Shown: positions 1 through 64,000 of the stretch, piece after piece
Layout: the number at the start of each line of letters is the position of its first letter
Position numbering within the stretch: position 1 is the stretch's first letter
NCBI RefSeq assembly: GCF_020405205.1
Contig: NZ_CP084471.1
Coordinates: 1 to 64,000 of the forward strand
Direction of reading: 5' to 3'
Source: Natrinema salinisoli
GTDB taxonomy: Archaea > Halobacteriota > Halobacteria > Halobacteriales > Natrialbaceae
DNA length: 64,000 nt
Notes under the pieces: model-generated
The model's database searches: none
The model's input: the letters and a program-made list of their open reading frames with translations, nothing else
Told to the model about the DNA's origin: nothing
Translations under genes and position numbers: made by a program

Positions 1-1
1 A

Positions 2-224
2 GCTACAGACATTTTCCATAGATAGATATTACAGACGTACGTTACAGATAGTTGTTACGAAGATACGTTACAGACACTTGTCATAGGCTGGTTATTGGGA
101 CAAAAACGCAGTACTGGGGCGTCACAGAAATTTGTTACAGACGTATGTAACAGACGACTGCTACAGATGACTGTGGCATGTTTCTGAAACAGATTTATGT
201 AATAGACGACTGTACGGTCTGTAT
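2..224. repeat. Phased 13-bp repeat array before parA
   Basis: Two blocks of degenerate 13-bp direct repeats lie end to end before parA. Units begin at 2, 15, 28, 41, 54, 67 and 80, and again at 121, 134, 147, 160, 173, 186, 199 and 212. The best units read GTTACAGACGTAT and GTAACAGACGACT, and the core ACAGA is the most conserved part. About 28 bp of weaker sequence separates the blocks. The second block ends exactly at the parA ATG at 225, and the first may run beyond the left edge. Such arrays next to partition genes usually act as centromere or operator sites, or as replication iterons. Which applies here is inference. Confidence 0.8.
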
Positions 225-1220
225 ATGATAACTGTAGTCGTGTACTCCGAATCGGGCGGTACCTTCAAAACCACCACAACAGCGAATCTCGCAGTCAGTC
301 TCGTCCGGATGGGACTGGACGTCTGCGTGATCGATCTCGACCCACAGGAGGGCAACTTGACGAGCCTGTTCGATGTCGGGGAACACCGCAGTGATCCGGA
401 GGCTGATAACCTCGTCAAGCACATCCTCGAGATGCCGGACGGTGATTTCGAGGACCTCATCGAAACGTCGGACGAAGGTGTCGATGTGATCCCGAGCCAC
501 GACATGCTCGGTGACTTCACATCGAATCTCGAGCAGAAGATCGCCTACGAAACGGGCATGAAGAACATGAGCAAAGAGGAGTTCCCGCGGTTTGAGCTCC
601 TCTATGATCTCCTCTGGAACGAACAGGAACTGCATGAGGACTACGATGCCGTCCTCATCGACCCGAACGCTCGAGCGGAGGACCTGCTGTACAACTCGAT
701 CTACGCTATGCGGACGCTGGTTGCGCCGGTCAAACCAGCTGGCAAAGGGAATCTGAGTCTCGATGGCCTCGACGAACTCGTCGGTAACATGGAGCGCAAG
801 CTGGACATCGAGGTCGGCCTTTCTTGTGTCGTTCCCTCCGGTGTCGGCCAGACGAACGCCCACCAGCAGTACTCCAAGCAGTTCAAGAACACCGACGAGT
901 TCGCGACGCCGATTGCAATCCCCGATCGGGAGAGTTTGATGGATACGATGTGGGAAGCGCGGGGTTCGGCGTACAAGGTCCTCGAGGAGCGCTGGAAGAC
1001 CTTCGAAGAAGACGGCGAAATGGTCAGCAGTCCCGGTGAACGAAGCGTCCGTGACCGTGAACTCGAGACGATCCGAGATATACACGAACTCGGCGTGTTC
1101 GTTGCGACGGATACGTTCGACGCCCAAATCGATTCCGAACTCGTACTCGATATTCAGGGCCGCGGAGAGGAACGCTTCGATTTCCGAGATACCACTGAAA
1201 CCGAGGTGGCGACCCAATGA
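225..1220 (+). CDS. ParA-family partition ATPase
   Basis: This 331-aa protein is a ParA/Soj-type P-loop ATPase, expected to segregate a plasmid or element by binding DNA as an ATP-bound dimer. The deviant Walker A loop is at residues 9-17 (ESGGTFKTT), with the catalytic Lys at 15. The signature Lys of the canonical KGGxxKT motif is Ser 10. A Walker A' strand (CVIDLDPQEG) follows near residue 35 and a VLIDPNA segment near 141. The ATG abuts a phased repeat array. The next gene overlaps the stop codon by 4 bp (ATGA), so the two are probably co-translated. Similar loops occur, as I recall, in other haloarchaeal plasmid ParA proteins. Family assignment is firm; the replicon it serves is not known. 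Confidence 0.9.
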   Translation: MITVVVYSESGGTFKTTTTANLAVSLVRMGLDVCVIDLDPQEGNLTSLFDVGEHRSDPEADNLVKHILEMPDGDFEDLIETSDEGVDVIPSHDMLGDFTSNLEQKIAYETGMKNMSKEEFPRFELLYDLLWNEQELHEDYDAVLIDPNARAEDLLYNSIYAMRTLVAPVKPAGKGNLSLDGLDELVGNMERKLDIEVGLSCVVPSGVGQTNAHQQYSKQFKNTDEFATPIAIPDRESLMDTMWEARGSAYKVLEERWKTFEEDGEMVSSPGERSVRDRELETIRDIHELGVFVATDTFDAQIDSELVLDIQGRGEERFDFRDTTETEVATQ

Positions 1221-1669
1221 AAGATGGCTCTGGGGATCTTGATTTCGGCGACAGTGGTAGCAGTGAGGAGGAGACAACCGACTCCGAACCGCCGGGTGGA
1301 AAGATCGACGACAGCCAGCCGGATCGTAGCCGATCGGGATCGTCGTCAACTCGGTCGGACCCGACGCCCGATCAGCCTGGCACATCGTCGACGTCGACCA
1401 ACGAGTCAGAGCAGGACGAGCACAAGTACCCGTATTTCGTCCGTCGGAGCAAGGTGCTCGACGAGCGAGACGAACGAATTGAGGCCCATCTTCGGGAAGT
1501 CGTTACCAACCAGGAGTCGGACTTCCGAAGTGAACTCGCCGACGAACTCGAGACGAACGGTGACATTCCGAAATCGGACGCACGTGAATTCGCGCTCCTG
1601 TATGCGTTTGAGAATCCAAAGGGAGTTGCCGAGTTGATGCGTGAGGAAGGGTTTGGCGAGCTTGACTGA
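1217..1669 (+). CDS. Small acidic ParA-partner protein, hypothetical
   Basis: This 150-aa protein has no family I recognise. Residues 1-75 are low-complexity and rich in Asp, Ser, Glu and Pro, so probably disordered. Residues 76-150 look like a compact helical domain that starts around YPYFVRRSKVLDERDERIE and ends in FENPKGVAELMREEGFGELD. Its ATG overlaps the parA stop (ATGA), the usual arrangement for a ParB-like partner or adaptor, but no ParB N-terminal domain or HTH is evident. A role as the DNA-binding or activating partner of the ParA is inferred from position alone. Confidence 0.75.
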   Translation: MKDGSGDLDFGDSGSSEEETTDSEPPGGKIDDSQPDRSRSGSSSTRSDPTPDQPGTSSTSTNESEQDEHKYPYFVRRSKVLDERDERIEAHLREVVTNQESDFRSELADELETNGDIPKSDAREFALLYAFENPKGVAELMREEGFGELD

Positions 1670-1865
1670 GGAATCTCTAATTCTATTCACCCCAATAGAT
1701 TGTACGGTTGTTGATGGAACTCTGTGAGTCCAATTAAATCTCATGCCCACGCATAATGTCAGGTTCAGATTAGCTGATTCCATGCGAACGCGAATGATCT
1801 AAGCCACTAATTAGCAGTTGTTGCTTGAGCATTGCTAAAATAGTTTGGAAACGAAGAGGTATATT

Positions 1866-2224
1866 GACTTATCTCTATAAAGATATGTACTCGTTATTCT
1901 GATTTCCATGCCGTTCATATCTGAAATTGAGACCATGTCTCTCACAGGCGTAGTTCAATGAATGGTCTCCATCAATGGAGACCACGGCGTCGAAGGCGTC
2001 GTGTCTCTCTTGAAGTTTGTGAATGAACATATTCGCTATAACCGTGGTTATTACTGATCTAGGCTTCGTATGGAGTAGTCTGTTTGGTTTGGGAGCAACA
2101 GCAGTGTACAGCTTGTCCGATTCATCATTGAGTTGGTCACAGTTTCATCCACTGCAATGTGATTCGGACTGTACCCTGCCTCTGGCTGTAGATCGGCGCT
2201 TTGAACTCAATCATTGACCGTTGA
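1866..2224 (-). pseudogene. IS6-family (ISH-type) transposase remnant
   Basis: Read on the minus strand, this stretch gives ADLQPEAGYSPNHIAVDET, then after a one-base frameshift QLNDESDKLYTAV, and later RHGLNFRYERHGN before a stop at about 1866. These match the DDE-domain core of haloarchaeal IS6-type transposases (usual forms SPNHIAVDET and RYERHGNRNS). At least one Trp codon has become TGA, and the start and C-terminal third are missing. It is an old, non-functional insertion. The flanks (1670-1865 and 2225-2470) are AT-rich and I see no gene in them. Confidence 0.75.
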
Positions 2225-2470
2225 CCGAGCGCGATTAACACCAAACATCTATTGAAATCGAACTGTATTCAAAAACGAGAAGTAAGCAAGATATAGCTGA
2301 AGACTGAGCCATATCAACAGTCATAGTGTTTCTTTATTTTCCACAAAATTTGGGTCAATCTGGCTGGTATTAGTACTGAAACGTACGTTTTCGGGCATGA
2401 ATCACTTGAAAACACCACATCTCATTCCTTCAACCTTACCTGAATACCACCTCACGGATAGAGCGTCGAA

Positions 2471-4429
2471 CTAGATATCTGTGAGGAGGTTGTGGTCCGC
2501 GTCGATGGCCTGCGCGTCCTCGTCTAGCAGCGCCACAATGAGATACGGAACGTGTAATTCGAAGTACTCGACGAGCGACGCGATCCGTTCGGAATCGATC
2601 GCCTCGAGGGAGTCGAGCAACATGAACGGGACCGTCTCGTACACGTCGTGGACGAGGTAGCCGGCCAACGCGAACACGAGCCCGGTCACCTCTCGTTCGC
2701 TTTCACTCAGGTGGTCGATCGTGTCTTCATAAGCTGCACCCTCGTTGGTACTGCGAACGATCTTAAGATCGAACGATGACTTCGAGATCTTCCGACGGCC
2801 CTCCCGGACCTCGCGAGTGGTCCGATCGATCCAGATGCGGTCGAGATTGTCGTAACCAAGCGTCTCACGCAGGTTCTCCATGTGTTCGTTGAATGCCTCG
2901 ACTGCATCGGCTTCGATCTGATCAATTCTCGTGCGAAGGTCTGTCAGCTCGTTCGTCACATCCTCACGACGCGCTTCGAGTTGGTCCTGTTCGTCGAGTC
3001 TCTCTTCGATCGTGGCGATTTCGTCTTCGATCTCGTCGCGCTCTCGCTCCTTGCGTTCGAGTTTGAACTCGAGTTGGTTGACTTCTTTGTGCTGCTCGAG
3101 GATTCCGCTGTACTCCTCGGTCTCGAGTTTGTCAACCTCGGCCTCGAGGTCATCTATTTCGTCGGTCAGCACTTCACGTTCGTCAGTGAGTTCCTCGATT
3201 CGGTCGTTCCGCTGTTCGATCTCGTCACCGATCGACTCGAGACGTTGCTTCGTCTGCCGGTACTCGGCCCGGTTTTCGTTGATCTCAGATAGTGTTTCCC
3301 GCCGGTCCGTGAGATCGCCATTGATCTCAGATCGTTCTTCGAGTCGATCCTGGCGTACGGTTCGGAGTTGTTTGATCGTCGCCTCAATCTGTTCGCGAGC
3401 TACCGACGAACCACAGGTCCAGCAGGTGACCGTCTCAGAATCGTCGAGTAACTGATCCGTGACCGGTCCATCGTCGTCGGTCCGATCGTTCGCAAGGACG
3501 GAGTCGGGATCGTCGAGGAGCTGTTCATTGAACTGGATCGTACTCTGGAGTTGTGAGATCTCGTCGGAAAGGTCCGCTTTCTCTTCCTGAAGCGTCTCGA
3601 TCTCGGCCTCGAGGCGGCTAATATCGGTCTCGCCATCGGTCGAGAGCGATTCGAGTCGATCCCGAATTTCGTCCCGTTCCTCTTTCAGTGCATCGACACT
3701 TTCCCGTTCCGTTTCGATTTGATCGCGAACCCGTTCGAGTTCCGATCGTGTCTCGCGTAGCTCGTCAAGTTTCGATTCGAGTTTCGACTTCTCCTCTCGT
3801 CGCTGTTCGACGTCGACGTTCGCGTCCTCGAGTTCAGCGCGAGCCGTTTCGAGTTCGTCCTGTAGCGTTTCGATTTCGTCGGTAATCTGCGTCCGCTTCG
3901 CCTCGAGGTCGGGCAGACGTTCTTTCAGCGATTCGAGTTCCTCGAGTTGCTCGTCGAGTTCTCGCTTTCGTTGCTCGTACCGTTCGATCTCGGACTTGAT
4001 TTCAGCGGTATCGACCGGCCGCATGATCAGTTCGCGGAGGTCGTCGCCGCTCCTGACAGCGCGGCGCGCCTCGTTGGATTCGAGTAGAAACGCGAACAGG
4101 TCCGCGAGTTCCGGATCATCGAGGTAGGGATTGCCCTCGGTGGCGACGGTCCCAGCTTGCCGCTCGAGTCGCCGTCGATAGCTCTCGTCGCCGAACTTGA
4201 GGGTTGCACTCCCCTCGTCAGCATCCGCTTTGAGACTCACCTGATCGCTTCCAAGCGCCGCCATGATACCCTGCAACAGTGACGTACGGTTGGTTGCATT
4301 TCTCCCAGAAAGGATCGTTGCTCCTTCTTGGAAAGAAACTTCCGTCTCGTCAATACCGCCGATATTGGTGATAGAAAGCATTGCTTCTCCCGGAATTTCT
4401 GGGGCCTTCTCATCTACTCTACTTGCCAT
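2471..4429 (-). CDS. Archaea-specific SMC-related (Rad50-like) protein
   Basis: This 652-aa protein has a Rad50/SMC layout. The ATPase head begins near ITNIGGIDETEVSFQEG. Long heptad-rich coiled coils cover roughly residues 150-320 and 375-520, and a zinc hook CWTC lies between them. The C-terminal head carries a Walker B-like VPFMLLDSLEAID. The P-loop reads SGRNATNRTSLL, so the usual GKS/T lysine is Arg. I recall this as a feature of haloarchaeal SMC-related proteins encoded beside rdfA, such as the Haloferax volcanii Sph3 type. The start at 4429 was chosen because longer forms run into rdfA, which ends at 4515. The 85-bp spacing and shared strand suggest co-transcription. A part in cell shape or nucleoid organisation is known for relatives and inferred here. 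Confidence 0.85.
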   Translation of the reverse strand: MASRVDEKAPEIPGEAMLSITNIGGIDETEVSFQEGATILSGRNATNRTSLLQGIMAALGSDQVSLKADADEGSATLKFGDESYRRRLERQAGTVATEGNPYLDDPELADLFAFLLESNEARRAVRSGDDLRELIMRPVDTAEIKSEIERYEQRKRELDEQLEELESLKERLPDLEAKRTQITDEIETLQDELETARAELEDANVDVEQRREEKSKLESKLDELRETRSELERVRDQIETERESVDALKEERDEIRDRLESLSTDGETDISRLEAEIETLQEEKADLSDEISQLQSTIQFNEQLLDDPDSVLANDRTDDDGPVTDQLLDDSETVTCWTCGSSVAREQIEATIKQLRTVRQDRLEERSEINGDLTDRRETLSEINENRAEYRQTKQRLESIGDEIEQRNDRIEELTDEREVLTDEIDDLEAEVDKLETEEYSGILEQHKEVNQLEFKLERKERERDEIEDEIATIEERLDEQDQLEARREDVTNELTDLRTRIDQIEADAVEAFNEHMENLRETLGYDNLDRIWIDRTTREVREGRRKISKSSFDLKIVRSTNEGAAYEDTIDHLSESEREVTGLVFALAGYLVHDVYETVPFMLLDSLEAIDSERIASLVEYFELHVPYLIVALLDEDAQAIDADHNLLTDI

Positions 4430-4514
4430 GAATTCTATCTTTCGCTCCACATACATAGGTATTTTCGTTCCACTTGCGTGTGGGGAGACAGCTGGAAACC
4501 GGTCGACCGAGACG

Positions 4515-5159
4515 TCACCTCTCACTGGCGCCCAACCGCTTGCAGTCACAGGACTGCTGATCAAGCAAGTCTCTGATGGTGTATTCCTGAAAACAGTCCT
4601 CACAGGTCACCGTCACTGAGACGTTCACATTGAACTCTCCAATTTCGAGTATTCCTTTGCGATCGAGTTGATCGACCGTGTCTGCCGTTACTACCGCTGT
4701 CCTGTTCTGGAGCGCACCGAGTTTTTCGGCACTTCTCTCGAGTCGTTCCTCGTCACTGGGCGTCTCGACTGACGCGTCGAGACACTTCGTTAGATGGTTA
4801 TACACTGTCTGGTGGGAGACAAAGTCGGATTCGACGTCTTCGACCGGAACGCCGTCGCGCTGGAGGTGTTTTTTCGTTTCGATACGTGTTCCGCTCGTGA
4901 TGTCGTCGCTCGTGAGCAGCCTGTACGTGTTTTCGACCTCCCCCTCTTTCCGGGGGACATTCGCGTTTGTAAGTGCGGTTTCCAATATTCGGTGGTTCAC
5001 GTACGTTGCGAGTTCGCGCGTGCTCCGTTGCTCGTCGCCGTCATCGGTCCAGTACTCGACGAGTGCCTTGTCGAGAGCCAATAGGTCGTACTTCTTAGCA
5101 ATCCGACCAAGCTTGCAGTCGCAGGTAATCTCCGCTTCCTCTGATTTACGTTCGGTCAC
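4515..5159 (-). CDS. rdfA: RdfA-family rod-determining factor
   Basis: This 214-aa protein resembles the haloarchaeal RdfA family. The N-terminus has a CDCKLGRIAKKYDL segment, followed by a conserved core with GEVENTYRLLTSDDITSGTR and ESDFVSHQTVYNHLTKCL. The C-terminus has a small Cys cluster: CEDC, then CDC just before the end (CxxC...CxC), probably a zinc site. In Haloferax volcanii, RdfA is needed for rod-shaped cells. The gene is followed on the same strand by the SMC-related ATPase, the arrangement I recall from chromosomal loci. Its presence beside plasmid-type genes suggests an accessory copy. The role in this organism is inferred. Confidence 0.8.
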   Translation of the reverse strand: MTERKSEEAEITCDCKLGRIAKKYDLLALDKALVEYWTDDGDEQRSTRELATYVNHRILETALTNANVPRKEGEVENTYRLLTSDDITSGTRIETKKHLQRDGVPVEDVESDFVSHQTVYNHLTKCLDASVETPSDEERLERSAEKLGALQNRTAVVTADTVDQLDRKGILEIGEFNVNVSVTVTCEDCFQEYTIRDLLDQQSCDCKRLGASER

Positions 5160-5388
5160 TATCCCGTACTAGTTCCGTGTGCGTAAAAATGGTTTCTATA
5201 TCGGACTTCTTCATATCTATGTAGACGTATAAACCCATGCATATTAACCATATTCTAAAATATTATTTTATATAATTATTTACTAATTAGAATATAGTTT
5301 GACATCAGAATCTAGTATGTGTGTGTAAGAATTCATGTCATATATGTTTTGTTGGAGTCGTCTGCTATCAAACTAGTATCGGCCGTAT

Positions 5389-5408
5389 TTACACCCGTAC
5401 TTCTGTAA
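5389..5408. promoter_or_regulatory. Palindromic site TTACA-N10-TGTAA, copy 1
   Basis: TTACACCCGTACTTCTGTAA is an imperfect palindrome with TTACA/TGTAA arms around a GTAC centre. Near-identical sites occur at 5646-5665 and 27255-27274, all in non-coding DNA near the iclR genes. It is probably a binding site for a dimeric regulator; which one is unknown. Confidence 0.5.
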
Positions 5409-5645
5409 TCAAGCCGCTCTATCATTGCTGACTCACTACCCAGTGCTGCTTCGTATTCGGTGCAAATAGATGATCAAATGGTAAATATGTGTAAACCATC
5501 ATGAAATCGTCGGTGCGAAACACCGAACGATTCGAATGTGGATGATGATCCAGCGTTACAGTTCTTGGATTGAAGTCAAACGAGAAATGGTCTTCTCACT
5601 TATGTTTGACTTAAATACCACATAATCTTCATCACTCGATGCGAT

Positions 5646-5665
5646 TTACAGTAGTACAGGTGTAA
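5646..5665. promoter_or_regulatory. Palindromic site TTACA-N10-TGTAA, copy 2
   Basis: TTACAGTAGTACAGGTGTAA has the same arms and GTAC centre as the copy at 5389. It lies 13 bp beyond the stop codon of the first iclR gene, so it is more likely an operator-like or structural element than a promoter for that gene. Confidence 0.45.
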
Positions 5666-5677
5666 TTGGATATGGGT

Positions 5678-6442
5678 TTACGAGTAAGAGATAGTCAACT
5701 CAAACTCCTTAACAGCCCCCTGAATTAGTGCGGGAAGTTCTGATTCGAACTGTTCACCTCGCATTCGGTGAGATGGTCCTGCGACAACCAAGCTCCCGAT
5801 CACATCATCTTCGGGAGAGAATGCTGGTGTGGCGATCGCTTTGAGTCCTTCAACGTACTCTTCGCGAGCGATTGCGTATCCACGGTCGCGGATGTCGGCG
5901 AGTTCCGAACGGAGCTCCTTCCTGTCTGTAATCGTGTTGTCTGTTTGTGGCGGTAGGCCATGTTCGTCTAGTATCGCTTCACGCCGCTCTTCCGAAAGAT
6001 GCGCAAAAATCGCTTTTCCAGAGGCTGTTTGGTGAAGGTATACATTCTGTCCGACCCGTGCCTCTGACGGAACGCCTTCTGTCCCCATCTCGCAATAGAG
6101 AAATGTCCCGATCCCTTGGTCCTCGGCGAGAAAGCCAACGAACTCACCGGTCTGATCCGCCACCTGCTGGACGATCGTTTTTGACTGTCGATGAAACGAA
6201 TAACGCTCCCGTGCGGCCCCGCCGAATCGAAGGAACTCTAGTCCAAGGACGTACTCGTCGTCAACCTTCGTGACGAACCGTCTATTTCGAAGTGTTTTGA
6301 GGTGTCGATGCACGGTACTCTTCGACATGCCTACCTCATCAGCGATCGTCGTTAATGTGGCTCTCTCGCACACTCGGAGCGTTTCGAGTATTTTGAGTAG
6401 TGTTTCGTCCGATTTGATCGTGCCGTCTATCTCCTTTCCCAT
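5678..6442 (-). CDS. IclR-family transcriptional regulator (first copy)
   Basis: This 254-aa protein has an N-terminal winged HTH (TTIADEVGMSKSTVHRHLKT, about residues 30-50) and a C-terminal effector-binding IclR domain ending in a conserved AGPSHRM. IclR regulators control aromatic and small-acid catabolic genes by binding a pathway ligand. The start MGKEIDG at 6442 is preferred over an upstream ATG at 6469, whose extra nine residues are atypical. It lies 353 bp downstream of the aryl-acid ligase gene on the same strand, beside a long inverted repeat. It is clearly a paralogue of the regulator at 26057-26827. A hydroxybenzoate or its CoA ester as effector is inferred from context. Confidence 0.92.
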   Translation of the reverse strand: MGKEIDGTIKSDETLLKILETLRVCERATLTTIADEVGMSKSTVHRHLKTLRNRRFVTKVDDEYVLGLEFLRFGGAARERYSFHRQSKTIVQQVADQTGEFVGFLAEDQGIGTFLYCEMGTEGVPSEARVGQNVYLHQTASGKAIFAHLSEERREAILDEHGLPPQTDNTITDRKELRSELADIRDRGYAIAREEYVEGLKAIATPAFSPEDDVIGSLVVAGPSHRMRGEQFESELPALIQGAVKEFELTISYS

Positions 6443-6473
6443 GCCATGGCCAATGATGTGAATCACCATAGTT

Positions 6474-6550
6474 GTTCCGTCTCATGCAACCATCACGATT
6501 GTCCCTTGAAGAGTTGATAGTGATCGTTAGAGCATTGCACGAGACGGAAC
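6474..6550. promoter_or_regulatory. Long inverted repeat upstream of iclR
   Basis: The arms GTTCCGTCTCATGCAA (6474-6489) and TTGCACGAGACGGAAC (6535-6550) are inverted copies that match at 15 of 16 positions, with a 45-bp loop. They lie 32-108 bp before the iclR start at 6442. Two opposed half-sites for the IclR protein are a natural explanation. A small palindromic insertion is an alternative. The rest of 6443-6795 is non-coding. Confidence 0.55.
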
Positions 6551-6795
6551 GAGTGCTGATCCAATTATTAGGTCGCTATATGTGCATTTTCTAGCCCAAT
6601 ATACCCTCTATATGCCGGATTTAGCCCCCTCTGAAATAGATCGTAATATTTTGGGTGGGAAAAATATGCATATCCGATATCCGCTTATTGCACGGTAACC
6701 AATGACGCGAAGCAGATCTCAAAACGGAAAATAGACTTGGTAGTCACACCCCGAGAACATGAGAATGAGATACGAACGAGAAGAGACCGAGCTAT

Positions 6796-8490
6796 TTACT
6801 TCAACTCTGCATCGGCGATGCGGTCCTTGAGGGCCTGCTTCTCAATCTTGCCGACTTCAGTTCGCGGAAGCGACTCAAGAACTTCGAGATACTCGGGCCG
6901 TTTGAAGACGGCGATGCCGCGTTCCTCCAGGAACGACGAGACGTCCTCGAGTGAGAGGTCGGCCGCATCGTCTGTCAGTTCGACGAACGCGGCCGGTCGT
7001 TCTCCGAGTCGATCGTCCGGTATTCCGATTAGTGCAGCGTTCGCGATCTTTTGGTGCTCAACGAGTTCGTCCTCCACACCGGGCGCGTAGATGTTCTCTC
7101 CGCCGCGGATAATGGTATCCTTGATTCGGCCGTAGACCTCCAAATTGCCGTCGTCACGTCGAGCGAGTACGTCTTCAGTGAAGAACCAGCCGTCGTCGGA
7201 GAAGTTCTCTGCGTTCTCCTCCTTATTGCGGAAGTAGCCAGTGAAGTAGCCAGGTCCGCGGACGGCGAGTTCGCCTGCTTCTCCGGTAGGGACCTCCGTT
7301 TCGCGGTCGTTCTTTACGATGCGGATCTCGTCGGCCTCAGGTGCAATCGGACGACCGACAGTATTGGCTTGAATCTCGACATCATCGTCGGGATGAGAGC
7401 AGATGAGTGGGCCCTCGGCCATTCCGAAAATGTTACAGAATCCGACGTCCCAGCGATCGACCGCCTCTTCGACAACCCTCGGCGGAACCTTCTGGCCGCC
7501 GCTGACGAGTACCTTGAGTGAACTCAGGTCGTACTGATCGAGCTCGGAATGTTCGAGGATGTCGAGGATCTGGGTAGGCATAGGAAGCGTGTAGTTCCCA
7601 CCGACACGCTCGATAAACGCCATGAGCGTGTCCGGCTTGAGTTCCGATTCGACTGCGACGGTCGCTCCCTTCCATAGAGCAGCGCCTACAATACAATTGA
7701 GTGAAGCGTTGTGACCAATTGGGACGCTCGGGAAGGCGACCCAGTCGTCTTCGACGCCGGCCGTGTCAGCCATCCGTTTCCACTGGAAGACGTAATCATT
7801 GTGGGTGCGTGGGATCGCCTTCGGCAATCCGGTCGTGCCTCCGGAGAGGAGCATGACGCCCGGTTTCGACGGATCGACATCAACCTCTGAGACGACGTCG
7901 CCATATTCGTCGAGCCAGCGCTTGTCGCGCATATCAGAGAACGTGACGCAACCGTTGGCGGACGTCGTCTTGTTGTCAGTGAGAGCGACGAGGTGCTCCA
8001 AGGGTGTATGAGAGTCGCGGACGTCTTCTGCGAGCCCGACAAAGTCGAATCTGGGCGAGTAGCGATCGTGATCGACAATATAGGCTCGCGCGTCGGTGAG
8101 ACCGACGACGTGGTTCGCCTCGGCACTCCGGTGACGGGGGAGTACCATCACCGGAATGACGCCGATTCGGGAACAAGCGATGAATGCCTCGAGAAATTCG
8201 GTGCAGTTCGGTAGCTGGAGGACGATCCGCTCGTTCGGACGCAGGCCGAGTTCGCCGACGAGATATGTTGCGATCCGCCGGGAGTTTGCAGCGAGCTCTG
8301 CGTACGTGAGCTCGCGACGGGGACCGACGAGAGCAGTGTTGTCGGGTATTTCCTCCGCATGTCGGTCGATTACGTCGTGAAGCGTGATATTTTGCCAGTA
8401 CCCGGCGTCGATGTACGTTTGCTGCCGTTCGGCGTCGAACGGAACATAACCGTCTAACGACGCCGTATCGATAGTCTCGCCTTCGACCAT
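6796..8490 (-). CDS. Aryl-acid AMP/CoA ligase (EntE/salicylate ligase-like)
   Basis: This 564-aa enzyme is an ANL-superfamily adenylate-forming ligase. The P-loop signature LLSGGTTGLPKAIPRTHND closely follows EntE/DhbE-type dihydroxybenzoate and salicylate AMP ligases, as do GMAEGP (A5 motif) and the hinge with GRIKDTIIRGGENI. The catalytic Lys lies in the tail GKIEKQALKDR. It should activate a hydroxybenzoate with ATP, probably on to the CoA ester. The start at 8490 fits a minus-strand TATA-like TTTAAG at 8521-8526 and family length; an upstream ATG at 8565 would add 25 residues. It diverges from the symporter operon and is followed by iclR. Salicylate is the favoured substrate because of the downstream hydroxylase, but 4-hydroxybenzoate or benzoate cannot be excluded. 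Confidence 0.85.
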   Translation of the reverse strand: MVEGETIDTASLDGYVPFDAERQQTYIDAGYWQNITLHDVIDRHAEEIPDNTALVGPRRELTYAELAANSRRIATYLVGELGLRPNERIVLQLPNCTEFLEAFIACSRIGVIPVMVLPRHRSAEANHVVGLTDARAYIVDHDRYSPRFDFVGLAEDVRDSHTPLEHLVALTDNKTTSANGCVTFSDMRDKRWLDEYGDVVSEVDVDPSKPGVMLLSGGTTGLPKAIPRTHNDYVFQWKRMADTAGVEDDWVAFPSVPIGHNASLNCIVGAALWKGATVAVESELKPDTLMAFIERVGGNYTLPMPTQILDILEHSELDQYDLSSLKVLVSGGQKVPPRVVEEAVDRWDVGFCNIFGMAEGPLICSHPDDDVEIQANTVGRPIAPEADEIRIVKNDRETEVPTGEAGELAVRGPGYFTGYFRNKEENAENFSDDGWFFTEDVLARRDDGNLEVYGRIKDTIIRGGENIYAPGVEDELVEHQKIANAALIGIPDDRLGERPAAFVELTDDAADLSLEDVSSFLEERGIAVFKRPEYLEVLESLPRTEVGKIEKQALKDRIADAELK

Positions 8491-8588
8491 AGGTGTGGGT
8501 TCCCATATCGGGGCGGTGTTCTTAAATCTATGTCTTGGCTTTTGCCTTCCTGTTCTGTAACTCACACTTCCATAAGCGCACTATTCGT

Positions 8589-8604
8589 TATTCCCCACGG
8601 AATA
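8589..8604. promoter_or_regulatory. Palindrome between ligase and symporter
   Basis: TATTCC-CCAC-GGAATA is a perfect 6-bp-arm palindrome in the divergent space between the ligase gene and the symporter operon. It could serve either promoter. The binding protein is unknown. Confidence 0.4.
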
Positions 8605-8641
8605 TGTGTGAAGATTTACGATTACCTTCAAGTACCCCCGT

Positions 8642-8659
8642 CATATACCGTGGTATGTG
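8642..8659. promoter_or_regulatory. Candidate IclR operator before symporter operon
   Basis: CATATACCGTGGTATGTG is an 18-bp palindrome with one mismatched pair, ending 10 bp before the ATG at 8670. Its core ATACC-N2-GGTAT resembles TTACC-N2-GGTAA before the second iclR gene (26843-26854) and ATACC-N3-GGTAT at the start of the acyl-CoA synthetase gene (17567-17579). Confidence 0.5.
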
Positions 8660-8669
8660 ACACAAGACC

Positions 8670-8969
8670 ATGATGGGAGATAGCTTTTGGACTCCGAAGA
8701 CACCGGTACGAGCGGCGCTGTTGGGTTCCGTACTGGCGATGATTGTGCTACATCAAAGTGAACTGCTTGGCTTGATGAACGCTCAGACGTTACTGTTCGG
8801 CTGGCTACCGCTTCAGATCGCGTACGACATCGCGTTCCTTCTTATCGGTGTCGTCATCCTTTCAGTAATGTACGTCGTCGCACCCGAGCCGCCCGCGGAT
8901 TACGACACGAAACTCGAGCAAGACGATGAACCGACCGACCCTGTTACCCCCATGGAGGGAGATGACTGA
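8670..8969 (+). CDS. Small membrane partner of symporter (DUF3311-like)
   Basis: This 99-aa protein has two predicted membrane helices (about residues 14-32 and 45-70) and an acidic, probably cytoplasmic tail. Its gene overlaps the start of a sodium:solute symporter gene by one base (TGATG), so the two are translationally coupled. Small two-helix proteins of the DUF3311 kind commonly precede symporters of the monocarboxylate/aromatic-acid branch and are thought to be accessory subunits. I assign it by size, topology and position. A palindromic candidate operator lies just upstream. Confidence 0.7.
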   Translation: MMGDSFWTPKTPVRAALLGSVLAMIVLHQSELLGLMNAQTLLFGWLPLQIAYDIAFLLIGVVILSVMYVVAPEPPADYDTKLEQDDEPTDPVTPMEGDD

Positions 8970-10450
8970 TGCTGGCTGAATCGAATCTCCTTATCGTCGG
9001 CATCACTGCGATTTACCTCCTGATCGTTCTCGGTGTCGGTCAGCTCGCGGCGCGCACGACTGGGACCTCCCGTGAGGACTACCTGATGGCGGATCGGTCG
9101 TTTAGTACGATCATCCTCTTGGCAGCGCTATTCGCCACGAACATGACCGCAGTGGTGATGATTGGAGCGCCGGGGCTGGCGTATAACTCCGGTGCAGGTG
9201 CGTTCGGGTTCTTCGTCGTCCTGTTCGCATTCCTCTTCCCCGTCTTCCTGATGACGGTCGGCTACCGGATTTGGATGGTCGGTAAAGAGTTCGGCCACAT
9301 TACGCCCGCACAGATTATCAACCACCGGTGGGACGCGGAGTACCTCGGCGTGCTCGCTATGGGAATGTTCACTGTCTGGACCGTTCCGTACCTCCTCGTC
9401 GGCGTACAGGGAGGGGGGATCGTCTTCGAGGCACTGACGGATGGACTGGTCCCCTACTGGGCAGGCGCTGCAATCGTCCTCTTAGTGGTCGGGGGCTACG
9501 TCTATCAGGGCGGAATGCGCGGGACTGGTTGGACGAACGCGTTCCAGGGAGCCGTTTTCATCGCGTTCCTGCTCGCGATGTTCGTCTGGATTCCGTTACG
9601 GGTTGGCGGGTTCGCCGAGGCGACGAACGCCGTCGCACAGATCAACAACGGCGCGTTCCTGAACCGCGCTGGGATTCCGCCGTTCCAACCGCGAGTCTGG
9701 TTCTCGCAGGGGATGATCGTTGCGTTCGGCGCCTTCATGTTCCCCCACCTGATCATCCGTTACATGACCGCTAAGTCCGTGAAAAATCTCCAGCAGACCG
9801 CCGTCCTCTACCCCGTCGCGGTCATCGTCGTCTGGGTTCCAGCAGTGCTGCTCGGGTTCTGGGGGATCGCCCTGATCCCAGACCTGGCGAACCCTGATTT
9901 CACCCTGCCAGCGTTGGTTGACGAGTTCCTCCCCATCTGGGTCATCGGCTTCGCTCTGGCCGGAATTCTCGCTGCGCTCATGTCGAGCCTTGACGGCCAG
10001 GTACTCACCCTTAGCACCTTCTTCACCGAGGATGTGCTCCGGCCGTTCTTCGATGTGGACGAGTCCAAAGAGATCCACTACACGCGGTTCTTCCTGATTG
10101 CGATCTTCCTCGCAGCGTTTGCAGGCGCTATGCTCACCCGGGATACAATCGTCGACACCGCGACATTCGCGTTTTCTGGATTCGCACTAATGTTCTTCCC
10201 GATCTGCTCGGCGTTCTACTGGCGTCGATCCAATAAGTACGCCGCGTATGCGGGCCTTATCTGGGGATTTGTTGGGCTTTGGGCGTTCGAGCTAGGACTG
10301 CTCCCGGGGAATCTCACCTTCGGGTTCCTGCCGTTCGTGCCACTCGCCGTCAGTCAGCTCGTCCTGATGGTCGTCGTTGCCTATTCGACACCAAAACCGC
10401 CGGAAGACAAGGTATCGGAGTACGAACGACTCTTCGAAAACGTCTGGTGA
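8969..10450 (+). CDS. Sodium:solute symporter (SSS family)
   Basis: This 493-aa integral membrane protein has about 13 hydrophobic helices, and its N-terminal pattern (TGTSREDYLMADRSF) is typical of the SSS/SLC5 family. Members couple sodium influx to uptake of proline, pantothenate, acetate or other small acids. Located between the aryl-acid ligase and the ring hydroxylase, it probably imports the aromatic acid used by this pathway. It is translationally coupled to the small two-helix protein before it. The exact substrate cannot be read from the sequence. Confidence 0.9.
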   Translation: MLAESNLLIVGITAIYLLIVLGVGQLAARTTGTSREDYLMADRSFSTIILLAALFATNMTAVVMIGAPGLAYNSGAGAFGFFVVLFAFLFPVFLMTVGYRIWMVGKEFGHITPAQIINHRWDAEYLGVLAMGMFTVWTVPYLLVGVQGGGIVFEALTDGLVPYWAGAAIVLLVVGGYVYQGGMRGTGWTNAFQGAVFIAFLLAMFVWIPLRVGGFAEATNAVAQINNGAFLNRAGIPPFQPRVWFSQGMIVAFGAFMFPHLIIRYMTAKSVKNLQQTAVLYPVAVIVVWVPAVLLGFWGIALIPDLANPDFTLPALVDEFLPIWVIGFALAGILAALMSSLDGQVLTLSTFFTEDVLRPFFDVDESKEIHYTRFFLIAIFLAAFAGAMLTRDTIVDTATFAFSGFALMFFPICSAFYWRRSNKYAAYAGLIWGFVGLWAFELGLLPGNLTFGFLPFVPLAVSQLVLMVVVAYSTPKPPEDKVSEYERLFENVW

Positions 10451-10462
10451 GCAGTCACAACA

Positions 10463-10615
10463 ATGAAGGGAGTACGAGTTATCATGCTAAACGAGAACTC
10501 ACGCATGCGAGGAACTGTCCAGTACTGCGAGCAGAGACAGCGTGCTAGCCAAACTGAAGAACACGTAGGTGGCCGTGAGATGATCGCAGCCTATCGCCGA
10601 GGAGGGGTGTTCTAA
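10463..10615 (+). CDS. Possible 50-aa small protein
   Basis: A short open frame starts with ATG 12 bp after the symporter stop and ends 3 bp before the monooxygenase ATG. The predicted peptide is basic and has no recognisable motif. Its tight fit between two co-directional genes is the only support. The GGAGG near its end could be the ribosome-binding site of the following gene. It may equally be a chance frame. Confidence 0.25.
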   Translation: MKGVRVIMLNENSRMRGTVQYCEQRQRASQTEEHVGGREMIAAYRRGGVF

Positions 10616-10618
10616 CTG

Positions 10619-12718
10619 ATGAACGTCGCAACTATCGGGGGTGGTCCCGGCGGACTATACGCGAGTCTCCTCCTCAAACGGAGCCATCCCAGCTGGGACG
10701 TGACCGTCTATGAACGGAATCCAAGGGGGGTCACATATGGCTGGGGGATTGTGTTTCCGAACCGAACGCTCTCGAACCTTGCCGATGCCGATCCGGCCTC
10801 TCACGAGGCGATAACCGAGACGTTCGACCGCTGGGATCCATTTGACATCATTACCGATGATGATCACTTCCGGTGCGACGGAAATACGTTCGCGAGCATG
10901 ATGCGGACCGATCTTCTCTCCGTCCTCGAGGAGCGCTGTCGTGAAGTTGGTGTTGAGCTAGAGTATGAGTCGGAGATAACGGATCCCACCGCTATCGCTA
11001 CCGAGGCCGATCTCTGTATCGCGGCCGATGGGATTCACAGTCACACGCGCGAGGTTTTTGCCGACGAGTTCAGCACGGAGATCAACCGAGGGAGCGTGCG
11101 GTTCTCTTGGTTCGGGACCGACGCGGAGTTCGAGGCGCTGACCCACATCTTCGTTGAGAATGAAGACGGTATCTGGTGTGCTCATACCTATCCCGGACCA
11201 ACGAGCACATTCATTGTCGACTGTGATGCCGAGACGTGGAAGCGTTCTGGGATCGCCGAAATGACCGAAGACGAGTACCTTGCCTACCTTGAGGACGTAT
11301 TCGCCGATCAGCTAGATGGACACGACATAAAGTCGCAGCAGGATCGGTGGCAGCGGTTCCAGACGGTAACGAACGAAAACTGGTACCACGACAACGTCGT
11401 ACTCGTCGGTGACGCCGCTCACACCGCTCACTATTCGATCGGCTCCGGGACAACGCTCGCCATGGAAGACGCTATCGGATTGATGGAGGCCTTCGAGAGT
11501 CACGACGAGATCGACGCTGCGCTCTCGGCCTACGAATCGGCCCGAAAACCGTTCGTCGAAACCTTGCTGTCGGCGGCCGAGCGGAGTCGGATTCATTTTG
11601 AGGATATCGACCGCTATTATGACCTTCCGCCTCGGCAGTTCGCGATCCACCATCTTACCCGGAGCGGACGGCTCACGTACGGTAGCCTTCAACGCCGTGA
11701 CCCAACATTCACGGATGCGTTTGACGAGTGGTTCGTCAAACGGACGCCGGGCGGTACGGAGACACGACCGCCGGCCCGCCAGCCGGTTCGACTCGCCGAT
11801 ACTGTCGTCTCAAACCGGTACGTCCGCGCCCTCGAACCCACGTCGTCCGCCGAAGGGGGAATGCCGTCGGCTGCTCAACTGTCCGCATTCACCGCGGCTG
11901 CGGACGAGAGACCGGGACTACTGCTCACAGAACCGCTAGCCGTCGCTCCCGAAGGACGGCCGGTGATCGGCACGCCGGGACTTTACACCGAGGATCACGG
12001 CGCTACGTGGACCGAGGCCGTTGAAACCGTGCCGGATGGAGTTACGGCCGGTGTTCATCTCACGCACGCCGGCGCAAGCGGTGGGCGCGAACCTCGCGTT
12101 TTCGATCAAGGCGACCGTACCGAACGAGAGTCGACGTGGGCGCCACGCCTCAGCGACGACTATCCGGTTCATCCGCAATCGTTCGACCCTACCGAAATGA
12201 GTTCGGCGGAACGGAACGCCGTTATCGACGATTTCGTCTCAGCGGCGCGTCGGGCCGCCGACGCCGACTTCGGGTACGTTCAGCTCCAGGCGGCCTCCTC
12301 GTCAGTCCTGTCGCAGTTCCTAACAGCTCCGGACATACCGTTCGAGGACGGCATCCAGTTCGTACAGACTGTCGTTAGCGATGTCGCCGACGCGGTACCG
12401 CCCGGAACGCCGCTCGGAGTAACGGTTCCAGTCTCGGACAGCGACGAGTGCGGACTCTCGCTCGAGGAGGCGTTTGTGGCCGTTCGCAAGTTTTCAGCGG
12501 CGGGCTGTGACGTCGTAGCGCCGGTCGATACCACGACTAGCGAGCGTGGACTGGCCGAGAAAGGACCAAGCGATTTCAGCGATGATATTAGAAACGAGGT
12601 CGATATCAGTACGTTGGCGACTGTACCAACCGCATCCGCCGATAAGGTGAACACGCTCGTCGCAACCGGGCGTGCAGATCTCTGCGTAGTTCAGGGGACA
12701 CCGTCTCGCAACGATTGA
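10619..12718 (+). CDS. Salicylyl-CoA 5-hydroxylase-like FAD monooxygenase with OYE-like half
   Basis: This 699-aa protein has two parts. Residues 1-370 are a class A flavin monooxygenase: the dinucleotide fold IGGGPGGLYAS is at residues 6-16 and the second FAD motif VVLVGDAAHTAHYSIGSG is near 260. This resembles salicylyl-CoA 5-hydroxylase and 2-aminobenzoyl-CoA monooxygenase. Residues about 390-699 follow the Old Yellow Enzyme barrel. There the usual HGYLLSSFLSPL-type segment reads ASSSVLSQFLTAP, and the active-site residues I would expect are not evident. It should hydroxylate an aryl-CoA, here probably to gentisyl-CoA. It lies downstream of the symporter genes. The role of the second half is unclear; bifunctional relatives keep a recognisable reductase. 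Confidence 0.8.
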   Translation: MNVATIGGGPGGLYASLLLKRSHPSWDVTVYERNPRGVTYGWGIVFPNRTLSNLADADPASHEAITETFDRWDPFDIITDDDHFRCDGNTFASMMRTDLLSVLEERCREVGVELEYESEITDPTAIATEADLCIAADGIHSHTREVFADEFSTEINRGSVRFSWFGTDAEFEALTHIFVENEDGIWCAHTYPGPTSTFIVDCDAETWKRSGIAEMTEDEYLAYLEDVFADQLDGHDIKSQQDRWQRFQTVTNENWYHDNVVLVGDAAHTAHYSIGSGTTLAMEDAIGLMEAFESHDEIDAALSAYESARKPFVETLLSAAERSRIHFEDIDRYYDLPPRQFAIHHLTRSGRLTYGSLQRRDPTFTDAFDEWFVKRTPGGTETRPPARQPVRLADTVVSNRYVRALEPTSSAEGGMPSAAQLSAFTAAADERPGLLLTEPLAVAPEGRPVIGTPGLYTEDHGATWTEAVETVPDGVTAGVHLTHAGASGGREPRVFDQGDRTERESTWAPRLSDDYPVHPQSFDPTEMSSAERNAVIDDFVSAARRAADADFGYVQLQAASSSVLSQFLTAPDIPFEDGIQFVQTVVSDVADAVPPGTPLGVTVPVSDSDECGLSLEEAFVAVRKFSAAGCDVVAPVDTTTSERGLAEKGPSDFSDDIRNEVDISTLATVPTASADKVNTLVATGRADLCVVQGTPSRND

Positions 12719-12947
12719 CTTAGGTCCACCTCGGGACGTTCCAAATGCCAACGCAGCCGTCGACGTTCGTGAAGGCTCCGCTGAGCCCTGTCGCAGAGTA
12801 GACTGCGTCGACGGCGACTGTCGAGACGATCAAGTCTTTTCACTCATGGTCTCTGCATCTGAAAATATACAATCACAAATCAGACGTTGCGCGGCGGAAA
12901 ACAAGCGAGACAGGTAGCGAGGATCTCGATCCGCGCACAAAAAGCGT

Positions 12948-13133
12948 TCAGTCAACAGGCTGTTCGATGCTGGCGTCGAATACCTCTTCTGACCGGAAGA
13001 CGCCGCGACAATCCTCGCAGACCATCTGTCTCTGAATCGCGTACTCCCAGAGTTTACCGCTGCAGTCCAGACAGTCGAAGTGCGCTCGGACGAACGGGTC
13101 CTCGTCGACGTAAGGGTTATCGAACTCGGCCAT
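12948..13133 (-). CDS. Small zinc-ribbon protein
   Basis: This 61-aa protein starts at MAEFDNPYVDED and carries two Cys pairs, CLDC and CEDC, about 19 residues apart, forming a probable zinc ribbon. It lies 108 bp downstream of the gentisate dioxygenase gene on the same strand and may be co-transcribed with it. The longer frame from 13220 adds an Arg/Ser-rich stretch unlike haloarchaeal proteins and is rejected. Its function is unknown; a structural or regulatory role with the dioxygenase is speculative. Confidence 0.65.
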   Translation of the reverse strand: MAEFDNPYVDEDPFVRAHFDCLDCSGKLWEYAIQRQMVCEDCRGVFRSEEVFDASIEQPVD

Positions 13134-13241
13134 ACGAGAATGGTATGGGCAACGACGTATATCAGTATTGCCCATTCGACGGCTGTGTGAGCGGTCGCGA
13201 CGTAGCCAACTCTGTGACAACGGAGTGGAGTTGGGACCGCG

Positions 13242-14321
13242 TTACTCGTCAATCGCCGCCTCGGCGTAGAAGTTCATCGACCGTAGGATCGGCTCGTCGG
13301 TCATTCCCAGCAGGATCGCCTCGTCGTCGGGCTCATGATGGTGTGGTTCGTCCGGCGGTACGACAAAGATGTCCCACTGTCCCCACTCGAGGGCTTCGTC
13401 ACCGACGTGGGTGGCGCCCTTGCCCTCGATGACGAAGTAGACCTCGACGGAATTGTGGAAGTGCGGGTCCGTCGGGCCGTCGTTGAGCAACTGGGCCCGG
13501 AACGACATCGTCGGGAACAGCGGCGGTTCTCCGGTGGCGGGATTGACGTACGCGAGGCTATAGCCGTCGTGAGGGTCCGGATCGTCGTTGTCAGCCCGCT
13601 GGCGCAGCGCCTCTTCCATCTCGTCCCAGCCGAAGCGGTATGGCGGCGTCGGCTCCTTGTTCCCCTCGAACGGGCCGGGGATCGTGCCGTCGTCGCGCTC
13701 ACCGTCGGGACGGCCGCGGCCGTACTGGGAGGCCCAGTAGCCCTGGGTCTTCGTGACCGGCTGACGCTCAAGTTCGTGGTTCTCGAAGACGTGAGCGTTG
13801 TTTAGCGTGTCGAGGAACAGCGGGAGGTCGAGGACGTCAAGCCACGCGGCCGTCTCGTCGCCGTCATTGACGTGGTCATGCCACTCCCACTGGGGCGTCG
13901 TAATCAGGTCGTTATCCTCCATCGGGAACTCCTCACCGGCGACGACCGTCTTCATGTCCTCGTGGCCGTCAATCGTGAACCGAAGGGCGCTGGCAGCGTG
14001 GCGGTGGGCGGGCGCCGTCTCGCCCGGCGAGACTGTCTGGACGCCGACGTAGACCGTGTTCGAAATCGCGTTTTGGGCGTTGATCGGGACCGCGACTCGT
14101 CGCTGGAAGCCCGGTGGTAGGTCGGCGATTGGGACGTCGTCTTCGATGCCATCGATCGCGGCCTGAATGTCCTCCCACTTCCAGATGTTCGCTTCTAAAT
14201 CGTCAAGGAGGTTCCCCATGTCGTCTTCCACTTCCCAGAGCGGGCGGAGGTCGTTGTCCTTAAGCAGGCTCCGGGTGTCGGAACTCAGCTCTAAGAGGTC
14301 CTCTGACTCTTGCTGTGCCAT
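13242..14321 (-). CDS. Gentisate 1,2-dioxygenase
   Basis: This 359-aa bicupin enzyme opens the gentisate ring with O2 to give maleylpyruvate. The first cupin holds the iron ligands: PAHRHAASALRF (His106, His108) and EWHDH (146-150). The second cupin also keeps a His-rich pattern (DPHFHNSVEVYF and PPDEPHHHEP), although in bacterial enzymes that half is often vestigial. The start MAQQESED at 14321 matches family length; the frame runs back to 14372 without a better start. Relatives were purified from Haloferax sp. D1227. It diverges from the FAH-family hydrolase gene, which would act next. Confidence 0.92.
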   Translation of the reverse strand: MAQQESEDLLELSSDTRSLLKDNDLRPLWEVEDDMGNLLDDLEANIWKWEDIQAAIDGIEDDVPIADLPPGFQRRVAVPINAQNAISNTVYVGVQTVSPGETAPAHRHAASALRFTIDGHEDMKTVVAGEEFPMEDNDLITTPQWEWHDHVNDGDETAAWLDVLDLPLFLDTLNNAHVFENHELERQPVTKTQGYWASQYGRGRPDGERDDGTIPGPFEGNKEPTPPYRFGWDEMEEALRQRADNDDPDPHDGYSLAYVNPATGEPPLFPTMSFRAQLLNDGPTDPHFHNSVEVYFVIEGKGATHVGDEALEWGQWDIFVVPPDEPHHHEPDDEAILLGMTDEPILRSMNFYAEAAIDE

Positions 14322-14500
14322 GTGCGTGTTTTTGTCGAATGAGACCATAAGTGTATTGGAGACTTCTAACACACCGCGAACGCACGAACAGCCGGTACCG
14401 AACGGTCCGCGTCGTGCTGTGGATCGCTGGGCGCACGGATTTGACGATCAGTCAGACTCATCATCGCCTGATCGACCTCGTCGTTACCGAGAAAGGATGA

Positions 14501-14507
14501 TTTATAT
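14501..14507 (+). promoter_or_regulatory. TATA box of FAH-family hydrolase gene
   Basis: TTTATAT is centred about 27 bp before the ATG at 14531, which predicts a leaderless transcript. Confidence 0.6.
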
Positions 14508-14530
14508 GGTCGGCTCGTAGTGGTGTTACC

Positions 14531-15409
14531 ATGCGACTCGTTAGATTCAACGACGATCGGCTCGGCCTGTTGACCGACGACGACAGCATCATCGACGTCA
14601 CCGACGAACTCGGTCTCGAGACAAACGATCCGCTCAAGGAGTACGTCCGAAAGGACCTTGACGCCAGCGAGTACGCTGATGAGGACCCTGACTATGATCG
14701 CAAGGAGATCACTATCGAGTCCCCGGTTCGCCGCCCTGGGAAGGTCATCGCGGCGCCGCTGAACTACGAGAACCACGTTGAGGAAGCGCTTGCCGACAAG
14801 GACATTGTCACCGAGGAGTGGTTTACTATTGAGGACAAGGGCTACTTCCTCAAGGCCCCCTCGAGCGTCGCTGGCCCCGAGGACGGCATCGAACTGCCGT
14901 TCAACGATCGCCGCGTCGACCACGAAATCGAGCTGGCGTTCGTCATGGGCGAGGACGTCAAGGACATCGACGCCGAGGACGCCTGGGATGCAATCTTGGG
15001 CTACACGATCCTGCTCGATGTCTCCGTCCGCGGCGACCAGGACCGTTCAAACCGTAAGTCCTACGATACGTTCACTATCATTGGTCCGAGCGTCACCACG
15101 GCGGACGAGATCGATAACCCCCACGACCTCGAGATGGAGTTGCAGCTCAATGGCGAGACCAAGCAACAGCAGAACACCGGCGGCATGATCTACAGCTGTG
15201 CCGATATCGTCGAGTACGCCTCCATTGGCGCGACGCTCGAGGCCGGCGACGTCGTCACCACGGGGACGCCGGAGGGTGTAAGCCCGCTCTCGGACGGCGA
15301 CACCATCGAGGCCGAGATCGAGGATGTCGGCGCAATGACTGTCGACGTCACCGAACGCGACGTTGCCTTCGAGGACGTCGACGTCCAGAAGAGTCAGAAA
15401 GACGACTGA
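14531..15409 (+). CDS. FAH-family hydrolase, probable fumaryl/maleylpyruvate hydrolase
   Basis: This 292-aa protein belongs to the fumarylacetoacetate hydrolase family. It shows GKVIAAPLNYENHVEEA, the metal-binding stretch DHEIELAFVMGED, the LDVSVRGDQDR strand, and the C-terminal TTGTPEGVSPLSDGD. Such enzymes cleave acylpyruvates into pyruvate and fumarate or maleate. The gene diverges from gentisate 1,2-dioxygenase, so it very likely performs the last step. No maleylpyruvate isomerase was found in the window, so direct hydrolysis of maleylpyruvate, or an isomerase elsewhere, must be considered. A TATA box predicts a leaderless mRNA, and a T5 tract at 15442-15446 may end it. Confidence 0.88.
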   Translation: MRLVRFNDDRLGLLTDDDSIIDVTDELGLETNDPLKEYVRKDLDASEYADEDPDYDRKEITIESPVRRPGKVIAAPLNYENHVEEALADKDIVTEEWFTIEDKGYFLKAPSSVAGPEDGIELPFNDRRVDHEIELAFVMGEDVKDIDAEDAWDAILGYTILLDVSVRGDQDRSNRKSYDTFTIIGPSVTTADEIDNPHDLEMELQLNGETKQQQNTGGMIYSCADIVEYASIGATLEAGDVVTTGTPEGVSPLSDGDTIEAEIEDVGAMTVDVTERDVAFEDVDVQKSQKDD

Positions 15410-15491
15410 CGGACAGAACAGCGCTCTGTAGACAAGGTATCTTTTTACGAACGCCCATCGGCGGGACGAATGAACGGCGACTCTAGCGCCG

Positions 15492-16187
15492 TTAGTCCTC
15501 GAGCGATACTAGCGCGTCCAGCACGACCGCTCGCTCTGACTCCGCCAGTAGCGGGTTGATCTCGATCTCTCGGATCTCTTCGTTCTCGTCTAGAACCTCG
15601 CCAACGGTGACGATCGCCTCGGCGACGGCCTCTCGATCGACCGTTGGAGAGCCGCGGTAACCGTCGAGCAAGGGAGAGGCCTCGAGTTCGTATGTCATCT
15701 CGACGGCTTCGGCGGTTGAGACTGGCGCGATTCGGTGACTCGTGTCCTGTAACACCTCGACGGTGATTCCGCCGAGACCGACGAGGACGGTTGGCCCGAA
15801 GGACGGATCACGGGTCCCACCAACAATCACTTCCAGCCCCTTCTCGAGGTTGACGCCGGCCTCAATCAGTACGTCGGCGTCGATTTCCTGCTGGTCGGCC
15901 GCATCGAAGATGTCTTCCGCGGCCGTTCGGACGCTCTCTGAGTTTTTGAGACCCACGTTCACACCGACACCGTCGCCCCACTCGCTTTTGTGCTGGACCG
16001 ACGGCGATGCGACCTTCGCAACGACTGGGTATCCAATCTTCTCGGCGGTCTGAACGGCGCTTTTAGGCGAATCAACCGTCTCACTGTCCGGCACCGCTAG
16101 TCCTCGATCAGCGAGCAGTTTCTTCGCTTCGGCCTCGGTCAGCGCGGAGCGCTGTTCGTTGCGTGCGATCTTGAGAGTCTCAGTCAT
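15492..16187 (-). CDS. ADP-forming acyl-CoA synthetase, beta (ATP-grasp) subunit
   Basis: This 231-aa ATP-grasp protein matches the beta subunit of ADP-forming acetyl-/acyl-CoA synthetases. It has the N-terminal ALTEAEAKKLLADRG, a VVAKVASP strand, QHKSEWGDGVGV, and a C-terminal REIEINPLLA. With the alpha subunit it would interconvert an acyl-CoA, ADP and phosphate with the free acid, CoA and ATP. The first 8 bp overlap the end of the alpha gene. In haloarchaea I would expect both halves in one polypeptide, so the split form is notable. The acyl group could be acetyl, aryl or another; context favours an aromatic or its breakdown product. Confidence 0.85.
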   Translation of the reverse strand: MTETLKIARNEQRSALTEAEAKKLLADRGLAVPDSETVDSPKSAVQTAEKIGYPVVAKVASPSVQHKSEWGDGVGVNVGLKNSESVRTAAEDIFDAADQQEIDADVLIEAGVNLEKGLEVIVGGTRDPSFGPTVLVGLGGITVEVLQDTSHRIAPVSTAEAVEMTYELEASPLLDGYRGSPTVDREAVAEAIVTVGEVLDENEEIREIEINPLLAESERAVVLDALVSLED

Positions 16188-17568
16188 CGGTGCTCACCCC
16201 CTTGCCTACGACGGTAACGTCCGGCTCCGCATTGCGCTTTGCGTACTGGACGAGCGCGCTGGTGGCGTCGGCCGCGCGCTCCGGTGCCGTGAACGTCGGA
16301 ATACCCAACGCCTCGAGCTCGGCGAGTTCCTCACGGACGATTTCATCTGGGCCGCTGCTCGCGAAGACGATCGGTTTGTCGACCTCCTCGGCAAGCCCTT
16401 CAAGCGCTTCAGTCGGATATCCCAGGCCACCCTCATAGAGCTCGTACACGAGCACGATATCGATGTTCTCGTCGCGGGCGACGGCAGCGACAACATCGCC
16501 GAACTCCGGCATCGGCCGTCCAGTATCAACTGGATTCGCTGAGAATGTGATCCCCGGCAGGATCTCTTCTACGACATCCTGCGTCTCCTCAGTGAGCGAC
16601 GGGAGGTTCGCGCCCGCTGCCTTGAGGCGGTCTGTGATCGCGATCCCTGGGCCGGCTTGGGCGGTGACGACACCGACGTTCGGACCGTCTGGCTGCGGCG
16701 AGGAAGCTAGCACCGTCCCAGCGTCCAAGAGTTCGGTTGACGAGCGGACCGTCGGCACGCCGTACTGAGCAAAGCCGGCCTCATACAATTCGTACTCGCC
16801 TGTAAGCGCGCCCGTGTGAGACTCTGCGAAATCGCCCACGTCCTGCTCACCGACGTTGTAGGCGACGACTGGCGTCTCGATGCGTTCGCAGGTCTCAAGG
16901 AGACCGCGCCCGTTGTCGGTTCCCTCAACGTGAAGCACGATAGCGTCGGTCTTCACATCGGAATCGAAGTACTCAATGGCCTCCTTGAAGCCGACGTTGG
17001 CGCGGTTACCGAGACCGACCATTGCGGAGAGTCCAACGCCCTTATTTTCCGCTTGGAATGCGATGGCATAGGCGAGCCCGCCGCTCTGGGCAATAACCGC
17101 GATGTTGCCCGGGGGAATGGTATTGATGTTAGTTGCAAACGTCGCATACAGTTTCTCCTCAGGGACGAGGAAGCCGCTCGTGTTCGGTCCGAGTACCGCG
17201 ACGTCACCCTCTATGGCGGTCTCGACGAGTCGCTCCTGAAGCTCCTGGCCCTCGGGACCGGCTTCACTGAAGCCGCCAGCAAAGATGACCGCGCCACCGA
17301 TACCCGCCTCGCCACACTCCCTAATGATGTCGGGGACGACTGGCGCCGGAACACAGCATAGCGCTAGGTCGACTTCGCCGCTGATCTCGGTCACTGAGGA
17401 GATGAACTCCCGGTTGAAGACGGTCCCCGATGACGACGGATTGACCGGATATACCGGTCCGTCGAACTGAATTGCATTTTGCATCGCTTCGTAGCCTATC
17501 TTCCCTGGGGTATCGGAAGCCCCGACGACCGCGATCCCCTCTGGATCGAACAAGTCAGCCACTGTCAT
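16180..17568 (-). CDS. ADP-forming acyl-CoA synthetase, alpha (CoA-binding) subunit
   Basis: This 462-aa protein has the CoA-binding Rossmann domain (FDPEGIAVVGASDTPGKIG at the N-terminus). Ligase domains follow, with the conserved phosphohistidine region TGALTGEYELYEAGF, where the loop His of ESHTG lies near residue 258. It pairs with the downstream beta subunit, whose gene overlaps it by 8 bp. The start MTVADLFDPEG at 17568 is preferred over an ATG at 17601. A short palindrome ATACC-N3-GGTAT overlaps the start codon. Relatives conserve energy by substrate-level phosphorylation or activate acids. Confidence 0.85.
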   Translation of the reverse strand: MTVADLFDPEGIAVVGASDTPGKIGYEAMQNAIQFDGPVYPVNPSSSGTVFNREFISSVTEISGEVDLALCCVPAPVVPDIIRECGEAGIGGAVIFAGGFSEAGPEGQELQERLVETAIEGDVAVLGPNTSGFLVPEEKLYATFATNINTIPPGNIAVIAQSGGLAYAIAFQAENKGVGLSAMVGLGNRANVGFKEAIEYFDSDVKTDAIVLHVEGTDNGRGLLETCERIETPVVAYNVGEQDVGDFAESHTGALTGEYELYEAGFAQYGVPTVRSSTELLDAGTVLASSPQPDGPNVGVVTAQAGPGIAITDRLKAAGANLPSLTEETQDVVEEILPGITFSANPVDTGRPMPEFGDVVAAVARDENIDIVLVYELYEGGLGYPTEALEGLAEEVDKPIVFASSGPDEIVREELAELEALGIPTFTAPERAADATSALVQYAKRNAEPDVTVVGKGVSTDD

Positions 17569-17579
17569 ACCGATGGTAT
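17567..17579. promoter_or_regulatory. ATACC-N3-GGTAT palindrome at synthetase start
   Basis: The 13-bp sequence overlaps the alpha-subunit start codon. It shares its arms with the candidate operator at 8642-8659 but has a 3-bp spacer, so its link to the same regulator is weaker. Confidence 0.3.
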
Positions 17580-17982
17580 TGTTCGGACTGGGTGAAAGCA
17601 TTTTCCCCGTTACAGAGATTGAGGGAGATCCGGGTCGACCAACTATTCTTCGGTTTTCGAGCGGAAAATCGCCTAGTTTACGAGAATCAAATTAAGTCAA
17701 TCCTTGGCCCTTTAGTCGGACTCAGACCCTGGAAGACGATTTCCTCGATCGCGCTCCTTCTGTGGACGGTTCAGATACACTTCGAACTGGCGAGCGAGCC
17801 CTTCAGCACGAATGGCCAACTCGGTCATATGGCACAACCGGCCTCATCCGGCAGGCGAAGACGACCATATAGAGCTGAAAGATCGTCCCTAGTGTAATGC
17901 CCCCGTTGTCAATTTATTGTCGAGTTCAGAGCCAACCCTTCCATCCCCAAAATTTATTACTATTTACCATGCTATTCATTCT
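17580..17982. other. Divergent intergenic region, no firm gene
   Basis: This space separates the synthetase operon from the aldehyde dehydrogenase operon. A 38-codon open frame on the minus strand (17712-17828) has plausible codon use but no recognisable motif. A TATA-like TTTATTAC at 17953-17960 precedes the aldehyde dehydrogenase start by about 26 bp. Confidence 0.5.
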
Positions 17983-19464
17983 ATGGCACAGACAATGCCG
18001 GATCCATATAGCTTGGAGAATGAATGGGATTTCGTTTACACGAACGGTGAACGACAAGCATCCGATGGGGAGGATGTTATCCCAGTCGAAAATCCTGCCA
18101 CTGGCAGCGTTCTTACCGAAGTCCCTGACAGTACGGAAAACGATGTCGACGATGCCTTCAGAGCCGCTAAGCAAGCACAAAAAGAGTGGGCTGAAAAACC
18201 ACCGCAAGCGCGGTCTGAAGTCATTCAGAAAGCACTCGGGATACTTCAGGAAAACCATGAGGAAATTGCTGAAATAAACGTTGCAGAATGCGGTAGCACG
18301 CAAGCTAAAGCAGGGTTCGAGCTGGGGCAGTTAGCGCCAGGAATTATGACGGAGTCTGTGGCTTTCCCAACGAGATCGAAGGGAGAATCCGCGACTTCAG
18401 TGATTCCAGGAAAAGAGAATGTTGTCCACCGAGAGCCAGCCGGTATTGTTGGTGTGATCACTCCCTGGAATTTCCCGTTCCACCTCTCGATGCGAGTCGT
18501 CGCTCCAGCAATCGCCCTGGGTAATGCTGTCGTCCTGAAACCCGATCCTCATACGCCAATTAGTGGTGGGTTGCTCCTCGCCCAAATATTCGAGGATGCA
18601 GGTCTTCCACCGGGTGTTTTGAATGTCGTACCTGGTGGAAGCGAGGCGGGTGAGCGGATCGTAACTCATCCCGAACTGGACGTGATCTCGTTTACAGGGT
18701 CAACTGAAGTCGGAAAGCAAGTTGGCGAAGTAGCAGGACGAAATCTGAAAGTCCAGGCACTCGAGTTGGGTGGAAACAATCCACAAATTGTCCTCGATGA
18801 TGCCGATTTAGACGCTACTTTGGACGCAGCGACGTTCGGCTCATTTATGCACCAGGGGCAGATATGTATTAAAATTAATAGACATCTCGTACATGAATCA
18901 GTAGTCGACGAATATGTTGAGCGCCTGACCGAGCGTGCGGAGAACCTGACAGTCGGCGATCCGTCGGATCCTGATGTAGATATCGGACCAATCATTAACG
19001 AATCGCAACGCGACCAAATGATGGCGTTCATAGACGACAGCGTCGAACAGGGAGCGACCATCGAGACTGGCGGTGAGGCCAATGGCCTATTCGTCGAACC
19101 GACAGTGATGACGGGGGTTTCGAATGATATGCCAGTGTCGTGTAACGAGCATTTCGGCCCGATTGCCCCGATAATCACGTTCTCGGATGTCGACGAAGCG
19201 GTCGCCCTCGCGAACGATACCGAATACGGACTCACCTCGGCCGTCCATACGAGCGATATCCAACGCGGGAAGTCGATCGCAAAACGACTCGAGGCGGGTA
19301 TGATTCATATTAACGACCAACCGATCAACGCCGAACCACACATTCCGTTCGGCGGCGCGAAAGACTCTGGATTAGGAAGATATAATGGTGACAACATCAT
19401 CAGAGAGCTTACTGAAACTAAGTGGGTGTCTGTACAGGATGAACCACGGGAGTTCCCAATCTAA
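17983..19464 (+). CDS. Aldehyde dehydrogenase, probably aryl-aldehyde specific
   Basis: This 493-aa NAD(P)-dependent aldehyde dehydrogenase shows WNFPFHLSMRVVAPAIA, the FTGSTEVGKQV loop, ELGGNNPQIV (general-base Glu) and HQGQICIKINR (catalytic Cys). The last segment is typical of benzaldehyde/vanillin dehydrogenases. It would oxidise an aromatic aldehyde to the acid that enters the CoA-ligase pathway. The ATG at 17983 lies about 26 bp after a TATA-like box, so the mRNA is probably leaderless; the frame continues back to 17917 without support. The alcohol dehydrogenase gene starts 11 bp downstream. Base composition is more AT-rich than in the gentisate genes. Confidence 0.88.
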   Translation: MAQTMPDPYSLENEWDFVYTNGERQASDGEDVIPVENPATGSVLTEVPDSTENDVDDAFRAAKQAQKEWAEKPPQARSEVIQKALGILQENHEEIAEINVAECGSTQAKAGFELGQLAPGIMTESVAFPTRSKGESATSVIPGKENVVHREPAGIVGVITPWNFPFHLSMRVVAPAIALGNAVVLKPDPHTPISGGLLLAQIFEDAGLPPGVLNVVPGGSEAGERIVTHPELDVISFTGSTEVGKQVGEVAGRNLKVQALELGGNNPQIVLDDADLDATLDAATFGSFMHQGQICIKINRHLVHESVVDEYVERLTERAENLTVGDPSDPDVDIGPIINESQRDQMMAFIDDSVEQGATIETGGEANGLFVEPTVMTGVSNDMPVSCNEHFGPIAPIITFSDVDEAVALANDTEYGLTSAVHTSDIQRGKSIAKRLEAGMIHINDQPINAEPHIPFGGAKDSGLGRYNGDNIIRELTETKWVSVQDEPREFPI

Positions 19465-19475
19465 GGTCGATAACT

Positions 19476-20585
19476 ATGGATATACAAGCTGCAGTAGTAA
19501 ATGAAGAGGGTGCATCGTTTGAAATTGAAGAAGTAAATCTCGACGAGCCAAGACCAGACGAAGTACTCGTCCGCGTTGTCGGATGTGGCATTTGCCACAC
19601 AGACTTAATTGTCCGCGATCAAATGTATCCGACACCGTTGCCAGCAGTACTCGGGCATGAGGGTGCTGGAGTCGTTGAAAAAGTGGGCGAAGACGTGACA
19701 CGAGTAGAACCTGGTGATCACGTGGTCATGAGCTTCGACTACGACGGAACCTGCAAGAGCTGTCGCGATGGTCACCCTGCATTCTGTGAGAGGGCCTATG
19801 ACTATTGCTTTGGTGGCGTCAGACCAGAGGACGGTACCTCGCCGATTTCATTAGATGGAGAGGAAATCAGCGGCCGTTTCTTTGGTCAATCATCGTTCGC
19901 CACGTACGCAATTGCGTCCGAGCGAAATGCCGTCCCCGTCGGAGACGACGTTCCACTGGAGTTGCTCGGCCCGCTTGGATGTGGTATCCAGACGGGTGCG
20001 GGGGGCGTCATCAACTCATTAAACGCACAAGCAGGATCGACGATCGCTATCTTCGGAGCGGGTTCCGTCGGACTGGCGGCCGTCATGGCCGCCGAACTCA
20101 AGGGATGTACCGACATAATTTCCGTCGATCTCAAGCCGAACCGCTTAGAGAAAGCGTTGGAAGTCGGTGCTACGAAGACTGTGAACCCTGAGAAAGTAGA
20201 TGATGTGGTCGAAGAAGTCCGGGAACTCACTGGTGGCGTCGACTATGCGCTAGAGACGACGGGTGTTCCAACTGTCGCCGAGCAGGCAACCGAGGTCCTC
20301 ACGCAATTAGGGACGCTCGGTATTATAGGTGCTCCAGCACTTGGAACAGAGGCTAGTTATGATGTTAACAACCTCATTTTGAACGGCCGAAGCATTACAG
20401 GGATTGTGCAAGGTGATTCCGATCCACAGCAGTTTATCCCCGATCTTATCGAACTATATCGACAGGGTAAGTTCCCGTTTGACGAACTAGTCACTTACTA
20501 CGACTTTAAGGATATAGAACAGGCTATCGAAGATGCTGAGAGTGGCGAGACGATTAAACCCATTCTCCGCATGGGAGATACTTAA
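19476..20585 (+). CDS. Zinc-dependent aryl-alcohol (benzyl alcohol) dehydrogenase-like
   Basis: This 369-aa medium-chain dehydrogenase has the catalytic zinc motifs GCGICHTDL and GHEGAGVVEKVGEDV, a structural Cys cluster CKSCRDGHPAFC, GPLGCGIQTGAG, and the cofactor fold IFGAGSVGLAAV. The overall pattern is close to XylB/AreB-type benzyl alcohol dehydrogenases. It should oxidise an aromatic alcohol to the aldehyde used by the dehydrogenase encoded 11 bp upstream, so the pair forms a short peripheral route into the acid pathway. The specific alcohol is inferred. Confidence 0.87.
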   Translation: MDIQAAVVNEEGASFEIEEVNLDEPRPDEVLVRVVGCGICHTDLIVRDQMYPTPLPAVLGHEGAGVVEKVGEDVTRVEPGDHVVMSFDYDGTCKSCRDGHPAFCERAYDYCFGGVRPEDGTSPISLDGEEISGRFFGQSSFATYAIASERNAVPVGDDVPLELLGPLGCGIQTGAGGVINSLNAQAGSTIAIFGAGSVGLAAVMAAELKGCTDIISVDLKPNRLEKALEVGATKTVNPEKVDDVVEEVRELTGGVDYALETTGVPTVAEQATEVLTQLGTLGIIGAPALGTEASYDVNNLILNGRSITGIVQGDSDPQQFIPDLIELYRQGKFPFDELVTYYDFKDIEQAIEDAESGETIKPILRMGDT

Positions 20586-20885
20586 AAGAGATAAGCTACA
20601 AGCCAAATCTGAATTAATTTGTAGCGTGCTGTAGAAAACTCTGTGCGTTCTCTCGACAAACAGTGACAGGAGGCCAGTTTCGAAACGAATCCCTTGATCA
20701 ATTCAGAAGCAGCGGCATTCTATGGGCCTGCAAGTATCGTCGCGCTAATATACATCGTAGAGCGGCATCCAGACTGTGAAACATGAATCCGTCGAGAACC
20801 CAGACTCTGGTGATCGTCTCCTAACAGCGAACGTACTGTCGGAGAGAGTAAGTCTGGAGTTGTAGTCGCCAGCTGCCGAAAGCGG
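20586..20885. other. Intergenic region between convergent genes
   Basis: I see no gene, repeat or clear terminator in this 300-bp stretch between the alcohol dehydrogenase and acetyltransferase genes. Confidence 0.5.
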
Positions 20886-21467
20886 TCAGTCACGGCCGGC
20901 CGGCGGTCGTTGAACTGTCGTTACCAGAGGAGCCTCCAGCGGTAGTCGCATTTTGAGGTCAGGCCGATCGATATCGGTCACGCTGAATCCAATTTTTTCA
21001 TAGAGGGTGATCGCCCGACGGTGCCCCTTCGGGACGTTGAGATTCAGTTCTTCGTGGTCGCGGTCATCAGCGTAGGCGATGACGTGCTTGAGCAGCTCAG
21101 TCCCGATCTTTCGGTTCTGAAAATCGGGGCGGACGAAAATAACAAACTCTGGATCGGCAGCGTCGGCCGGGACGACAGCGACGTGTCCGACAACCTCGTC
21201 GTCAGCCGTCACGATTAGGTTCCAGCCATCGTTCAGGAGTCGATCAAGCCACTGCTCGCGGTCGTCGCGGTGCTCCGGTGGGAGCCCCATTGTTGAGTCG
21301 TCGATGGTGTCGTACATCTCAAGCAGCGCGTTACGGCAGTCGGAATCAGGGGGGCGGATCACTACCGCTGTTCCCTCGTTGTCGATGAATCGCGGACAGC
21401 GCGGTGGACAGTGTACCGTCCCCTTGCACTCGGAATTATCCCACCCGGAACATGCGTTCGCGGCCAT
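20886..21467 (-). CDS. GNAT-family N-acetyltransferase with Cys-rich N-terminus
   Basis: This 193-aa protein ends in a GNAT domain (about residues 35-175). VVGHVAVVP, the acetyl-CoA-binding turn RPDFQNRKIGTELLKHV, and GHRRAITLYEKIGF are all visible. Before the domain lies a Cys-rich segment, CSGWDNSECKGTVHCPPRC, with four Cys that could bind zinc. The start MAANACSG at 21467 is preferred; upstream sequence lacks haloarchaeal character. The acceptor substrate is unknown, and nothing ties it to aromatic degradation beyond position. Confidence 0.8.
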   Translation of the reverse strand: MAANACSGWDNSECKGTVHCPPRCPRFIDNEGTAVVIRPPDSDCRNALLEMYDTIDDSTMGLPPEHRDDREQWLDRLLNDGWNLIVTADDEVVGHVAVVPADAADPEFVIFVRPDFQNRKIGTELLKHVIAYADDRDHEELNLNVPKGHRRAITLYEKIGFSVTDIDRPDLKMRLPLEAPLVTTVQRPPAGRD

Positions 21468-21574
21468 AGTTCCAGTGTGAACAGCTACCAACTCATCGTT
21501 TATCACGAATATGTTCGTTTGGCTGTGTCCTCGACGTGGAGTCATATGGGACCTCCTTTTTGGCTTCACCGTCA

Positions 21575-21992
21575 ACGATACTGCGTACGCCGTGCCGCGG
21601 TGGGCGTTGTCCTACGAACTGGTGACTCTCACCGTCAAGGCCCAGCCGCCCTCGCTCGATATCGACATCGGCTACAACTACGAATACTGCTTCTACATGG
21701 ATAACATCGGCCTCTTCTGCCACTACTGAAATGATCCGGACGCCGTCCGGTCGGGCACCGAGGCCGACGACGGATGTCTCCCAGAGAAGATCGATGTCTA
21801 TGGCGTGACGGGCGATGATAGATCGACGGTACAGAATTCGCTCAACGGATCAGGAACGACGTGGAAACCGACGCGACCGACAGTCGATCGGTCATCATCC
21901 TCTGGGACGAAGACGTCGTAGTCTACGAGGCACTGCCGCTGCCGATCGAGTGCGCCGACCACACGCTCGCCGACAACGAGTGCGAGCGCTGA
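21575..21992 (+). pseudogene. Two short protein remnants, unidentified
   Basis: Two plus-strand frames without starts have protein-like codon use. One ends at 21729 with NYEYCFYMDNIGLFCHY. The other covers 21822-21992 and contains RSVIILWDEDVVVYEALPL. Both are preceded by stops or lack initiation codons. They look like pieces of decayed genes, but I recognise no family. The rest of 21468-22120 shows nothing. Confidence 0.3.
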
Positions 21993-22120
21993 GGGATCAC
22001 TTACAATGCGTTCGAACGCGAGAATAGCAGGCGAAAACTGTCCCGCGTCTCCAGGCACTATGGTCTGTTCCTCGCGTTGGTTCCCAGTAGGTGGTCGTCG
22101 ATGCTGGTCCGAACTGAGTG

Positions 22121-22516
22121 TCAAGCGCTCTCGAGCGCTTCTCGTAAATCGTCGGGAACCGTAATACCGCTGTCGCCGTCCATTGGCACGCAGACGCGGT
22201 GTTCAGTCCCCTCGAAGACGACCTCGCCGTTGTGGCTCGCCAGGTAATTGAACTGAACGCTTGATTTTCCGACGGTCGCGTTCAGTTCGATCTTGATGTC
22301 ATCGCCACCATGAACTTGACCCATGAAATCGAAGTCCATCGAGACGAGCGGAAGGCCGAGCCCATGTTGCTCGTGAAGCTCCCAATAGGGCCATCCGATC
22401 CCCTCCATGAACATGTCTGATGTCTCGTGGATCGCGTCGACCATCCGCGGGTAGTGAGCAATACCAAATGGATCAGTGTCCGAAAACCGGACGGTCCAAG
22501 TGCGTGTGAAACTCAT
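22121..22516 (-). CDS. 4-hydroxybenzoyl-CoA-thioesterase-family protein
   Basis: This 131-aa hotdog-fold protein starts MSFTRTWTVRFSDTDPFGIA. That segment carries the catalytic Asp motif of the 4HBT branch (Asp in RFSDTDPFGIAHY, near residue 15). The pathway needs an enzyme that releases gentisate from gentisyl-CoA, and this is the best candidate in the window. The start at 22516 was chosen because residues upstream do not fit the fold. It diverges from the large FAD/Fe-S oxidase gene. Substrate assignment is inference from family and context. Confidence 0.82.
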   Translation of the reverse strand: MSFTRTWTVRFSDTDPFGIAHYPRMVDAIHETSDMFMEGIGWPYWELHEQHGLGLPLVSMDFDFMGQVHGGDDIKIELNATVGKSSVQFNYLASHNGEVVFEGTEHRVCVPMDGDSGITVPDDLREALESA

Positions 22517-22910
22517 GACATTACGGATCGAATGTGTTAGGAGATATAAGTCTATTGTCGAACGCTGCGTCTGATCGATCACTCAACGCCGTTCACCAAT
22601 TGATGTCCGGTCCGGAGTCCGTTTCTAGGTGGAACCGCTACTTGCTGTTCTCGGTTGGAAGTGATCAAGAAGCGAGAGAATATCTCACGAGAAAACATTG
22701 ATGGGTATGGCGTTCGAAGATTGATCACGAATGCCTATCGATACGCGGATCAGGACGCGCCGGAGTGGGAATTCCGGTGACGCGTCCGCGACCGAACCTA
22801 CCGATATCTGCACCGTCTTCGTAACCGTCGCGAACCGTTTCCGGCGGGCTAGTCTATCACCCGCTTGCGGCAGGAACGTCGATGACTCCCTCGAGACGGT
22901 CTGACGAGCT
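22517..22910. other. Divergent intergenic region, no gene seen
   Basis: This stretch separates the thioesterase gene from the FAD/Fe-S oxidase gene. I recognise no open frame or repeat with support. Promoters for both genes should lie here. Confidence 0.5.
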
Positions 22911-25900
22911 ATGACTGTGAGTCCTAACACTCCTCTCGACGTCGACGCATCGGACGCTGACGAGCGGGCAGAGTACGACTACACCTCCGACGATGTCGAA
23001 CGTCCGGATCTGGTCGCCGCCCTCTGCGAGCGGATCAATGGTGACGTCCGATTCGACACGTACACCCGGCAGCTGTACGCGACGGACGCGAGCGCCTACG
23101 AAGAGACGCCGATCGGCGTCGTCTTCCCGAAGTCGACTGAAGATGTCGCTAGCGTCGTCTCCTACTGCGCTGACCACGAGATTCCCGTCCTTCCACGGGG
23201 CGGGGGCACGAGCCTCGCCGGCCAGGCGGTCAACGAGGCCGTCGTCCTCGACTTCAGCCGTTACATGGATGGGATCGTCTCCGTCGAGGCCGACGCGCAG
23301 CGCGCCCGCGTTCAGTCGGGCGTCGTCCTCGAGGAACTCAACGACGCGTTAGCGCCCCACGGGCTGAAGTTCGCGCCGGATCCCGCCGCCGGTGACCGCA
23401 GCGTCATCGGCGGCGCGATCGGCAACAACTCCACGGGTGCCCATTCGCTGAAGTACGGAAAGACCGACGTCTACGTCGAGGAGTGCGAGGTCGTCCTCGC
23501 CGACGGCACCGTCGCGACCCTCGGCGAGATCGAGGTTGACGAACTCCGCGAGCGGGCCGATCCCGTCGGCGACCTCCTCGAGCGCGTCTCTGCGGAAGTC
23601 GTCCGGATCATCAACGAGGAGGCCGACGACGTCCGCGAACGGTTCCCTGACCTGAAGCGCAACGTCTCCGGTTACAACCTCGATGTGCTCGTCGAGGAAG
23701 CCGAGAGCGGTACCGTTAATCTTGCACGGCTGCTCGCGGGCAGCGAGGGGACGCTGGCCGTCATTACGGAGGCCGAGGTTTCCCTCGAGCCCGTTCCCGA
23801 GACGAAGGCAGTTTCCCTGCTGTTCTACGAGAGCGTCCTCGCAGCCGTCACGGACGTCCAGCATGTCCTCGAGCACGACCCCGTAGCGGTCGAACTCATC
23901 GACGACGTGCTGATCGGGCTGGCCCGCGAGACCGCGGAGTTCGAGGAGATCGCGGCGCTGGTGCCTGACGGCGCGCAGGCGGCGCTGCTCGTGGAATTCT
24001 ACGCCGAAGACGACAAGCACGGCCGGGAACGGACTGCCTGCCTCCTCGCTGATCGGGTGCCAGACGGTGAGAGTAAGGCGGCGTCACCCGAGGACCGGCC
24101 CGCCGTCGATGAGACCCACGCCTTCGAGGGGCTCGAAGCACACGCCGACGCCAAGCGCGAGAAGTTCTGGAAGCTCCGCAAGGCTGGGCTGCCGATCTTG
24201 CTCTCACGGACCTCCGACGAGAAGCATATCAGCTTCATGGAGGACTGCGCTATCCCGCCGGAGCACCTCCCCGAGTTCGTTGAGCGGTTCCAGTCGTTGC
24301 TCGTCGAAAAGGACCGCGACGTCGACGCGGCCTTCTACGCCCACGCTGGGCCGGGGGTCCTCCACGTGCGCCCATTAGTGAATACGAAGGCCGCCGAGGA
24401 CCGCGAGGATATGGTTGAGATCGCCGACGAAGTGACGGATATGGTCGTCGAGTTCGGCGGATCGGTCTCCGGCGAACACGGCGACGGTCGCGCCCGCACT
24501 CAGTGGAATCGCAAGCTCTACGGAGAGAAGCTTTGGCAGACGTTCCGTGACCTGAAGACGGCATTCGACCCTACCTGGCTCCTAAACCCGGGGAACGTCT
24601 GTGGTGACCACGACATGACGGAGAACCTCCGGTACGACGACGAGTACGCGTACGACGCCGGGTTCGAGCCGTCACTGAACTGGGACAATGAAAACGGCAT
24701 GCAGGGGATGGTCGAGCTCTGCCACGGCTGTGGCGGCTGTCGGGGCGATCAGGAGAGTACCGGCGGCGTGATGTGTCCGACCTACCGCGCGGCCGATGAG
24801 GAGATCACGGCCACGCGAGGTCGCGCGAACCTCCTCCGGCAGGCGATGAGCGGTGACCTCCCCGATGATCCCACCGACGACGAGTTCGCCGAGGAGGTGC
24901 TGGGCCTCTGTATCGGCTGCAAGGGCTGTGCACGGGACTGCCCCAGCGAGGTCGACATGGCCAAGCTGAAGACGGAAGTCATGCATGCGCGCCATCAAGA
25001 ACACGGTGCTAGCCTTCGAGACAAACTGTTCGCGAATTTCGACCGTCTGGCCCCGATCGGCAGTTCCCTTGCACCGCTCTCGAACCTCGCGCAGTCACTT
25101 CCGGGAGCTGGAATGATCGCCGAAAAGATCATCGGAATCGCCAGCGAGCGGTCGCTGCCGGAGTTCCATCGTGAGACCGTGCAAGAGTGGTTCGAGGCTC
25201 GCGGCGGATCTCGAATTCCCGAGTCCACCGCTAAGCGCAAGGCCGTCTTCTTCGTCGACACCTATACCAACTACAGCCACCCCTCGGTTGGAAAGGCGAC
25301 GATTCGCGTTCTCGAGGCCGCCGGCGTTCACGTCGACCTCGCCAAACAGACCGACAGCGGACGACCTGCGCTCTCGAAGGGTTTCGTCGATCAGGCCCGG
25401 CAGGCGATGCGGATAAACATCGCCGAACTCGCGCCCCGCGTCAAAGATGGCTGGGACGTCGTCCTCGCGGAACCCTCGGACGCGGTGATGTTCCAGTCTG
25501 ACGCGCTTGATCTGCTCGACGGGACCGGTGTCAAATCTGTCGCAGACAATGCCTATGGAATATGTGAATATATAGACATGTTTCGCCTCGACGAGAACGT
25601 CGATTGGGTAGCCCCGTCTGAGTCTTTAGCCTATCATGGCCACTGCCACCAGAAGGCGACAAAGAAGGACCACCACGCCGTTGGCGTCCTACGCCGGGTA
25701 GGCTATGCAGTCGACCCGCTCGACTCGGGCTGTTGTGGAATGGCTGGCAGCTTCGGCTACGAGAGCGAACACTACTCCTTGAGCCAGTCCATCGGTGACA
25801 TCCTCATCGATCAGATTGAGGACAGCCACGCGACCGTTGTCACCGCACCGGGGACGTCTTGTCGCACTCAGCTCGGTGATAAGCGACTCGAACCGGTGCC

Positions 25901-25988
25901 GAGGGAAAGTTCTCTCGCGGGTAGCGACCTCGATCGCGAGGAACCGCCGACGCCGGTCGAACTGCTAGCGTATGCACTCCCGCGGTAA
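22911..25988 (+). CDS. FAD-linked oxidase fused to Fe-S subunit (D-2-hydroxyacid dehydrogenase type)
   Basis: This 1025-aa protein joins a GlcD/Dld-type FAD domain to a GlpC-like iron-sulfur module. FAD-binding motifs VLPRGGGTSLAGQAV and GAIGNNSTGAHSLKYG lie near residues 95-180, and VSGEHGDGRARTQWN near 520 closes the cap domain. Two Cys clusters, CHGCGGCR...CP and CIGCKGCARDCP, bind 4Fe-4S centres near 605-680. CCG-type motifs (HGHCHQKATKKDHH, SGCCGMAGSFG) lie in the C-terminal third. Such fusions oxidise D-lactate, D-2-hydroxyglutarate or similar acids and pass electrons to the respiratory chain. The divergent thioesterase gene and the converging iclR gene place it in the catabolic island, but its substrate is unknown. 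Confidence 0.88.
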   Translation: MTVSPNTPLDVDASDADERAEYDYTSDDVERPDLVAALCERINGDVRFDTYTRQLYATDASAYEETPIGVVFPKSTEDVASVVSYCADHEIPVLPRGGGTSLAGQAVNEAVVLDFSRYMDGIVSVEADAQRARVQSGVVLEELNDALAPHGLKFAPDPAAGDRSVIGGAIGNNSTGAHSLKYGKTDVYVEECEVVLADGTVATLGEIEVDELRERADPVGDLLERVSAEVVRIINEEADDVRERFPDLKRNVSGYNLDVLVEEAESGTVNLARLLAGSEGTLAVITEAEVSLEPVPETKAVSLLFYESVLAAVTDVQHVLEHDPVAVELIDDVLIGLARETAEFEEIAALVPDGAQAALLVEFYAEDDKHGRERTACLLADRVPDGESKAASPEDRPAVDETHAFEGLEAHADAKREKFWKLRKAGLPILLSRTSDEKHISFMEDCAIPPEHLPEFVERFQSLLVEKDRDVDAAFYAHAGPGVLHVRPLVNTKAAEDREDMVEIADEVTDMVVEFGGSVSGEHGDGRARTQWNRKLYGEKLWQTFRDLKTAFDPTWLLNPGNVCGDHDMTENLRYDDEYAYDAGFEPSLNWDNENGMQGMVELCHGCGGCRGDQESTGGVMCPTYRAADEEITATRGRANLLRQAMSGDLPDDPTDDEFAEEVLGLCIGCKGCARDCPSEVDMAKLKTEVMHARHQEHGASLRDKLFANFDRLAPIGSSLAPLSNLAQSLPGAGMIAEKIIGIASERSLPEFHRETVQEWFEARGGSRIPESTAKRKAVFFVDTYTNYSHPSVGKATIRVLEAAGVHVDLAKQTDSGRPALSKGFVDQARQAMRINIAELAPRVKDGWDVVLAEPSDAVMFQSDALDLLDGTGVKSVADNAYGICEYIDMFRLDENVDWVAPSESLAYHGHCHQKATKKDHHAVGVLRRVGYAVDPLDSGCCGMAGSFGYESEHYSLSQSIGDILIDQIEDSHATVVTAPGTSCRTQLGDKRLEPVPRESSLAGSDLDREEPPTPVELLAYALPR

Positions 25989-26056
25989 CGGCGCGAGCAT
26001 GGCGGTTCAGTCGGTCCCACGATAGCATTGTTATGGCGTCAAAGGGACGATCTTTC

Positions 26057-26827
26057 CTAAGAATATGTGAGATTCAACTCAATCTCATTGACAGCGCTTT
26101 GCATAACGTTTGGTATCTTGTCTTCAAATCGATTACCGTACATTCCATGGCTTGGTCCGGCAACAGCAAACGCCCCAAGAACACCCCCTTCTGGTCCCAT
26201 TAGCGGAACGCCGACAGCGTGGAGTCCATCTGTACTTTCAGCCTTGTTGAAGGCGTATCCCCGGTTACTAATCGTTTCAAGTTCCTCGAAAAGCTCGGAT
26301 TCTGTTGTAATCGTCGAATCCGTTGCAGGTGGCAGACCATGCTGATCGATGATCGCTTCTACGCGCTGTTTTGGTAGATTAGCGAGGATCGCTTTCCCTC
26401 CTGCAGTTTGGTGCATATAGAATCGTTTTCCGAGTCGCGCGCGACTATAGACGCCCTTTGGCCCCGTTTCCCATGCTAGCACGACGGACCGACCGTGCTG
26501 CTCTGTAGAAAATTGGACGGTTTCGCCTATCTCGTCTGCGATCTCTTTCAGCTTGGACTCAATCTGGTTAATGCCATCGAACTGGCAGAGAGTATACCCT
26601 CCAATATCCAGAAAACGGAGACCGACTTGGTAGTTACCGCTGTTGTTTACGACATAATCGTGCTCTCGTAACGTAGCTAGATGTTTGTGTACTGTTCCTT
26701 TTGACATGCCGATCGCAGCGGCTAACTCTGAGACAGTTGCTCCATTTTTCTGTTTCAAAACATCAATGATCTCAAGAGTTGTTTCGACGCTCTTGATTCG
26801 TGTCGATTCGTTCTCGTGCGATGCCAT
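26057..26827 (-). CDS. IclR-family transcriptional regulator (second copy)
   Basis: This 256-aa regulator has an N-terminal winged HTH (VSELAAAIGMSKGTVHKHLA) and a C-terminal effector domain ending AGPSHGMYGNRFEDK. It is clearly paralogous to the IclR protein at 5678-6442 and closes the aromatic island on its right. A TTACC-N2-GGTAA palindrome lies 16 bp before its start, which suggests autoregulation. A large non-coding region separates it from the divergent acyl-CoA dehydrogenase gene. The ligand is unknown. Confidence 0.92.
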   Translation of the reverse strand: MASHENESTRIKSVETTLEIIDVLKQKNGATVSELAAAIGMSKGTVHKHLATLREHDYVVNNSGNYQVGLRFLDIGGYTLCQFDGINQIESKLKEIADEIGETVQFSTEQHGRSVVLAWETGPKGVYSRARLGKRFYMHQTAGGKAILANLPKQRVEAIIDQHGLPPATDSTITTESELFEELETISNRGYAFNKAESTDGLHAVGVPLMGPEGGVLGAFAVAGPSHGMYGNRFEDKIPNVMQSAVNEIELNLTYS

Positions 26828-26842
26828 TGTTCGATAAACAAT

Positions 26843-26854
26843 TTACCACGGTAA
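26843..26854. promoter_or_regulatory. Palindrome before second iclR gene
   Basis: TTACCACGGTAA has arms TTACC/GGTAA with a 2-bp spacer, 16 bp before the iclR start. It resembles the candidate operator before the symporter operon (core ATACC-N2-GGTAT). Confidence 0.45.
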
Positions 26855-27886
26855 GAAGTTTACTCATTCGAAACCGACATATGGTACCTTCGTTTCACTG
26901 ATTTAGCAATATAATATTCAAAAATACTCTTTTATCTTCGCTGTATATCCGACTAGATTCGGAGATAACCCTTCTCTCATAGATTTATTCCACTACTATC
27001 TTCAGCCGCTCATTGCACTCCGTTTCTTATTACGAAATTTGTGTCTCATTCTGAGTTCCTTTCTCGTGATCGATTGAGGGGTCTGCGTTAGTTGAATAGT
27101 TCGCCTTGACTCATGCTAAACTATACCAAAGACAACCGTCATAATTTCACAAGTTTTTGGAATTTCACTTGCTATCTCTATGGTTCAATTGACAGCTTAA
27201 ATAGACATCACGGACATATGGTTGTAAAATAGGCACTGTGATCCTGTCATGTGTTTACATCCATACTTCTGTAAAATCACTTACTTACTCCTTAACAAAC
27301 GGGTAATAAATTTCATTCTATATCTTATATATCTGATCGTAAGGCTATTTTTCGAATTATGAAACGGACTTCAGCCAGTTTGCTGGTTTTCGATTTGCAT
27401 CTCTGTTGTGTCTCTAACTAGAGTCCCGGATCATCTAATCGAGATTTTAAATATTATGGTAAAGATAATACATATACCCAATTTTCACCAGTACTATACT
27501 GGCTTCGTGATGATGTTGTTGTATTATTGACGATGGTATGCGGACCGGGTAAAGCTGTCCGATGGCCCCCTGAGTTAACAGTCACGTCAGTCTCGGCGTC
27601 TGGCTTGACATCGCAGAACATCTTCGTTCAGAACTGAGTGAGCGGTTCCGGCCCCCGCAGACCCTTCGATGGGGAGTCGCTGCTGGCAATCTCGGGAATA
27701 AAGGGATGAAGGATTCTACTTGGGAGACGGAGAACGCGTCGGAATGATCGATGACTAGCCTCATATTCTGTGAAAGGCACATAGAGACAAAAAGAAGACA
27801 ATATATTGTTTGGTGAATGTATACACAGTCACCACCGGGACGATTCAACTCGAAAATACTTTTACATCCATCTGATGAGTGCATGT
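26855..27886. other. Long AT-rich intergenic region
   Basis: About 1 kb lies between the divergent iclR and acyl-CoA dehydrogenase genes. It is clearly AT-rich up to about 27530. The palindrome TTACATCCATACTTCTGTAA at 27255-27274 is the third copy of the site at 5389. A plus-strand frame ending at about 27747 (GLDIAEHLRSELSERF onward) looks protein-like but has no start and no recognised family. I see no complete gene. Confidence 0.5.
27255..27274. promoter_or_regulatory. Palindromic site TTACA-N10-TGTAA, copy 3
   Basis: TTACATCCATACTTCTGTAA matches the site at 5389 at all but three or so positions, with ATAC in place of GTAC in the centre. It lies about 430 bp before the second iclR start. 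Confidence 0.45.
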
Positions 27887-29026
27887 ATGGCATTCAGTTT
27901 GTCTGATGAGCACGAAGCTATCCGTGATGCTGTTCGTGAGTTCGGTGAAAACGAGATTAAGCCGGTTGCAGAGAAACACGATCGCGAAGGAAAATACCCT
28001 GAAGAGCTACGACGAAAAGCCGCTGAGTACGACTTCGTTGCGCCGACTATTCCGCTCGAGTACGCTGGAGCCGGCATGGACAGACTTTCAAAGACGATAG
28101 TCACTGAGGAACTATGGCGAGCTGATCCCGGAATTGGATCTGCGGTCGGCAGCGCAGGTTTCGGAACGAACATGATCGTCGAGTTTGGTGACGAATGGAT
28201 GAAAGAAGAGTGGCTTCCAAAGATCGCAAACGGTGAAATCGCCTCCTGTTCGATGATTTCGGAACCCGCCCATGGATCAAACGTTGCGGGAATTGAGACC
28301 GTCGCTGAGAAAGATGGCGACGAATACGTCTTGAACGGGAACAAAATGTGGATCACGAACGGGACAGTCGCCGACGTTGGCGTTGCCATGGCGAAAACGA
28401 GTCCGGGAGAAGGTCATCGCGGAATTACTGCTTTCCTCCTGCCAATGGATACTGATGGTGTCTCGACTGAGAAGATCGACAACAAGCTCGGTATCCGCGC
28501 CTCCGACCTCGCTGAAGTTGTCATTGACGACGTACGTGTGCCCGATGGGAATGTTATCGGGAAGGTAGACAAAGGATTCTACCAGCTCATGGAGTTCTTC
28601 GCCTCTGGCCGAACCAATGTCGCCGCACAGGCTATCGGCGCTGCACAAGGTGCGCTTGACTCCGCGATTGACTACGCTGGTGAACGCGAACAGTTCGGCC
28701 AGAAGATTGGGGAGTTCCAGGCAATTGAACACAAACTTGCCGAGATGGCAACTCGGGTAGAGGCTGCTCGTTCGCTGACCTATCGTGCCGCGACCGAAGT
28801 CGAACAGAACAACCAAGATATCGCTGCACAGTTCTCAAGTATGGCAAAGCTGTTTGCCAGCGAAATTTCAGTCAAGGTTGCAGACGAGGGAATCCAGGTC
28901 CATGGCGGTTCGGGCTACGTTACGGACTATCCGGCTGAGCGCTACTATCGTGACGCTCGTATCACAAAAATTTACGAGGGAACGAGCGAGATCCAGAAGA
29001 ATATCATCGCAGACCAGCTACTATAA
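27887..29026 (+). CDS. Acyl-CoA dehydrogenase
   Basis: This 379-aa flavoprotein shows the two family signatures: CSMISEPAHGSNVAGIET near residue 120 and the C-terminal IQVHGGSGYVTDYPAERYYRD, followed by the catalytic-base region ITKIYEGTSEIQKNIIA. Acyl-CoA dehydrogenases make an alpha,beta double bond in an acyl-CoA and pass electrons to ETF. The start at 27887 (MAFSLSDEHEAIRD) gives the usual family length; ATGs at 27875 and 27806 are alternatives. It stands alone, about 310 bp before the LLM monooxygenase gene. The substrate is unknown; a phenylpropionyl-CoA feeding the aromatic island is possible but only a guess. Confidence 0.9.
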   Translation: MAFSLSDEHEAIRDAVREFGENEIKPVAEKHDREGKYPEELRRKAAEYDFVAPTIPLEYAGAGMDRLSKTIVTEELWRADPGIGSAVGSAGFGTNMIVEFGDEWMKEEWLPKIANGEIASCSMISEPAHGSNVAGIETVAEKDGDEYVLNGNKMWITNGTVADVGVAMAKTSPGEGHRGITAFLLPMDTDGVSTEKIDNKLGIRASDLAEVVIDDVRVPDGNVIGKVDKGFYQLMEFFASGRTNVAAQAIGAAQGALDSAIDYAGEREQFGQKIGEFQAIEHKLAEMATRVEAARSLTYRAATEVEQNNQDIAAQFSSMAKLFASEISVKVADEGIQVHGGSGYVTDYPAERYYRDARITKIYEGTSEIQKNIIADQLL

Positions 29027-29339
29027 CCGTTGTGTGGTGGACTCTCAATCCGACGACGGTATGTGCCCCCAGAAACTTTTAATCCACCACCCTTCAAAAA
29101 CATTCTCACATAATTGAGTACTTATTCTGCCGTCTGAGTTAGTGAACTCCGACTTACTGACGACCAATCTGCTCGGATAGAGATATTCAACTTTGCTCAA
29201 TAACCAGAAATAGACGGAACGTATGTCTAGGTTCAATCAGACTTCTCCGAGCTGCAAGGAAAGATGACCCATGAGAGTGGTGTGGTAGCCGATCTCTGAC
29301 ATAACCTTTATTAATGAGGGGTCCAAGATGTAGAATGGA
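29027..29339. other. Intergenic region with TATA-like box
   Basis: No gene is seen. TTTATTA at about 29309-29315 is correctly placed to drive leaderless transcription of the LLM gene at 29340. Confidence 0.45.
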
Positions 29340-30533
29340 ATGTCACAGAACGATGTGGACCTAGAATTTGGGGTGTTCGCACAGCCAGCATGGCGGCCGG
29401 GAACAAATTGGACACTGTCTCTTGACCAAATGGTTGAGGAAGCACAGTTAGCGGAGAAACTCGGGTTCGATGAGTACTGGGTCGGAGAACACCATAGCGG
29501 AGGTCACGAAACGGTCCCGATGTCTGAAATGCAACTAGCACGGATGGCAGAAGCTACGGACCGGATTAAGCTGATGCCTGCAACGGTCAACCTCCCATAT
29601 GACGTTAATGATCCGTTCTCAGTAGCTGAGCGGCTTGCCTTCCTCGACCAGATATCTCATGGACGCGTGATTCTCGGGTACGGTGGTGGTGCTCTGCCAT
29701 CGGACATGGAGATGTTCAACGCGATGGATGACCGAGCCAAGGACCGGATGTGGGAGGCCATCGATGTCATTGAAACATATCTCCAGGCTGAAGAACCAAC
29801 AGACTACAATGGGGAGTTCTTCGAATACGAAGATCGATTGATTCAGCTTCCAACCTACCAAGAGGAGCCGAAATCTTCGGTTGCTGGGTTGACTTCCCGG
29901 AGTTCATTCTATAATGCAGCTAAGGATGGATACCGCCCTCTCAGCCTCAGTTTCATCCCAGTGGAGGCACCCGATAACCCTGCTTGCATCAGCCTTGCCG
30001 ATAGTGCAGAAGCTATCGAAGAAGGTGCCGAAGAGGCAGGTCGTGACCCGATGGAAGCCCGGCAGGATTGGTGTATCGTTCGTGACGTCTATATCTCCGA
30101 GAGCAAAGAACAAGCCTTCGAAGAGATACGTGAAGGAGCATGGGACTACTACGATTACATGCTCGAGCTCGGCCTCGCTCCCATTATGGCAACAGATGAG
30201 GAAATGGAGCGAGAAGACATAACGATGGAATGGGTCGCCGAAAACGTTCCCCTACTTATCGGTACTCCGGAGGACATCATCGAGCAGATCAAGGCAATAC
30301 AGGAGAAAATTGGCCCGTTCGGTCAACTGCTAATCAATCACCACGACTGGCAAATCCCCCGACACAAGTGGGACCAGTCGCTCGAGCTGTTCGCCAAGGA
30401 AGTTATGCCCGCCTTCAAGTCTCGCGTCGGCCCGCGTGAATTCTCTAAAAGCCAAATCATGCCCTTCGAGGAACCAGCCCCTGACGACGACGTATTCAAA
30501 CTCGACGGTTCTGACAACGTCCGCCACTTCTAA
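29340..30533 (+). CDS. LLM-class flavin-dependent monooxygenase
   Basis: This 397-aa protein is a bacterial-luciferase-like monooxygenase. EEAQLAEKLGFDEYWVGEHH and GRVILGYGGGALPSDMEMF are typical of the TIM-barrel family that uses reduced FMN (or F420) and O2. Such enzymes need a reductase that supplies reduced flavin. A small FAD/NAD-binding reductase-like gene lies at 34590, and flavin biosynthesis genes lie 1.2 kb downstream. A TATA-like box 25-30 bp before the ATG suggests a leaderless mRNA. The substrate cannot be told from sequence. Confidence 0.87.
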   Translation: MSQNDVDLEFGVFAQPAWRPGTNWTLSLDQMVEEAQLAEKLGFDEYWVGEHHSGGHETVPMSEMQLARMAEATDRIKLMPATVNLPYDVNDPFSVAERLAFLDQISHGRVILGYGGGALPSDMEMFNAMDDRAKDRMWEAIDVIETYLQAEEPTDYNGEFFEYEDRLIQLPTYQEEPKSSVAGLTSRSSFYNAAKDGYRPLSLSFIPVEAPDNPACISLADSAEAIEEGAEEAGRDPMEARQDWCIVRDVYISESKEQAFEEIREGAWDYYDYMLELGLAPIMATDEEMEREDITMEWVAENVPLLIGTPEDIIEQIKAIQEKIGPFGQLLINHHDWQIPRHKWDQSLELFAKEVMPAFKSRVGPREFSKSQIMPFEEPAPDDDVFKLDGSDNVRHF

Positions 30534-30669
30534 TAGCGGACATTCTATCTGATTCTCTTCTGAAGCGTCAAGATGTCGTTAGACGCATTAATACTCCGAT
30601 CCCAGACATAATGTAATATATTAGAGATAAGTAAAGATTTATATTCGATCCAGTCGAGTGTTTTGTTGC

Positions 30670-31437
30670 ATGCTAGCAAACTTAGATGACGCAGCCTCGA
30701 TTGTAACTGGTGGCGCATCCGGGAACGGACGAGCGATCGCACTAAAACTGGCAGAAGCCGGTTCGAACGTGACTATTGCGGATATCCGTGAGGAACCCCG
30801 CGAGAGTGGTCAGCCGACTCACGAACTCATCGAAACGGAATACGACGCTAATGCCCGCTTCGTTGAGACAGACGTAACCTCGATAGATGATCTACAGGCG
30901 ACGGTCCAGGAGACGGTCGACGCTTACGGTTCACTCGATGTCATGGTGAATAATGCAGGAATCTTCGAGGGGGGTTCAATCTATGACATCGAGGAAGACG
31001 AATTTGACCGAACAATCGACATCAACGTTCGTGGAGTGTTCTTCGGATGTAAAGCCGCAGCAGAGGTGATGCGTGAGCAAGACGAAAAGAACGCAATTGT
31101 CAACCTCTCGTCGGTAGGTGGGCTGAGTGGACTCGACCAAGCCTCTACGTACTGTACGTCGAAAGGTGCAGTAGCCAATCTAACACGGGAGCTAGCCGTT
31201 GAACTCGGTCCTGACAATATCCGCGTCAATGCGATTAATCCAGGACTCGTTGAGACGCAGATGCTGGCCGATGCCGGTATTGACGAAGAACATTCACAGT
31301 ATCTTCCGCTCGGTGAGTTGTGCACCCCTGAGGAGATCGGCAATACTGCCGTCTATTTAGCGAGTGATATGTCCTCGCATGTTACCGGCCACAACCTCGT
31401 CGTTGACGGTGGCCTTCTCGCAAATGGATACTGGTAA
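30670..31437 (+). CDS. Short-chain dehydrogenase/reductase (SDR)
   Basis: This 255-aa SDR has the cofactor motif TGGASGNGRAIA near residue 11, the NNAG motif, the active-site Ser in NLSSVGGLSG, YCTSKGAVAN for the YxxxK pair (Tyr replaced by a TYCTSK arrangement, with Tyr 4 before Lys) and the closing GHNLVVDGGLLANGYW. The start MLANLDDA at 30670 fits a TATA box (TTTATA, 30638-30643) about 28 bp upstream. It probably oxidises an alcohol or reduces a ketone in the pathway of the neighbouring monooxygenase. Exact substrate unknown. Confidence 0.87.
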   Translation: MLANLDDAASIVTGGASGNGRAIALKLAEAGSNVTIADIREEPRESGQPTHELIETEYDANARFVETDVTSIDDLQATVQETVDAYGSLDVMVNNAGIFEGGSIYDIEEDEFDRTIDINVRGVFFGCKAAAEVMREQDEKNAIVNLSSVGGLSGLDQASTYCTSKGAVANLTRELAVELGPDNIRVNAINPGLVETQMLADAGIDEEHSQYLPLGELCTPEEIGNTAVYLASDMSSHVTGHNLVVDGGLLANGYW

Positions 31438-31748
31438 CACGCTTACGTAGTCGAACGGTTCATACACTCGAACACTGTCAATATAGACGGTTGGTGATTC
31501 TTGCTGGCCAGTCGCCAGCAGAGTCGTATTTCGATTTATCCACGAACAGTCGGCACTACGTATCCCCATCCAATTGTTCTCCGTAACACTACAGCCATAT
31601 CTCAATAGACGTACATTGAACCTCGCCGAGAACAACCTGTATAGAGCCTTTATATGACATTTAACACCCACCATGTGAATGAATCCCAATAGATTTTAGT
31701 AGTCCGTGTACATTAAGGACAGTAGGCAGACCCCTCAATAGCCAAATC
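31438..31748. other. Intergenic region with hairpin
   Basis: No gene is seen. A perfect 7-bp-stem hairpin, TGCTGGC-CAGTC-GCCAGCA, lies at 31502-31520, 65 bp after the SDR stop, and may mark transcript processing or termination. GTCC-N11-GGAC at 31702-31720, about 30 bp before the ribK start, is a weak candidate operator. Confidence 0.4.
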
Positions 31749-32465
31749 ATGAACGCTCATAACAATGAAACAAAAGCGACTGGTACTAATGCCAAGCCGC
31801 TCGACAGCACAAAACTCGCAATCCTAAATGAAATCGGAAAAGGTGAACATGAGGAAAGCCAGTTAATTGAGGAATTGGCGAGCAAAATTGGTATAAGTGA
31901 ATCCGAGGTGCACGAGCAGTTTACCGCACTCGTGGACAGGAGTTTTATCGAGACCACCTCAGATCGTCCTTGTCTCCGTCCGTCTGCGCTTTCGGTCCTA
32001 AATGCGGTCAAGACGGACGGACGTGAATCATCGGTGGTTGAGCGGTATGAGGACACGAAACTCCGTGGAAAGGTGACTAGCGGAGTTGGTAAAGGCAAGC
32101 ACTTTGTAGGGCTGTCGGGCTACAAGCGCCAGTTTCAGGAGAAACTCGGTTACACACCATATCCCGGTACACTCAACATTGAACTTGATGACGAATCAAC
32201 CGTCCAGCGCCGCCAACTTGATGTGATCTGTCCTATCTGGATTGAGGGATGGAGCGACGAGGATCGGGATTTCGGGCCAGCAGTCTGCCATCCAGTGACG
32301 ATCACCACTGATGCTGGGAGAACGTACGAGCAAGTCCATATGGTGTATCCTTTCCGGACAGAACACGATCAGACTGAATTAGAACTCTTAGCGCCCGACA
32401 ATTTGCGTGAAACAATGGGCCTCACTGACGGCCAGATAGTTGAGGTGAACATAAATGAGTTATAA
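31749..32465 (+). CDS. ribK: CTP-dependent riboflavin kinase with N-terminal HTH (RbkR type)
   Basis: This 238-aa protein joins a winged HTH (about residues 15-95, with EELASKIGISESEVHEQFTA) to an archaeal CTP-dependent riboflavin kinase domain. The kinase domain shows LRGKVTSGVGKGKHFVGLSG, GYTPYPGTLNIELDD and the closing LRETMGLTDGQIVEV. The kinase makes FMN from riboflavin with CTP. HTH-bearing members (RbkR) also regulate flavin synthesis genes in archaea. It overlaps ribB by 11 bp. The ribK-ribB pair is common in haloarchaea. Its place between a flavin monooxygenase and a flavin reductase-like gene suggests local supply of FMN. Confidence 0.92.
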   Translation: MNAHNNETKATGTNAKPLDSTKLAILNEIGKGEHEESQLIEELASKIGISESEVHEQFTALVDRSFIETTSDRPCLRPSALSVLNAVKTDGRESSVVERYEDTKLRGKVTSGVGKGKHFVGLSGYKRQFQEKLGYTPYPGTLNIELDDESTVQRRQLDVICPIWIEGWSDEDRDFGPAVCHPVTITTDAGRTYEQVHMVYPFRTEHDQTELELLAPDNLRETMGLTDGQIVEVNINEL

Positions 32466-33132
32466 ATCGGAAGCGAGCGCGAACTGGGAGCCCAAAGTAG
32501 TTCTCGACGAGGCTGTGGCGGCTTTTCGCGACGATGATCCAGTTCTCGTCTATGATGACAAAAGCCGGGAAAACGAGGTCGATATGATGTTCCCGGCAGC
32601 AGCTGTGACGCCTGATCGAGTGGCTACCCTTCGAAACGACGCCGGCGGCCTACTCTGTGTTGCCCTCGGAAACGAAGTCGCTAACGCGTTTTCGTTGCCT
32701 TTCCTCCAAGATGAACTCGATCATCCAGCCGCCGCGGCTCATGATCTCAAGTATGACGACCGCTCGTCGTTCTCGCTTACGGTAAACCATCGCGACACAC
32801 GTACCGGAATCACTGATCAAGACCGGGCAAAGACCGTCGCGGCTCTCGGAACAGCGGCTAGCGATCCAGAACACGCCGACTTCGGCAACACGTTCCGATC
32901 GCCTGGACATGTTCATCTCCTAAAGGCTGCACCAGGACTCCTCCACGATCGAGCCGGACATACTGAAATGGGCATCGTGCTGGCCAAGGCCGCAAACCGG
33001 GTACCAGCAGTCGCACTCTGTGAGATGCTCGACGACGACACCGGTGGGGCACTCTCTTGGCCAGATGCACTCACATATGCGAGACAAAATGATATCCCGC
33101 TCGTTCGTGGCGAGCAGGTCAAACGTCTTTAG
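32455..33132 (+). CDS. ribB: 3,4-dihydroxy-2-butanone-4-phosphate synthase
   Basis: This 225-aa enzyme converts ribulose 5-phosphate to 3,4-dihydroxy-2-butanone 4-phosphate and formate, the first committed step for the xylene ring of riboflavin. It shows DDPVLVYDDKSRENEVDMMF, the conserved NHRDTRTGITDQDRAKT and FRSPGHVHLLKAAPG, and HTEMGIVLAKAA. Its ATG lies inside the last codons of ribK (11-bp overlap), so the two are translationally coupled. All catalytic stretches appear intact. Confidence 0.93.
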   Translation: MSYKSEASANWEPKVVLDEAVAAFRDDDPVLVYDDKSRENEVDMMFPAAAVTPDRVATLRNDAGGLLCVALGNEVANAFSLPFLQDELDHPAAAAHDLKYDDRSSFSLTVNHRDTRTGITDQDRAKTVAALGTAASDPEHADFGNTFRSPGHVHLLKAAPGLLHDRAGHTEMGIVLAKAANRVPAVALCEMLDDDTGGALSWPDALTYARQNDIPLVRGEQVKRL

Positions 33133-33335
33133 CGCCCTTGAAAAGCGGTATCAGTATCGTTCGTTATTCGTAGGAACGAGTCCGGTTATTCAAACCTGAC
33201 CAAACCGCTCTATTCAATTAATTAAATATATCACCTATGTCTCAAGGAACTGAAGTCATACCTCGAAGAAAGTGGAAATTTTCACACGGACACTGGGAAT
33301 AGATATGTCTATTTAGATAACGGCTATATTCACAC

Positions 33336-34412
33336 CTATTCTTCAGGTTTAACAAGTATTTTCACTTGGTTACTTTCTGGATCAGTAAGTCTCTCAAATC
33401 CGTCGGATACGATATTTTTGAGATTGATGCGGTCTGTTACCAGAATTGAGGGATCAATCTTCTCCTTTTTCAGGAGGTTTATTACTCGCTCAAACTCTGT
33501 TTTAATTGGTCCTGTTTGGTATGCTAGTGTTCCATTGATGTTACGCTCGGGTATGACTATGCTGTTAGTATCGATTTCGAAGGTGTCTTCGGAAATACTG
33601 ACGATGGTTACCTGTCCATCTGGACGGGTACTTTGAATGGCGTCTTCGAACCCGGGCTGAACACCAGTTGCCTCAAGCGCTATGTCTACGCCACCATCTG
33701 TGGCCTCGGTAATTTCTGCAACGGCGTCCATTTCAGTTGGATCAATTACAGTATCTGCCCCAGCATCAGTCGCTAGCTGTCGCCGCGCATCTCGAGGCTC
33801 CGAAACGAAAATCTGTTCAGCACCTGCCGCTGTCGCACACAGCACAAGTCCAAGTCCAATAGGTCCTGTTCCGAAAACAGCTACAGAATCACCAGCTTGG
33901 ATTCCAGCGCGTCGGACTGCTCTGAGACAGACACTGAGGGGTTCAACCAACGCCCCATATTCAGTAGGTACATTGTCTGGCAATCGGTGGACGTTTGAGG
34001 CAGGTACTGTCGCATACTCTGCAAACCCGCCTGATTTAGCTGAGAGGCCGACGAATGCGAGCTTTTCACACTGGTTGTACATCCCTTCATCACAATATCG
34101 ACATGAACCACAGGCGATACCGGGATTAACTGCGACAGAATCGCCTGGGGAGAACTCTGTTACGTCCGAGCCAACTTCGTCAACGACTCCCCCAAACTCA
34201 TGACCGAGAGGGACAGGCGGTTCTGCACCTGTGATCGGATTGGGTTCACCGAAATTTGGAACGAATATTGGTCCTGCCTTGTACTCGTGGAGATCGGTTC
34301 CACAGATACCAGCTGCTTCGACCTTAATCCGTACTTCATTTTTTCCCGTTTCTGGGATATCGTCCTCTCCTACACGGACATCCTGCTGCCCATGCCATTT
34401 CGCAACTTCCAT
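33336..34412 (-). CDS. Zinc-dependent alcohol dehydrogenase (butanediol dehydrogenase-like)
   Basis: This 358-aa medium-chain dehydrogenase carries GICGTDLHEY, GHEFGGVVDEVGSDV, the four-Cys structural zinc lobe CGSCRYCDEGMYNQCEK, and the cofactor fold VFGTGPIGLGLVL. The overall shape, with the long HEYKAGPIFVP loop, is like 2,3-butanediol/sorbitol dehydrogenases. The start MEVAKWHGQQ at 34412 is preferred; an ATG at 34427 would add five residues. It converges on ribB and diverges from the reductase-like gene. Its substrate is unknown. Confidence 0.86.
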   Translation of the reverse strand: MEVAKWHGQQDVRVGEDDIPETGKNEVRIKVEAAGICGTDLHEYKAGPIFVPNFGEPNPITGAEPPVPLGHEFGGVVDEVGSDVTEFSPGDSVAVNPGIACGSCRYCDEGMYNQCEKLAFVGLSAKSGGFAEYATVPASNVHRLPDNVPTEYGALVEPLSVCLRAVRRAGIQAGDSVAVFGTGPIGLGLVLCATAAGAEQIFVSEPRDARRQLATDAGADTVIDPTEMDAVAEITEATDGGVDIALEATGVQPGFEDAIQSTRPDGQVTIVSISEDTFEIDTNSIVIPERNINGTLAYQTGPIKTEFERVINLLKKEKIDPSILVTDRINLKNIVSDGFERLTDPESNQVKILVKPEE

Positions 34413-34589
34413 GACAACAATAGACACATTCTATTGGGATAAAAATCTTTTGAGGGTCCGTTGTGGCTACTCTTGGCGAAGAACCCCGGTTAGCGTCTAA
34501 AACAGATTTGATAAGTCTCCACCAAGTTTCGATGAGCCGACATCAGTAACGCCCGAAGGATTATAATTATGGACGGCCGATACGCTATC

Positions 34590-35219
34590 ATGCCAGACGT
34601 AAAGATCGAGTCAATAACCGACGTTGGACAGGACACATTTGCTTTGGAACTCGTGACGCCATCGAATTTCGAAGCACATCCTGGACAATTCATTCTCGTG
34701 AGGGCTGAAATTGATGGAGAGGAAGAGACAGGATATTATACTCTCTCCTCACCTGATGTAAAGAATACATTTGAAGTAACGGTAGCTATAACTCCTGACG
34801 GGACTTTGGGTCCCTGGCTAGTTGATCGAGAGGTGGGAGAATCCATCACAGTTGAAGGTCCCTATGGTGAGATACAATATCTTGGCAATACGGATGCTGT
34901 TGTACTTGCTGAAGGCCCTGGAATCGGACCAGCTGTAGGAATCGCTGAACGGGCAACCGATGAGGGGAAGAATGCCAGAATCATACACACTGAAGCTTCC
35001 CCACCGCACGCTGACCGCCTCAATTCCAATCAAAGCGATCATGTGTCAGTCACTCATGCCCCTACTACCGAAAGGCTCCTGAATGAACTCGCTGACGTCT
35101 CTAATGAACAGATCTACGTATTCGGCTTCAAAGGATTCGTCGACAAGGCAAAAGAAACCCTAGAAAAAGCAGGTATTGACCCCGACTCTGCTGAGATCGA
35201 AAGCTTTGGGCCTAAATAA
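34590..35219 (+). CDS. Ferredoxin-NADP-reductase-like flavoprotein
   Basis: This 209-aa protein has an FAD-binding barrel with PGQFILVRAEIDGEEETGYY and YTLSSP in place of the usual RxYS. An NAD-binding lobe follows (GPGIGPAVGIAERA, then VFGFKGFVDKAKETLEKAGI). No iron-sulfur Cys motif is present. It could reduce a ferredoxin or supply reduced flavin to the LLM monooxygenase. TTATAATTA at 34561-34569 is about 25 bp before ATG 34590, favouring that leaderless start over the ATG at 34569. Confidence 0.78.
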   Translation: MPDVKIESITDVGQDTFALELVTPSNFEAHPGQFILVRAEIDGEEETGYYTLSSPDVKNTFEVTVAITPDGTLGPWLVDREVGESITVEGPYGEIQYLGNTDAVVLAEGPGIGPAVGIAERATDEGKNARIIHTEASPPHADRLNSNQSDHVSVTHAPTTERLLNELADVSNEQIYVFGFKGFVDKAKETLEKAGIDPDSAEIESFGPK

Positions 35220-35338
35220 AATACTAACCCGACAAAGTCCCCGAACAATCGGTTTCGTAAAACGTCGAATGTAGTAGCTTGTCCGATCTGGTGGACTGGG
35301 AGGCATTTACGTAGTCAATCTGTCATCTACTATAGTAA

Positions 35339-35359
35339 GTACTTCTTGTCAAGAAGTAC
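35339..35359. repeat. Perfect 9-bp inverted repeat between convergent genes
   Basis: GTACTTCTT-GTC-AAGAAGTAC is a perfect palindrome in the 277-bp space between the reductase-like and VOC genes, which converge. It could be a shared terminator hairpin, a regulator site or a leftover of mobile DNA. I see no gene in 35220-35496. Confidence 0.5.
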
Positions 35360-35496
35360 ACCTACCGTAGGCGACGGGCCGATTAGTCGATAACGCCGTA
35401 CAAATTGTGCTGAACGTGCGACCAATTCAGAAGGGTGAGACTCATCTGAAAACCGTCGGGGATACCTTAGACTATGCTAAGGAGATGATTCACGAA

Positions 35497-36336
35497 TTAG
35501 GTCCCAATTCGGAACCGAATCTCAATCTCGTCTGCATCCCTGACTACGATACCTGCATCCGTTTCAGTCACGTTAAATTGGCTACCAATGAGTCGGTCTC
35601 GAAGCGCGTCGAGTGCCTGTGTCCCCGGAAGGACTACCTCGAACCAGGCTAATCCTCGGCCATTGCTTGGACCCGTTCGATGATGCCATGTGTTCGCCCC
35701 GATGTGATGGTGATACCCTCCGGCAGACACGAAGTGTGCGTTTGGCCAAGTTGCTTGTACTTCGAACCCGAGGATGTTTACGTAGAAGTCCCTGAATGTG
35801 TCAATCGAGGAGACTTCGAGATGGACATGGCCGACATCTGTGCCCGGTGGTGCCCGAGGTTCACCACTACCAGCGGCTTCGATTCTATCGAGATCGAGTC
35901 GGTCGGAGCCGATTCTGATCTTCCCATTGTCGTCGATAGACCACTCGTCGCGGGGGAAGTCCCGATAGATCTCAACGCCGTTCCCCTCGGGGTCTGTGAG
36001 ATACAGCGCCTCGCTGACGGCATGGTCAGAGGCACCACCGAGCTGCCAGTGGTCTCGTATCCGACTGAGCGCGTCACCGAGGGCTTCGCGTGAGGGTACT
36101 CTGAATGCATTGTGGTAGAGCCCGGTGCCCGATCGGTGACGCTTCAGGGCATCTTCTGCTTCCTCCAGGACGAGCAGTGACGTGTCGTCAACCCCGAGTA
36201 CGGTGTTCGTGTCGTCTGTGCGGACCACACTGAGGCCGACGACATCTTGGTAGAAGCCCGTCATCTCATCGAGGTCGGCGACGCGAAGCGCAGTCCGTCC
36301 GATCCGTGTTCCTTGCGGGAGTACGTCTGTATTCAT
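35497..36336 (-). CDS. VOC-family ring-cleavage dioxygenase or glyoxalase-like protein
   Basis: This 279-aa protein has two VOC repeats. The first opens RIGRTALRVADLDEMTGFYQ and ends EGNGVEIYRDFPRDEW. The second opens DVGHVHLEVSSIDTFRDFY, with YHHHIGANTW. It is close in layout to CatE-type catechol 2,3-dioxygenases, whose metal ligands are His, His and Glu; HVHLEV, HHIGAN and a C-terminal Glu are candidates. It is the last gene of a minus-strand SDR-DoxX-VOC operon beside an HxlR regulator. A broken paralogue lies at 41859-42289. The operon may handle quinones or aldehydes, but this is not shown. Confidence 0.85.
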   Translation of the reverse strand: MNTDVLPQGTRIGRTALRVADLDEMTGFYQDVVGLSVVRTDDTNTVLGVDDTSLLVLEEAEDALKRHRSGTGLYHNAFRVPSREALGDALSRIRDHWQLGGASDHAVSEALYLTDPEGNGVEIYRDFPRDEWSIDDNGKIRIGSDRLDLDRIEAAGSGEPRAPPGTDVGHVHLEVSSIDTFRDFYVNILGFEVQATWPNAHFVSAGGYHHHIGANTWHHRTGPSNGRGLAWFEVVLPGTQALDALRDRLIGSQFNVTETDAGIVVRDADEIEIRFRIGT

Positions 36337-36366
36337 TGAGTCTGTTAAAATAAACGCGAACGCTGC

Positions 36367-36858
36367 TTATCCGTTTGTGCCCCTCGCCTGAGACGAGTCA
36401 GGGGAGCGGTCCCCCTGGTCGAACAGTGCATGTTGGAGTGAGAATGCTCCAGGGCCACTCAGAACAAGCGCTACTGCGATCACGGTTAGCGTGAGTGTCA
36501 ATTCGATACCGTTACTCGTGACCGGATACCCGTTGGGAAGGTGGTAGAGGACAGTAGCGACGAGCATGTCGATGGCGATCACCGCGCTTGTGAGTCGAAC
36601 GGCCAAGCCGACTAGCAACAAGATGCCGCCGACAAGTTCGACGAGACCGACTCCCCACGCTGCAATCGTGGGAAGTGGAACGCCAAGGCTCGCCAAGAAC
36701 CCTGCAAAGCCCGAGATACCCATCGGTTTCGGTCCGACACCGAAGACTTTGCCGACGCCTGCGATAAGCATCGGAATCCCAAGGGCGAGTCGAACGAGGG
36801 TCGTGCTCCAGAGCGCAGCCGTCTCGGATGACAGTTGACGTGATATGGTCTGGGCCAT
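36367..36858 (-). CDS. DoxX-family membrane protein
   Basis: This 163-aa protein has four predicted helices and DoxX family features: RLALGIPMLIAGVGKVFG, LGVPLPTIAAWGVGLVELVG and a hydrophobic ending LTVIAVALVLSGPGAFSLQH. It overlaps the SDR stop by one base and precedes the VOC gene by 30 bp, so all three form one operon. DoxX proteins are often paired with redox or quinone-handling enzymes; the precise role is unknown. Confidence 0.87.
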   Translation of the reverse strand: MAQTISRQLSSETAALWSTTLVRLALGIPMLIAGVGKVFGVGPKPMGISGFAGFLASLGVPLPTIAAWGVGLVELVGGILLLVGLAVRLTSAVIAIDMLVATVLYHLPNGYPVTSNGIELTLTLTVIAVALVLSGPGAFSLQHALFDQGDRSPDSSQARGTNG

Positions 36859-37559
36859 TATTCCTCCAGCTCCGGCTGACCGCCAGTCATCTGGATGATC
36901 TGACCCGTCACGCCGTCGTTCGAGAGCAGATGAACAACTTCATCGACGACCGCCGCAGGTGCTGTCCACTCGGAGAAGTCAGCGTCGGGCATCGCCTCCC
37001 GGTTCCCCGGCACGTCGATGAGGAACGGGGCGATCGCGTTGACGCGAGTATTGAGTTCGACGTCGAGCGACTCGGTTAGCGTCCGGACTGCGCCCTTGCC
37101 CACGTTGTAGGCCAGCGTGCCCGGCACCGGATCAATCGCCCGGTCGGAGCTAAACAGCACGACACCGCTGTGTTCACTGAGCTGGTCTGCGAACGCCTTG
37201 ACCGTCAGGAACGCCGTGGTTGCGTGGAGACTGAGTGCGGATTCGAATGCGTCTCCATCGGTTTCGTTGATGCCGCCCATTGAGAACCCGCCAGCGAGGC
37301 CGACAATATGATCGACCGAACCGTGTTCCTCGGTAACGGCCTCAGCGAAGGCCTCAACCGCAGCTTGGTCGGTGAGATCGACCTGGTGGTATGACACCGC
37401 GTCGGCGTATTCAGCACGATCCTCGACATCATCTCCTTCGGTTTCAGTAACGTAGGTGCCGATCACATCAGCGCCCTGGTCAACGAGCTGGTCCGTCACG
37501 TACGGGCCTATGTTGCCGGTCGCACCGGTCACAAGCACCGTCGAGTTTTGTAGTTCCAT
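36858..37559 (-). CDS. SDR-family oxidoreductase in HxlR-linked operon
   Basis: This 233-aa SDR has TGATGNIGPYVTDQL near residue 11, an AGGFSMGGI region in place of the NNAG motif, the active-site Ser in VLFSSDRAI, and YNVGKGAV, which supplies the YxxxK pair. It is the first gene of an operon with DoxX and VOC genes. Its start is 62 bp from the divergent hxlR start, and a palindromic TATA box lies between them. Substrate unknown. Confidence 0.87.
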   Translation of the reverse strand: MELQNSTVLVTGATGNIGPYVTDQLVDQGADVIGTYVTETEGDDVEDRAEYADAVSYHQVDLTDQAAVEAFAEAVTEEHGSVDHIVGLAGGFSMGGINETDGDAFESALSLHATTAFLTVKAFADQLSEHSGVVLFSSDRAIDPVPGTLAYNVGKGAVRTLTESLDVELNTRVNAIAPFLIDVPGNREAMPDADFSEWTAPAAVVDEVVHLLSNDGVTGQIIQMTGGQPELEE

Positions 37560-37585
37560 TACATTACCTAGTAGGCTCCCAAACC

Positions 37586-37594
37586 TATATATAC
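37586..37594. promoter_or_regulatory. Single TATA box between divergent SDR and HxlR genes
   Basis: TATATATA is centred near 37590. That is 31-32 bp from both the SDR ATG (37559) and the hxlR ATG (37622). The space is only 62 bp, so both transcripts probably start from this one symmetrical element or from overlapping ones. CCT/AGG arms around it could also be part of the HxlR site. Confidence 0.6.
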
Positions 37595-37621
37595 TTCAGG
37601 CAACAATAGTGTAACCAAGTA

Positions 37622-37975
37622 ATGGCGACCCAACCACCGACGTCTGAAACCGATACAGAATCGGACATCGAGCAACGGAATGCAGATGTTTGCAATGTAG
37701 TGGGGTCGATTGAGGAGATCGGGTCAAAGTGGAAGCTCATCGTCCTCAACGATCTTCGAGGCGACGAAAAGCGGTTCAACGAGCTCAAGCGATCGACGGG
37801 GGCGAGTTCGTACACGCTCTCGCGCGTGCTTGACGACTTGGAGGACGAAGAGCTCATTGAGAACCGGAAAGAGTTCGAATCGCCGGTCGCAAGCTATTAC
37901 AAGATGACTGAGAAAGGCAGTGCGCTCTGTCCCGTCTTCGACGTATTAGACGAGTGGGGCGATGACTGGCTCTGA
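37622..37975 (+). CDS. HxlR-family transcriptional regulator
   Basis: This 117-aa winged-HTH protein matches the HxlR family: CNVVGSIEEIGSKWKLIVLN, then GDEKRFNELKRSTGASSYTL and RVLDDLEDEELIENRKEFES. Many HxlR regulators sense aldehydes, quinones or thiol stress, often by an N-terminal Cys; one Cys (residue 23, in VCNVVG) is at that position. It is divergent from the SDR-DoxX-VOC operon, which it probably controls. Confidence 0.9.
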   Translation: MATQPPTSETDTESDIEQRNADVCNVVGSIEEIGSKWKLIVLNDLRGDEKRFNELKRSTGASSYTLSRVLDDLEDEELIENRKEFESPVASYYKMTEKGSALCPVFDVLDEWGDDWL

Positions 37976-38329
37976 ATTCGGCAGTCAACACACGATAGAC
38001 GAAACTGATGAGAAACGTGTTCAGGAAGTTGTGCAGATGCTAAGAGAGCAGGCCATAAACGACTAACCTAGGGTTCGACAGATTTCCCCTACTATTTAAG
38101 TTTTGTACACATTGTATATTATGTGAGTTATGTAGACATCCATCTGTTTGTTACGATTAATCTCGAAACTAGGTCCGAACGACGGTTGTAGTTCTAGTAT
38201 AGTGATATGTAATTTTCGACCCTCACTAAACCTGTATTTCTGGTATAGAACTCTTCTATCATGAGAATATTGGATTTATGTCTTCTGCCACTACTGGCTT
38301 TGATTACTCGGAAACACACGTATTTCTAG
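37976..38329. other. AT-rich intergenic region, no gene seen
   Basis: This stretch follows the HxlR gene and is clearly AT-rich. No feature was found. Confidence 0.5.
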
Positions 38330-38599
38330 TCCCGTGCGTCCTACGGACCACAGAGATGGTCGAAGACACTCAACCCGACGCTACTCTCGGGCACCCTCGA
38401 AGACAGCATTGCGGAGTTCGTCCACTCGCGAGATTTAGGGCAGCTACCCTCTGATGCCGAGGTTATTATCGCCCTGAAGTTTCGGTCAGTAATCGATGCG
38501 ATTCCAGATGATATCAAGGAGCGACATTTCAGTGGAACCGGTGGAGGCGCCACGTCGGGCAAAGACGCGGTAGTTACCCCTCAAGAACGGTCAGACTAA
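38330..38599 (+). pseudogene. Truncated gene end, unidentified
   Basis: A plus-strand frame opens after a TAG at 38327 without a start codon and runs 89 codons to TAA at 38597. The peptide (for example LEDSIAEFVHSRDLGQLPSD and EVIIALKFRSVIDAIPDDIK) looks like a real C-terminal part. I do not recognise the family. Its end overlaps the converging GH3 gene by 9 bp. Loss of the 5' end fits the decay seen nearby. Confidence 0.45.
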
Positions 38600-40660
38600 G
38601 ACATCAATCTCCGCGAGGATGTCACGCGAAGATCGGCCGACGAAGAGCACGTTCTCCCCCGTCGCGAGGGTCCAGCCAGCTTGCTCGTCGTAGTACTCGA
38701 AGTCCGAGCGCTCGACTGACACTGTCAGCGTCCGTTGTTCGCCCACCTCAAGCGTCGTTGCCTCAAACCCAACCAGTTCTCGTTTCGGCGTTGGAACCGG
38801 AGCAGCGGCCTTCTGGGCGTACACTTGCACGACGGCCTTGCCGTGACGGCCCCCCGTATTCTCGACGGGGACTGCCACGGCGAATCCGTCCCTATCTTCG
38901 GTCACCGACGGCTGCCCGTATACGAACGATGTATAGGAGAGTCCATGACCGAAGGGGAATGCGGGGCTAATGTCGTGTGCGTCGAAATGTCGGTAGCCCA
39001 CGAAGATGCCCTCGTCGTACCGGGCCACATCGTCGACTCCGGGGAACGCTGCATCGTCGCTCGTGGGATAGTCGGCTACAGAGCGCCCGAAGGTTGTCGG
39101 GAGGCGTCCGCCGGGCTCGGCGTCACCGAAGAGTAGGTCGGCGAGTGCCTCGCCGTCGGCCTGCCCGGGGTACCACGTTTCAAGCACGGCATCGACTGCG
39201 TCCAGCCATGGCATTCTGACAGGTCCGCTCGTCCGGAGCACGACGACCGCTCGGTCGGCAACCCTGGCAACCGCCTCAATCAAGTCGTCCTGGTGGCCAG
39301 GGAGAGCGAGATCCGGGCGGTCCTGGAATTCCGTCGCGTCGTCCTGGACGACCACGACAGCGCAGTCGGCTGCCGCGGCTGCGTCGACTGCATCGTTGAT
39401 GCTCGAGTCAGGTCTCTCCTCTTCGGTGCCTGCGGTGAACACCCGCGACTCGGTCACTGACGGGATCCCGCGTTCGAAAGTGATGGAAACGTCTCTGGCG
39501 TCAAGGCCATCGACGGGCGAGGTCTGAATAAAAGGCAATACTTCCGAAGAGCCGCCACCTCCCAGTTTAGCGGTATCCGCGTTCGGGCCGATTACCGCAA
39601 GCGAGTTGACGTCCTCTAGCGGGAGCGTGTCATCGTTCTGCAGAAGGACTGCACCCTCCGTGGCAATCTCGCGTGCGAGTTCGCGGTGTACTGGTGTGTC
39701 GAGTTCACCCTCTGGCCACTCATCGAAACAGCCGATGGAAGCCATGCCCCGCAGGACCCGCCTGACCTTCTCGTCAATGACGGCTTCGTCGAGTTCGCCA
39801 GACTCGACGGCCTTCCGGAGGGGCTCACCAAACAACGCCGGAACGTTCGGGACTGGTGGCATTGCTTCGGGAAGGTCGTCAACGTCGGCATCGGCGGGGA
39901 CGAACTCCTCAAGAGTGATTCCGGGCATTTCGACGTCGAGACCCGCACGGGCTGCCGTGATAGTACTGCGAGTTCCCCACCAGTCTGAGACGACGAATCC
40001 GTCGAAGCCCCACTCGTCTTTCAGAATGTTCGAGAGGAGGTACTCGTGGTCGCTCATGTGTGTCCCGTTGACCCGGTTGTAGGCGGTCATCACTGACGTT
40101 ACGTCCGCCTCTTCGACTGCTGCGCGGAACGCGGGCAGGTAGATCTCGCGTAGTGCTCGCTCGCTGACCGCTGCACTGACCTCATAGCGGTTCGTCTCTT
40201 GGTTATTGGCGGCGTAGTGTTTGACCGTTGCGGCGACGTCTTCCGACTCAATGCCATCGATTACGGCGACGCCGGTTCGTGCGGTCAGATAGGGGTCCTC
40301 GCTGTAGTACTCGAAGTTACGCCCGCCATGGGGTACCCGGACGATGTTGACCCCCGGTGCTAGGATGACGTCCTGGCCGTGGGCGGCCGTCTCCCTGGCG
40401 AGCGCTCGTCCGAACCGTTGGGCGAGGGAGGGTTGCCACGATGCTGCGAGCGCGATCGAGGCGGGGAACGCTGTCGCACGCTCTCCGCTCGCCCGTACGC
40501 CGAGCGGTCCGTCGACAAGCGACAGCGGTGGGATGTCGACATGTTCGACGCCCGAAAGGTAGCCCGTCGCCTTCTCGTGCGGGTCGACAGCTCCGTGGAC
40601 GAGTCGGATCTTCTCATCTAACGTTAGATTTTTTATAATAGTGTCGAGATCTCCGCCCAT
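38591..40660 (-). CDS. GH3-family beta-glucosidase/glycosidase
   Basis: This 689-aa protein matches GH3 beta-glucosidases. The catalytic (alpha/beta)8 domain contains LVDGPLGVR, GRNFEYYSEDPYLTAR, VKHYAANNQETNR and GFDGFVVSDWWGT, where the Asp of SDW is the nucleophile. The middle alpha/beta domain has GPNADTAKLGGGGSSEV, and a fibronectin III-like tail follows (VENTGGRHGKAVVQVY). No signal peptide is seen, so it is probably cytoplasmic. The start at 40660 is a choice; an ATG at 40684 would add eight residues. It may serve glycosides of aromatic alcohols (salicin-type) or plain sugars; neither is shown. Confidence 0.9.
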   Translation of the reverse strand: MGGDLDTIIKNLTLDEKIRLVHGAVDPHEKATGYLSGVEHVDIPPLSLVDGPLGVRASGERATAFPASIALAASWQPSLAQRFGRALARETAAHGQDVILAPGVNIVRVPHGGRNFEYYSEDPYLTARTGVAVIDGIESEDVAATVKHYAANNQETNRYEVSAAVSERALREIYLPAFRAAVEEADVTSVMTAYNRVNGTHMSDHEYLLSNILKDEWGFDGFVVSDWWGTRSTITAARAGLDVEMPGITLEEFVPADADVDDLPEAMPPVPNVPALFGEPLRKAVESGELDEAVIDEKVRRVLRGMASIGCFDEWPEGELDTPVHRELAREIATEGAVLLQNDDTLPLEDVNSLAVIGPNADTAKLGGGGSSEVLPFIQTSPVDGLDARDVSITFERGIPSVTESRVFTAGTEEERPDSSINDAVDAAAAADCAVVVVQDDATEFQDRPDLALPGHQDDLIEAVARVADRAVVVLRTSGPVRMPWLDAVDAVLETWYPGQADGEALADLLFGDAEPGGRLPTTFGRSVADYPTSDDAAFPGVDDVARYDEGIFVGYRHFDAHDISPAFPFGHGLSYTSFVYGQPSVTEDRDGFAVAVPVENTGGRHGKAVVQVYAQKAAAPVPTPKRELVGFEATTLEVGEQRTLTVSVERSDFEYYDEQAGWTLATGENVLFVGRSSRDILAEIDVLV

Positions 40661-41107
40661 TATAACAGCGTCCTCCGCGGACACTCTTTACTGTTTCTCC
40701 AGGAGTGCGTACGACGAATCAGCTGTAGTCGACACGCGAACATATCTCACCACTGAGCTCTTCGGGAAGGTGGCATTATTGGCGATTTCGACGTATTAGA
40801 AAGCGTCTCCCAGTTAGCAGAATTTCGCGGGGCACGAGGCCCCACATACCTTGTAGCCCTTCCCCTAGTTCGGCACGGTTTAGCACCCCTTGAGCTGGCA
40901 TTCCTCTTTCGAGCGATTGGTGCAATCTCTGATGGCTGGACTAATGGACGAACCATTCTTTGACTGAACAGATAGGGTCCGCGAGACAGGGATACCCAGC
41001 GCCGCAGACCGATAGTGGCTGACTTCATTCGTTTCGCAACGCTCGTCCTCTGCGGCTTTGCGGTCGTCTTACTCTCGCGGTGACATGTACTGCTGGGCGT
41101 GTTAGGC
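40661..41107. other. Region with decayed coding sequence
   Basis: Between the GH3 gene and the PPOX gene there is no intact gene. A plus-strand fragment at 40772-40963 is listed separately. The stretch 41018-41083 also gives a short hydrophobic frame (VADFIRFATLVLCGFAVVLL). Confidence 0.45.
40772..40963 (+). pseudogene. Membrane-protein remnant (possibly DUF4267-like)
   Basis: A 63-codon frame without a start includes EFRGARGPTYLVALPLVRHG and FLFRAIGAISDGWTN, then a stop. The spacing of RGAR, a hydrophobic helix and a late SDG resembles small DUF4267 membrane proteins, but the match is weak. The rest of the gene is missing. Confidence 0.35.
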
Positions 41108-41530
41108 CTACTCCTCTCGCTCGATGCCGTACGGCTCGCGGGTGAACACGCCCAGTGGTTCGATCTCGAGTATCACTCTGACGACGTCGTCGTCGTACCG
41201 ATCCGACCAGTTCTCGACGTTCTGGTACCGGCGGCCGAGCGCGTCGATGTGGTCCATCGCCCCTTCCTCGGTGACAGCCGTTACCTCACCGTGGAGTGAG
41301 AGGTAGCGGTACGGGACATCTGGATCAATCACACACAACGCGATGTGGGGATCCTGCTGGACATTAGCCATCTTCCGGCGGCCGCGCGCCGTGTTGATGC
41401 GGACGTGTTCGCCGTCGTAATCAACCCAAACGACGGTCTGGTGAGGGATGCCGTTGGGGAGAAGGGTCGCAAGGACGCCGTACGACGGCCGCTCAAAGAG
41501 GTCTTCGAAATCGGAAGGGATTGACTCCAT
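41108..41530 (-). CDS. PPOX-class (pyridoxamine oxidase-like) F420/FMN-dependent protein
   Basis: This 140-aa split-barrel protein starts MESIPSDFEDLFERPSYGVL. It shows the family pattern PHQTVVWVDYDGEHVRINTA, then GRRKMANVQQDPHIALCVID and YLSLHGEVTAVTEE. Archaeal and actinobacterial members of this class bind F420 and reduce or oxidise small substrates. The start at 41530 is favoured over 41563 because the extra residues are atypical. It stands alone; its substrate is unknown. Confidence 0.85.
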   Translation of the reverse strand: MESIPSDFEDLFERPSYGVLATLLPNGIPHQTVVWVDYDGEHVRINTARGRRKMANVQQDPHIALCVIDPDVPYRYLSLHGEVTAVTEEGAMDHIDALGRRYQNVENWSDRYDDDVVRVILEIEPLGVFTREPYGIEREE

Positions 41531-41858
41531 ACTCCTATGTCGCTTGGAAGCGGGAAAAACCATTGTTCCCCTCTCCCTGCACTCATATTGGCCGCCTTAT
41601 GCACTTCTTTACATTTTCTAATATAATTGATGACATTCTTCTTGACGGTGACGCCTGTTATGCACGGCTTCTAGTCAATAGACGAGCCTGAACAATGGCA
41701 GTCAGAAATGACGGATATCTTGAAGAACGCTACGCTTTTCGGCGTTACACTGGTTTTCGTAGCAGTCAGCGGTACCGAACGGTCATACGCACACAATATA
41801 GGATTCTAAGGTGACGAATGTGACTAGCTAATCTACTCTACACGGACTCTCGCTAGAG
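41531..41858. other. Intergenic region, no gene seen
   Basis: A 33-codon plus-strand frame near 41709-41810 is hydrophobic in its middle but has no other support. Otherwise I see nothing before the VOC remnant. Confidence 0.4.
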
Positions 41859-42289
41859 ACACGTATCGGACGAATTGCACTTCGTGTCATCAACCCCGAA
41901 GTGATGGCCCGGTTCTGTCGGAACGTCGTAGACTCGGGGTTCTGCGCCACACCGACACAAGTTCGGTTCTCAGTGTTGAGGATACCCCACTGCTCGACTT
42001 AGAGGGATATAAAAATTCACTCGGAGGGGACACATAGGGTTCGGAACTCTTTCACAACGCGTTCAGGGTCACATCTCGTGAGGCATTGGGTAATGCGCTG
42101 GCCCGAATATGGACCCACTGGCAACTCGCCAGCGCGTCCAATTACGGCGTTAGTGAGACGCTGTATCTGATCTACCCGGTGGTGAACGGAATTGAAATCT
42201 ATCGTAATTTCCCACGTGAGGAATGGCCTTGCGCCGGCGATGGGTGCGTTCTGATGGAGACGTATCCGCTCTATTATTATGATTCAGCC
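41859..42289 (+). pseudogene. Broken VOC-family paralogue
   Basis: Translation gives TRIGRIALRVINPEVMARFC, then after a frameshift near 41940 LRHTDTSSVLSVEDTPLLDL, an in-frame TAG at 42035, and FHNAFRVTSREALGNALARI followed by GIEIYRNFPREEW. This tracks the first half (about residues 9-145) of the intact VOC protein encoded at 35497-36336 (RIGRTALRVADLDEM, YHNAFRVPSREALGDALSRI, GVEIYRDFPRDEW). The second half is absent. The reading frame after the TAG continues without a stop into the SDR gene. Confidence 0.85.
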
Positions 42290-42301
42290 CGGATAATGCA
42301 T

Positions 42302-43093
42302 ATGGATTTGGATATCCAGGGTAACGCGGCTCTCGTATCGGCATCAAGCAGCGGACTCGGAAAAGCGGCCGCGATGGCCCTCGCCCGAGAAGGCGCGAAC
42401 GTCGTCGTCAATGGTCGAGACGAAGATCGACTTGAGCGAGCAGTAGCTGATATCCGCGATGAGGCAACCGGCGAGGTAATCGGCCGATCGGCCGATCTAA
42501 CCAATCGAGTCGACATCGAGACGCTCGTCCAGGAGACTGTAGACGAGTTCGGTGGGCTCGACCACCTCGTCACGAACGCGGGTGGGCCACCCAGCAAGCC
42601 GTTCCTCGAAACAACCGACGATGAGTGGCAGCAGGCGTATGATCTGCTGGTCATGAGTGTCGTCCACCTTGTGCACGAAGCCGCGGAGCATCTCCAAGCA
42701 GGTAATGGGGGGACGATCGTCCACTCGACGTCAAACAGCGTTAAGGAAGCCATCAACAACCTCGTGCTGTCAAATTCGGTCCGGATGAGTGTCATTGGGC
42801 TTGAGAAGACGCTCTCAAGGGAGCTGGCACCCGAAGTGCGGGTGAATGCGGTCATGCCGGGAGCCCACGAGACGGACCGGATGGTGTATCTCATTGAGAA
42901 CTCCGTTGACAAAGGGAAGCACGACAGTTACGAAGCAGGCTACAAGGCCCGGACTGACGATATTCCCCTGGGTAAACTCGGCCCACCGGAGGAGTTTGGG
43001 AACATCGTCGCGTTCCTGAGTTCGGAGCGAGCCGCATTCATTAATGGCGAGGCCGTGATGGTAGATGGTGGCGACGCCCGGTCGAACCTATAG
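42302..43093 (+). CDS. SDR-family oxidoreductase (FabG-like)
   Basis: This 263-aa SDR shows ALVSASSSGLGKAAAMALAR near residue 9, the NAGG motif (VTNAGGPPSKPF), a Ser in HSTSNSVKEAI, and the closing FINGEAVMVDGGDARSNL. In the YxxxK region the usual Tyr is replaced: the sequence reads LVLSNSVRMSVIGLEK, as in a subset of SDRs with a changed catalytic centre. The start at 42302 (or 42296) is chosen because the frame upstream is the remnant of a VOC gene. Substrate unknown. Confidence 0.82.
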   Translation: MDLDIQGNAALVSASSSGLGKAAAMALAREGANVVVNGRDEDRLERAVADIRDEATGEVIGRSADLTNRVDIETLVQETVDEFGGLDHLVTNAGGPPSKPFLETTDDEWQQAYDLLVMSVVHLVHEAAEHLQAGNGGTIVHSTSNSVKEAINNLVLSNSVRMSVIGLEKTLSRELAPEVRVNAVMPGAHETDRMVYLIENSVDKGKHDSYEAGYKARTDDIPLGKLGPPEEFGNIVAFLSSERAAFINGEAVMVDGGDARSNL

Positions 43094-43142
43094 GCCCTAT
43101 GATAGAAGTAGCAAGAGGTCCAGCTGGTGATTCGGATCCACT

Positions 43143-43330
43143 AACGGATTCACCGTCGTCAACGCCTTGCGAATTCTTGTCGGACGGTTCTGTACGATGC
43201 AACTCGACGATCCCGGTTCGGACGTGATCAAGGTCGAACGCCCCGGTACCGAAGACCAGACGCTGGGCTGACACCCGCCCAGATACGGCTGTAGCGACGA
43301 GAGCGCTTGGCCGAAGAGTAGAATTGACCC
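43143..43330 (+). pseudogene. N-terminal remnant of class III CoA-transferase
   Basis: The frame 43167-43271 reads LRILVGRFCTMQLDDPGSDV and IKVERPGTEDQTLG, then TGA. This is the CaiB/formyl-CoA transferase N-terminus (usual form GPFCTMLLADLGADVIKVERPG). A second short match (LGRRVELTLTES, for the usual KRSVTLDLKS) follows in another frame. The rest is gone. An acyl-CoA:carboxylate CoA-transferase once lay here. Confidence 0.7.
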
Positions 43331-43741
43331 TCACGGAGTCAAAAGCGTTGGGCGATGACCGTTTGAGAACGAATTGAGGTTATTTCGGTCGTCCTCAATC
43401 CGTCACATAGTCGAGTATCTCCTTGAGTCGGCTCTTGGCGAGTTCCTCTATGAGGAGGTGAGTCCGAGGATCTTGTCTTCACTGAGCTCTTCAGCAAGCG
43501 CCTCGACTTCGTCTGCCGTAATAGTGCATGCGAGACTCGCCATCGTCTCGTCGATCTCTCCAATTCGCTCAGCGGTGTCCTAGCCTGGTGAGATCGTCAG
43601 CAGTCGATTGACGAACTCACCGTCTCATGTCTAAATCTTTCCTCGGCCGAATCATAGCTACTGTATCGTTTGGAGGTAAGAATCACACAGAGCGGCTCAA
43701 CTCCCACATCGGGACGGGATGATGGGACCGGTTCCGACGGC
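43331..43741. other. Decayed region, one minus-strand fragment
   Basis: A minus-strand frame around 43450-43580 gives TAERIGEIDETMASLACTIT and DEVEALAEELSEDKILGL before a stop, then IEELAKSRLKEILDYVTD in another frame. It looks like the end of a broken gene of unknown family. Confidence 0.4.
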
Positions 43742-44131
43742 CTACCCGTTGAGTCTCACCATGACTTTGATTTCTTCTCGCTCGTCCATTGCTTGATAAC
43801 CCTCAGGAACACTGTCAAGATCGACGGTCTTCGTGAAGATGGGCGACGGATCGAGGGTTCCCTGGAGAACATTTTCCATGAGTTCCTCGGCATACGCCCG
43901 TACGGGCGCAGGGCCACCAGTGAGCGATGCATTGCTGAAGAACAGCGGTTCGAGGAATGTTGGGTCTTCAACGTGTGGGACACCGACGTACCCGATGTTA
44001 CCACCAGGGCGGATTACGCCGGCAGCGGTCTCCAGTGAGGACTCTGCACCAACGCATTCGAGGACGTGATTCGCACTGCTGTCGTCACTCTCGAGATTAT
44101 TACTCCTTCCAGTCATCAATTCCGTGAGCAA
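43742..44131 (-). pseudogene. C-terminal remnant of zinc-dependent alcohol dehydrogenase
   Basis: The frame contains HVLECVGAESSLETAAGVIR, then PGGNIGYVGVPH and a tail ending DEREEIKVMVRLNG. This is the cofactor-domain C-terminal third of a medium-chain dehydrogenase. The catalytic zinc domain is missing, and a stretch with an apparent insertion (about 44065-44110) precedes the match. It cannot make a working enzyme. Confidence 0.75.
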
Positions 44132-44181
44132 AATGTAGGAATAAACTCTGGAGTAGTTTCTAAAAGTTTATCTACTAGATC

Positions 44182-44376
44182 ATGAATTCCCAAGTAGACA
44201 TGATACAGTGCAGTCATTGCCAGACAGAACTCGAAAACAAGGAGAGGCTCTACATAGAACGGAAGGCCTTCAGAGGTGCTCACAGAGTCGGTGACTTTTG
44301 CAGTTACTCGTGTGGGGGCGCCTACATCGAGGAGGAAAACCTGAACAATGTCAAGCTGAACCAACCAATATTATAG
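44182..44376 (+). CDS. Small zinc-finger protein
   Basis: This 64-aa protein has CSHC near the N-terminus and FCSYSCGGAY about 30 residues later, giving a CxxC...CxxxC pattern for one zinc ion. A second small zinc-finger gene begins 12 bp after its stop, so the two are probably co-transcribed. Tiny zinc-finger proteins are abundant in haloarchaea; their roles are mostly regulatory or unknown. Confidence 0.65.
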   Translation: MNSQVDMIQCSHCQTELENKERLYIERKAFRGAHRVGDFCSYSCGGAYIEEENLNNVKLNQPIL

Positions 44377-44388
44377 AGGATATCCAGT

Positions 44389-44562
44389 ATGGTAGAAAGA
44401 ATTGGAGAACGGTCAGTACCAGCTGCGGTGACTATTGAGTGTGTTTGGTGCGGTGACGAGATCGACCATGACGGTCTGGTCCAAGTTACCGACAACGAGC
44501 CCGCTTGTTCAGAGTGTATTCGAGAACGGATCTGGTCTGAGATGAACCGTAACCAAGAATAG
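44389..44562 (+). CDS. Second small zinc-finger protein
   Basis: This 57-aa protein contains CVWCGDEIDHDGL and, 20 residues on, CSEC, a classic two-CxxC zinc ribbon. It directly follows another small zinc-finger gene with a 12-bp gap. The ATG at 44389 has no competing start. Function unknown; partner or DNA/RNA-binding roles are possible. Confidence 0.65.
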   Translation: MVERIGERSVPAAVTIECVWCGDEIDHDGLVQVTDNEPACSECIRERIWSEMNRNQE

Positions 44563-45038
44563 GCAGATCTTCCAACTCTCTGGATAACGTAGCTGCAACT
44601 CACGTTCTCTTTCAAGTGAGTTCAAGACCGTGCCCGCTGGCCGTAGAGTTGCGCTAACGTATTATAGACGCCCTTCTATCGATGTCTTCGTGCAAGCACA
44701 TCACTTGCACTCTAAGACCAGAAATCGAGGAAGGCCTGTTCGTTCAAGGATCCTTCTGGCTGTACAGTGAAGCAAAGTTGTGATTTTCGGTAGAATTCTA
44801 GTGAAAAATAAATTGAGCAGTCTGATTTGCGACGAGACCACCGAAAAACGAAAAGAGTATCTATGAAACGCTTCGAACAGAACTACGGGCTCTGGAAAAC
44901 CCCCTTACGGTCACTTGAGCAATTGTCCGGGATGTTTTGGTAGCTATCTACTTCCACTGAACGCCACCTGCTTGTGAAAATCCGATCACTGTCATGCGTA
45001 GACAGTACGAATTTAAGGAGTAGCCTATTCACTGACGA
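44563..45038. other. Intergenic region, no gene seen
   Basis: I see no gene. A GTGCAAG-N7-CTTGCAC inverted repeat lies at 44690-44710; its meaning is unknown. Confidence 0.45.
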
Positions 45039-45128
45039 TTACTTATCGACACCTTCAGGCCCTGAATGCAATGCCTGGTCGATGAGCGTGTCTAACGCTC
45101 GCCGCATTCGGCGTCCGAGCGCTGACGA
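45039..45128 (-). pseudogene. C-terminal remnant of bat-type HTH regulator
   Basis: Thirty codons on the minus strand read SSALGRRMRRALDTLIDQAL then a stop. This is the last part of an HTH-10 (bat-type) domain, nearly matching the C-terminus of the intact regulator at 50831-51496 (SSALGRRMRRGLDTLIEHTI). The upstream part is gone, so this is a truncated copy. Confidence 0.75.
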
Positions 45129-45276
45129 GGAAACCGTCGAAGAGTATCATACAACCGTGATGGATGCATGGGAAGAGTGCGTCCGCACGAGTCTCGTCGA
45201 CGAAGTCCTCCTGCTCTCCGATTCAGAACACGAAACGGAAGTATGGGCATCCGTTCGTTACGAAGGAAGCAACTGA
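45129..45276 (+). other. Possible protein fragment, unknown
   Basis: The plus-strand frame from the edge of the regulator remnant to TGA at 45276 reads EETVEEYHTTVMDAWEECVR and VDEVLLLSDSEHETEVWASV. It has acidic haloarchaeal character but no start of its own in this segment and no recognised family. Confidence 0.3.
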
Positions 45277-45736
45277 GTCTTTTAAAAGAAGGGTTCCCGA
45301 CCAAACCGGCGCTCGCTTTCGAACGCTTGCTAACTCAACGCACGGAGGCGGAGGCGAAGTCCATGTCTTCGGTTAGTGGGCAATGCGGTCGGCTCGTCGA
45401 TCGAGAAGGCGCTCACCGTCTCTATGGGAAGCACTCGATAGCTCACCGAGAAATTCGGAGTAATCGCCGCTCAGCGAGGCGTACACGTCGAGCGCACGAA
45501 CGAGGTGCTCCCACGAACCCCGCTGTGTCACACTCGAAGAATCAGCCAAGAACTACGGAGTCTCCTCGTCTGCGTTCGGCCGACGGATACGGCGAGGACT
45601 ATATACCCTCGTCGACGGGATGCTTCGTGCAGAGTCCGAAGGTCTCGATCGTCGATAGTCGTAGAGGGGAGGTCACTTAAAGCCGCAGATGCTGACTGCG
45701 GAGACTCACAATGATGTAGCCCCCAGTACTGAGTAG
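45277..45736. other. Region without recognisable gene
   Basis: Several long frames cross this stretch, but their Arg/Ser-rich translations are typical of out-of-frame reading. I see no supported gene. Confidence 0.45.
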
Positions 45737-46015
45737 ATGTCAAGCACAGCTTCCCACGTCAAGTACACAACCAGTGAGGACGAGCTGATGAGCCAAACGG
45801 TCATAAACGCTGTTTCGGAGGTGATCGGCTGTGATCCGATCGAGTTGGATCCCGTCTACGAATATATCGACCCCGACGCGTTAGATGCCGTTTTCAGTTC
45901 CCCCTCGAGTATCGGCGAGAACCAGGACGACATCTACCTGGAGTTCGCCTATATGACGTATCGTGTGACGGTGACCACCGACCACGTTCACGTCTACAGT
46001 CAGGACGAAGAATAG
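45737..46015 (+). CDS. HalOD1-domain protein
   Basis: This 92-aa protein matches the haloarchaeal output domain HalOD1: TVINAVSEVIGCDPIELDPV, then YEYIDPDALDAVFSSP and a beta-rich end (EFAYMTYRVTVTTDHVHV). HalOD1 domains occur as stand-alone proteins or fused to signalling modules and are thought to act in haloarchaeal signal output. A short gene of 53 codons follows 29 bp later. The start at 45737 may be later (MSQTVINAV at 45788). Confidence 0.8.
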   Translation: MSSTASHVKYTTSEDELMSQTVINAVSEVIGCDPIELDPVYEYIDPDALDAVFSSPSSIGENQDDIYLEFAYMTYRVTVTTDHVHVYSQDEE

Positions 46016-46044
46016 GAAATTAGGTTTTAAACTAGTGTCGTCTT

Positions 46045-46206
46045 ATGCTGAACGACAATTCGATTGACGACGTTGAATCACTTCGTTCTGCTCTCCGAGA
46101 GGTTCTAAAAGAAGCAGAAACGAACGATATCGAAGTAGAAGGCAGTTTTAGGATCGAAGCGCCGGTTGATCAGAATTGGGAAATTCAAATTTGGCAAGTT
46201 GAATAA
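46045..46206 (+). CDS. Small acidic protein
   Basis: This 53-aa protein (starts MLNDNSIDDVESLRSALREV, ends PVDQNWEIQIWQVE) has a helix followed by strands. It lies 29 bp after a HalOD1 gene on the same strand. I recognise no named family. Codon use and acidity fit a real gene. Confidence 0.5.
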   Translation: MLNDNSIDDVESLRSALREVLKEAETNDIEVEGSFRIEAPVDQNWEIQIWQVE

Positions 46207-46305
46207 TCGCTGGCCCGGAACCTCTCTAAGCCAGATAACGATGCACTATCATGCTGAGTGCAACTCGAGTAACTCCAGAACCCGTTTTGGCCAGACGCCT
46301 TGCAA

Positions 46306-46740
46306 TTAGGTATTGAATGGGAGGTTCCCTAAGAAATCGTCACTTTGATAGTCGAGATGATCCAGCCGCGGACCGAGCAGTTCTCGAACGAGGAGCATCA
46401 GGGGATTGGTGTCTCCTTGTCCGACCAATGCGATTTCCGTCCTCGTCCCGTCGCCATCTTCGTCCCAGAGACCGATCACAACCTTCTTACGATCAACAAC
46501 TATTAACCGACTGATCCTGGGGCAGTTCGACTGATCGTACATCCAGTCCATCTGTGGGTCCCATATCGTAGCATCTGGGAGATATTCTCGGAAGAATTCT
46601 CGGGCGTCCCATTACTTGAATCGATTTCGTCGTACTCAGTATCTGTCCCGTCATATGCTCTTCGAGATCTCTTCCGTTTAGTTCCTCCGCTCGCGTTACA
46701 GCGCTCCGTCCGATACGGTATTGCGGTTCACGAATCGTGT
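46306..46740 (-). pseudogene. Frameshifted TrmB-like regulator remnant
   Basis: The C-terminal frame reads MDWMYDQSNCPRISRLIVVD, then KKVVIGLWDEDGDGTRTEIA and GQGDTNPLMLLVRELLG. This resembles the sensor/C-terminal domain of haloarchaeal TrmB-like regulators. Upstream in another frame lie VTRAEELNGRDLEEHMTGQI and REFFREYLPDATIWDPQ. At least one frameshift separates the parts, and no N-terminal HTH is seen. It overlaps the end of the integrase gene by 13 bp. Confidence 0.6.
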
Positions 46741-47867
46741 TCGGTAAACGCATCACCGGCGTCTTTGGCCATCTCTTTCGCTTCGATATGAGAGTAGGAT
46801 TTTCGCACGACTGCTTCGCTATTGTCCAAGAGCCGAGCAGCAGCAGTAAAACCGCGTTGCCGGACCATCACTTCGCCAGCTCCACGTCTGCCACCGTGTG
46901 GGGCGAGATACCCGTGTTTCCCCTCGAGTTCGAGATCTGCGTCCTCACAAAGCCGTCGCATGATCCGACGAGCGCCATCAGTGTTGATCGAGGGAGGTGC
47001 CAGCTCGTACTCTCGAAGGGACTTGAACACCTCGAGTTGGCCAGTGAGATCATCGACGAACGTCTCGGTTTTTCCTTCTGACCACCCGTGTTCGTTCCGG
47101 AGTCCCGTTCGAAGGGTCTCGTAGAGCGTTGGAAGGTGAAACGTCGGAAATACCGGCCAGTCATCGGCAGCGGGACTGAGCAAACCTTTGTATCGTCGCA
47201 TAGGATTTATCGCCTGCTCAGTCAGCGAACGATCAGACCAGTCTTGTTTCTTCGAGAGGACGGTCATCTTCCGGTCCTCGAACGAGACGTCATCCCACCG
47301 CAGCCCAGTACGGCGATCGTCTTTCGGATCAGCGAAGATTTCGCCGCCACGCACACCGGAGTAGCACAGGACGTAGACGAGCGCTCGGTCACGGAACTCT
47401 TTGATCGCACCCAGCCCTTTCTCGTCGGCAGCATCGTGAGCGCGTGTATCGACGTAACGGGTTATCAACAGCCGGTGTTCGTCAGTCCAGGCCTGCTGAT
47501 CCCCGGATCTACGTCCATCGTTTTCCGGAAGAGGTTCCTTCGCGACGTTTCGCTGTGCGTAGTTCGCCTCGAGGAGCCCTTCCCGAACGCACCAGCCGAC
47601 GTAGGCACTGACCTGTGCATAATACGTCTGAACCGTTCCTGGAGCGAGATCACGTCCAGTGAGCTCACGGGCGTACCGTCGGAACGTACGTTCGTCCAGG
47701 TCGTCGAACGCTTCCCCCGACTGGGGATCTGCCTCGAGCCACTCGAGGAAGTCCTCGACGCAGCGCTCGAGGTTTCGCCGGTAGTTCCCGCTTCCCTCGC
47801 CACCCTTCGATTTCGATCGAAGGAACTCCTCGAGCGGGTCGGCGACCGACGTCGATTCGGATTTCAC
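46728..47867 (-). CDS. Tyrosine recombinase/integrase
   Basis: This 379-aa protein has an N-terminal SAM-like core-binding domain (about residues 5-110, with NYRRNLERCVEDFLEWLEA) and a C-terminal catalytic domain. Catalytic candidates are Arg in CYSGVRGGEIF, the His-Gly-Gly-Arg box (PHGGRRGAGEVMV) and Tyr in KSYSHIEAKEMAKDAG. All key residues look present, so it may be active. It probably integrates or resolves the element. A dif-like 12-6-12 inverted repeat lies 80-109 bp upstream of its start, and an IS6-type remnant follows further upstream. No tRNA gene, the usual target, is in the window. Confidence 0.9.
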   Translation of the reverse strand: MKSESTSVADPLEEFLRSKSKGGEGSGNYRRNLERCVEDFLEWLEADPQSGEAFDDLDERTFRRYARELTGRDLAPGTVQTYYAQVSAYVGWCVREGLLEANYAQRNVAKEPLPENDGRRSGDQQAWTDEHRLLITRYVDTRAHDAADEKGLGAIKEFRDRALVYVLCYSGVRGGEIFADPKDDRRTGLRWDDVSFEDRKMTVLSKKQDWSDRSLTEQAINPMRRYKGLLSPAADDWPVFPTFHLPTLYETLRTGLRNEHGWSEGKTETFVDDLTGQLEVFKSLREYELAPPSINTDGARRIMRRLCEDADLELEGKHGYLAPHGGRRGAGEVMVRQRGFTAAARLLDNSEAVVRKSYSHIEAKEMAKDAGDAFTEHDS

Positions 47868-47946
47868 GTTCGATCACCCTCGAGACCCGGATTCCTGCTG
47901 GGTACCATCGTTCGTGATTCACAGAGGGAGTGGACACTCATAAAAC

Positions 47947-47976
47947 TACACTTGATTATTCAGGTAATCAAGTGTA
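47947..47976. repeat. 12-6-12 inverted repeat, candidate recombination core
   Basis: TACACTTGATTA and TAATCAAGTGTA form perfect 12-bp arms around a 6-bp spacer (TTCAGG). The design equals that of Xer/dif and other tyrosine-recombinase core sites (11-13-bp arms, 6-8-bp overlap), and it lies just before the integrase gene. It could also be the integrase operator. Confidence 0.6.
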
Positions 47977-48078
47977 TTGAGCCCAGTACTTCATCTGCTG
48001 ATATTCGATGTCTGGGAGACGTAAACGGGAGAATTCCAAGTTATAAATCATATATGGCTATATCGAATCTTTTCCCGG

Positions 48079-48440
48079 CATATCCGAATCGACGGCCAGC
48101 AATACTGGCTGTACGCTGCGATCACTCCCGATTCGAACGAGTTCCTGTATCTGCAGCTGTTTCCGACGACAACGACGGCATTAACTGAACTGTTTCTGCA
48201 GGAATTCCGCGAGAAACATAATATGGAAGATGTCGTATTTCTGGCCGATTACGCCCAGTATCTCAAAATAGCCTTGTAGCGAGTTGGGCACCGATTCCAG
48301 ACGGTTCGCTATGGGAATCGGAACGCTGTTGAACATATATTTAGAGACATGAAAAGTAGAACTTCGTCGCTTAGAAATAGCTTCAGTTCTGTCGACCTCA
48401 CATGTTGAAGACGTGCTAAGCGTGCGAGATAGAAGCGTCT
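48079..48440 (+). pseudogene. IS6-family (ISH-type) transposase remnant, second
   Basis: The plus-strand frame gives RIDGQQYWLYAAITPDSNEF, PTTTTALTELFLQEFREKHN, then TAG at 48277, RFQTVRYGNRNAVEHIFRDM and SRTSSLRNSFSSVDLTC before TGA at 48406. A frameshifted HVEDVLS follows. These are the core motifs of haloarchaeal IS6-type transposases. The 5' part is missing. It is a different, less shifted copy than the one at 1866-2224. Confidence 0.8.
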
Positions 48441-48566
48441 TCGAATCGCGTGGAGCGTGGATTGTATGTCTATGATGAGCGCGGGGTGGTAGCGAACGCG
48501 GATCTGAGCTCGACGGAGAACATGCAAGCAACGGTAACTCTGCGTCCTGCGGAGCACAGAAGTAAC

Positions 48567-48821
48567 TTATCTGGAGTAGAACGCTTCCTGAAGTGGTTCC
48601 ACCTCCACTATCTCATCTTGCACTATAACCTCAAAGCCCGCGTATTGGAATCGGACTTGGCTGCTTGTTTCGGACCTATCGAACAGTGTATTCAATGCGT
48701 CTGGATTTATCGCCTCGCGTAGTGGAGGGAGGTCCAGTGGATCGCTGTCGGTTGCTTCTGCCACGGCTTTGATTACAGCATTTACTGGTGGCTTATTGTT
48801 ATCGATCAAGGCCGTTGTCAT
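48567..48821 (-). CDS. HalOD1-domain protein, second
   Basis: This 84-aa protein shows PVNAVIKAVAEATDSDPLDL, LREAINPDALNTLFDRS and a final strand pair (VRFQYAGFEVIVQDEIVEV), matching the HalOD1 pattern seen at 45737. The start MTTALIDNN at 48821 is preferred; the frame runs back to 48983 but reads unlike a haloarchaeal protein. Function unknown; probably haloarchaeal signal output. Confidence 0.8.
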   Translation of the reverse strand: MTTALIDNNKPPVNAVIKAVAEATDSDPLDLPPLREAINPDALNTLFDRSETSSQVRFQYAGFEVIVQDEIVEVEPLQEAFYSR

Positions 48822-49304
48822 CACTTGATAGTTGAACGTCGGTGTCTGTCTTTCATCGGCCTCACCCTCTCCGGAGTTTATATAGTCTCGCCTTTGGCTA
48901 ACGTATGGAGAAGCAGTACTTCCTAGCCACTCGTGTAGTGAGCATGTGATAATAACTACTATCAGGTAGCCAGAACTGAACACTGCAACAGTAGGTTCGC
49001 AAATCTACATACCGAATCGTCGTTCTTCTCAGAAGGCAGTTCCGGTCAGAACACCGTGTTCAGTATGGGGTCTGCAGGTATCACTGATCAATCGTCTGGA
49101 TGGGATGCCGTTTAAACACCGTAGAAGGTGAGCGGGGCAACTCACAGGCGCATAGTGCTCAATAGAGAGTATGATTAACCAATTACCACCCGTCTCTCAA
49201 TCGTCGACTGTACTCTCTGTGGAACAGGATTGGAGACAAATAACGTCATGGCATGGTGTTCAGCACTCTTCCATCGCTGTTGCTACGAAGTCGGGGGGTT
49301 GGCT
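48822..49304. other. Intergenic region, no gene seen
   Basis: The space between the HalOD1 gene and the divergent oxidoreductase gene holds a minus-strand TATA-like stretch near 48878 and no gene I can support. Confidence 0.45.
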
Positions 49305-50429
49305 GTGATTGGCGACGATATTGGGGTTGGAATCATCGGCCTCGGCGGCATGGGAAATTTCCACGCGCGAAGTATTCGCGACCTCGGCGCTGACATCGTC
49401 GCGGGCGTGGATCTCGTTCCAGAGCAACGCGATCGATTCGCCGACGAGTTCGGCGCACGGACCTACGAAACCCACGAGGCCCTCATCGAAGACGACGCTG
49501 TCGACGCCGTCATCGTGACGACGCCCAACCGGTTCCACGAGGCAATCGCCGTCGCAGCTCTCGAGGCGGGACTGGACGTCCTCATCGAAAAGCCCCTCGC
49601 ACACACTCTCGAAAGCGCAGAACGGATCGCCGCTGCGGCGGCACGTTCGGACGGCATCTGTATAGTCGGCTTTCACAACCGTCAGGCCGCGTCGATGGCC
49701 ATGTTCGACGAACAACTCGCGCGCAATCGTTTCGGCGACCTGACCCACGTCGAGGCCAACTACGTCCGCCGGCGCGGCGTTCCCGGCCCCGGCTCGTGGT
49801 TCACCGATCCCGAACTCGCGGGCGGCGGTGCCTTGCTCGACATCGGCGTCCACGCGCTCGACCTCGCACTCTACGCGCTCGACTTCCCTGAGATCGTCGA
49901 AGTAAGCGGCGTCTTGCGGACGACCTTTGGAACCACTGAAGAGTACGCTGATCCCGATGGATTCGGCGACAACTGGGACGCCGAGGCGGAGACCTACGAG
50001 GTCGACGACTCCGTCAGCGCCTTCATCCGCTGTGCGGACGGCCAAACCATCTCGCTTGAGGCCGCGTGGGCGACCAACCGCGAGGAGAGCATGGATTTCC
50101 GCGTGCGCGGCACCGAGGCGGGCGCCCAGTTCGACATCGGCGACACCGACCTGCGGATCCTCGAGGCCGGAACGGCCGGCTGCGATCACTACACCAACGT
50201 CGACATGACCGGTGACGCCGCGGTGACCGGTTACGGCGAACAGGACGAACAGTTCCTCGCAGCCGTCGCTGCGGGCGCGACGCCGGAGACGAATACCGTC
50301 GAGGAGACCCTGACCGTCCAGCGCGTGATCGACGCGATTTACCGCTCAAGCGAGACGGGTCGTGTGATCCAGCTCAAAGAGTCCCCACCGGTGGAGCCCC
50401 GACTCGAGCAGGCGGCACAACTCGACTGA
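49305..50429 (+). CDS. Gfo/Idh/MocA-family oxidoreductase
   Basis: This 374-aa NAD(P)-dependent protein opens with the dinucleotide fold VGIIGLGGMGNFHARSIRDL. It carries the family signature VLIEKPLAHTLESAERIAAA (catalytic Lys in EKP) and GGGALLDIGVHALDLALYAL. Members act on sugars and inositol derivatives. A GTG start at 49305 (VIGDDIGVGIIG) is proposed; the frame reaches ATG 49230, but the extra 25 residues are Cys-rich and unlike this family. GC content is higher than in the AT-rich flanks. No partner gene for a sugar pathway is adjacent except the GH3 gene 9 kb away. Confidence 0.85.
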   Translation: MIGDDIGVGIIGLGGMGNFHARSIRDLGADIVAGVDLVPEQRDRFADEFGARTYETHEALIEDDAVDAVIVTTPNRFHEAIAVAALEAGLDVLIEKPLAHTLESAERIAAAAARSDGICIVGFHNRQAASMAMFDEQLARNRFGDLTHVEANYVRRRGVPGPGSWFTDPELAGGGALLDIGVHALDLALYALDFPEIVEVSGVLRTTFGTTEEYADPDGFGDNWDAEAETYEVDDSVSAFIRCADGQTISLEAAWATNREESMDFRVRGTEAGAQFDIGDTDLRILEAGTAGCDHYTNVDMTGDAAVTGYGEQDEQFLAAVAAGATPETNTVEETLTVQRVIDAIYRSSETGRVIQLKESPPVEPRLEQAAQLD

Positions 50430-50488
50430 TTGGGGTTGAATACGACTAGTGGATGTCGTCAGCACAGACCAACGAATCCTAGAATTAA

Positions 50489-50761
50489 CCGGTGTCCGTT
50501 GCAGTTGTTCAAGTTATCGCTGCCATTGCAGACCAGAATTTAGAAGCCAGAAACGAGAATGAAGAAGATACTGGACTCAAACCACTCTACAACACGGTTA
50601 ATACAGATATCATAAATGAGTCATTCCATGATGTGGCAGATGGATCTTAGCCTGTAGGCAAAGTAGCATTCGTACACTGTGGATATGAGGTGGTTGTCGA
50701 GAGCTCTAGTGAAATAGTATTGATACTATCCCCCAACTGGAGAATATCTACTCAGCACTAA
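50489..50761 (+). pseudogene. HalOD1 gene broken by a stop codon
   Basis: The frame reads PVSVAVVQVIAAIADQNLEA, then LKPLYNTVNTDIINESFHDV, a TAG at 50648, and VGKVAFVHCGYEVVVES. This is the complete HalOD1 pattern (helix, PLY..VNTD turn, FVHCGYEV strand), interrupted once and lacking a clear start codon. It is probably a dead third copy. The rest of 50430-50830 is AT-rich and empty. Confidence 0.75.
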
Positions 50762-50830
50762 ATATTTCATACCTGTGAATCTCTACCCCAACTTTCTACT
50801 TATCTGAATACATGTCTCCTCAGATGACGA

Positions 50831-51496
50831 TCAATCATCGAAATCTTCGGGCTCTGAACGAATCGTGTGTTCAATAAGTGTATCCAGTCCCCGCCGCATC
50901 CGCCGGCCGAGCGCAGACGAAGAGATCTCGAACTCCTCAGCCAACTCTTCGAGTGTGGTATTACGTGGCTCGTTAAAGTAGCCTTGCTCGTGCGCTCGAA
51001 CGAGTACGTCGCGCTGAGCAGCGGTCAATTCGAACTGGTCAGCCGGATCGTCCAGCTCTTCTCGATAGAGACGGTGAAGGTGGAACTGTATTCCTTTTTT
51101 TTGGCAGACATCACGGACGTCCCTTAGGGTATCGAGAGAGGGGATACGAGCACGAAAGTAAGACTCCTCATGTGTGGTCGTAACGTCAAGAAATCCAACA
51201 TCAGACTCAGCAGCCTTGGGATAGAGCAGATCCGGGACGGTTTCTTTGGGGTGAGTCACACGATACAAGCGCCGGTCGTCTATTTCTGTAAGGCAAGCGT
51301 AATCTTTGACTGTGGAACTTGCCTGTAGGCTCGATTCGAAAGCATCGAAATTATCACCCGAAGCCCAGAAAACGCGTATCCCTTCACCCGCTGGTGTCAT
51401 ATGTACGTCCTCGTTGTACAACACCATCTCTGGGACCGATTCGAGCGGTTCCTGAACCAATGGAGAGATAATGCTAAACTCGGCGATCAAACTCAT
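50831..51496 (-). CDS. Bat-type HTH-10 transcriptional regulator
   Basis: This 221-aa protein has a haloarchaeal bat-type layout. Residues 1-150 are a sensor-like alpha/beta domain (MSLIAEFSIISPLVQEPLES at the start). The C-terminus is an HTH-10 domain: QFELTAAQRDVLVRAHEQGY, then TTLEELAEEFEISSSALGRR. Such regulators are numerous in haloarchaea and bind a wide range of signals. It is divergent from the secretion operon, with 429 bp between, and is a plausible controller of it. A truncated copy of its C-terminus lies at 45039-45128. Confidence 0.9.
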   Translation of the reverse strand: MSLIAEFSIISPLVQEPLESVPEMVLYNEDVHMTPAGEGIRVFWASGDNFDAFESSLQASSTVKDYACLTEIDDRRLYRVTHPKETVPDLLYPKAAESDVGFLDVTTTHEESYFRARIPSLDTLRDVRDVCQKKGIQFHLHRLYREELDDPADQFELTAAQRDVLVRAHEQGYFNEPRNTTLEELAEEFEISSSALGRRMRRGLDTLIEHTIRSEPEDFDD

Positions 51497-51883
51497 TCTT
51501 CTTCCCTTCTATACGAAGCGCACGACGTTGGTGCATTGATTGGGTCAGACAGGGCGATGATAGTCTCTGTCCACGAATAGTACTCTCCAAACCGATAACA
51601 CGCATTAGTTCACCATTTAGCGGATATTCTCTTATCATCGGTTCACTCGAGACACTATTACGCACCGGAGGTATTGAATCCCCTCTGATCCCATTATCTG
51701 GACTACAACAACGAAGATGACGATTTGAAACTACGATCGAGTAGCACCCGAATGAGTCTTGCAATCTCCTCAAACACTGTCTATTTGGACCAGTTTGAGA
51801 ACATTGTTTTGTTGGTTCCTTTGCTGGATTGGTTCATATTTCACTAATCAAAAAATATATTTACGCCCCCATGAATAAGGCAG
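51497..51883. other. Promoter region of secretion operon
   Basis: No gene is seen. An AT-rich TATA-like AAATATATTTA at about 51853-51863 is well placed to start transcription near 51884-51890, just before the hairpin at 51884-51910. Confidence 0.5.
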
Positions 51884-51910
51884 TATGCACCGGGACTGAG
51901 CCGGTGTATA
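51884..51910 (+). promoter_or_regulatory. Hairpin at the presumed 5' end of the secretion operon
   Basis: TATGCACCGG and CCGGTGTATA form a 10-bp stem (one G-T pair) with a 7-nt loop GACTGAG. It sits about 25 bp after a TATA-like box and 16 bp before the first ATG, so it would lie at the very start of the mRNA. It may act as an operator or as an RNA structure that limits translation. Confidence 0.5.
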
Positions 51911-51925
51911 CCCAGATTCGCATGT

Positions 51926-52204
51926 ATGATCACACGGTCAGTCACTATCGAAGAGATCGATGACCTGTTCCTGATGTGGAACGACCACATCAACGGCTCT
52001 GCCCTCTATCGTCGCGCACTCCGCGAGGAGATGGACGTTCGAGGTATCGATCCTGATGAACTCCGTGACCTCTTCGAGCGGGCCCGCGAGCAGGGCTATA
52101 TACTCGAAGAGATCGCTGAAAACACTAACCGATTCGCCGATCTCCAGTCGCTCGTGGGGGATCAGCAATACCAGCCTACGGCCGGAGATACCACTGATGA
52201 GTAA
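51926..52204 (+). CDS. Small protein at head of secretion operon
   Basis: This 92-aa acidic, mostly helical protein (TIEEIDDLFLMWNDHINGSA, then DELRDLFERAREQGYILEEI) has no family I recognise. It is the first gene of a tight operon; the next gene starts 6 bp after its stop. No membrane segment is present. A regulatory or assembly role is possible from position only. Confidence 0.65.
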   Translation: MITRSVTIEEIDDLFLMWNDHINGSALYRRALREEMDVRGIDPDELRDLFERAREQGYILEEIAENTNRFADLQSLVGDQQYQPTAGDTTDE

Positions 52205-52210
52205 CTCGCT

Positions 52211-52630
52211 ATGTCCCAGGATATCAACTCCTCCGAACCCGAACGTAGCACCGAAGCGGAGCCAACAACGACGAGTAGAATCCCGAAACAAGCCGCACTC
52301 ACCATCGTCCTCCTGAGTCTGTTTGCCGTACAGACTGTCGCAGCACAGAGTAACGCAGTCTGTAGTGCGGATAACCTACCCAGCATGATTGAGGGTTTCT
52401 TCCAGCTAACCACTGCACTGGGAATCGTCGGCCTCGCCATTGTCTGGCAGGCAGACTCCCTTATCGAGATGTTTACCCTCAATCCGGAGCAGAAGAAGGG
52501 GCTCAAGCGTCACAAGCGCTCGGCGATGAAATCCGCAGTCATCCTCGTCGTTCTCGGCCCACTGTACACCGTCGCCGGGTCGATGATGAGCCTTCCGCTG
52601 GCACAGTGCGTCGACCTCGTCCCTTGGTAG
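52211..52630 (+). CDS. Pilin-like small membrane protein (VirB2/TrbC-like)
   Basis: This 139-aa protein has an N-terminal disordered part (residues 1-25), a hydrophobic segment with an AQS-type cleavage-like site (LTIVLLSLFAVQTVAAQSNA), and two more helices (FFQLTTALGIVGLAIVWQAD and VILVVLGPLYTVAGSMM). Size and layout resemble VirB2/TrbC pilins of conjugation systems. Two Cys residues lie outside the helices (near residues 52 and 133). Assignment rests on topology and on its place ahead of the VirB6/VirB4-like genes. Confidence 0.6.
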   Translation: MSQDINSSEPERSTEAEPTTTSRIPKQAALTIVLLSLFAVQTVAAQSNAVCSADNLPSMIEGFFQLTTALGIVGLAIVWQADSLIEMFTLNPEQKKGLKRHKRSAMKSAVILVVLGPLYTVAGSMMSLPLAQCVDLVPW

Positions 52631-52655
52631 CCACCCAGCTATCGTCATGATCCCC

Positions 52656-54389
52656 ATGTCCCACCGAAAACTCTCCGTGTTCATGGCTGCCGTGCTCGTG
52701 ACAAGTATAGTAACGGGTATTGTCACAGCCGATCCGCCGCGGCCGGGCACGGAGGGGAACGGGCTCACTGAAAACGAGTCTGCATCGCTGTGGTCGCACG
52801 ATGCGGACAACTATATCTCCCAAAAAGAGTACCGCCAGCAATACGGCGAGCCCCGCTCCGCCGTCCACCAAGTCGCTAATGGGACAGATGTTACGTTCAA
52901 ACGGCCGCCGGAAATCGCTGCAACGTGGACGCGAAACGACTTCGAGGACCTCGACGCCGGCAACGCAGACACCTCCGTACATCCGCCACACGCGGACCTC
53001 GAGGACGGCGTCTTCATCGAGGACGCTCATACCACGATCTTCGCTGTCCACCCCTCCACACGAGGACACCTCGAGTCCAGCGAGGCGCCGCTCTATATCG
53101 CACCGAACGGAACGATTCGGGGTTTCATCGACTATCGTGTTCGAGTCCCCAACGGAAATTCCTCTGAGAACGCGACTACTGAGTGGTCGCTTACGGAGCA
53201 CGAGATCGAAGAAATCCGATTGAAGAACGATCAAGAGGTCATCGCAGAGCAGGATAGATCCCATACGCCGACTCTCAACTACCAGATCGAGGACGCCTGG
53301 AGTGCGACTCTCACGCTTGAAGCGGATATTAACGTCCGTCTGAAGAAGACTACCCAGATTGGACGAGACAATCAAACAGACGTCACCGTCACCTACCAGA
53401 CGGAATCGCGTACCGTCTCGGATTCAATCGACGTCGAGATCTATGACTTCTCGGCATCCACCTATTATGCCGAGTATCCCAACGGGGATTCCGGCGTTGC
53501 CACCTTCCAGTCTCGGCCGTGGCAGGGATATACCTTGACTGAGGATGGTGATACGAGGGTTCGTGGAGTCTGGCGGTTCTACACCGCTCGAAACACCAAC
53601 TGGGATACGCTCGTTCGGTCGAACCGGACGGATAGCGCTACAGTCGGATCCGATGCGATTCCGGTCTACGTCCATGCGTATCCATCACGTATCGGTCCGC
53701 GTGCCGAGCCAGTTCGAAACGGCCCGGAACTCATCGATACGTGGGGAATTGACCGCCCATCACCGGTCGGTACCATTGGAGAGAACATCAACATCGACAT
53801 CGCCAACCAATCGTACACGACGACGTATGGGGTCGCGGTACGTGCCGAAAACGTCGACCGCGAAGCTCTCCAGGTAGCCGGAATCGTCCGAGGGGTGAAT
53901 GCCTCGATCATCGAGCCAGAGGGAGGATCCCAGCGACAGCTTCGGCGTAGCAACCTCTCCATGGAGGTCATCAAGCAGAATCAATCGCAGGCGACTATCC
54001 GGCTTGAACTCCGAGATAATCAGACCGGTACACCGATTAAACTCGACGATAGCCGGCAGTATCCAATCGGTGGAGTCACCCGGAACGGGCACATCACCGT
54101 CGCGAATCAGCGTGTCGAAACCAACGCGTCCGGGGTCGCTACCGTGACGATTGATGAACTGGGCATCTACACGGCTCGATATCACCCAGGTCCGTGGCTT
54201 AGCCATAATCCCGCATACGTGAGTGACACCGCGACCACTCGCTGGCACCCATTAGGGACGATCGAGGGATGGTTCGCTCTCGTATTCGAGGTTGGCTGGC
54301 AGCTCCTCCCGTTCTTCGTGATGTTCTACGCAGGCAAACGACTTCTGCGGATGCTCGGTCCAGAAGACATCTTCCAACGAAACCCATGA
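52656..54389 (+). CDS. Large extracellular protein anchored by C-terminal helix
   Basis: This 577-aa protein starts MSHRKLSVFMAAVLVTSIVT, a Sec-type signal peptide with a cleavage-like TADPP. It then has a long beta-rich, Asn-X-Ser/Thr-rich region (over ten N-glycosylation sites, e.g. ANGTDV, APNGTIR) and a C-terminal membrane helix FALVFEVGWQLLPFFVMFYA. It is probably on the cell surface. The ATG at 52656 follows an in-frame ATG at 52647. The lipoprotein gene overlaps its end by 4 bp. It may form the surface part of the conjugation machine; no known domain is recognised. Confidence 0.75.
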   Translation: MSHRKLSVFMAAVLVTSIVTGIVTADPPRPGTEGNGLTENESASLWSHDADNYISQKEYRQQYGEPRSAVHQVANGTDVTFKRPPEIAATWTRNDFEDLDAGNADTSVHPPHADLEDGVFIEDAHTTIFAVHPSTRGHLESSEAPLYIAPNGTIRGFIDYRVRVPNGNSSENATTEWSLTEHEIEEIRLKNDQEVIAEQDRSHTPTLNYQIEDAWSATLTLEADINVRLKKTTQIGRDNQTDVTVTYQTESRTVSDSIDVEIYDFSASTYYAEYPNGDSGVATFQSRPWQGYTLTEDGDTRVRGVWRFYTARNTNWDTLVRSNRTDSATVGSDAIPVYVHAYPSRIGPRAEPVRNGPELIDTWGIDRPSPVGTIGENINIDIANQSYTTTYGVAVRAENVDREALQVAGIVRGVNASIIEPEGGSQRQLRRSNLSMEVIKQNQSQATIRLELRDNQTGTPIKLDDSRQYPIGGVTRNGHITVANQRVETNASGVATVTIDELGIYTARYHPGPWLSHNPAYVSDTATTRWHPLGTIEGWFALVFEVGWQLLPFFVMFYAGKRLLRMLGPEDIFQRNP

Positions 54390-55246
54390 CACAGAAGAAT
54401 CCACGAGTCAGTAGGCGAACCGCTCTCCGAACACTCACAGGCGCTGCATTCGTGAACGTTGCTGGCTGCCTGAACAACGATGGAGGCTCTGGAACGCCTG
54501 GTAACAGAACTACTTCGCTAGACGGCCAGGGTCCGCTCCAACGCATCGCTGTCGACGGGACAACGCTTGTCGTTGAGCTCTCGGAAGAAGCCGATGTTGA
54601 TCAGGTCAACCTCATCCAGCCGGACGGAGGGCTGTTCGGACAGCGTGATGTGGTCACAGGTTCCCAACAGGTCTCGTTCGAAATTGGAACAACGTATGTC
54701 CCCGGTGAGTATCGTGTACTCGCTTTAGAAGGCGAAGAGACTGTAGGGGAGTCTTCCCTGTCCATCCAGCCTAATCTCAGAATCATGGAAATGGGAATGG
54801 GGAAGAATCAGCCTGAAAAGATGTGGAATAGCTCAAGTGACAAAATCACTAAAGAGGCCTTCGTATCTGTCGAAAACCGAGGGAGTGGTCCAGATGCGAT
54901 CACGCAGTTCCTCTTCGTTGGAGATGTCCCATATCCCTCAGATGAGGAAGGAACGAACTACGCCGACAACGATGAAATCAGTGGCATATACGACCCCGAC
55001 AGGGATACAGAAGTTGATGAAGTGGTCATAGAACCGGGAGAGAAGCTTACACTGTACAGTTACCGTTCACCGTTTGCGTTCATGCGAGGAGAGGGGACTT
55101 CGTGTGAGAGCGAAGAACAAAACGGGAGCTTCGAAGTCATCTTGGAAACACAAGTAGGAGCTGACCGAGTTTCTAAGTCTTACAGTATCCACTACTCTGC
55201 GTCAGAAGAGTTCGATAATTGCGAGATCACAATTAGTGAGGACTAA
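54386..55246 (+). CDS. Tat-exported lipoprotein
   Basis: This 286-aa protein begins MTQKNPRVSRRTALRTLTG, with the twin-arginine motif SRRTAL. A lipobox follows (AAFVNVAGC, Cys 28), with Asn/Gly after it, the common haloarchaeal Tat-lipoprotein form. The rest is a beta-rich exported domain with VQSGP-like repeats (for example AFVSVENRGSGPDAIT). Its ATG overlaps the previous stop by 4 bp. It is probably membrane-anchored outside the cell, a partner of the surface protein before it. Confidence 0.82.
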   Translation: MTQKNPRVSRRTALRTLTGAAFVNVAGCLNNDGGSGTPGNRTTSLDGQGPLQRIAVDGTTLVVELSEEADVDQVNLIQPDGGLFGQRDVVTGSQQVSFEIGTTYVPGEYRVLALEGEETVGESSLSIQPNLRIMEMGMGKNQPEKMWNSSSDKITKEAFVSVENRGSGPDAITQFLFVGDVPYPSDEEGTNYADNDEISGIYDPDRDTEVDEVVIEPGEKLTLYSYRSPFAFMRGEGTSCESEEQNGSFEVILETQVGADRVSKSYSIHYSASEEFDNCEITISED

Positions 55247-55248
55247 CA

Positions 55249-56364
55249 ATGGTGGACCTAATTGATGTCATCCTAGAGGGGTTCAAAGACATCGTAGATT
55301 GGGTAATCAGCCTCTTCATGGAGGGGCTGAACACTGGTTATGAAACCCTATCTGAGGAGATGTTTAGAACCCCCACGCCTGAAACGGAGGGTGCATTTGT
55401 CTTTGGTGCGCCAACAAACGGACCCTGGCCAGCAATTCGTGATGCGTTGGTCGGGGGGGAAATTCTGCTTATTTCTCTACTTCTTTTGGTAATGTGTGTG
55501 CAAGGACGACACACGGTTCGGATATTCAATATTGGAAGTGCCTATGAAGCGAGGCGGACAAAGAAGACCGCTTGGGTTGGTGCATTCCTCATTATCAGTT
55601 GGTACTGGGTGAGTGTTCTCGGCCTCTACATCGTCGACGGATTCACTATTGCGTTGATGCCGAGTCTGGACTCCCTAGGTGATGCGATGCTGAATTTCCT
55701 CAAAGAGTCACTGACGAACCCCGGACTTGCATTCGTGTTCGCGATTATTGGTGGCCTCTCAATGTGGGCACTTGAGGCCCTATATTACATCCGGGAGGTT
55801 TTGCTCTACGTGTATGTCTACGGAATGCCGTTAGCGTTCGCCCTCGCATACGGTAATATTCCAGTCCTTTCCGACATCGCGATGGGATTTTCCAAGCGAT
55901 TTGTTCCTCTAGCAGTTCTTCCCCTTCCAGCAGCAGTCGTATTCAAAGGATACGATCTGCTCTACTCAGAAGGGGCTCTTTCTCCAAATAGTGCGTTTCT
56001 GAAGTACTTAGTTGCTGCTTCATTACCTCTCATCGCGGTCTATCTCACTTGGAAGACCTTCAAATTCGCAACCCCGCTGACCGCTAAGGTCCTTGGAGGT
56101 GCGACAAAAGGAGCGGCTCTTGTCGGCGGCGTGGCTGCCGGGGCCTACATCGGCGGCGCTGGCGTCGCGACGACCGCCGCTCGGTGGGGCCCGAAAGCCG
56201 CCGCGGGCCACGCTCTTGCCCAGAAGGCTGCTGCTCGAGGCGGGCATACCGGTGAGGGAGGAGACGCACCATCATACCGCCGCACGGAAAACGACCCCGG
56301 TGGAGTCACAGCGGAGACAGCGAGTGACAGCCGTGGAATGGACTTTGACCGAGGTATCCACTAA
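55249..56364 (+). CDS. VirB6/TrbL-like polytopic membrane protein
   Basis: This 371-aa protein has about six membrane helices between residues 65 and 275 (for example ILLISLLLLVMCVQG, WVGAFLIISWYWVSVLGLYI, LAFVFAIIGGLSMWALEALY). A Gly/Ala-rich segment (VLGGATKGAALVGGVAAGAY) and a hydrophilic tail follow. Topology and location before a VirB4-like ATPase fit the VirB6/TrbL inner-membrane channel protein of type IV secretion. There is no sequence signature strong enough for certainty. It starts 2 bp after the lipoprotein stop. Confidence 0.7.
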   Translation: MVDLIDVILEGFKDIVDWVISLFMEGLNTGYETLSEEMFRTPTPETEGAFVFGAPTNGPWPAIRDALVGGEILLISLLLLVMCVQGRHTVRIFNIGSAYEARRTKKTAWVGAFLIISWYWVSVLGLYIVDGFTIALMPSLDSLGDAMLNFLKESLTNPGLAFVFAIIGGLSMWALEALYYIREVLLYVYVYGMPLAFALAYGNIPVLSDIAMGFSKRFVPLAVLPLPAAVVFKGYDLLYSEGALSPNSAFLKYLVAASLPLIAVYLTWKTFKFATPLTAKVLGGATKGAALVGGVAAGAYIGGAGVATTAARWGPKAAAGHALAQKAAARGGHTGEGGDAPSYRRTENDPGGVTAETASDSRGMDFDRGIH

Positions 56365-56366
56365 CG

Positions 56367-57488
56367 ATGTCGATCGACAAAGACGCAGCCGCACGACGTA
56401 TCATGGATCAGTTCGGTGAGGAGAGTCGTATCCCCTACCTCAACATCGAGGAGGGTGACGTGGGTATCTTGATCGCCTTTCCGATCATCGGCCTGTTCAT
56501 CGCCGGCCTGACCGGCATCGAATCATTGGCCCTCCCATTCGTCGCGGGTGGCTTCGGCTTCGGCGTCGCGATCGTCTACGTCTCACCCGATTACGTGAAT
56601 GCATGGACGTGGACGAAGGACGTCTATCGATACGCGAAGCGGCCTCAGATCACGTTCAGCGCACCTGAAGAAGCCGACAGTAGCACCAACGAGACGGAAC
56701 GGAACGAGGGCGGGCTCGCAAACTACACACCGTTCAAGCCGGACGAACGAACCCAGGATCTTACGAACATCGAGCGAGCGTGGCCGGGCGCTGGCGCGAT
56801 TCAACGTGCCGACGGGACAATGGAGGCGTTCATCGAGATTGATCCGGACAACATGGACTTCGCGATGTCCGACGACTGGGCTCAACTTCAGGAAGCTGGC
56901 GAAGAATTTGCCAACAAAGAACTGGACTCGAAGCTCAAGCTCCATGCGACAACGCGCTCGTTCCCTGTCGAACAGATTACGGAGACCATTGAGGATCGAC
57001 TGAACGACGAAGACGTCACGGAAAATCCGATCTTCAAAGAACTCCTCGAGGAATATCGGGAGACCCGCCCCAAAGAGATGCGTGAACGGGGCATCCAGCA
57101 GGTTCGCTACTACGTTGGTGTCGAGGTCACGCCGCTGGAGGTCTACGATCGTTTCCGTGACGAGGGTACTCCTGCCGAGAAGCTGACCCAGTTCCCCGTC
57201 ATCGGGTTCCTGTTCAATCCGTTCGTCACTCGCCGTGAGGACCTCACCGACGTCGAACGCCGCGCTCAGATGTTCGAGAAGCTTGACAGCCGAGTCAACG
57301 ACGTCCGTGCCGAGTTCATCCAGCAAGCATCCGGGTGGTCAGCACGACGACTCAGCACGGTCGAGCTGTTCGTCCTGAATATGGACTTCTGGAACGGTCG
57401 CGAACACGACTACGACGAAGCGGAACGCGTCATTCGTGAACATCCCATCATTGGCCACTCGCGCCGGGAGGATGACCACGATGCGTGA
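56367..57488 (+). CDS. VirB3/VirB4-N-like secretion protein
   Basis: This 373-aa protein has two N-terminal helices (VGILIAFPIIGLFIAGLTGI and LPFVAGGFGFGVAIVYVSP), like VirB3/PrgI. A long cytosolic domain follows, which resembles the N-terminal half of VirB4-type ATPases. No Walker motif is present. The VirB4-like gene overlaps its last 8 bp. The two probably form one functional unit that in bacteria can be a single VirB3-VirB4 polypeptide; that reading is inferred. Confidence 0.62.
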   Translation: MSIDKDAAARRIMDQFGEESRIPYLNIEEGDVGILIAFPIIGLFIAGLTGIESLALPFVAGGFGFGVAIVYVSPDYVNAWTWTKDVYRYAKRPQITFSAPEEADSSTNETERNEGGLANYTPFKPDERTQDLTNIERAWPGAGAIQRADGTMEAFIEIDPDNMDFAMSDDWAQLQEAGEEFANKELDSKLKLHATTRSFPVEQITETIEDRLNDEDVTENPIFKELLEEYRETRPKEMRERGIQQVRYYVGVEVTPLEVYDRFRDEGTPAEKLTQFPVIGFLFNPFVTRREDLTDVERRAQMFEKLDSRVNDVRAEFIQQASGWSARRLSTVELFVLNMDFWNGREHDYDEAERVIREHPIIGHSRREDDHDA

Positions 57489-59679
57489 CCTGCCCCTCCA
57501 GTCTGGTAGCCGCGCTATCGGCCAAGTAGTCGAGTGGCTCTCGAACCCGACGTCGGCCGAAGGTGCGGCTCTCTACGTCGGGATCATTGTCGTCCTCGGC
57601 GCCGTCGGGAAATTCCTCTGGAACAGGTACACCGAGGACAACGAAGAAGAGGTCGAGTTCTCGGACCTACTCGAGGAGGAAACGCTCGAAGACGGGCACG
57701 CCGAACGCCAGCTCCTCGACGACATCGCCGAGTCACACAAGACGGTCACGGCGCCGACCGCCATCGAGTGGGAAACACGAGCTGCACGGGTCGGGGAGCA
57801 GTGGACGACGACGCTGTACATCGCTGACTATCCGGACTATCCCAACGACGGCTACCTCAGCGACCTCTTCGAGATGACCGACGTCCAGTTCGACCTGACG
57901 GCACACATCACGCCGAAGAACCAGGAACGGGCACGGAATGAACTGCAGGATATCGCTGATGACCTTCAGGTCGACGCCGATCTCGAACAGAGCGTGCGGA
58001 GTGCCTACCTGCAGGAACGCGCCAACGAGGCCGCAGCGACGTACACAGCCGTCGAGAACGGCGCGAGCGTCTTCGACCAAGGGCTGTTCATCACGGTGCG
58101 AGCTGACGAAAAAGACGACCTCAGAGACGCCGTCCAGACGGTCAAAAGTGCGCTCCGCGACGATCCGGCGAACCTCACGCCGAAGACCGCGATCTGCCGG
58201 CAAGACCTCGCCCTCCAGTCCGCCGCGCCCATCGGCGACAACGAATTCGGCCGGACGTCGATCGCGCTCGGCGGCGCCGTCGGCGCGTTGCTGTCCTCGC
58301 CGCACAACGCGACGATACTCGAGGAGGGCGGCGTCGAGTTCGGGATTCACAAGGACAACCAGAGCCCGGTTGTCATCGACCCGTTCGCTCGAGACAACGG
58401 GTACGCGATGTTCACCGTCGGCGACACGGGGTCGGGGAAGTCGTTCAGCTCCAAGCAGAACTTCATCCGGTCGATCGAGCAGAGCAAGGACCGCATCGGC
58501 ATCATCCTCGAACCGCTGAACAACTGGGCTGGCGTCTCGGAGGCGCTGGATGCCAAGCGGATCACCGTCGGCGGGACGCTCGGCCTCAACCCCCTGGAGA
58601 TTCGGGAGACCCCCGAACACGTCCAGCGAGCGATGGGTGAGGACGCCAGCCCGTTCAACGAGAAGCTCGACGACGCGATGAGCTTCCTCACCAACTTCTT
58701 CGCGCTTCGTGGGATCTCACTGGGCGACCGCCGGACGACGCTCGAACTCGGTCTCAAGCGAGCGTACAAGCGCAACGGCATCACCGACGACATCACCACG
58801 CACGGCAATCCGAGTCCGACCATCCGGGACATGATGGACGTCTTTGAGGACATGGTCGACGAGCCCGAGGAGTTCGTCGTCCGGTCCAACGAGGAAGCAG
58901 GGAAGATCAAAGAGGATGCGACGTGGCTGCTCGACCAGCTCCGCCCCTTCGAGGAGGGTGGTCGGCACGCCAACCTCGGGCAGCCATCGGATTTCGACAT
59001 TCGCGACGAAAAGGTCATCTACCTCGACCTCGCCCAGCAGGAGGGCAGCGTCGACAGTAGTACGGCGCTGACGATGCAGCTGCTCATCTCACTGGTCTAC
59101 GAGCGTGCGAAAGTCTCGGAGAAAGAGGTCGTATTCTACATCGACGAAGCGCGGTACATCATGCAGGACGCAGCGAGTCTCGCCTTCCTCGAGACGGTGT
59201 TCCGACACCACCGCCACCACGACCTCTCGATCCGACTGGTCACGCAGACCGTCGACGAGTTCTTCGAGCACGCCGAGTCCGAGGCGATTCTGGATCAGTG
59301 TGCGGTCAAGCAGTTCCACCGATTGGACGGAATGGACAGGGAGTGGGCCGACGAGTTCGGGTTGAACTACGCGCAGATGCGGTTCGTCCAGGATGCCGTC
59401 CCCGGCAACGAGGACGCCGGCTTCTCGGAGGCACTCATCGGCGTTGACGGTGAGTGGCGCGGGATCAAGGTCAAAGCGATGCCCAAGGAGAAGGAGATCA
59501 TCGACTTCGATCCGACCACACAGGTTCGGTCCTCGCTCCCTGGCGCCGGCGACGGCGCCATCGGTACCGAGATGCAGGAGTTCCAGGAGGTGCTCGAATA
59601 CCGAGCAACGAACGGCGAAGACGACGACGCAGATGTCATCGCAGCCGAACCGGACGGCGGGTCTGCCGAGGGGGAGTAG
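57481..59679 (+). CDS. VirB4-like conjugation ATPase
   Basis: This 732-aa protein has one N-terminal membrane helix (LYVGIIVVLGAVGKFLW) and a VirB4/TrbE-type ATPase. The Walker A TVGDTGSGKSFSSKQ is near residue 315, the Walker B EVVFYIDEARYIMQ near 548, and further motifs include RLVTQTVDEFF. Such ATPases drive assembly of the pilus and transfer of substrate. The start is the ATG at 57481, overlapping the previous gene by 8 bp; frames upstream belong to that gene. It is the most secure marker that this operon is a type IV secretion system. Confidence 0.88.
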   Translation: MRDLPLQSGSRAIGQVVEWLSNPTSAEGAALYVGIIVVLGAVGKFLWNRYTEDNEEEVEFSDLLEEETLEDGHAERQLLDDIAESHKTVTAPTAIEWETRAARVGEQWTTTLYIADYPDYPNDGYLSDLFEMTDVQFDLTAHITPKNQERARNELQDIADDLQVDADLEQSVRSAYLQERANEAAATYTAVENGASVFDQGLFITVRADEKDDLRDAVQTVKSALRDDPANLTPKTAICRQDLALQSAAPIGDNEFGRTSIALGGAVGALLSSPHNATILEEGGVEFGIHKDNQSPVVIDPFARDNGYAMFTVGDTGSGKSFSSKQNFIRSIEQSKDRIGIILEPLNNWAGVSEALDAKRITVGGTLGLNPLEIRETPEHVQRAMGEDASPFNEKLDDAMSFLTNFFALRGISLGDRRTTLELGLKRAYKRNGITDDITTHGNPSPTIRDMMDVFEDMVDEPEEFVVRSNEEAGKIKEDATWLLDQLRPFEEGGRHANLGQPSDFDIRDEKVIYLDLAQQEGSVDSSTALTMQLLISLVYERAKVSEKEVVFYIDEARYIMQDAASLAFLETVFRHHRHHDLSIRLVTQTVDEFFEHAESEAILDQCAVKQFHRLDGMDREWADEFGLNYAQMRFVQDAVPGNEDAGFSEALIGVDGEWRGIKVKAMPKEKEIIDFDPTTQVRSSLPGAGDGAIGTEMQEFQEVLEYRATNGEDDDADVIAAEPDGGSAEGE

Positions 59680-59681
59680 CG

Positions 59682-62600
59682 ATGAGTGAATATCTTCGTG
59701 TGACGCCGACGTCCGAGCGACTCGATCCGGAGCGTATCCCTCGAGTCCTCGAGAGTCTCCACAAACTGACCACGCCCGGATCGTCGAGTCTCGGAGCGAC
59801 ACTGAATCCGCTCCACAGTGAGACACCGCCACGGTTCGAGTTCCTCGCGATGAGTGATGGCCCGGACGATCCGGTGGAGTTCTTCTACGGAGCCGATGCG
59901 CACCTCGATACGCTCGAGAAGCGCCTCCGTTCTATCTATCCGGCCACGTTCGATATCAAACGCGTCGACGTCGATGTCGCCGCCCGGCTCGTTCAGCCGG
60001 TCGAGTACACACCGCAGGAATTCATCGAGCACTACGAAGCCGGGAGGCTGCAATATGAGTTCGGTCCGGCGGAACGGTACGATTTCGTCGATGAAGAGCC
60101 AGCTGACTCCGAGTCAGCCGAAGCAGACCCGATTCTCGACGGCGGTACAGCATCCACGACAGTCCCTGACCATCACGTTCCGGTCGGGGGCTCGGCCCTC
60201 GAACTAGTGCCGCCGGATGCACTCCCTGACGACGAAGAGGAGCGACGGGCAATCGAGAAGCCGACGATGACACCGGAAGGAACGATTCTGGCTCGCCCGG
60301 CGAAAGATGCCGTCTCACCACTTGGTGTCCGCTGGTGTGGCTCCGCGACGCGAAAGCAGGACTGGATGACCTCGCTGACGCCGTTCTCAGCGGAGGAAAC
60401 GAACGGGGATCTCTCGTCCGTCGACCAACCAGACGCAGTACTCGCGTCGCTTATTGACCATCTGATGGAGGCGACAGCGCCGGCCGCGTTCCAGGTCGTC
60501 TTCCAACGCCGATCCAGCTGGCAGTCCGACGCGGAGGTGCGGAAAGAAGACCTCGTCGACGGCCGGGATACGTTCTTCCAAGAGGTCGTCGGATCATTGC
60601 TCGAGGTCGAAGACCAACGGAGCGATCAGGACGAACGCCAGATCAGCGAATCCGTCGAGAAACGAATCGAGTATATCGACGCGAAGAACGCCAAACGGTC
60701 GTTCACAGCCAATATCCGCGCCGTCGGCGTCCCTACCGAGGATACTCGTGACGATCTCGATGCTCGCATGGATTCGTTACTGCCAGTGTTTGATCCACTT
60801 GATGGGTCGTTCTACGAGGTCGAGGGAAAACGCCTCCGTGACAGCGGCTTCCGTGAGAAAACGAAGACAAAAAACGCACAGGCCGCCCTACAGCGTCTTC
60901 TCAACAGTGAACTGACGACCGGACGAGGCAAAACCCGGCCCGAGCTAGTTCTCTGTGGCACAGAGCTGGCGAACTTCGTGTTGGTTCCCTCCTCCGAACA
61001 GTTAACGGTCGAGGGAACACGGGGCACTCGAGCCGAGCAACAGAGCAGAAATCCGTTGCCATGGCCCAATCCAGACCTTATCCAGCAGTTCCAGGAGGGG
61101 ATGGCTATCGGCTACGCCCTCGACGAGAACGGCGAGCCGCGTCCGGATCCGATCCGTATTCCGCCGGATTTGTTGACGACACACTACGGACGCTTCGCGT
61201 CGACTGGCGGTGGAAAGTCGAAAGCGATCATCAATGATGCTCTCTCACTTCAAGAGACGACTGGCGGGCCCGTCGTCATTGTCGACCCAAAGGGCGACGG
61301 CATGTGCAAGAACTATCTGCGCTGCCACTACGAGCAGTTCGGTGAGTTGGACGACGTCTACCAGTTCCGCGTCCCGGAGGCCATCCCTGCGTTCTCCTTC
61401 TTCGATATCCGTCCCGCACTGGAAGCCGGACGCAACCGTGAGGATGCGATTCAGGATAAGGTCGACCACTTCCACGACATCCTCCGGATGATTATGGGCC
61501 GCAAGCAGCACGGTCAGGCGTTCGTCGCAAACGAGATCCTCAGCTACCTGATCAAGGCACTCTTCGACGAGGAGTACGGGAGCGACGCCTTCGGCCTCGA
61601 TGATCTCTTCACGGCTGCCCTCCAGATGCAACGTAAGCGGACAGTACCTCCGGTCTCTGCAGAGAATCAGAACGTCGAGGAGTCGCTCACGCGGCACTTC
61701 GCAAAGGACGACCACCAGTTCCAGGTGTCGATGGACGCCGTCGGAAACCGTCTCGATAAACTCAGAGAAGACGCGCACCTGCGACGGATCTTCAGTCACG
61801 TTCCGGAACGGGATGATGACGGGGACTATATTGACAACCGCTTCGATTTCCGCGAATTCCTCGACGAAGACGCCACGATTCTGTTCGACTTGGGCGATCT
61901 GCGTCCCGAGGCACAGCGGGCAATCACACTCCTCCTGTTGAGTAACCTCTGGGACGCCGTCCAGGTGCGCCGGCGTGATGGAAAGACAGACTACGAGAAC
62001 CTCACCAATCTCATTATCGAGGAGGCCGCTCCCGTGGCTTCGACAAAACTCGTCTCCGAGCAGCTGCTTCCACAAGGACGGTCATTCGGCCTGAGCATGG
62101 GACTGGTAATGCAGTTCCCCGGGCAGGTTCGAAATCGGAACGAGCGTGCCTACGACGAGGTCCTCAACAACATCAAGACGAAGCTCATCGGGAACATCTC
62201 CATTGAGCGCGACCTTGCCGAGTCGTTGGCCCACGAAGACCTGAGTCCGACTGACCTTCGAAATCGGGTCAATACGCTCCCCAGTGGAGAGTGGATTGCT
62301 CAACTCCCGAGCCCCTCGTTTGGGAAGACAGGGCCTGCTCCGTTCTCGGTAAAGCCACTCCCGATAGCAGCCGGCCATCCAGAGAGCGACGAGCCGCTCT
62401 CTGTCGAACAGGAGGACCACTTCGAGACCATGGCCCTTCCACGGCTGTCGGAGCGTACACAGGCCCAGTACGGACTTGCTGAGACTCCACGCGAATCGGA
62501 GACAGCCGACGATGAGGGCTGGGGGAGTAGACCGAACGCTGGACAGTCGGCATCTGCAGAATCCGCTAATTCTGTGGAATCGACGCAGTCGTCGTTCATC

Positions 62601-63485
62601 GGACAGGCAGCTAGTGATTCAGTAGCCGACGAAGAAAAAGACGCGGACACCATTGATTCGCTGTTTGGGAATATGGGATCCGCAGAGTCAGAAGAGTCGG
62701 CCACAAAAGAGGAGACGGACGTCGTCGACGAAAACAGATCGTCGCCAGTACTGGCAGGTGGCGTGACTGTCTCCGATGACGAACTCCGACGGCGCGAGCT
62801 CACTCACGACGACATCCGGTTCTTGACTCGCGTCCTCGATGTGATGAACAGGAACGCACCGAACCACGGACTCTTGGATTCAATGAGTGCGTTCAAGTAC
62901 GACTTTGATGACTTAGACGTGCAGCGGCTCATCAACCAGGACCTGCTGGAAGAAGGACGAGCCTGTAGTCGGAAGTACTACACCGTCCTCCCGGCAGGGC
63001 GTGAACTGCTCGGTCAGAAGCTCAAGGTCGGCCATAGTCAGGGAGATATCGGCGAGAAGACGCCGCACAAGGTCGGTGTGAAGCTACTCGAACTATGGTT
63101 AGAAGCGCGCGACGATGTCGAGCAGGTCGAATCCTATTACGAATACGACGAGGAGACGGTGTTCGACGTCGCCGCCTTCGACGCTGACGGAGAACTCGTA
63201 TGGACCGGTGAAGCGGAACTCCCAAGCAACAACAAACACGCGCCGGTCGACGACTACGACAAGCAGAGTGCGGTGGACGCAAACGCTGTCTGGGCGTTCA
63301 ACAGACGCGAGACAGCCGTCGAGGTGTTGGATCGGCTCGCAGAGGCTGACCGGATAGAAAGCAGTGTGAGTGGGCGTACAGCCCGTCGATTCTCGGATAT
63401 TCGGGAAGCCGTCGAATCGTTCGACGCAGAAGGGATGACGACGATTCGGAGCTTCAACAAGCTCGATGAGGAGTACAATCCATGA
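59682..63485 (+). CDS. Coupling-protein-like ATPase with C-terminal wHTH and nuclease-like domains
   Basis: This 1267-aa protein is a HerA/VirD4-type ATPase. Walker A FASTGGGKSKAI is near residue 505, followed by VVIVDPKGDGM, and Walker B TNLIIEEAAPVAS is near 775. RSFGLSMGLVMQFPGQVRN fits the coupling-protein family. The N-terminal 480 residues are unassigned. After a low-complexity acidic linker (about 920-1020), residues 1035-1110 look like a winged HTH. The last 140 hold YYEYDEETVFDVAAFDADGE and VWTGEAELP, similar to PD-(D/E)xK nuclease folds (D...ExE). It probably brings DNA to the channel. The start at 59682 follows the VirB4-like stop by 2 bp. Confidence 0.78.
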   Translation: MSEYLRVTPTSERLDPERIPRVLESLHKLTTPGSSSLGATLNPLHSETPPRFEFLAMSDGPDDPVEFFYGADAHLDTLEKRLRSIYPATFDIKRVDVDVAARLVQPVEYTPQEFIEHYEAGRLQYEFGPAERYDFVDEEPADSESAEADPILDGGTASTTVPDHHVPVGGSALELVPPDALPDDEEERRAIEKPTMTPEGTILARPAKDAVSPLGVRWCGSATRKQDWMTSLTPFSAEETNGDLSSVDQPDAVLASLIDHLMEATAPAAFQVVFQRRSSWQSDAEVRKEDLVDGRDTFFQEVVGSLLEVEDQRSDQDERQISESVEKRIEYIDAKNAKRSFTANIRAVGVPTEDTRDDLDARMDSLLPVFDPLDGSFYEVEGKRLRDSGFREKTKTKNAQAALQRLLNSELTTGRGKTRPELVLCGTELANFVLVPSSEQLTVEGTRGTRAEQQSRNPLPWPNPDLIQQFQEGMAIGYALDENGEPRPDPIRIPPDLLTTHYGRFASTGGGKSKAIINDALSLQETTGGPVVIVDPKGDGMCKNYLRCHYEQFGELDDVYQFRVPEAIPAFSFFDIRPALEAGRNREDAIQDKVDHFHDILRMIMGRKQHGQAFVANEILSYLIKALFDEEYGSDAFGLDDLFTAALQMQRKRTVPPVSAENQNVEESLTRHFAKDDHQFQVSMDAVGNRLDKLREDAHLRRIFSHVPERDDDGDYIDNRFDFREFLDEDATILFDLGDLRPEAQRAITLLLLSNLWDAVQVRRRDGKTDYENLTNLIIEEAAPVASTKLVSEQLLPQGRSFGLSMGLVMQFPGQVRNRNERAYDEVLNNIKTKLIGNISIERDLAESLAHEDLSPTDLRNRVNTLPSGEWIAQLPSPSFGKTGPAPFSVKPLPIAAGHPESDEPLSVEQEDHFETMALPRLSERTQAQYGLAETPRESETADDEGWGSRPNAGQSASAESANSVESTQSSFIGQAASDSVADEEKDADTIDSLFGNMGSAESEESATKEETDVVDENRSSPVLAGGVTVSDDELRRRELTHDDIRFLTRVLDVMNRNAPNHGLLDSMSAFKYDFDDLDVQRLINQDLLEEGRACSRKYYTVLPAGRELLGQKLKVGHSQGDIGEKTPHKVGVKLLELWLEARDDVEQVESYYEYDEETVFDVAAFDADGELVWTGEAELPSNNKHAPVDDYDKQSAVDANAVWAFNRRETAVEVLDRLAEADRIESSVSGRTARRFSDIREAVESFDAEGMTTIRSFNKLDEEYNP

Positions 63486-64000
63486 GTTGGCGCCAAGCTA
63501 CGCGCGAGGAGATTTACAGGTACTACACCGAAGAGTTCTCTTCGTACGTCGACGAACTCCCGTCGTTCATCACAGCGGAGGGACCGAAACAGTATGCACT
63601 CGCGTTTCGAGAACCCCACCCGGTACGGAAAGACAGAGTGCCAGACAAGGACTTCATCCGACGGGACACCTGGCAGACGAACACATCCGGAGAGCGGACC
63701 TCAGCAGCGTTCCACGACTTCGACGACGTCCTCGAGTTCATCCGCCACCCAGCACGGAATGACTCGCTCGGACGGAGTAACTTCGCTCTCGCAGATCCCG
63801 ACCTGCTCGAGAAACCAGATCCACGTCCCGATGCGGTCTACTACGCCCTCGATCATTGGGAACGGCCGTGGGTGATCCTCGTCGATATCGATGCAAAAAC
63901 GATAGCACGAGAGCGAGCAACGCAAGCAGTACTGGACGAGGATATTGCAGGGGACAGCGAGGCACTGCTCGATGCCGCGGGGATTCTCGAAGCCGACCCA
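63482..64000 (+). CDS. Primase small-subunit-like protein (partial at window end)
   Basis: The gene starts at the ATG overlapping the previous stop by 4 bp and runs off the edge after 173 codons. The N-terminus reads EIYRYYTEEFSSYVDELPSF. A central strand, PWVILVDIDAKTIARERA, has a DxD pair like the metal site of archaeal PriS, which usually reads DLD or DID before a charged helix. Before it, YYALDHWERP fits the PriS fold. A plasmid or element-coded primase would prime replication or the transferred strand. The catalytic domain is incomplete here, so the call is tentative. Confidence 0.55.
   Translation, partial: MSWRQATREEIYRYYTEEFSSYVDELPSFITAEGPKQYALAFREPHPVRKDRVPDKDFIRRDTWQTNTSGERTSAAFHDFDDVLEFIRHPARNDSLGRSNFALADPDLLEKPDPRPDAVYYALDHWERPWVILVDIDAKTIARERATQAVLDEDIAGDSEALLDAAGILEADP

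Follow-up and report, generated by a model that had tools for sequence, protein, structure and literature searches.

Ribbon-helix-helix (RHH) ParB proteins recognize short repeats, each dimer binding one 7-bp repeat, and activation of ParA requires an array of four or more contiguous repeats. These non-spreading proteins contact ParA through their N-terminus and act as repressors at the promoters of their own genes; in pSM19035 the parS sites are contiguous short repeats that turn around the DNA helix and extend over the parA promoter (PMC9499535). In archaea, the SegAB system of Sulfolobales combines a ParA protein with the product of an overlapping gene, and a palindromic 13-bp motif, TCTAGASTCTAGA, lies upstream of segA (PMC5120986, PMC12284271). 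The partition cassette of the archaeal plasmid pNOB8 comprises three genes, encoding a ParA-type motor, the centromere binder AspA and an atypical ParB (PMC9178275). In 2016 the form of archaeal plasmid centromeres was named among the open questions (PMC5120986), and the accessible part of a 2024 review, in which DNA segregation in archaea is described for SegAB and for ParA/ParB homologues, mentions no haloarchaeal centromere (PMC7617429).

We analysed a stretch of 64,000 nucleotides (the window), corresponding to bases 1-64000 of C3, a replicon of 113,814 bp in a genome that groups by kinship with Natrinema-type genomes. At the left end of the window an array of short repeats with a 13-bp period precedes a two-gene operon. 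A description of this array was not found in the open-access literature, subscription literature lying outside the search, and priority is not certain. The two genes of the operon are:

225-1220, plus strand: parA, a Walker-type ATPase of 331 aa (PF13614 AAA_31, 2e-18; PF01656 CbiA, 1e-13; phrog_164 ParA-like, 6e-32)
1217-1669, plus strand: ORF2, a candidate centromere-binding protein of 150 aa, conserved in relatives and overlapping parA by 4 bp

The locus resembles the delta-omega-parS system of pSM19035, which likewise has a ParA ATPase, a small partner and, on the parA promoter, short (7-bp) repeats that follow one another directly and lie in either orientation (PMC9499535). It differs from that system in that the half-sites of the C3 type alternate every 6 or 7 bp within a strict 13-bp period, the arrays are longer, the haloarchaeal partner has no detectable RHH sequence relation, the signature lysine is missing from ParA, and the core of the repeat depends on the subfamily. 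Both the overlap of contiguous short repeats with the par promoter and a ParA without an N-terminal HTH, as in RHH-ParB (type Ib) systems, were found here. By analogy, the module would operate in the manner of type I systems whose centromere consists of short repeats, although strict membership fails on the signature lysine.

With SegAB the locus shares a ParA with an overlapping gene and a palindromic 13-bp motif upstream, but SegB sites are dispersed over the chromosome and not tandem (PMC12284271), whereas the modules described here are mostly plasmid-borne and have tandem repeats with other cores. No SegB-type match for ORF2 was obtained in Pfam, NCBIfam or PDB sequences, and the combination of a SegB homologue with dispersed TCTAGASTCTAGA sites was not found. 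The partition cassette of pNOB8 is likewise archaeal and plasmid-borne and has a ParA-type motor; the haloarchaeal module, in contrast, consists of only two genes, and its 13-bp lattice is long. An HTH-ParB/CTPase of the ParABS type was not recognized either, ORF2 having 150 aa and no match to a ParB family.

ParA and its small partner

The AAA_31 and CbiA matches lay above the Pfam cut-offs, which places the protein among the P-loop ATPases of the ParA/MinD superfamily. Its Walker A motif reads S-G-G-T-F-K-T-T (residues 9-17 region), with S in the position of the signature lysine, and does not conform to the deviant Walker A consensus KGGXXK[S/T]. All full ParA relatives that we read carry E-[S/A]-G-G-x-x-K-[S/T], with S or A and never the signature lysine, a sequence demanded by the regular expression applied to the loci, although loci were also obtained by protein search. 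The P-loop starts close to residue 9, which leaves no room for an HTH extension at the N-terminus of ParA. McdA, which positions carboxysomes and not DNA, and which has no DNA array, also lacks this lysine. It provides a precedent for a ParA-type ATPase of this kind, with serine in place of the signature lysine (SGGQGKT, PMC9178275 Table 1, against SGGTFKT in our ParA). The absence of the signature lysine raises the question of how these ParAs control hydrolysis.

Relatives of ParA were gathered from genome contigs, whole genomes and plasmids, and gave 101 loci with non-identical ParA, grouped into families A (to which C3 belongs), B and C. An automatic rule placed ORF2 after parA in 99 of these loci, and in the locus of plasmid C2 (L143) it was recognized by eye. 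The two frames overlap in nearly all relatives, usually by 1-4 bp and commonly by 1 or 4 bp. The ORF2 proteins consist of a conserved N-terminal K-x-G-[ST]-G tail (K-x-G-S-G in C3), an acidic, variable and disordered linker and a helical C-terminal domain with the motifs [YLI]-P-Y-x-x-x-R and V-x-K-x-D-A-x-E, and the protein is conserved over 34 family A and 41 mixed-family loci.

Comparison of ORF2 with Pfam, NCBIfam, PHROGs and PDB sequences returned chance-level matches only and no credible family. AlphaFold2 predicted confident helices in the C-terminal domain (in the mixed-family prediction five rows from annotated records were left out). The family A model was all-helical, and Foldseek found no convincing match to it. 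In the model of the family C partner an extended stretch is followed by helices 68-85 and 91-104 with pLDDT > 90, which is the order observed in RHH proteins. Structural neighbours of this model were weak (plant TCP domains, MazE and ParD, the last two in the VIA re-ranking; Z 2.4-2.9), and since all Z values were below 3 the resemblance was not accepted as proof of an RHH fold. Alignment of the ORF2 profile with eight haloarchaeal RHH_1 proteins by hhalign indicated no relation, the reference alignment being small and uniform. We regard an RHH fold of the ORF2 protein as an even chance; that this protein binds the array is, in our judgement, very probable.

In pNRC200 of Halobacterium (L073, 181711-188697) parA and ORF2 correspond to VNG_RS11335 and VNG_RS11340 and are immediate neighbours of the gas-vesicle gvp cluster; the annotation there gives ORF2 only as a hypothetical protein.

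Two adjacent plasmid-borne genes follow in the window on the opposite strand:

2471-5159, minus strand: an archaea-specific SMC-related protein (NF045487, 5e-205) and an RdfA homologue (PF21811, 3e-69)

RdfA is the rod-determining factor, a regulator of cell shape. Both genes were considered as parts of the module and rejected, as the flanks of parA in 37 relatives included an SMC-like gene in only two cases and RdfA not once.

The 13-bp array on C3

The elements upstream of parA, given in window coordinates unless C3 is named and with the strand where one applies, are:

C3 113774-113814: leftward part of block 1 across the evidently circular junction, with unit starts at -40, -27 and -14 (PWM scan, alignment)
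1-89: array block 1, with PWM unit starts at -1, 25, 38, 51, 64 and 77, phase 12 mod 13
C3 113780-113810, and 5-35, 18-48, 31-61 and 44-74: matches of the genome pattern search on the block 1 side
90-117: spacer between the blocks, holding AAAAACGCAG (read from the sequence)
118-208: array block 2, with starts at 118, 131, 144, 157, 170 (degenerate), 183 and 196, phase 1 mod 13 (PWM scan, pattern search)
183-199, plus strand: overlap of operator and promoter, TCTGAAACAGA followed by the TATA-like TTTATG (194-199), approximately 31 bp before the parA ATG

An earlier note on this DNA had described fifteen degenerate 13-bp units in one register, about nine of them with the core ACAGA. Direct reading confirmed nine copies of ACAGA, at 5, 31, 44, 70, 124, 137, 150, 163 and 189, which are multiples of 13 apart within each of two blocks. 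The self-identity of positions 1-224 at lag 13 was 0.483, compared with 0.260 ± 0.031 in dinucleotide shuffles, and the maximum reached by 2000 such shuffles at any lag from 5 to 60 was 0.394; lags 13, 26, 39 and 52 were the four highest in this region. The period and the two blocks were thus upheld, but the single register was not, because the phases of the blocks differ by 2 bp, with a step of 41 bp between them. An AAAA-CGCA-type element like that in 90-117 recurs in the inter-block spacer of several relatives.

Both ends of the array also had to be redrawn. It had been reported to start at base 2, but when the contig was extended to the left of position 1 the array went on through C3:113774-113814, which runs into the window, and four more PWM-positive units starting at -40, -27, -14 and -1 kept the phase unchanged across the contig end. 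Since the joined sequence aligns smoothly with the closest relatives (L002 and L074) across the junction and the array phase continues over it, C3 is evidently circular, with a numbering that starts inside the array. At the other end, the statement that the last unit ends exactly at the ATG was too strong: the strong units stop at 208, a unit at 209-221 is recognizable only weakly, and TTTATG occupies 194-199. Over C3:113774-113814 and window 1-208 the array comprises approximately 17 units, 15 PWM-positive and about two degenerate, and its length differs from that in the closest relatives by exactly 26 bp, or two units. When the 4.7-Mb genome was searched with the pattern ACAGA-N8-ACAGA-N8-ACAGA, allowing up to two mismatches, seven of the eight matches were located inside the C3 array, and a PWM scan revealed no second in-phase array on C3. 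The array of one relative, L190, contains about four near-exact copies of the 26-bp double unit TACTACTATCCCCTACTAATGATAAT, which suggests recent growth by two units at a time.

Expectation-maximization over 60 family A loci gave the unit TCTGT-W-ACAGA-YR. This unit is an 11-bp palindrome plus 2 bp, a feature absent from the earlier note, and in consequence a half-site follows every 6 or 7 bp, ACAGA taking turns with its reverse complement. Pairs of ACAGA occurred 97, 86 and 66 times at spacings of 13, 26 and 39 bp, and TCTGT-ACAGA pairs 34, 23 and 28 times at 6, 19 and 32 bp; the spacings from ACAGA to TCTGT were 7, 20 and 33 bp, and nearly no pairs fell off the 13-bp lattice. In most single units one half-site is well kept and the other is loose. 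The density of ACAGA/TCTGT was 21.4 per kb in the 600 bp or less upstream of parA, compared with 1.4 in parA and 2.2 further upstream. A column-permutation test of palindromy, applied per locus, was positive in 27 of 59 family A, 1 of 8 family B and 11 of 32 family C loci. The palindrome is clear in the pooled family A arrays and in several of family C but not in family B, and is claimed here for family A and some C arrays only.

The best unit of block 2, TCTGAAACAGATT at 183-195, abuts the TATA box, and its palindrome (183-193), the last strong one, directly adjoins TTTATG. A distance of approximately 31 bp between TATA box and ATG fits a leaderless haloarchaeal transcript, and on this basis the parA transcript is predicted to be leaderless or near-leaderless. 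TCTG...TTTA was found at the promoter position in 81 of the 101 loci, and in most of them the first base of TCTG lay 41-43 bp ahead of the ATG. GTCTGAC was present within 70 bp of the start codon in 77 of the 101, the relatives mostly showing GTCTGAC-N6-TTTA. As a universal promoter word GTCTGAC was nevertheless rejected, being common but not universal and missing in the window itself.

Constancy of the period and change of the core

The earlier note had proposed a comparison with relatives, and near their parA the period persisted down to approximately 40% ParA identity, in loci covering several haloarchaeal families. We calculated z for the 13- plus 26-bp signal in the 234 bp before parA, with z > 3 as the threshold. 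It was exceeded in 98 of the 101 loci, but in only one of 116 control segments taken from these loci; with some 17 near-identical copies from Haloarcula among them, the loci do not count as independent. The top lag was 13 or 26 in 96 parA loci, compared with four control segments. By family, z exceeded 3 in 60/60 A, 8/8 B and 30/33 C loci, the three remaining family C loci falling short. A family C ParA was encoded in 221 of the 391 sampled genomes of the class, and the ORF2 profile matched in 29 of 295 genomes of the phylum, the matches listed all being in the order to which the window belongs. Relatives of this ParA were not found in viral contigs. We regard it as nearly certain that the array, its conservation, its uniqueness and the operon are real.

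The period was constant across the parA loci compared, and the core varied with the protein subfamily. Family A has the core ACAGA/TCTGT, family B has ATTAGGT, and family C has AGCTATAC and AGCTA variants; further cores were CTTAG, TTGAA, TCTAA, TACTA and GTTCA. One genome (G138) contains five modules with five cores, AGCTATAC, CTTAG, TTGAA, TCTAA and TACTA, and the genome of the window has one core on C3 (ACAGA), a second on plasmid C2 (CTTAG) and yet another on the chromosome. CTTAG was paired with one ParA/ORF2 subtype in two genomes (L143, L187), and GTTCA with another subtype in two genomes (L191, L194).

The 5-mer similarity of the arrays fell from about 0.5 to about 0.22 once the identity of the ORF2 C-terminal domains was below 50% (97 loci), while a coding control changed from 0.41 to 0.35 over the same drop (Mantel p 0.001). 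Within family A, where the core is constant and a trend is therefore missing, ORF2 divergence did not predict array divergence (Spearman 0.09 versus 0.22 for the coding control). Since the covariation within family A is not above background, the claim of covariation rests on the contrasts between families. This covariation is correlative, and is as would be expected if the ORF2 protein reads the core and its packing sets the period.

Proposed function and alternative explanations

The earlier note proposed that the array may be the centromere of the replicon or the operator of parA. As a hypothesis this has good support, and the anatomy of the locus suggests both at once. We consider it probable that the array has two roles, that of the plasmid centromere (parS) and that of an operator controlling the operon of parA and ORF2. 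The ORF2 protein would bind the half-sites, two per 13-bp unit, probably as dimers and in a cooperative manner. The 13-bp spacing is, as had been pointed out, not a helical repeat: it corresponds to 1.24 helical turns, and with a rotation of approximately 86 degrees per unit the bound protein would form a superhelical coat with about four units per turn. The filament-forming or spreading protein that had been deduced from this geometry is a weak inference and is not needed, since non-spreading RHH ParBs bind such contiguous repeats (PMC9499535). The coat would display many N-terminal K-x-G-[ST]-G tails, which could contact ParA on bulk DNA and drive its ATPase cycle, and this cycle may move and space the plasmid copies in a diffusion-ratchet fashion. 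Movement by a diffusion ratchet is known from other ParA systems. At the last unit the coat would cover the TATA box and the operon would be repressed. The 13-bp geometry would be set by protein packing and the core read by subfamily-specific residues, in which case co-resident plasmids with different cores would not compete.

Were the array only the operator of the parA-ORF2 operon, bound by the small protein or by ParA, with the true centromere elsewhere, its position against the promoter and the overlap of its most conserved element with the TATA box would be explained equally, as would the Haloarcula pNG700-like loci, in which about 2-3 units remain upstream of parA. However, many arrays extend over 230-330 bp, far more than repression needs, the number and phase of the units are kept, with changes in whole 13-bp steps, and the PWM scan offered no other array on C3 as the centromere, so we find this explanation unlikely. 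It is less probable still that ParA itself, or else a host protein, binds the array in place of ORF2. Type Ia ParA proteins do bind their own operators, and the ORF2 fold is not established as DNA-binding, but our ParA lacks the N-terminal extension noted above, and a host protein would leave unexplained both the change of the core with the plasmid's own protein subfamily and the presence of five cores in one cell.

Tandem short repeats beside a replication or partition gene may also be iterons of a replication origin, and in one Haladaptatus plasmid orc1/cdc6 adjoins parA. The corresponding gene of C3 is:

C3 104724-105956: orc1/cdc6, with a match to the Cdc6_C domain

This gene is located approximately 8 kb from the array and has repeats of its own, ACGACGGAAACGTGGGGTG, which lie in opposite orientations on both sides of it (C3 ~104.1-106.1 kb; L071 ~10098-12100), whereas the core of the array is entirely different. 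Arrays also sit beside chromosomal copies of parA (L021, L185). Repeats of an Orc1/Cdc6 origin adjoin the initiator gene, and those of the array do not; the orc1/cdc6 region with its ACGACGGAAACGTGGGGTG repeats is the likely replication origin of C3, and the identification of the array as origin iterons appears highly improbable.

The centromere-and-operator function of the array would give hundreds of haloarchaeal replicons, the model plasmids pNRC200 and pNG700 among them, a concrete candidate centromere that can be predicted. Fixed spacing, a variable core and a matching small protein would constitute a natural recognition code, in which it could be tested how sister systems avoid cross-talk. 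In practical terms, the incompatibility groups of plasmids could be predicted from the array, and it would suggest a cassette that stabilizes haloarchaeal vectors. More speculatively, and with less than even confidence, we suggest that haloarchaea may have their own class of partition system, with a ParA motor that works without the signature lysine, an undescribed family of binders (possibly not RHH), a fixed 13-bp geometry and a core rewritten by subfamily, which would act as a plasmid identity code letting four or five replicons coexist.

The second plasmid of the same genome, C2 (400,082 bp), starts approximately 220 bp before a parA (L143, G000:C2:1-1509) with a 13-bp array of CTTAG core, and its contig start falls beside or inside the array, as in C3. 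C2 also carries a decayed module of the C3 type (family A; L184, G000:C2:147800-150700), in which the ORF2 sequence is recognizable and no open parA frame is present. The decay of this module might fit an inability of two live modules with the same core to coexist.
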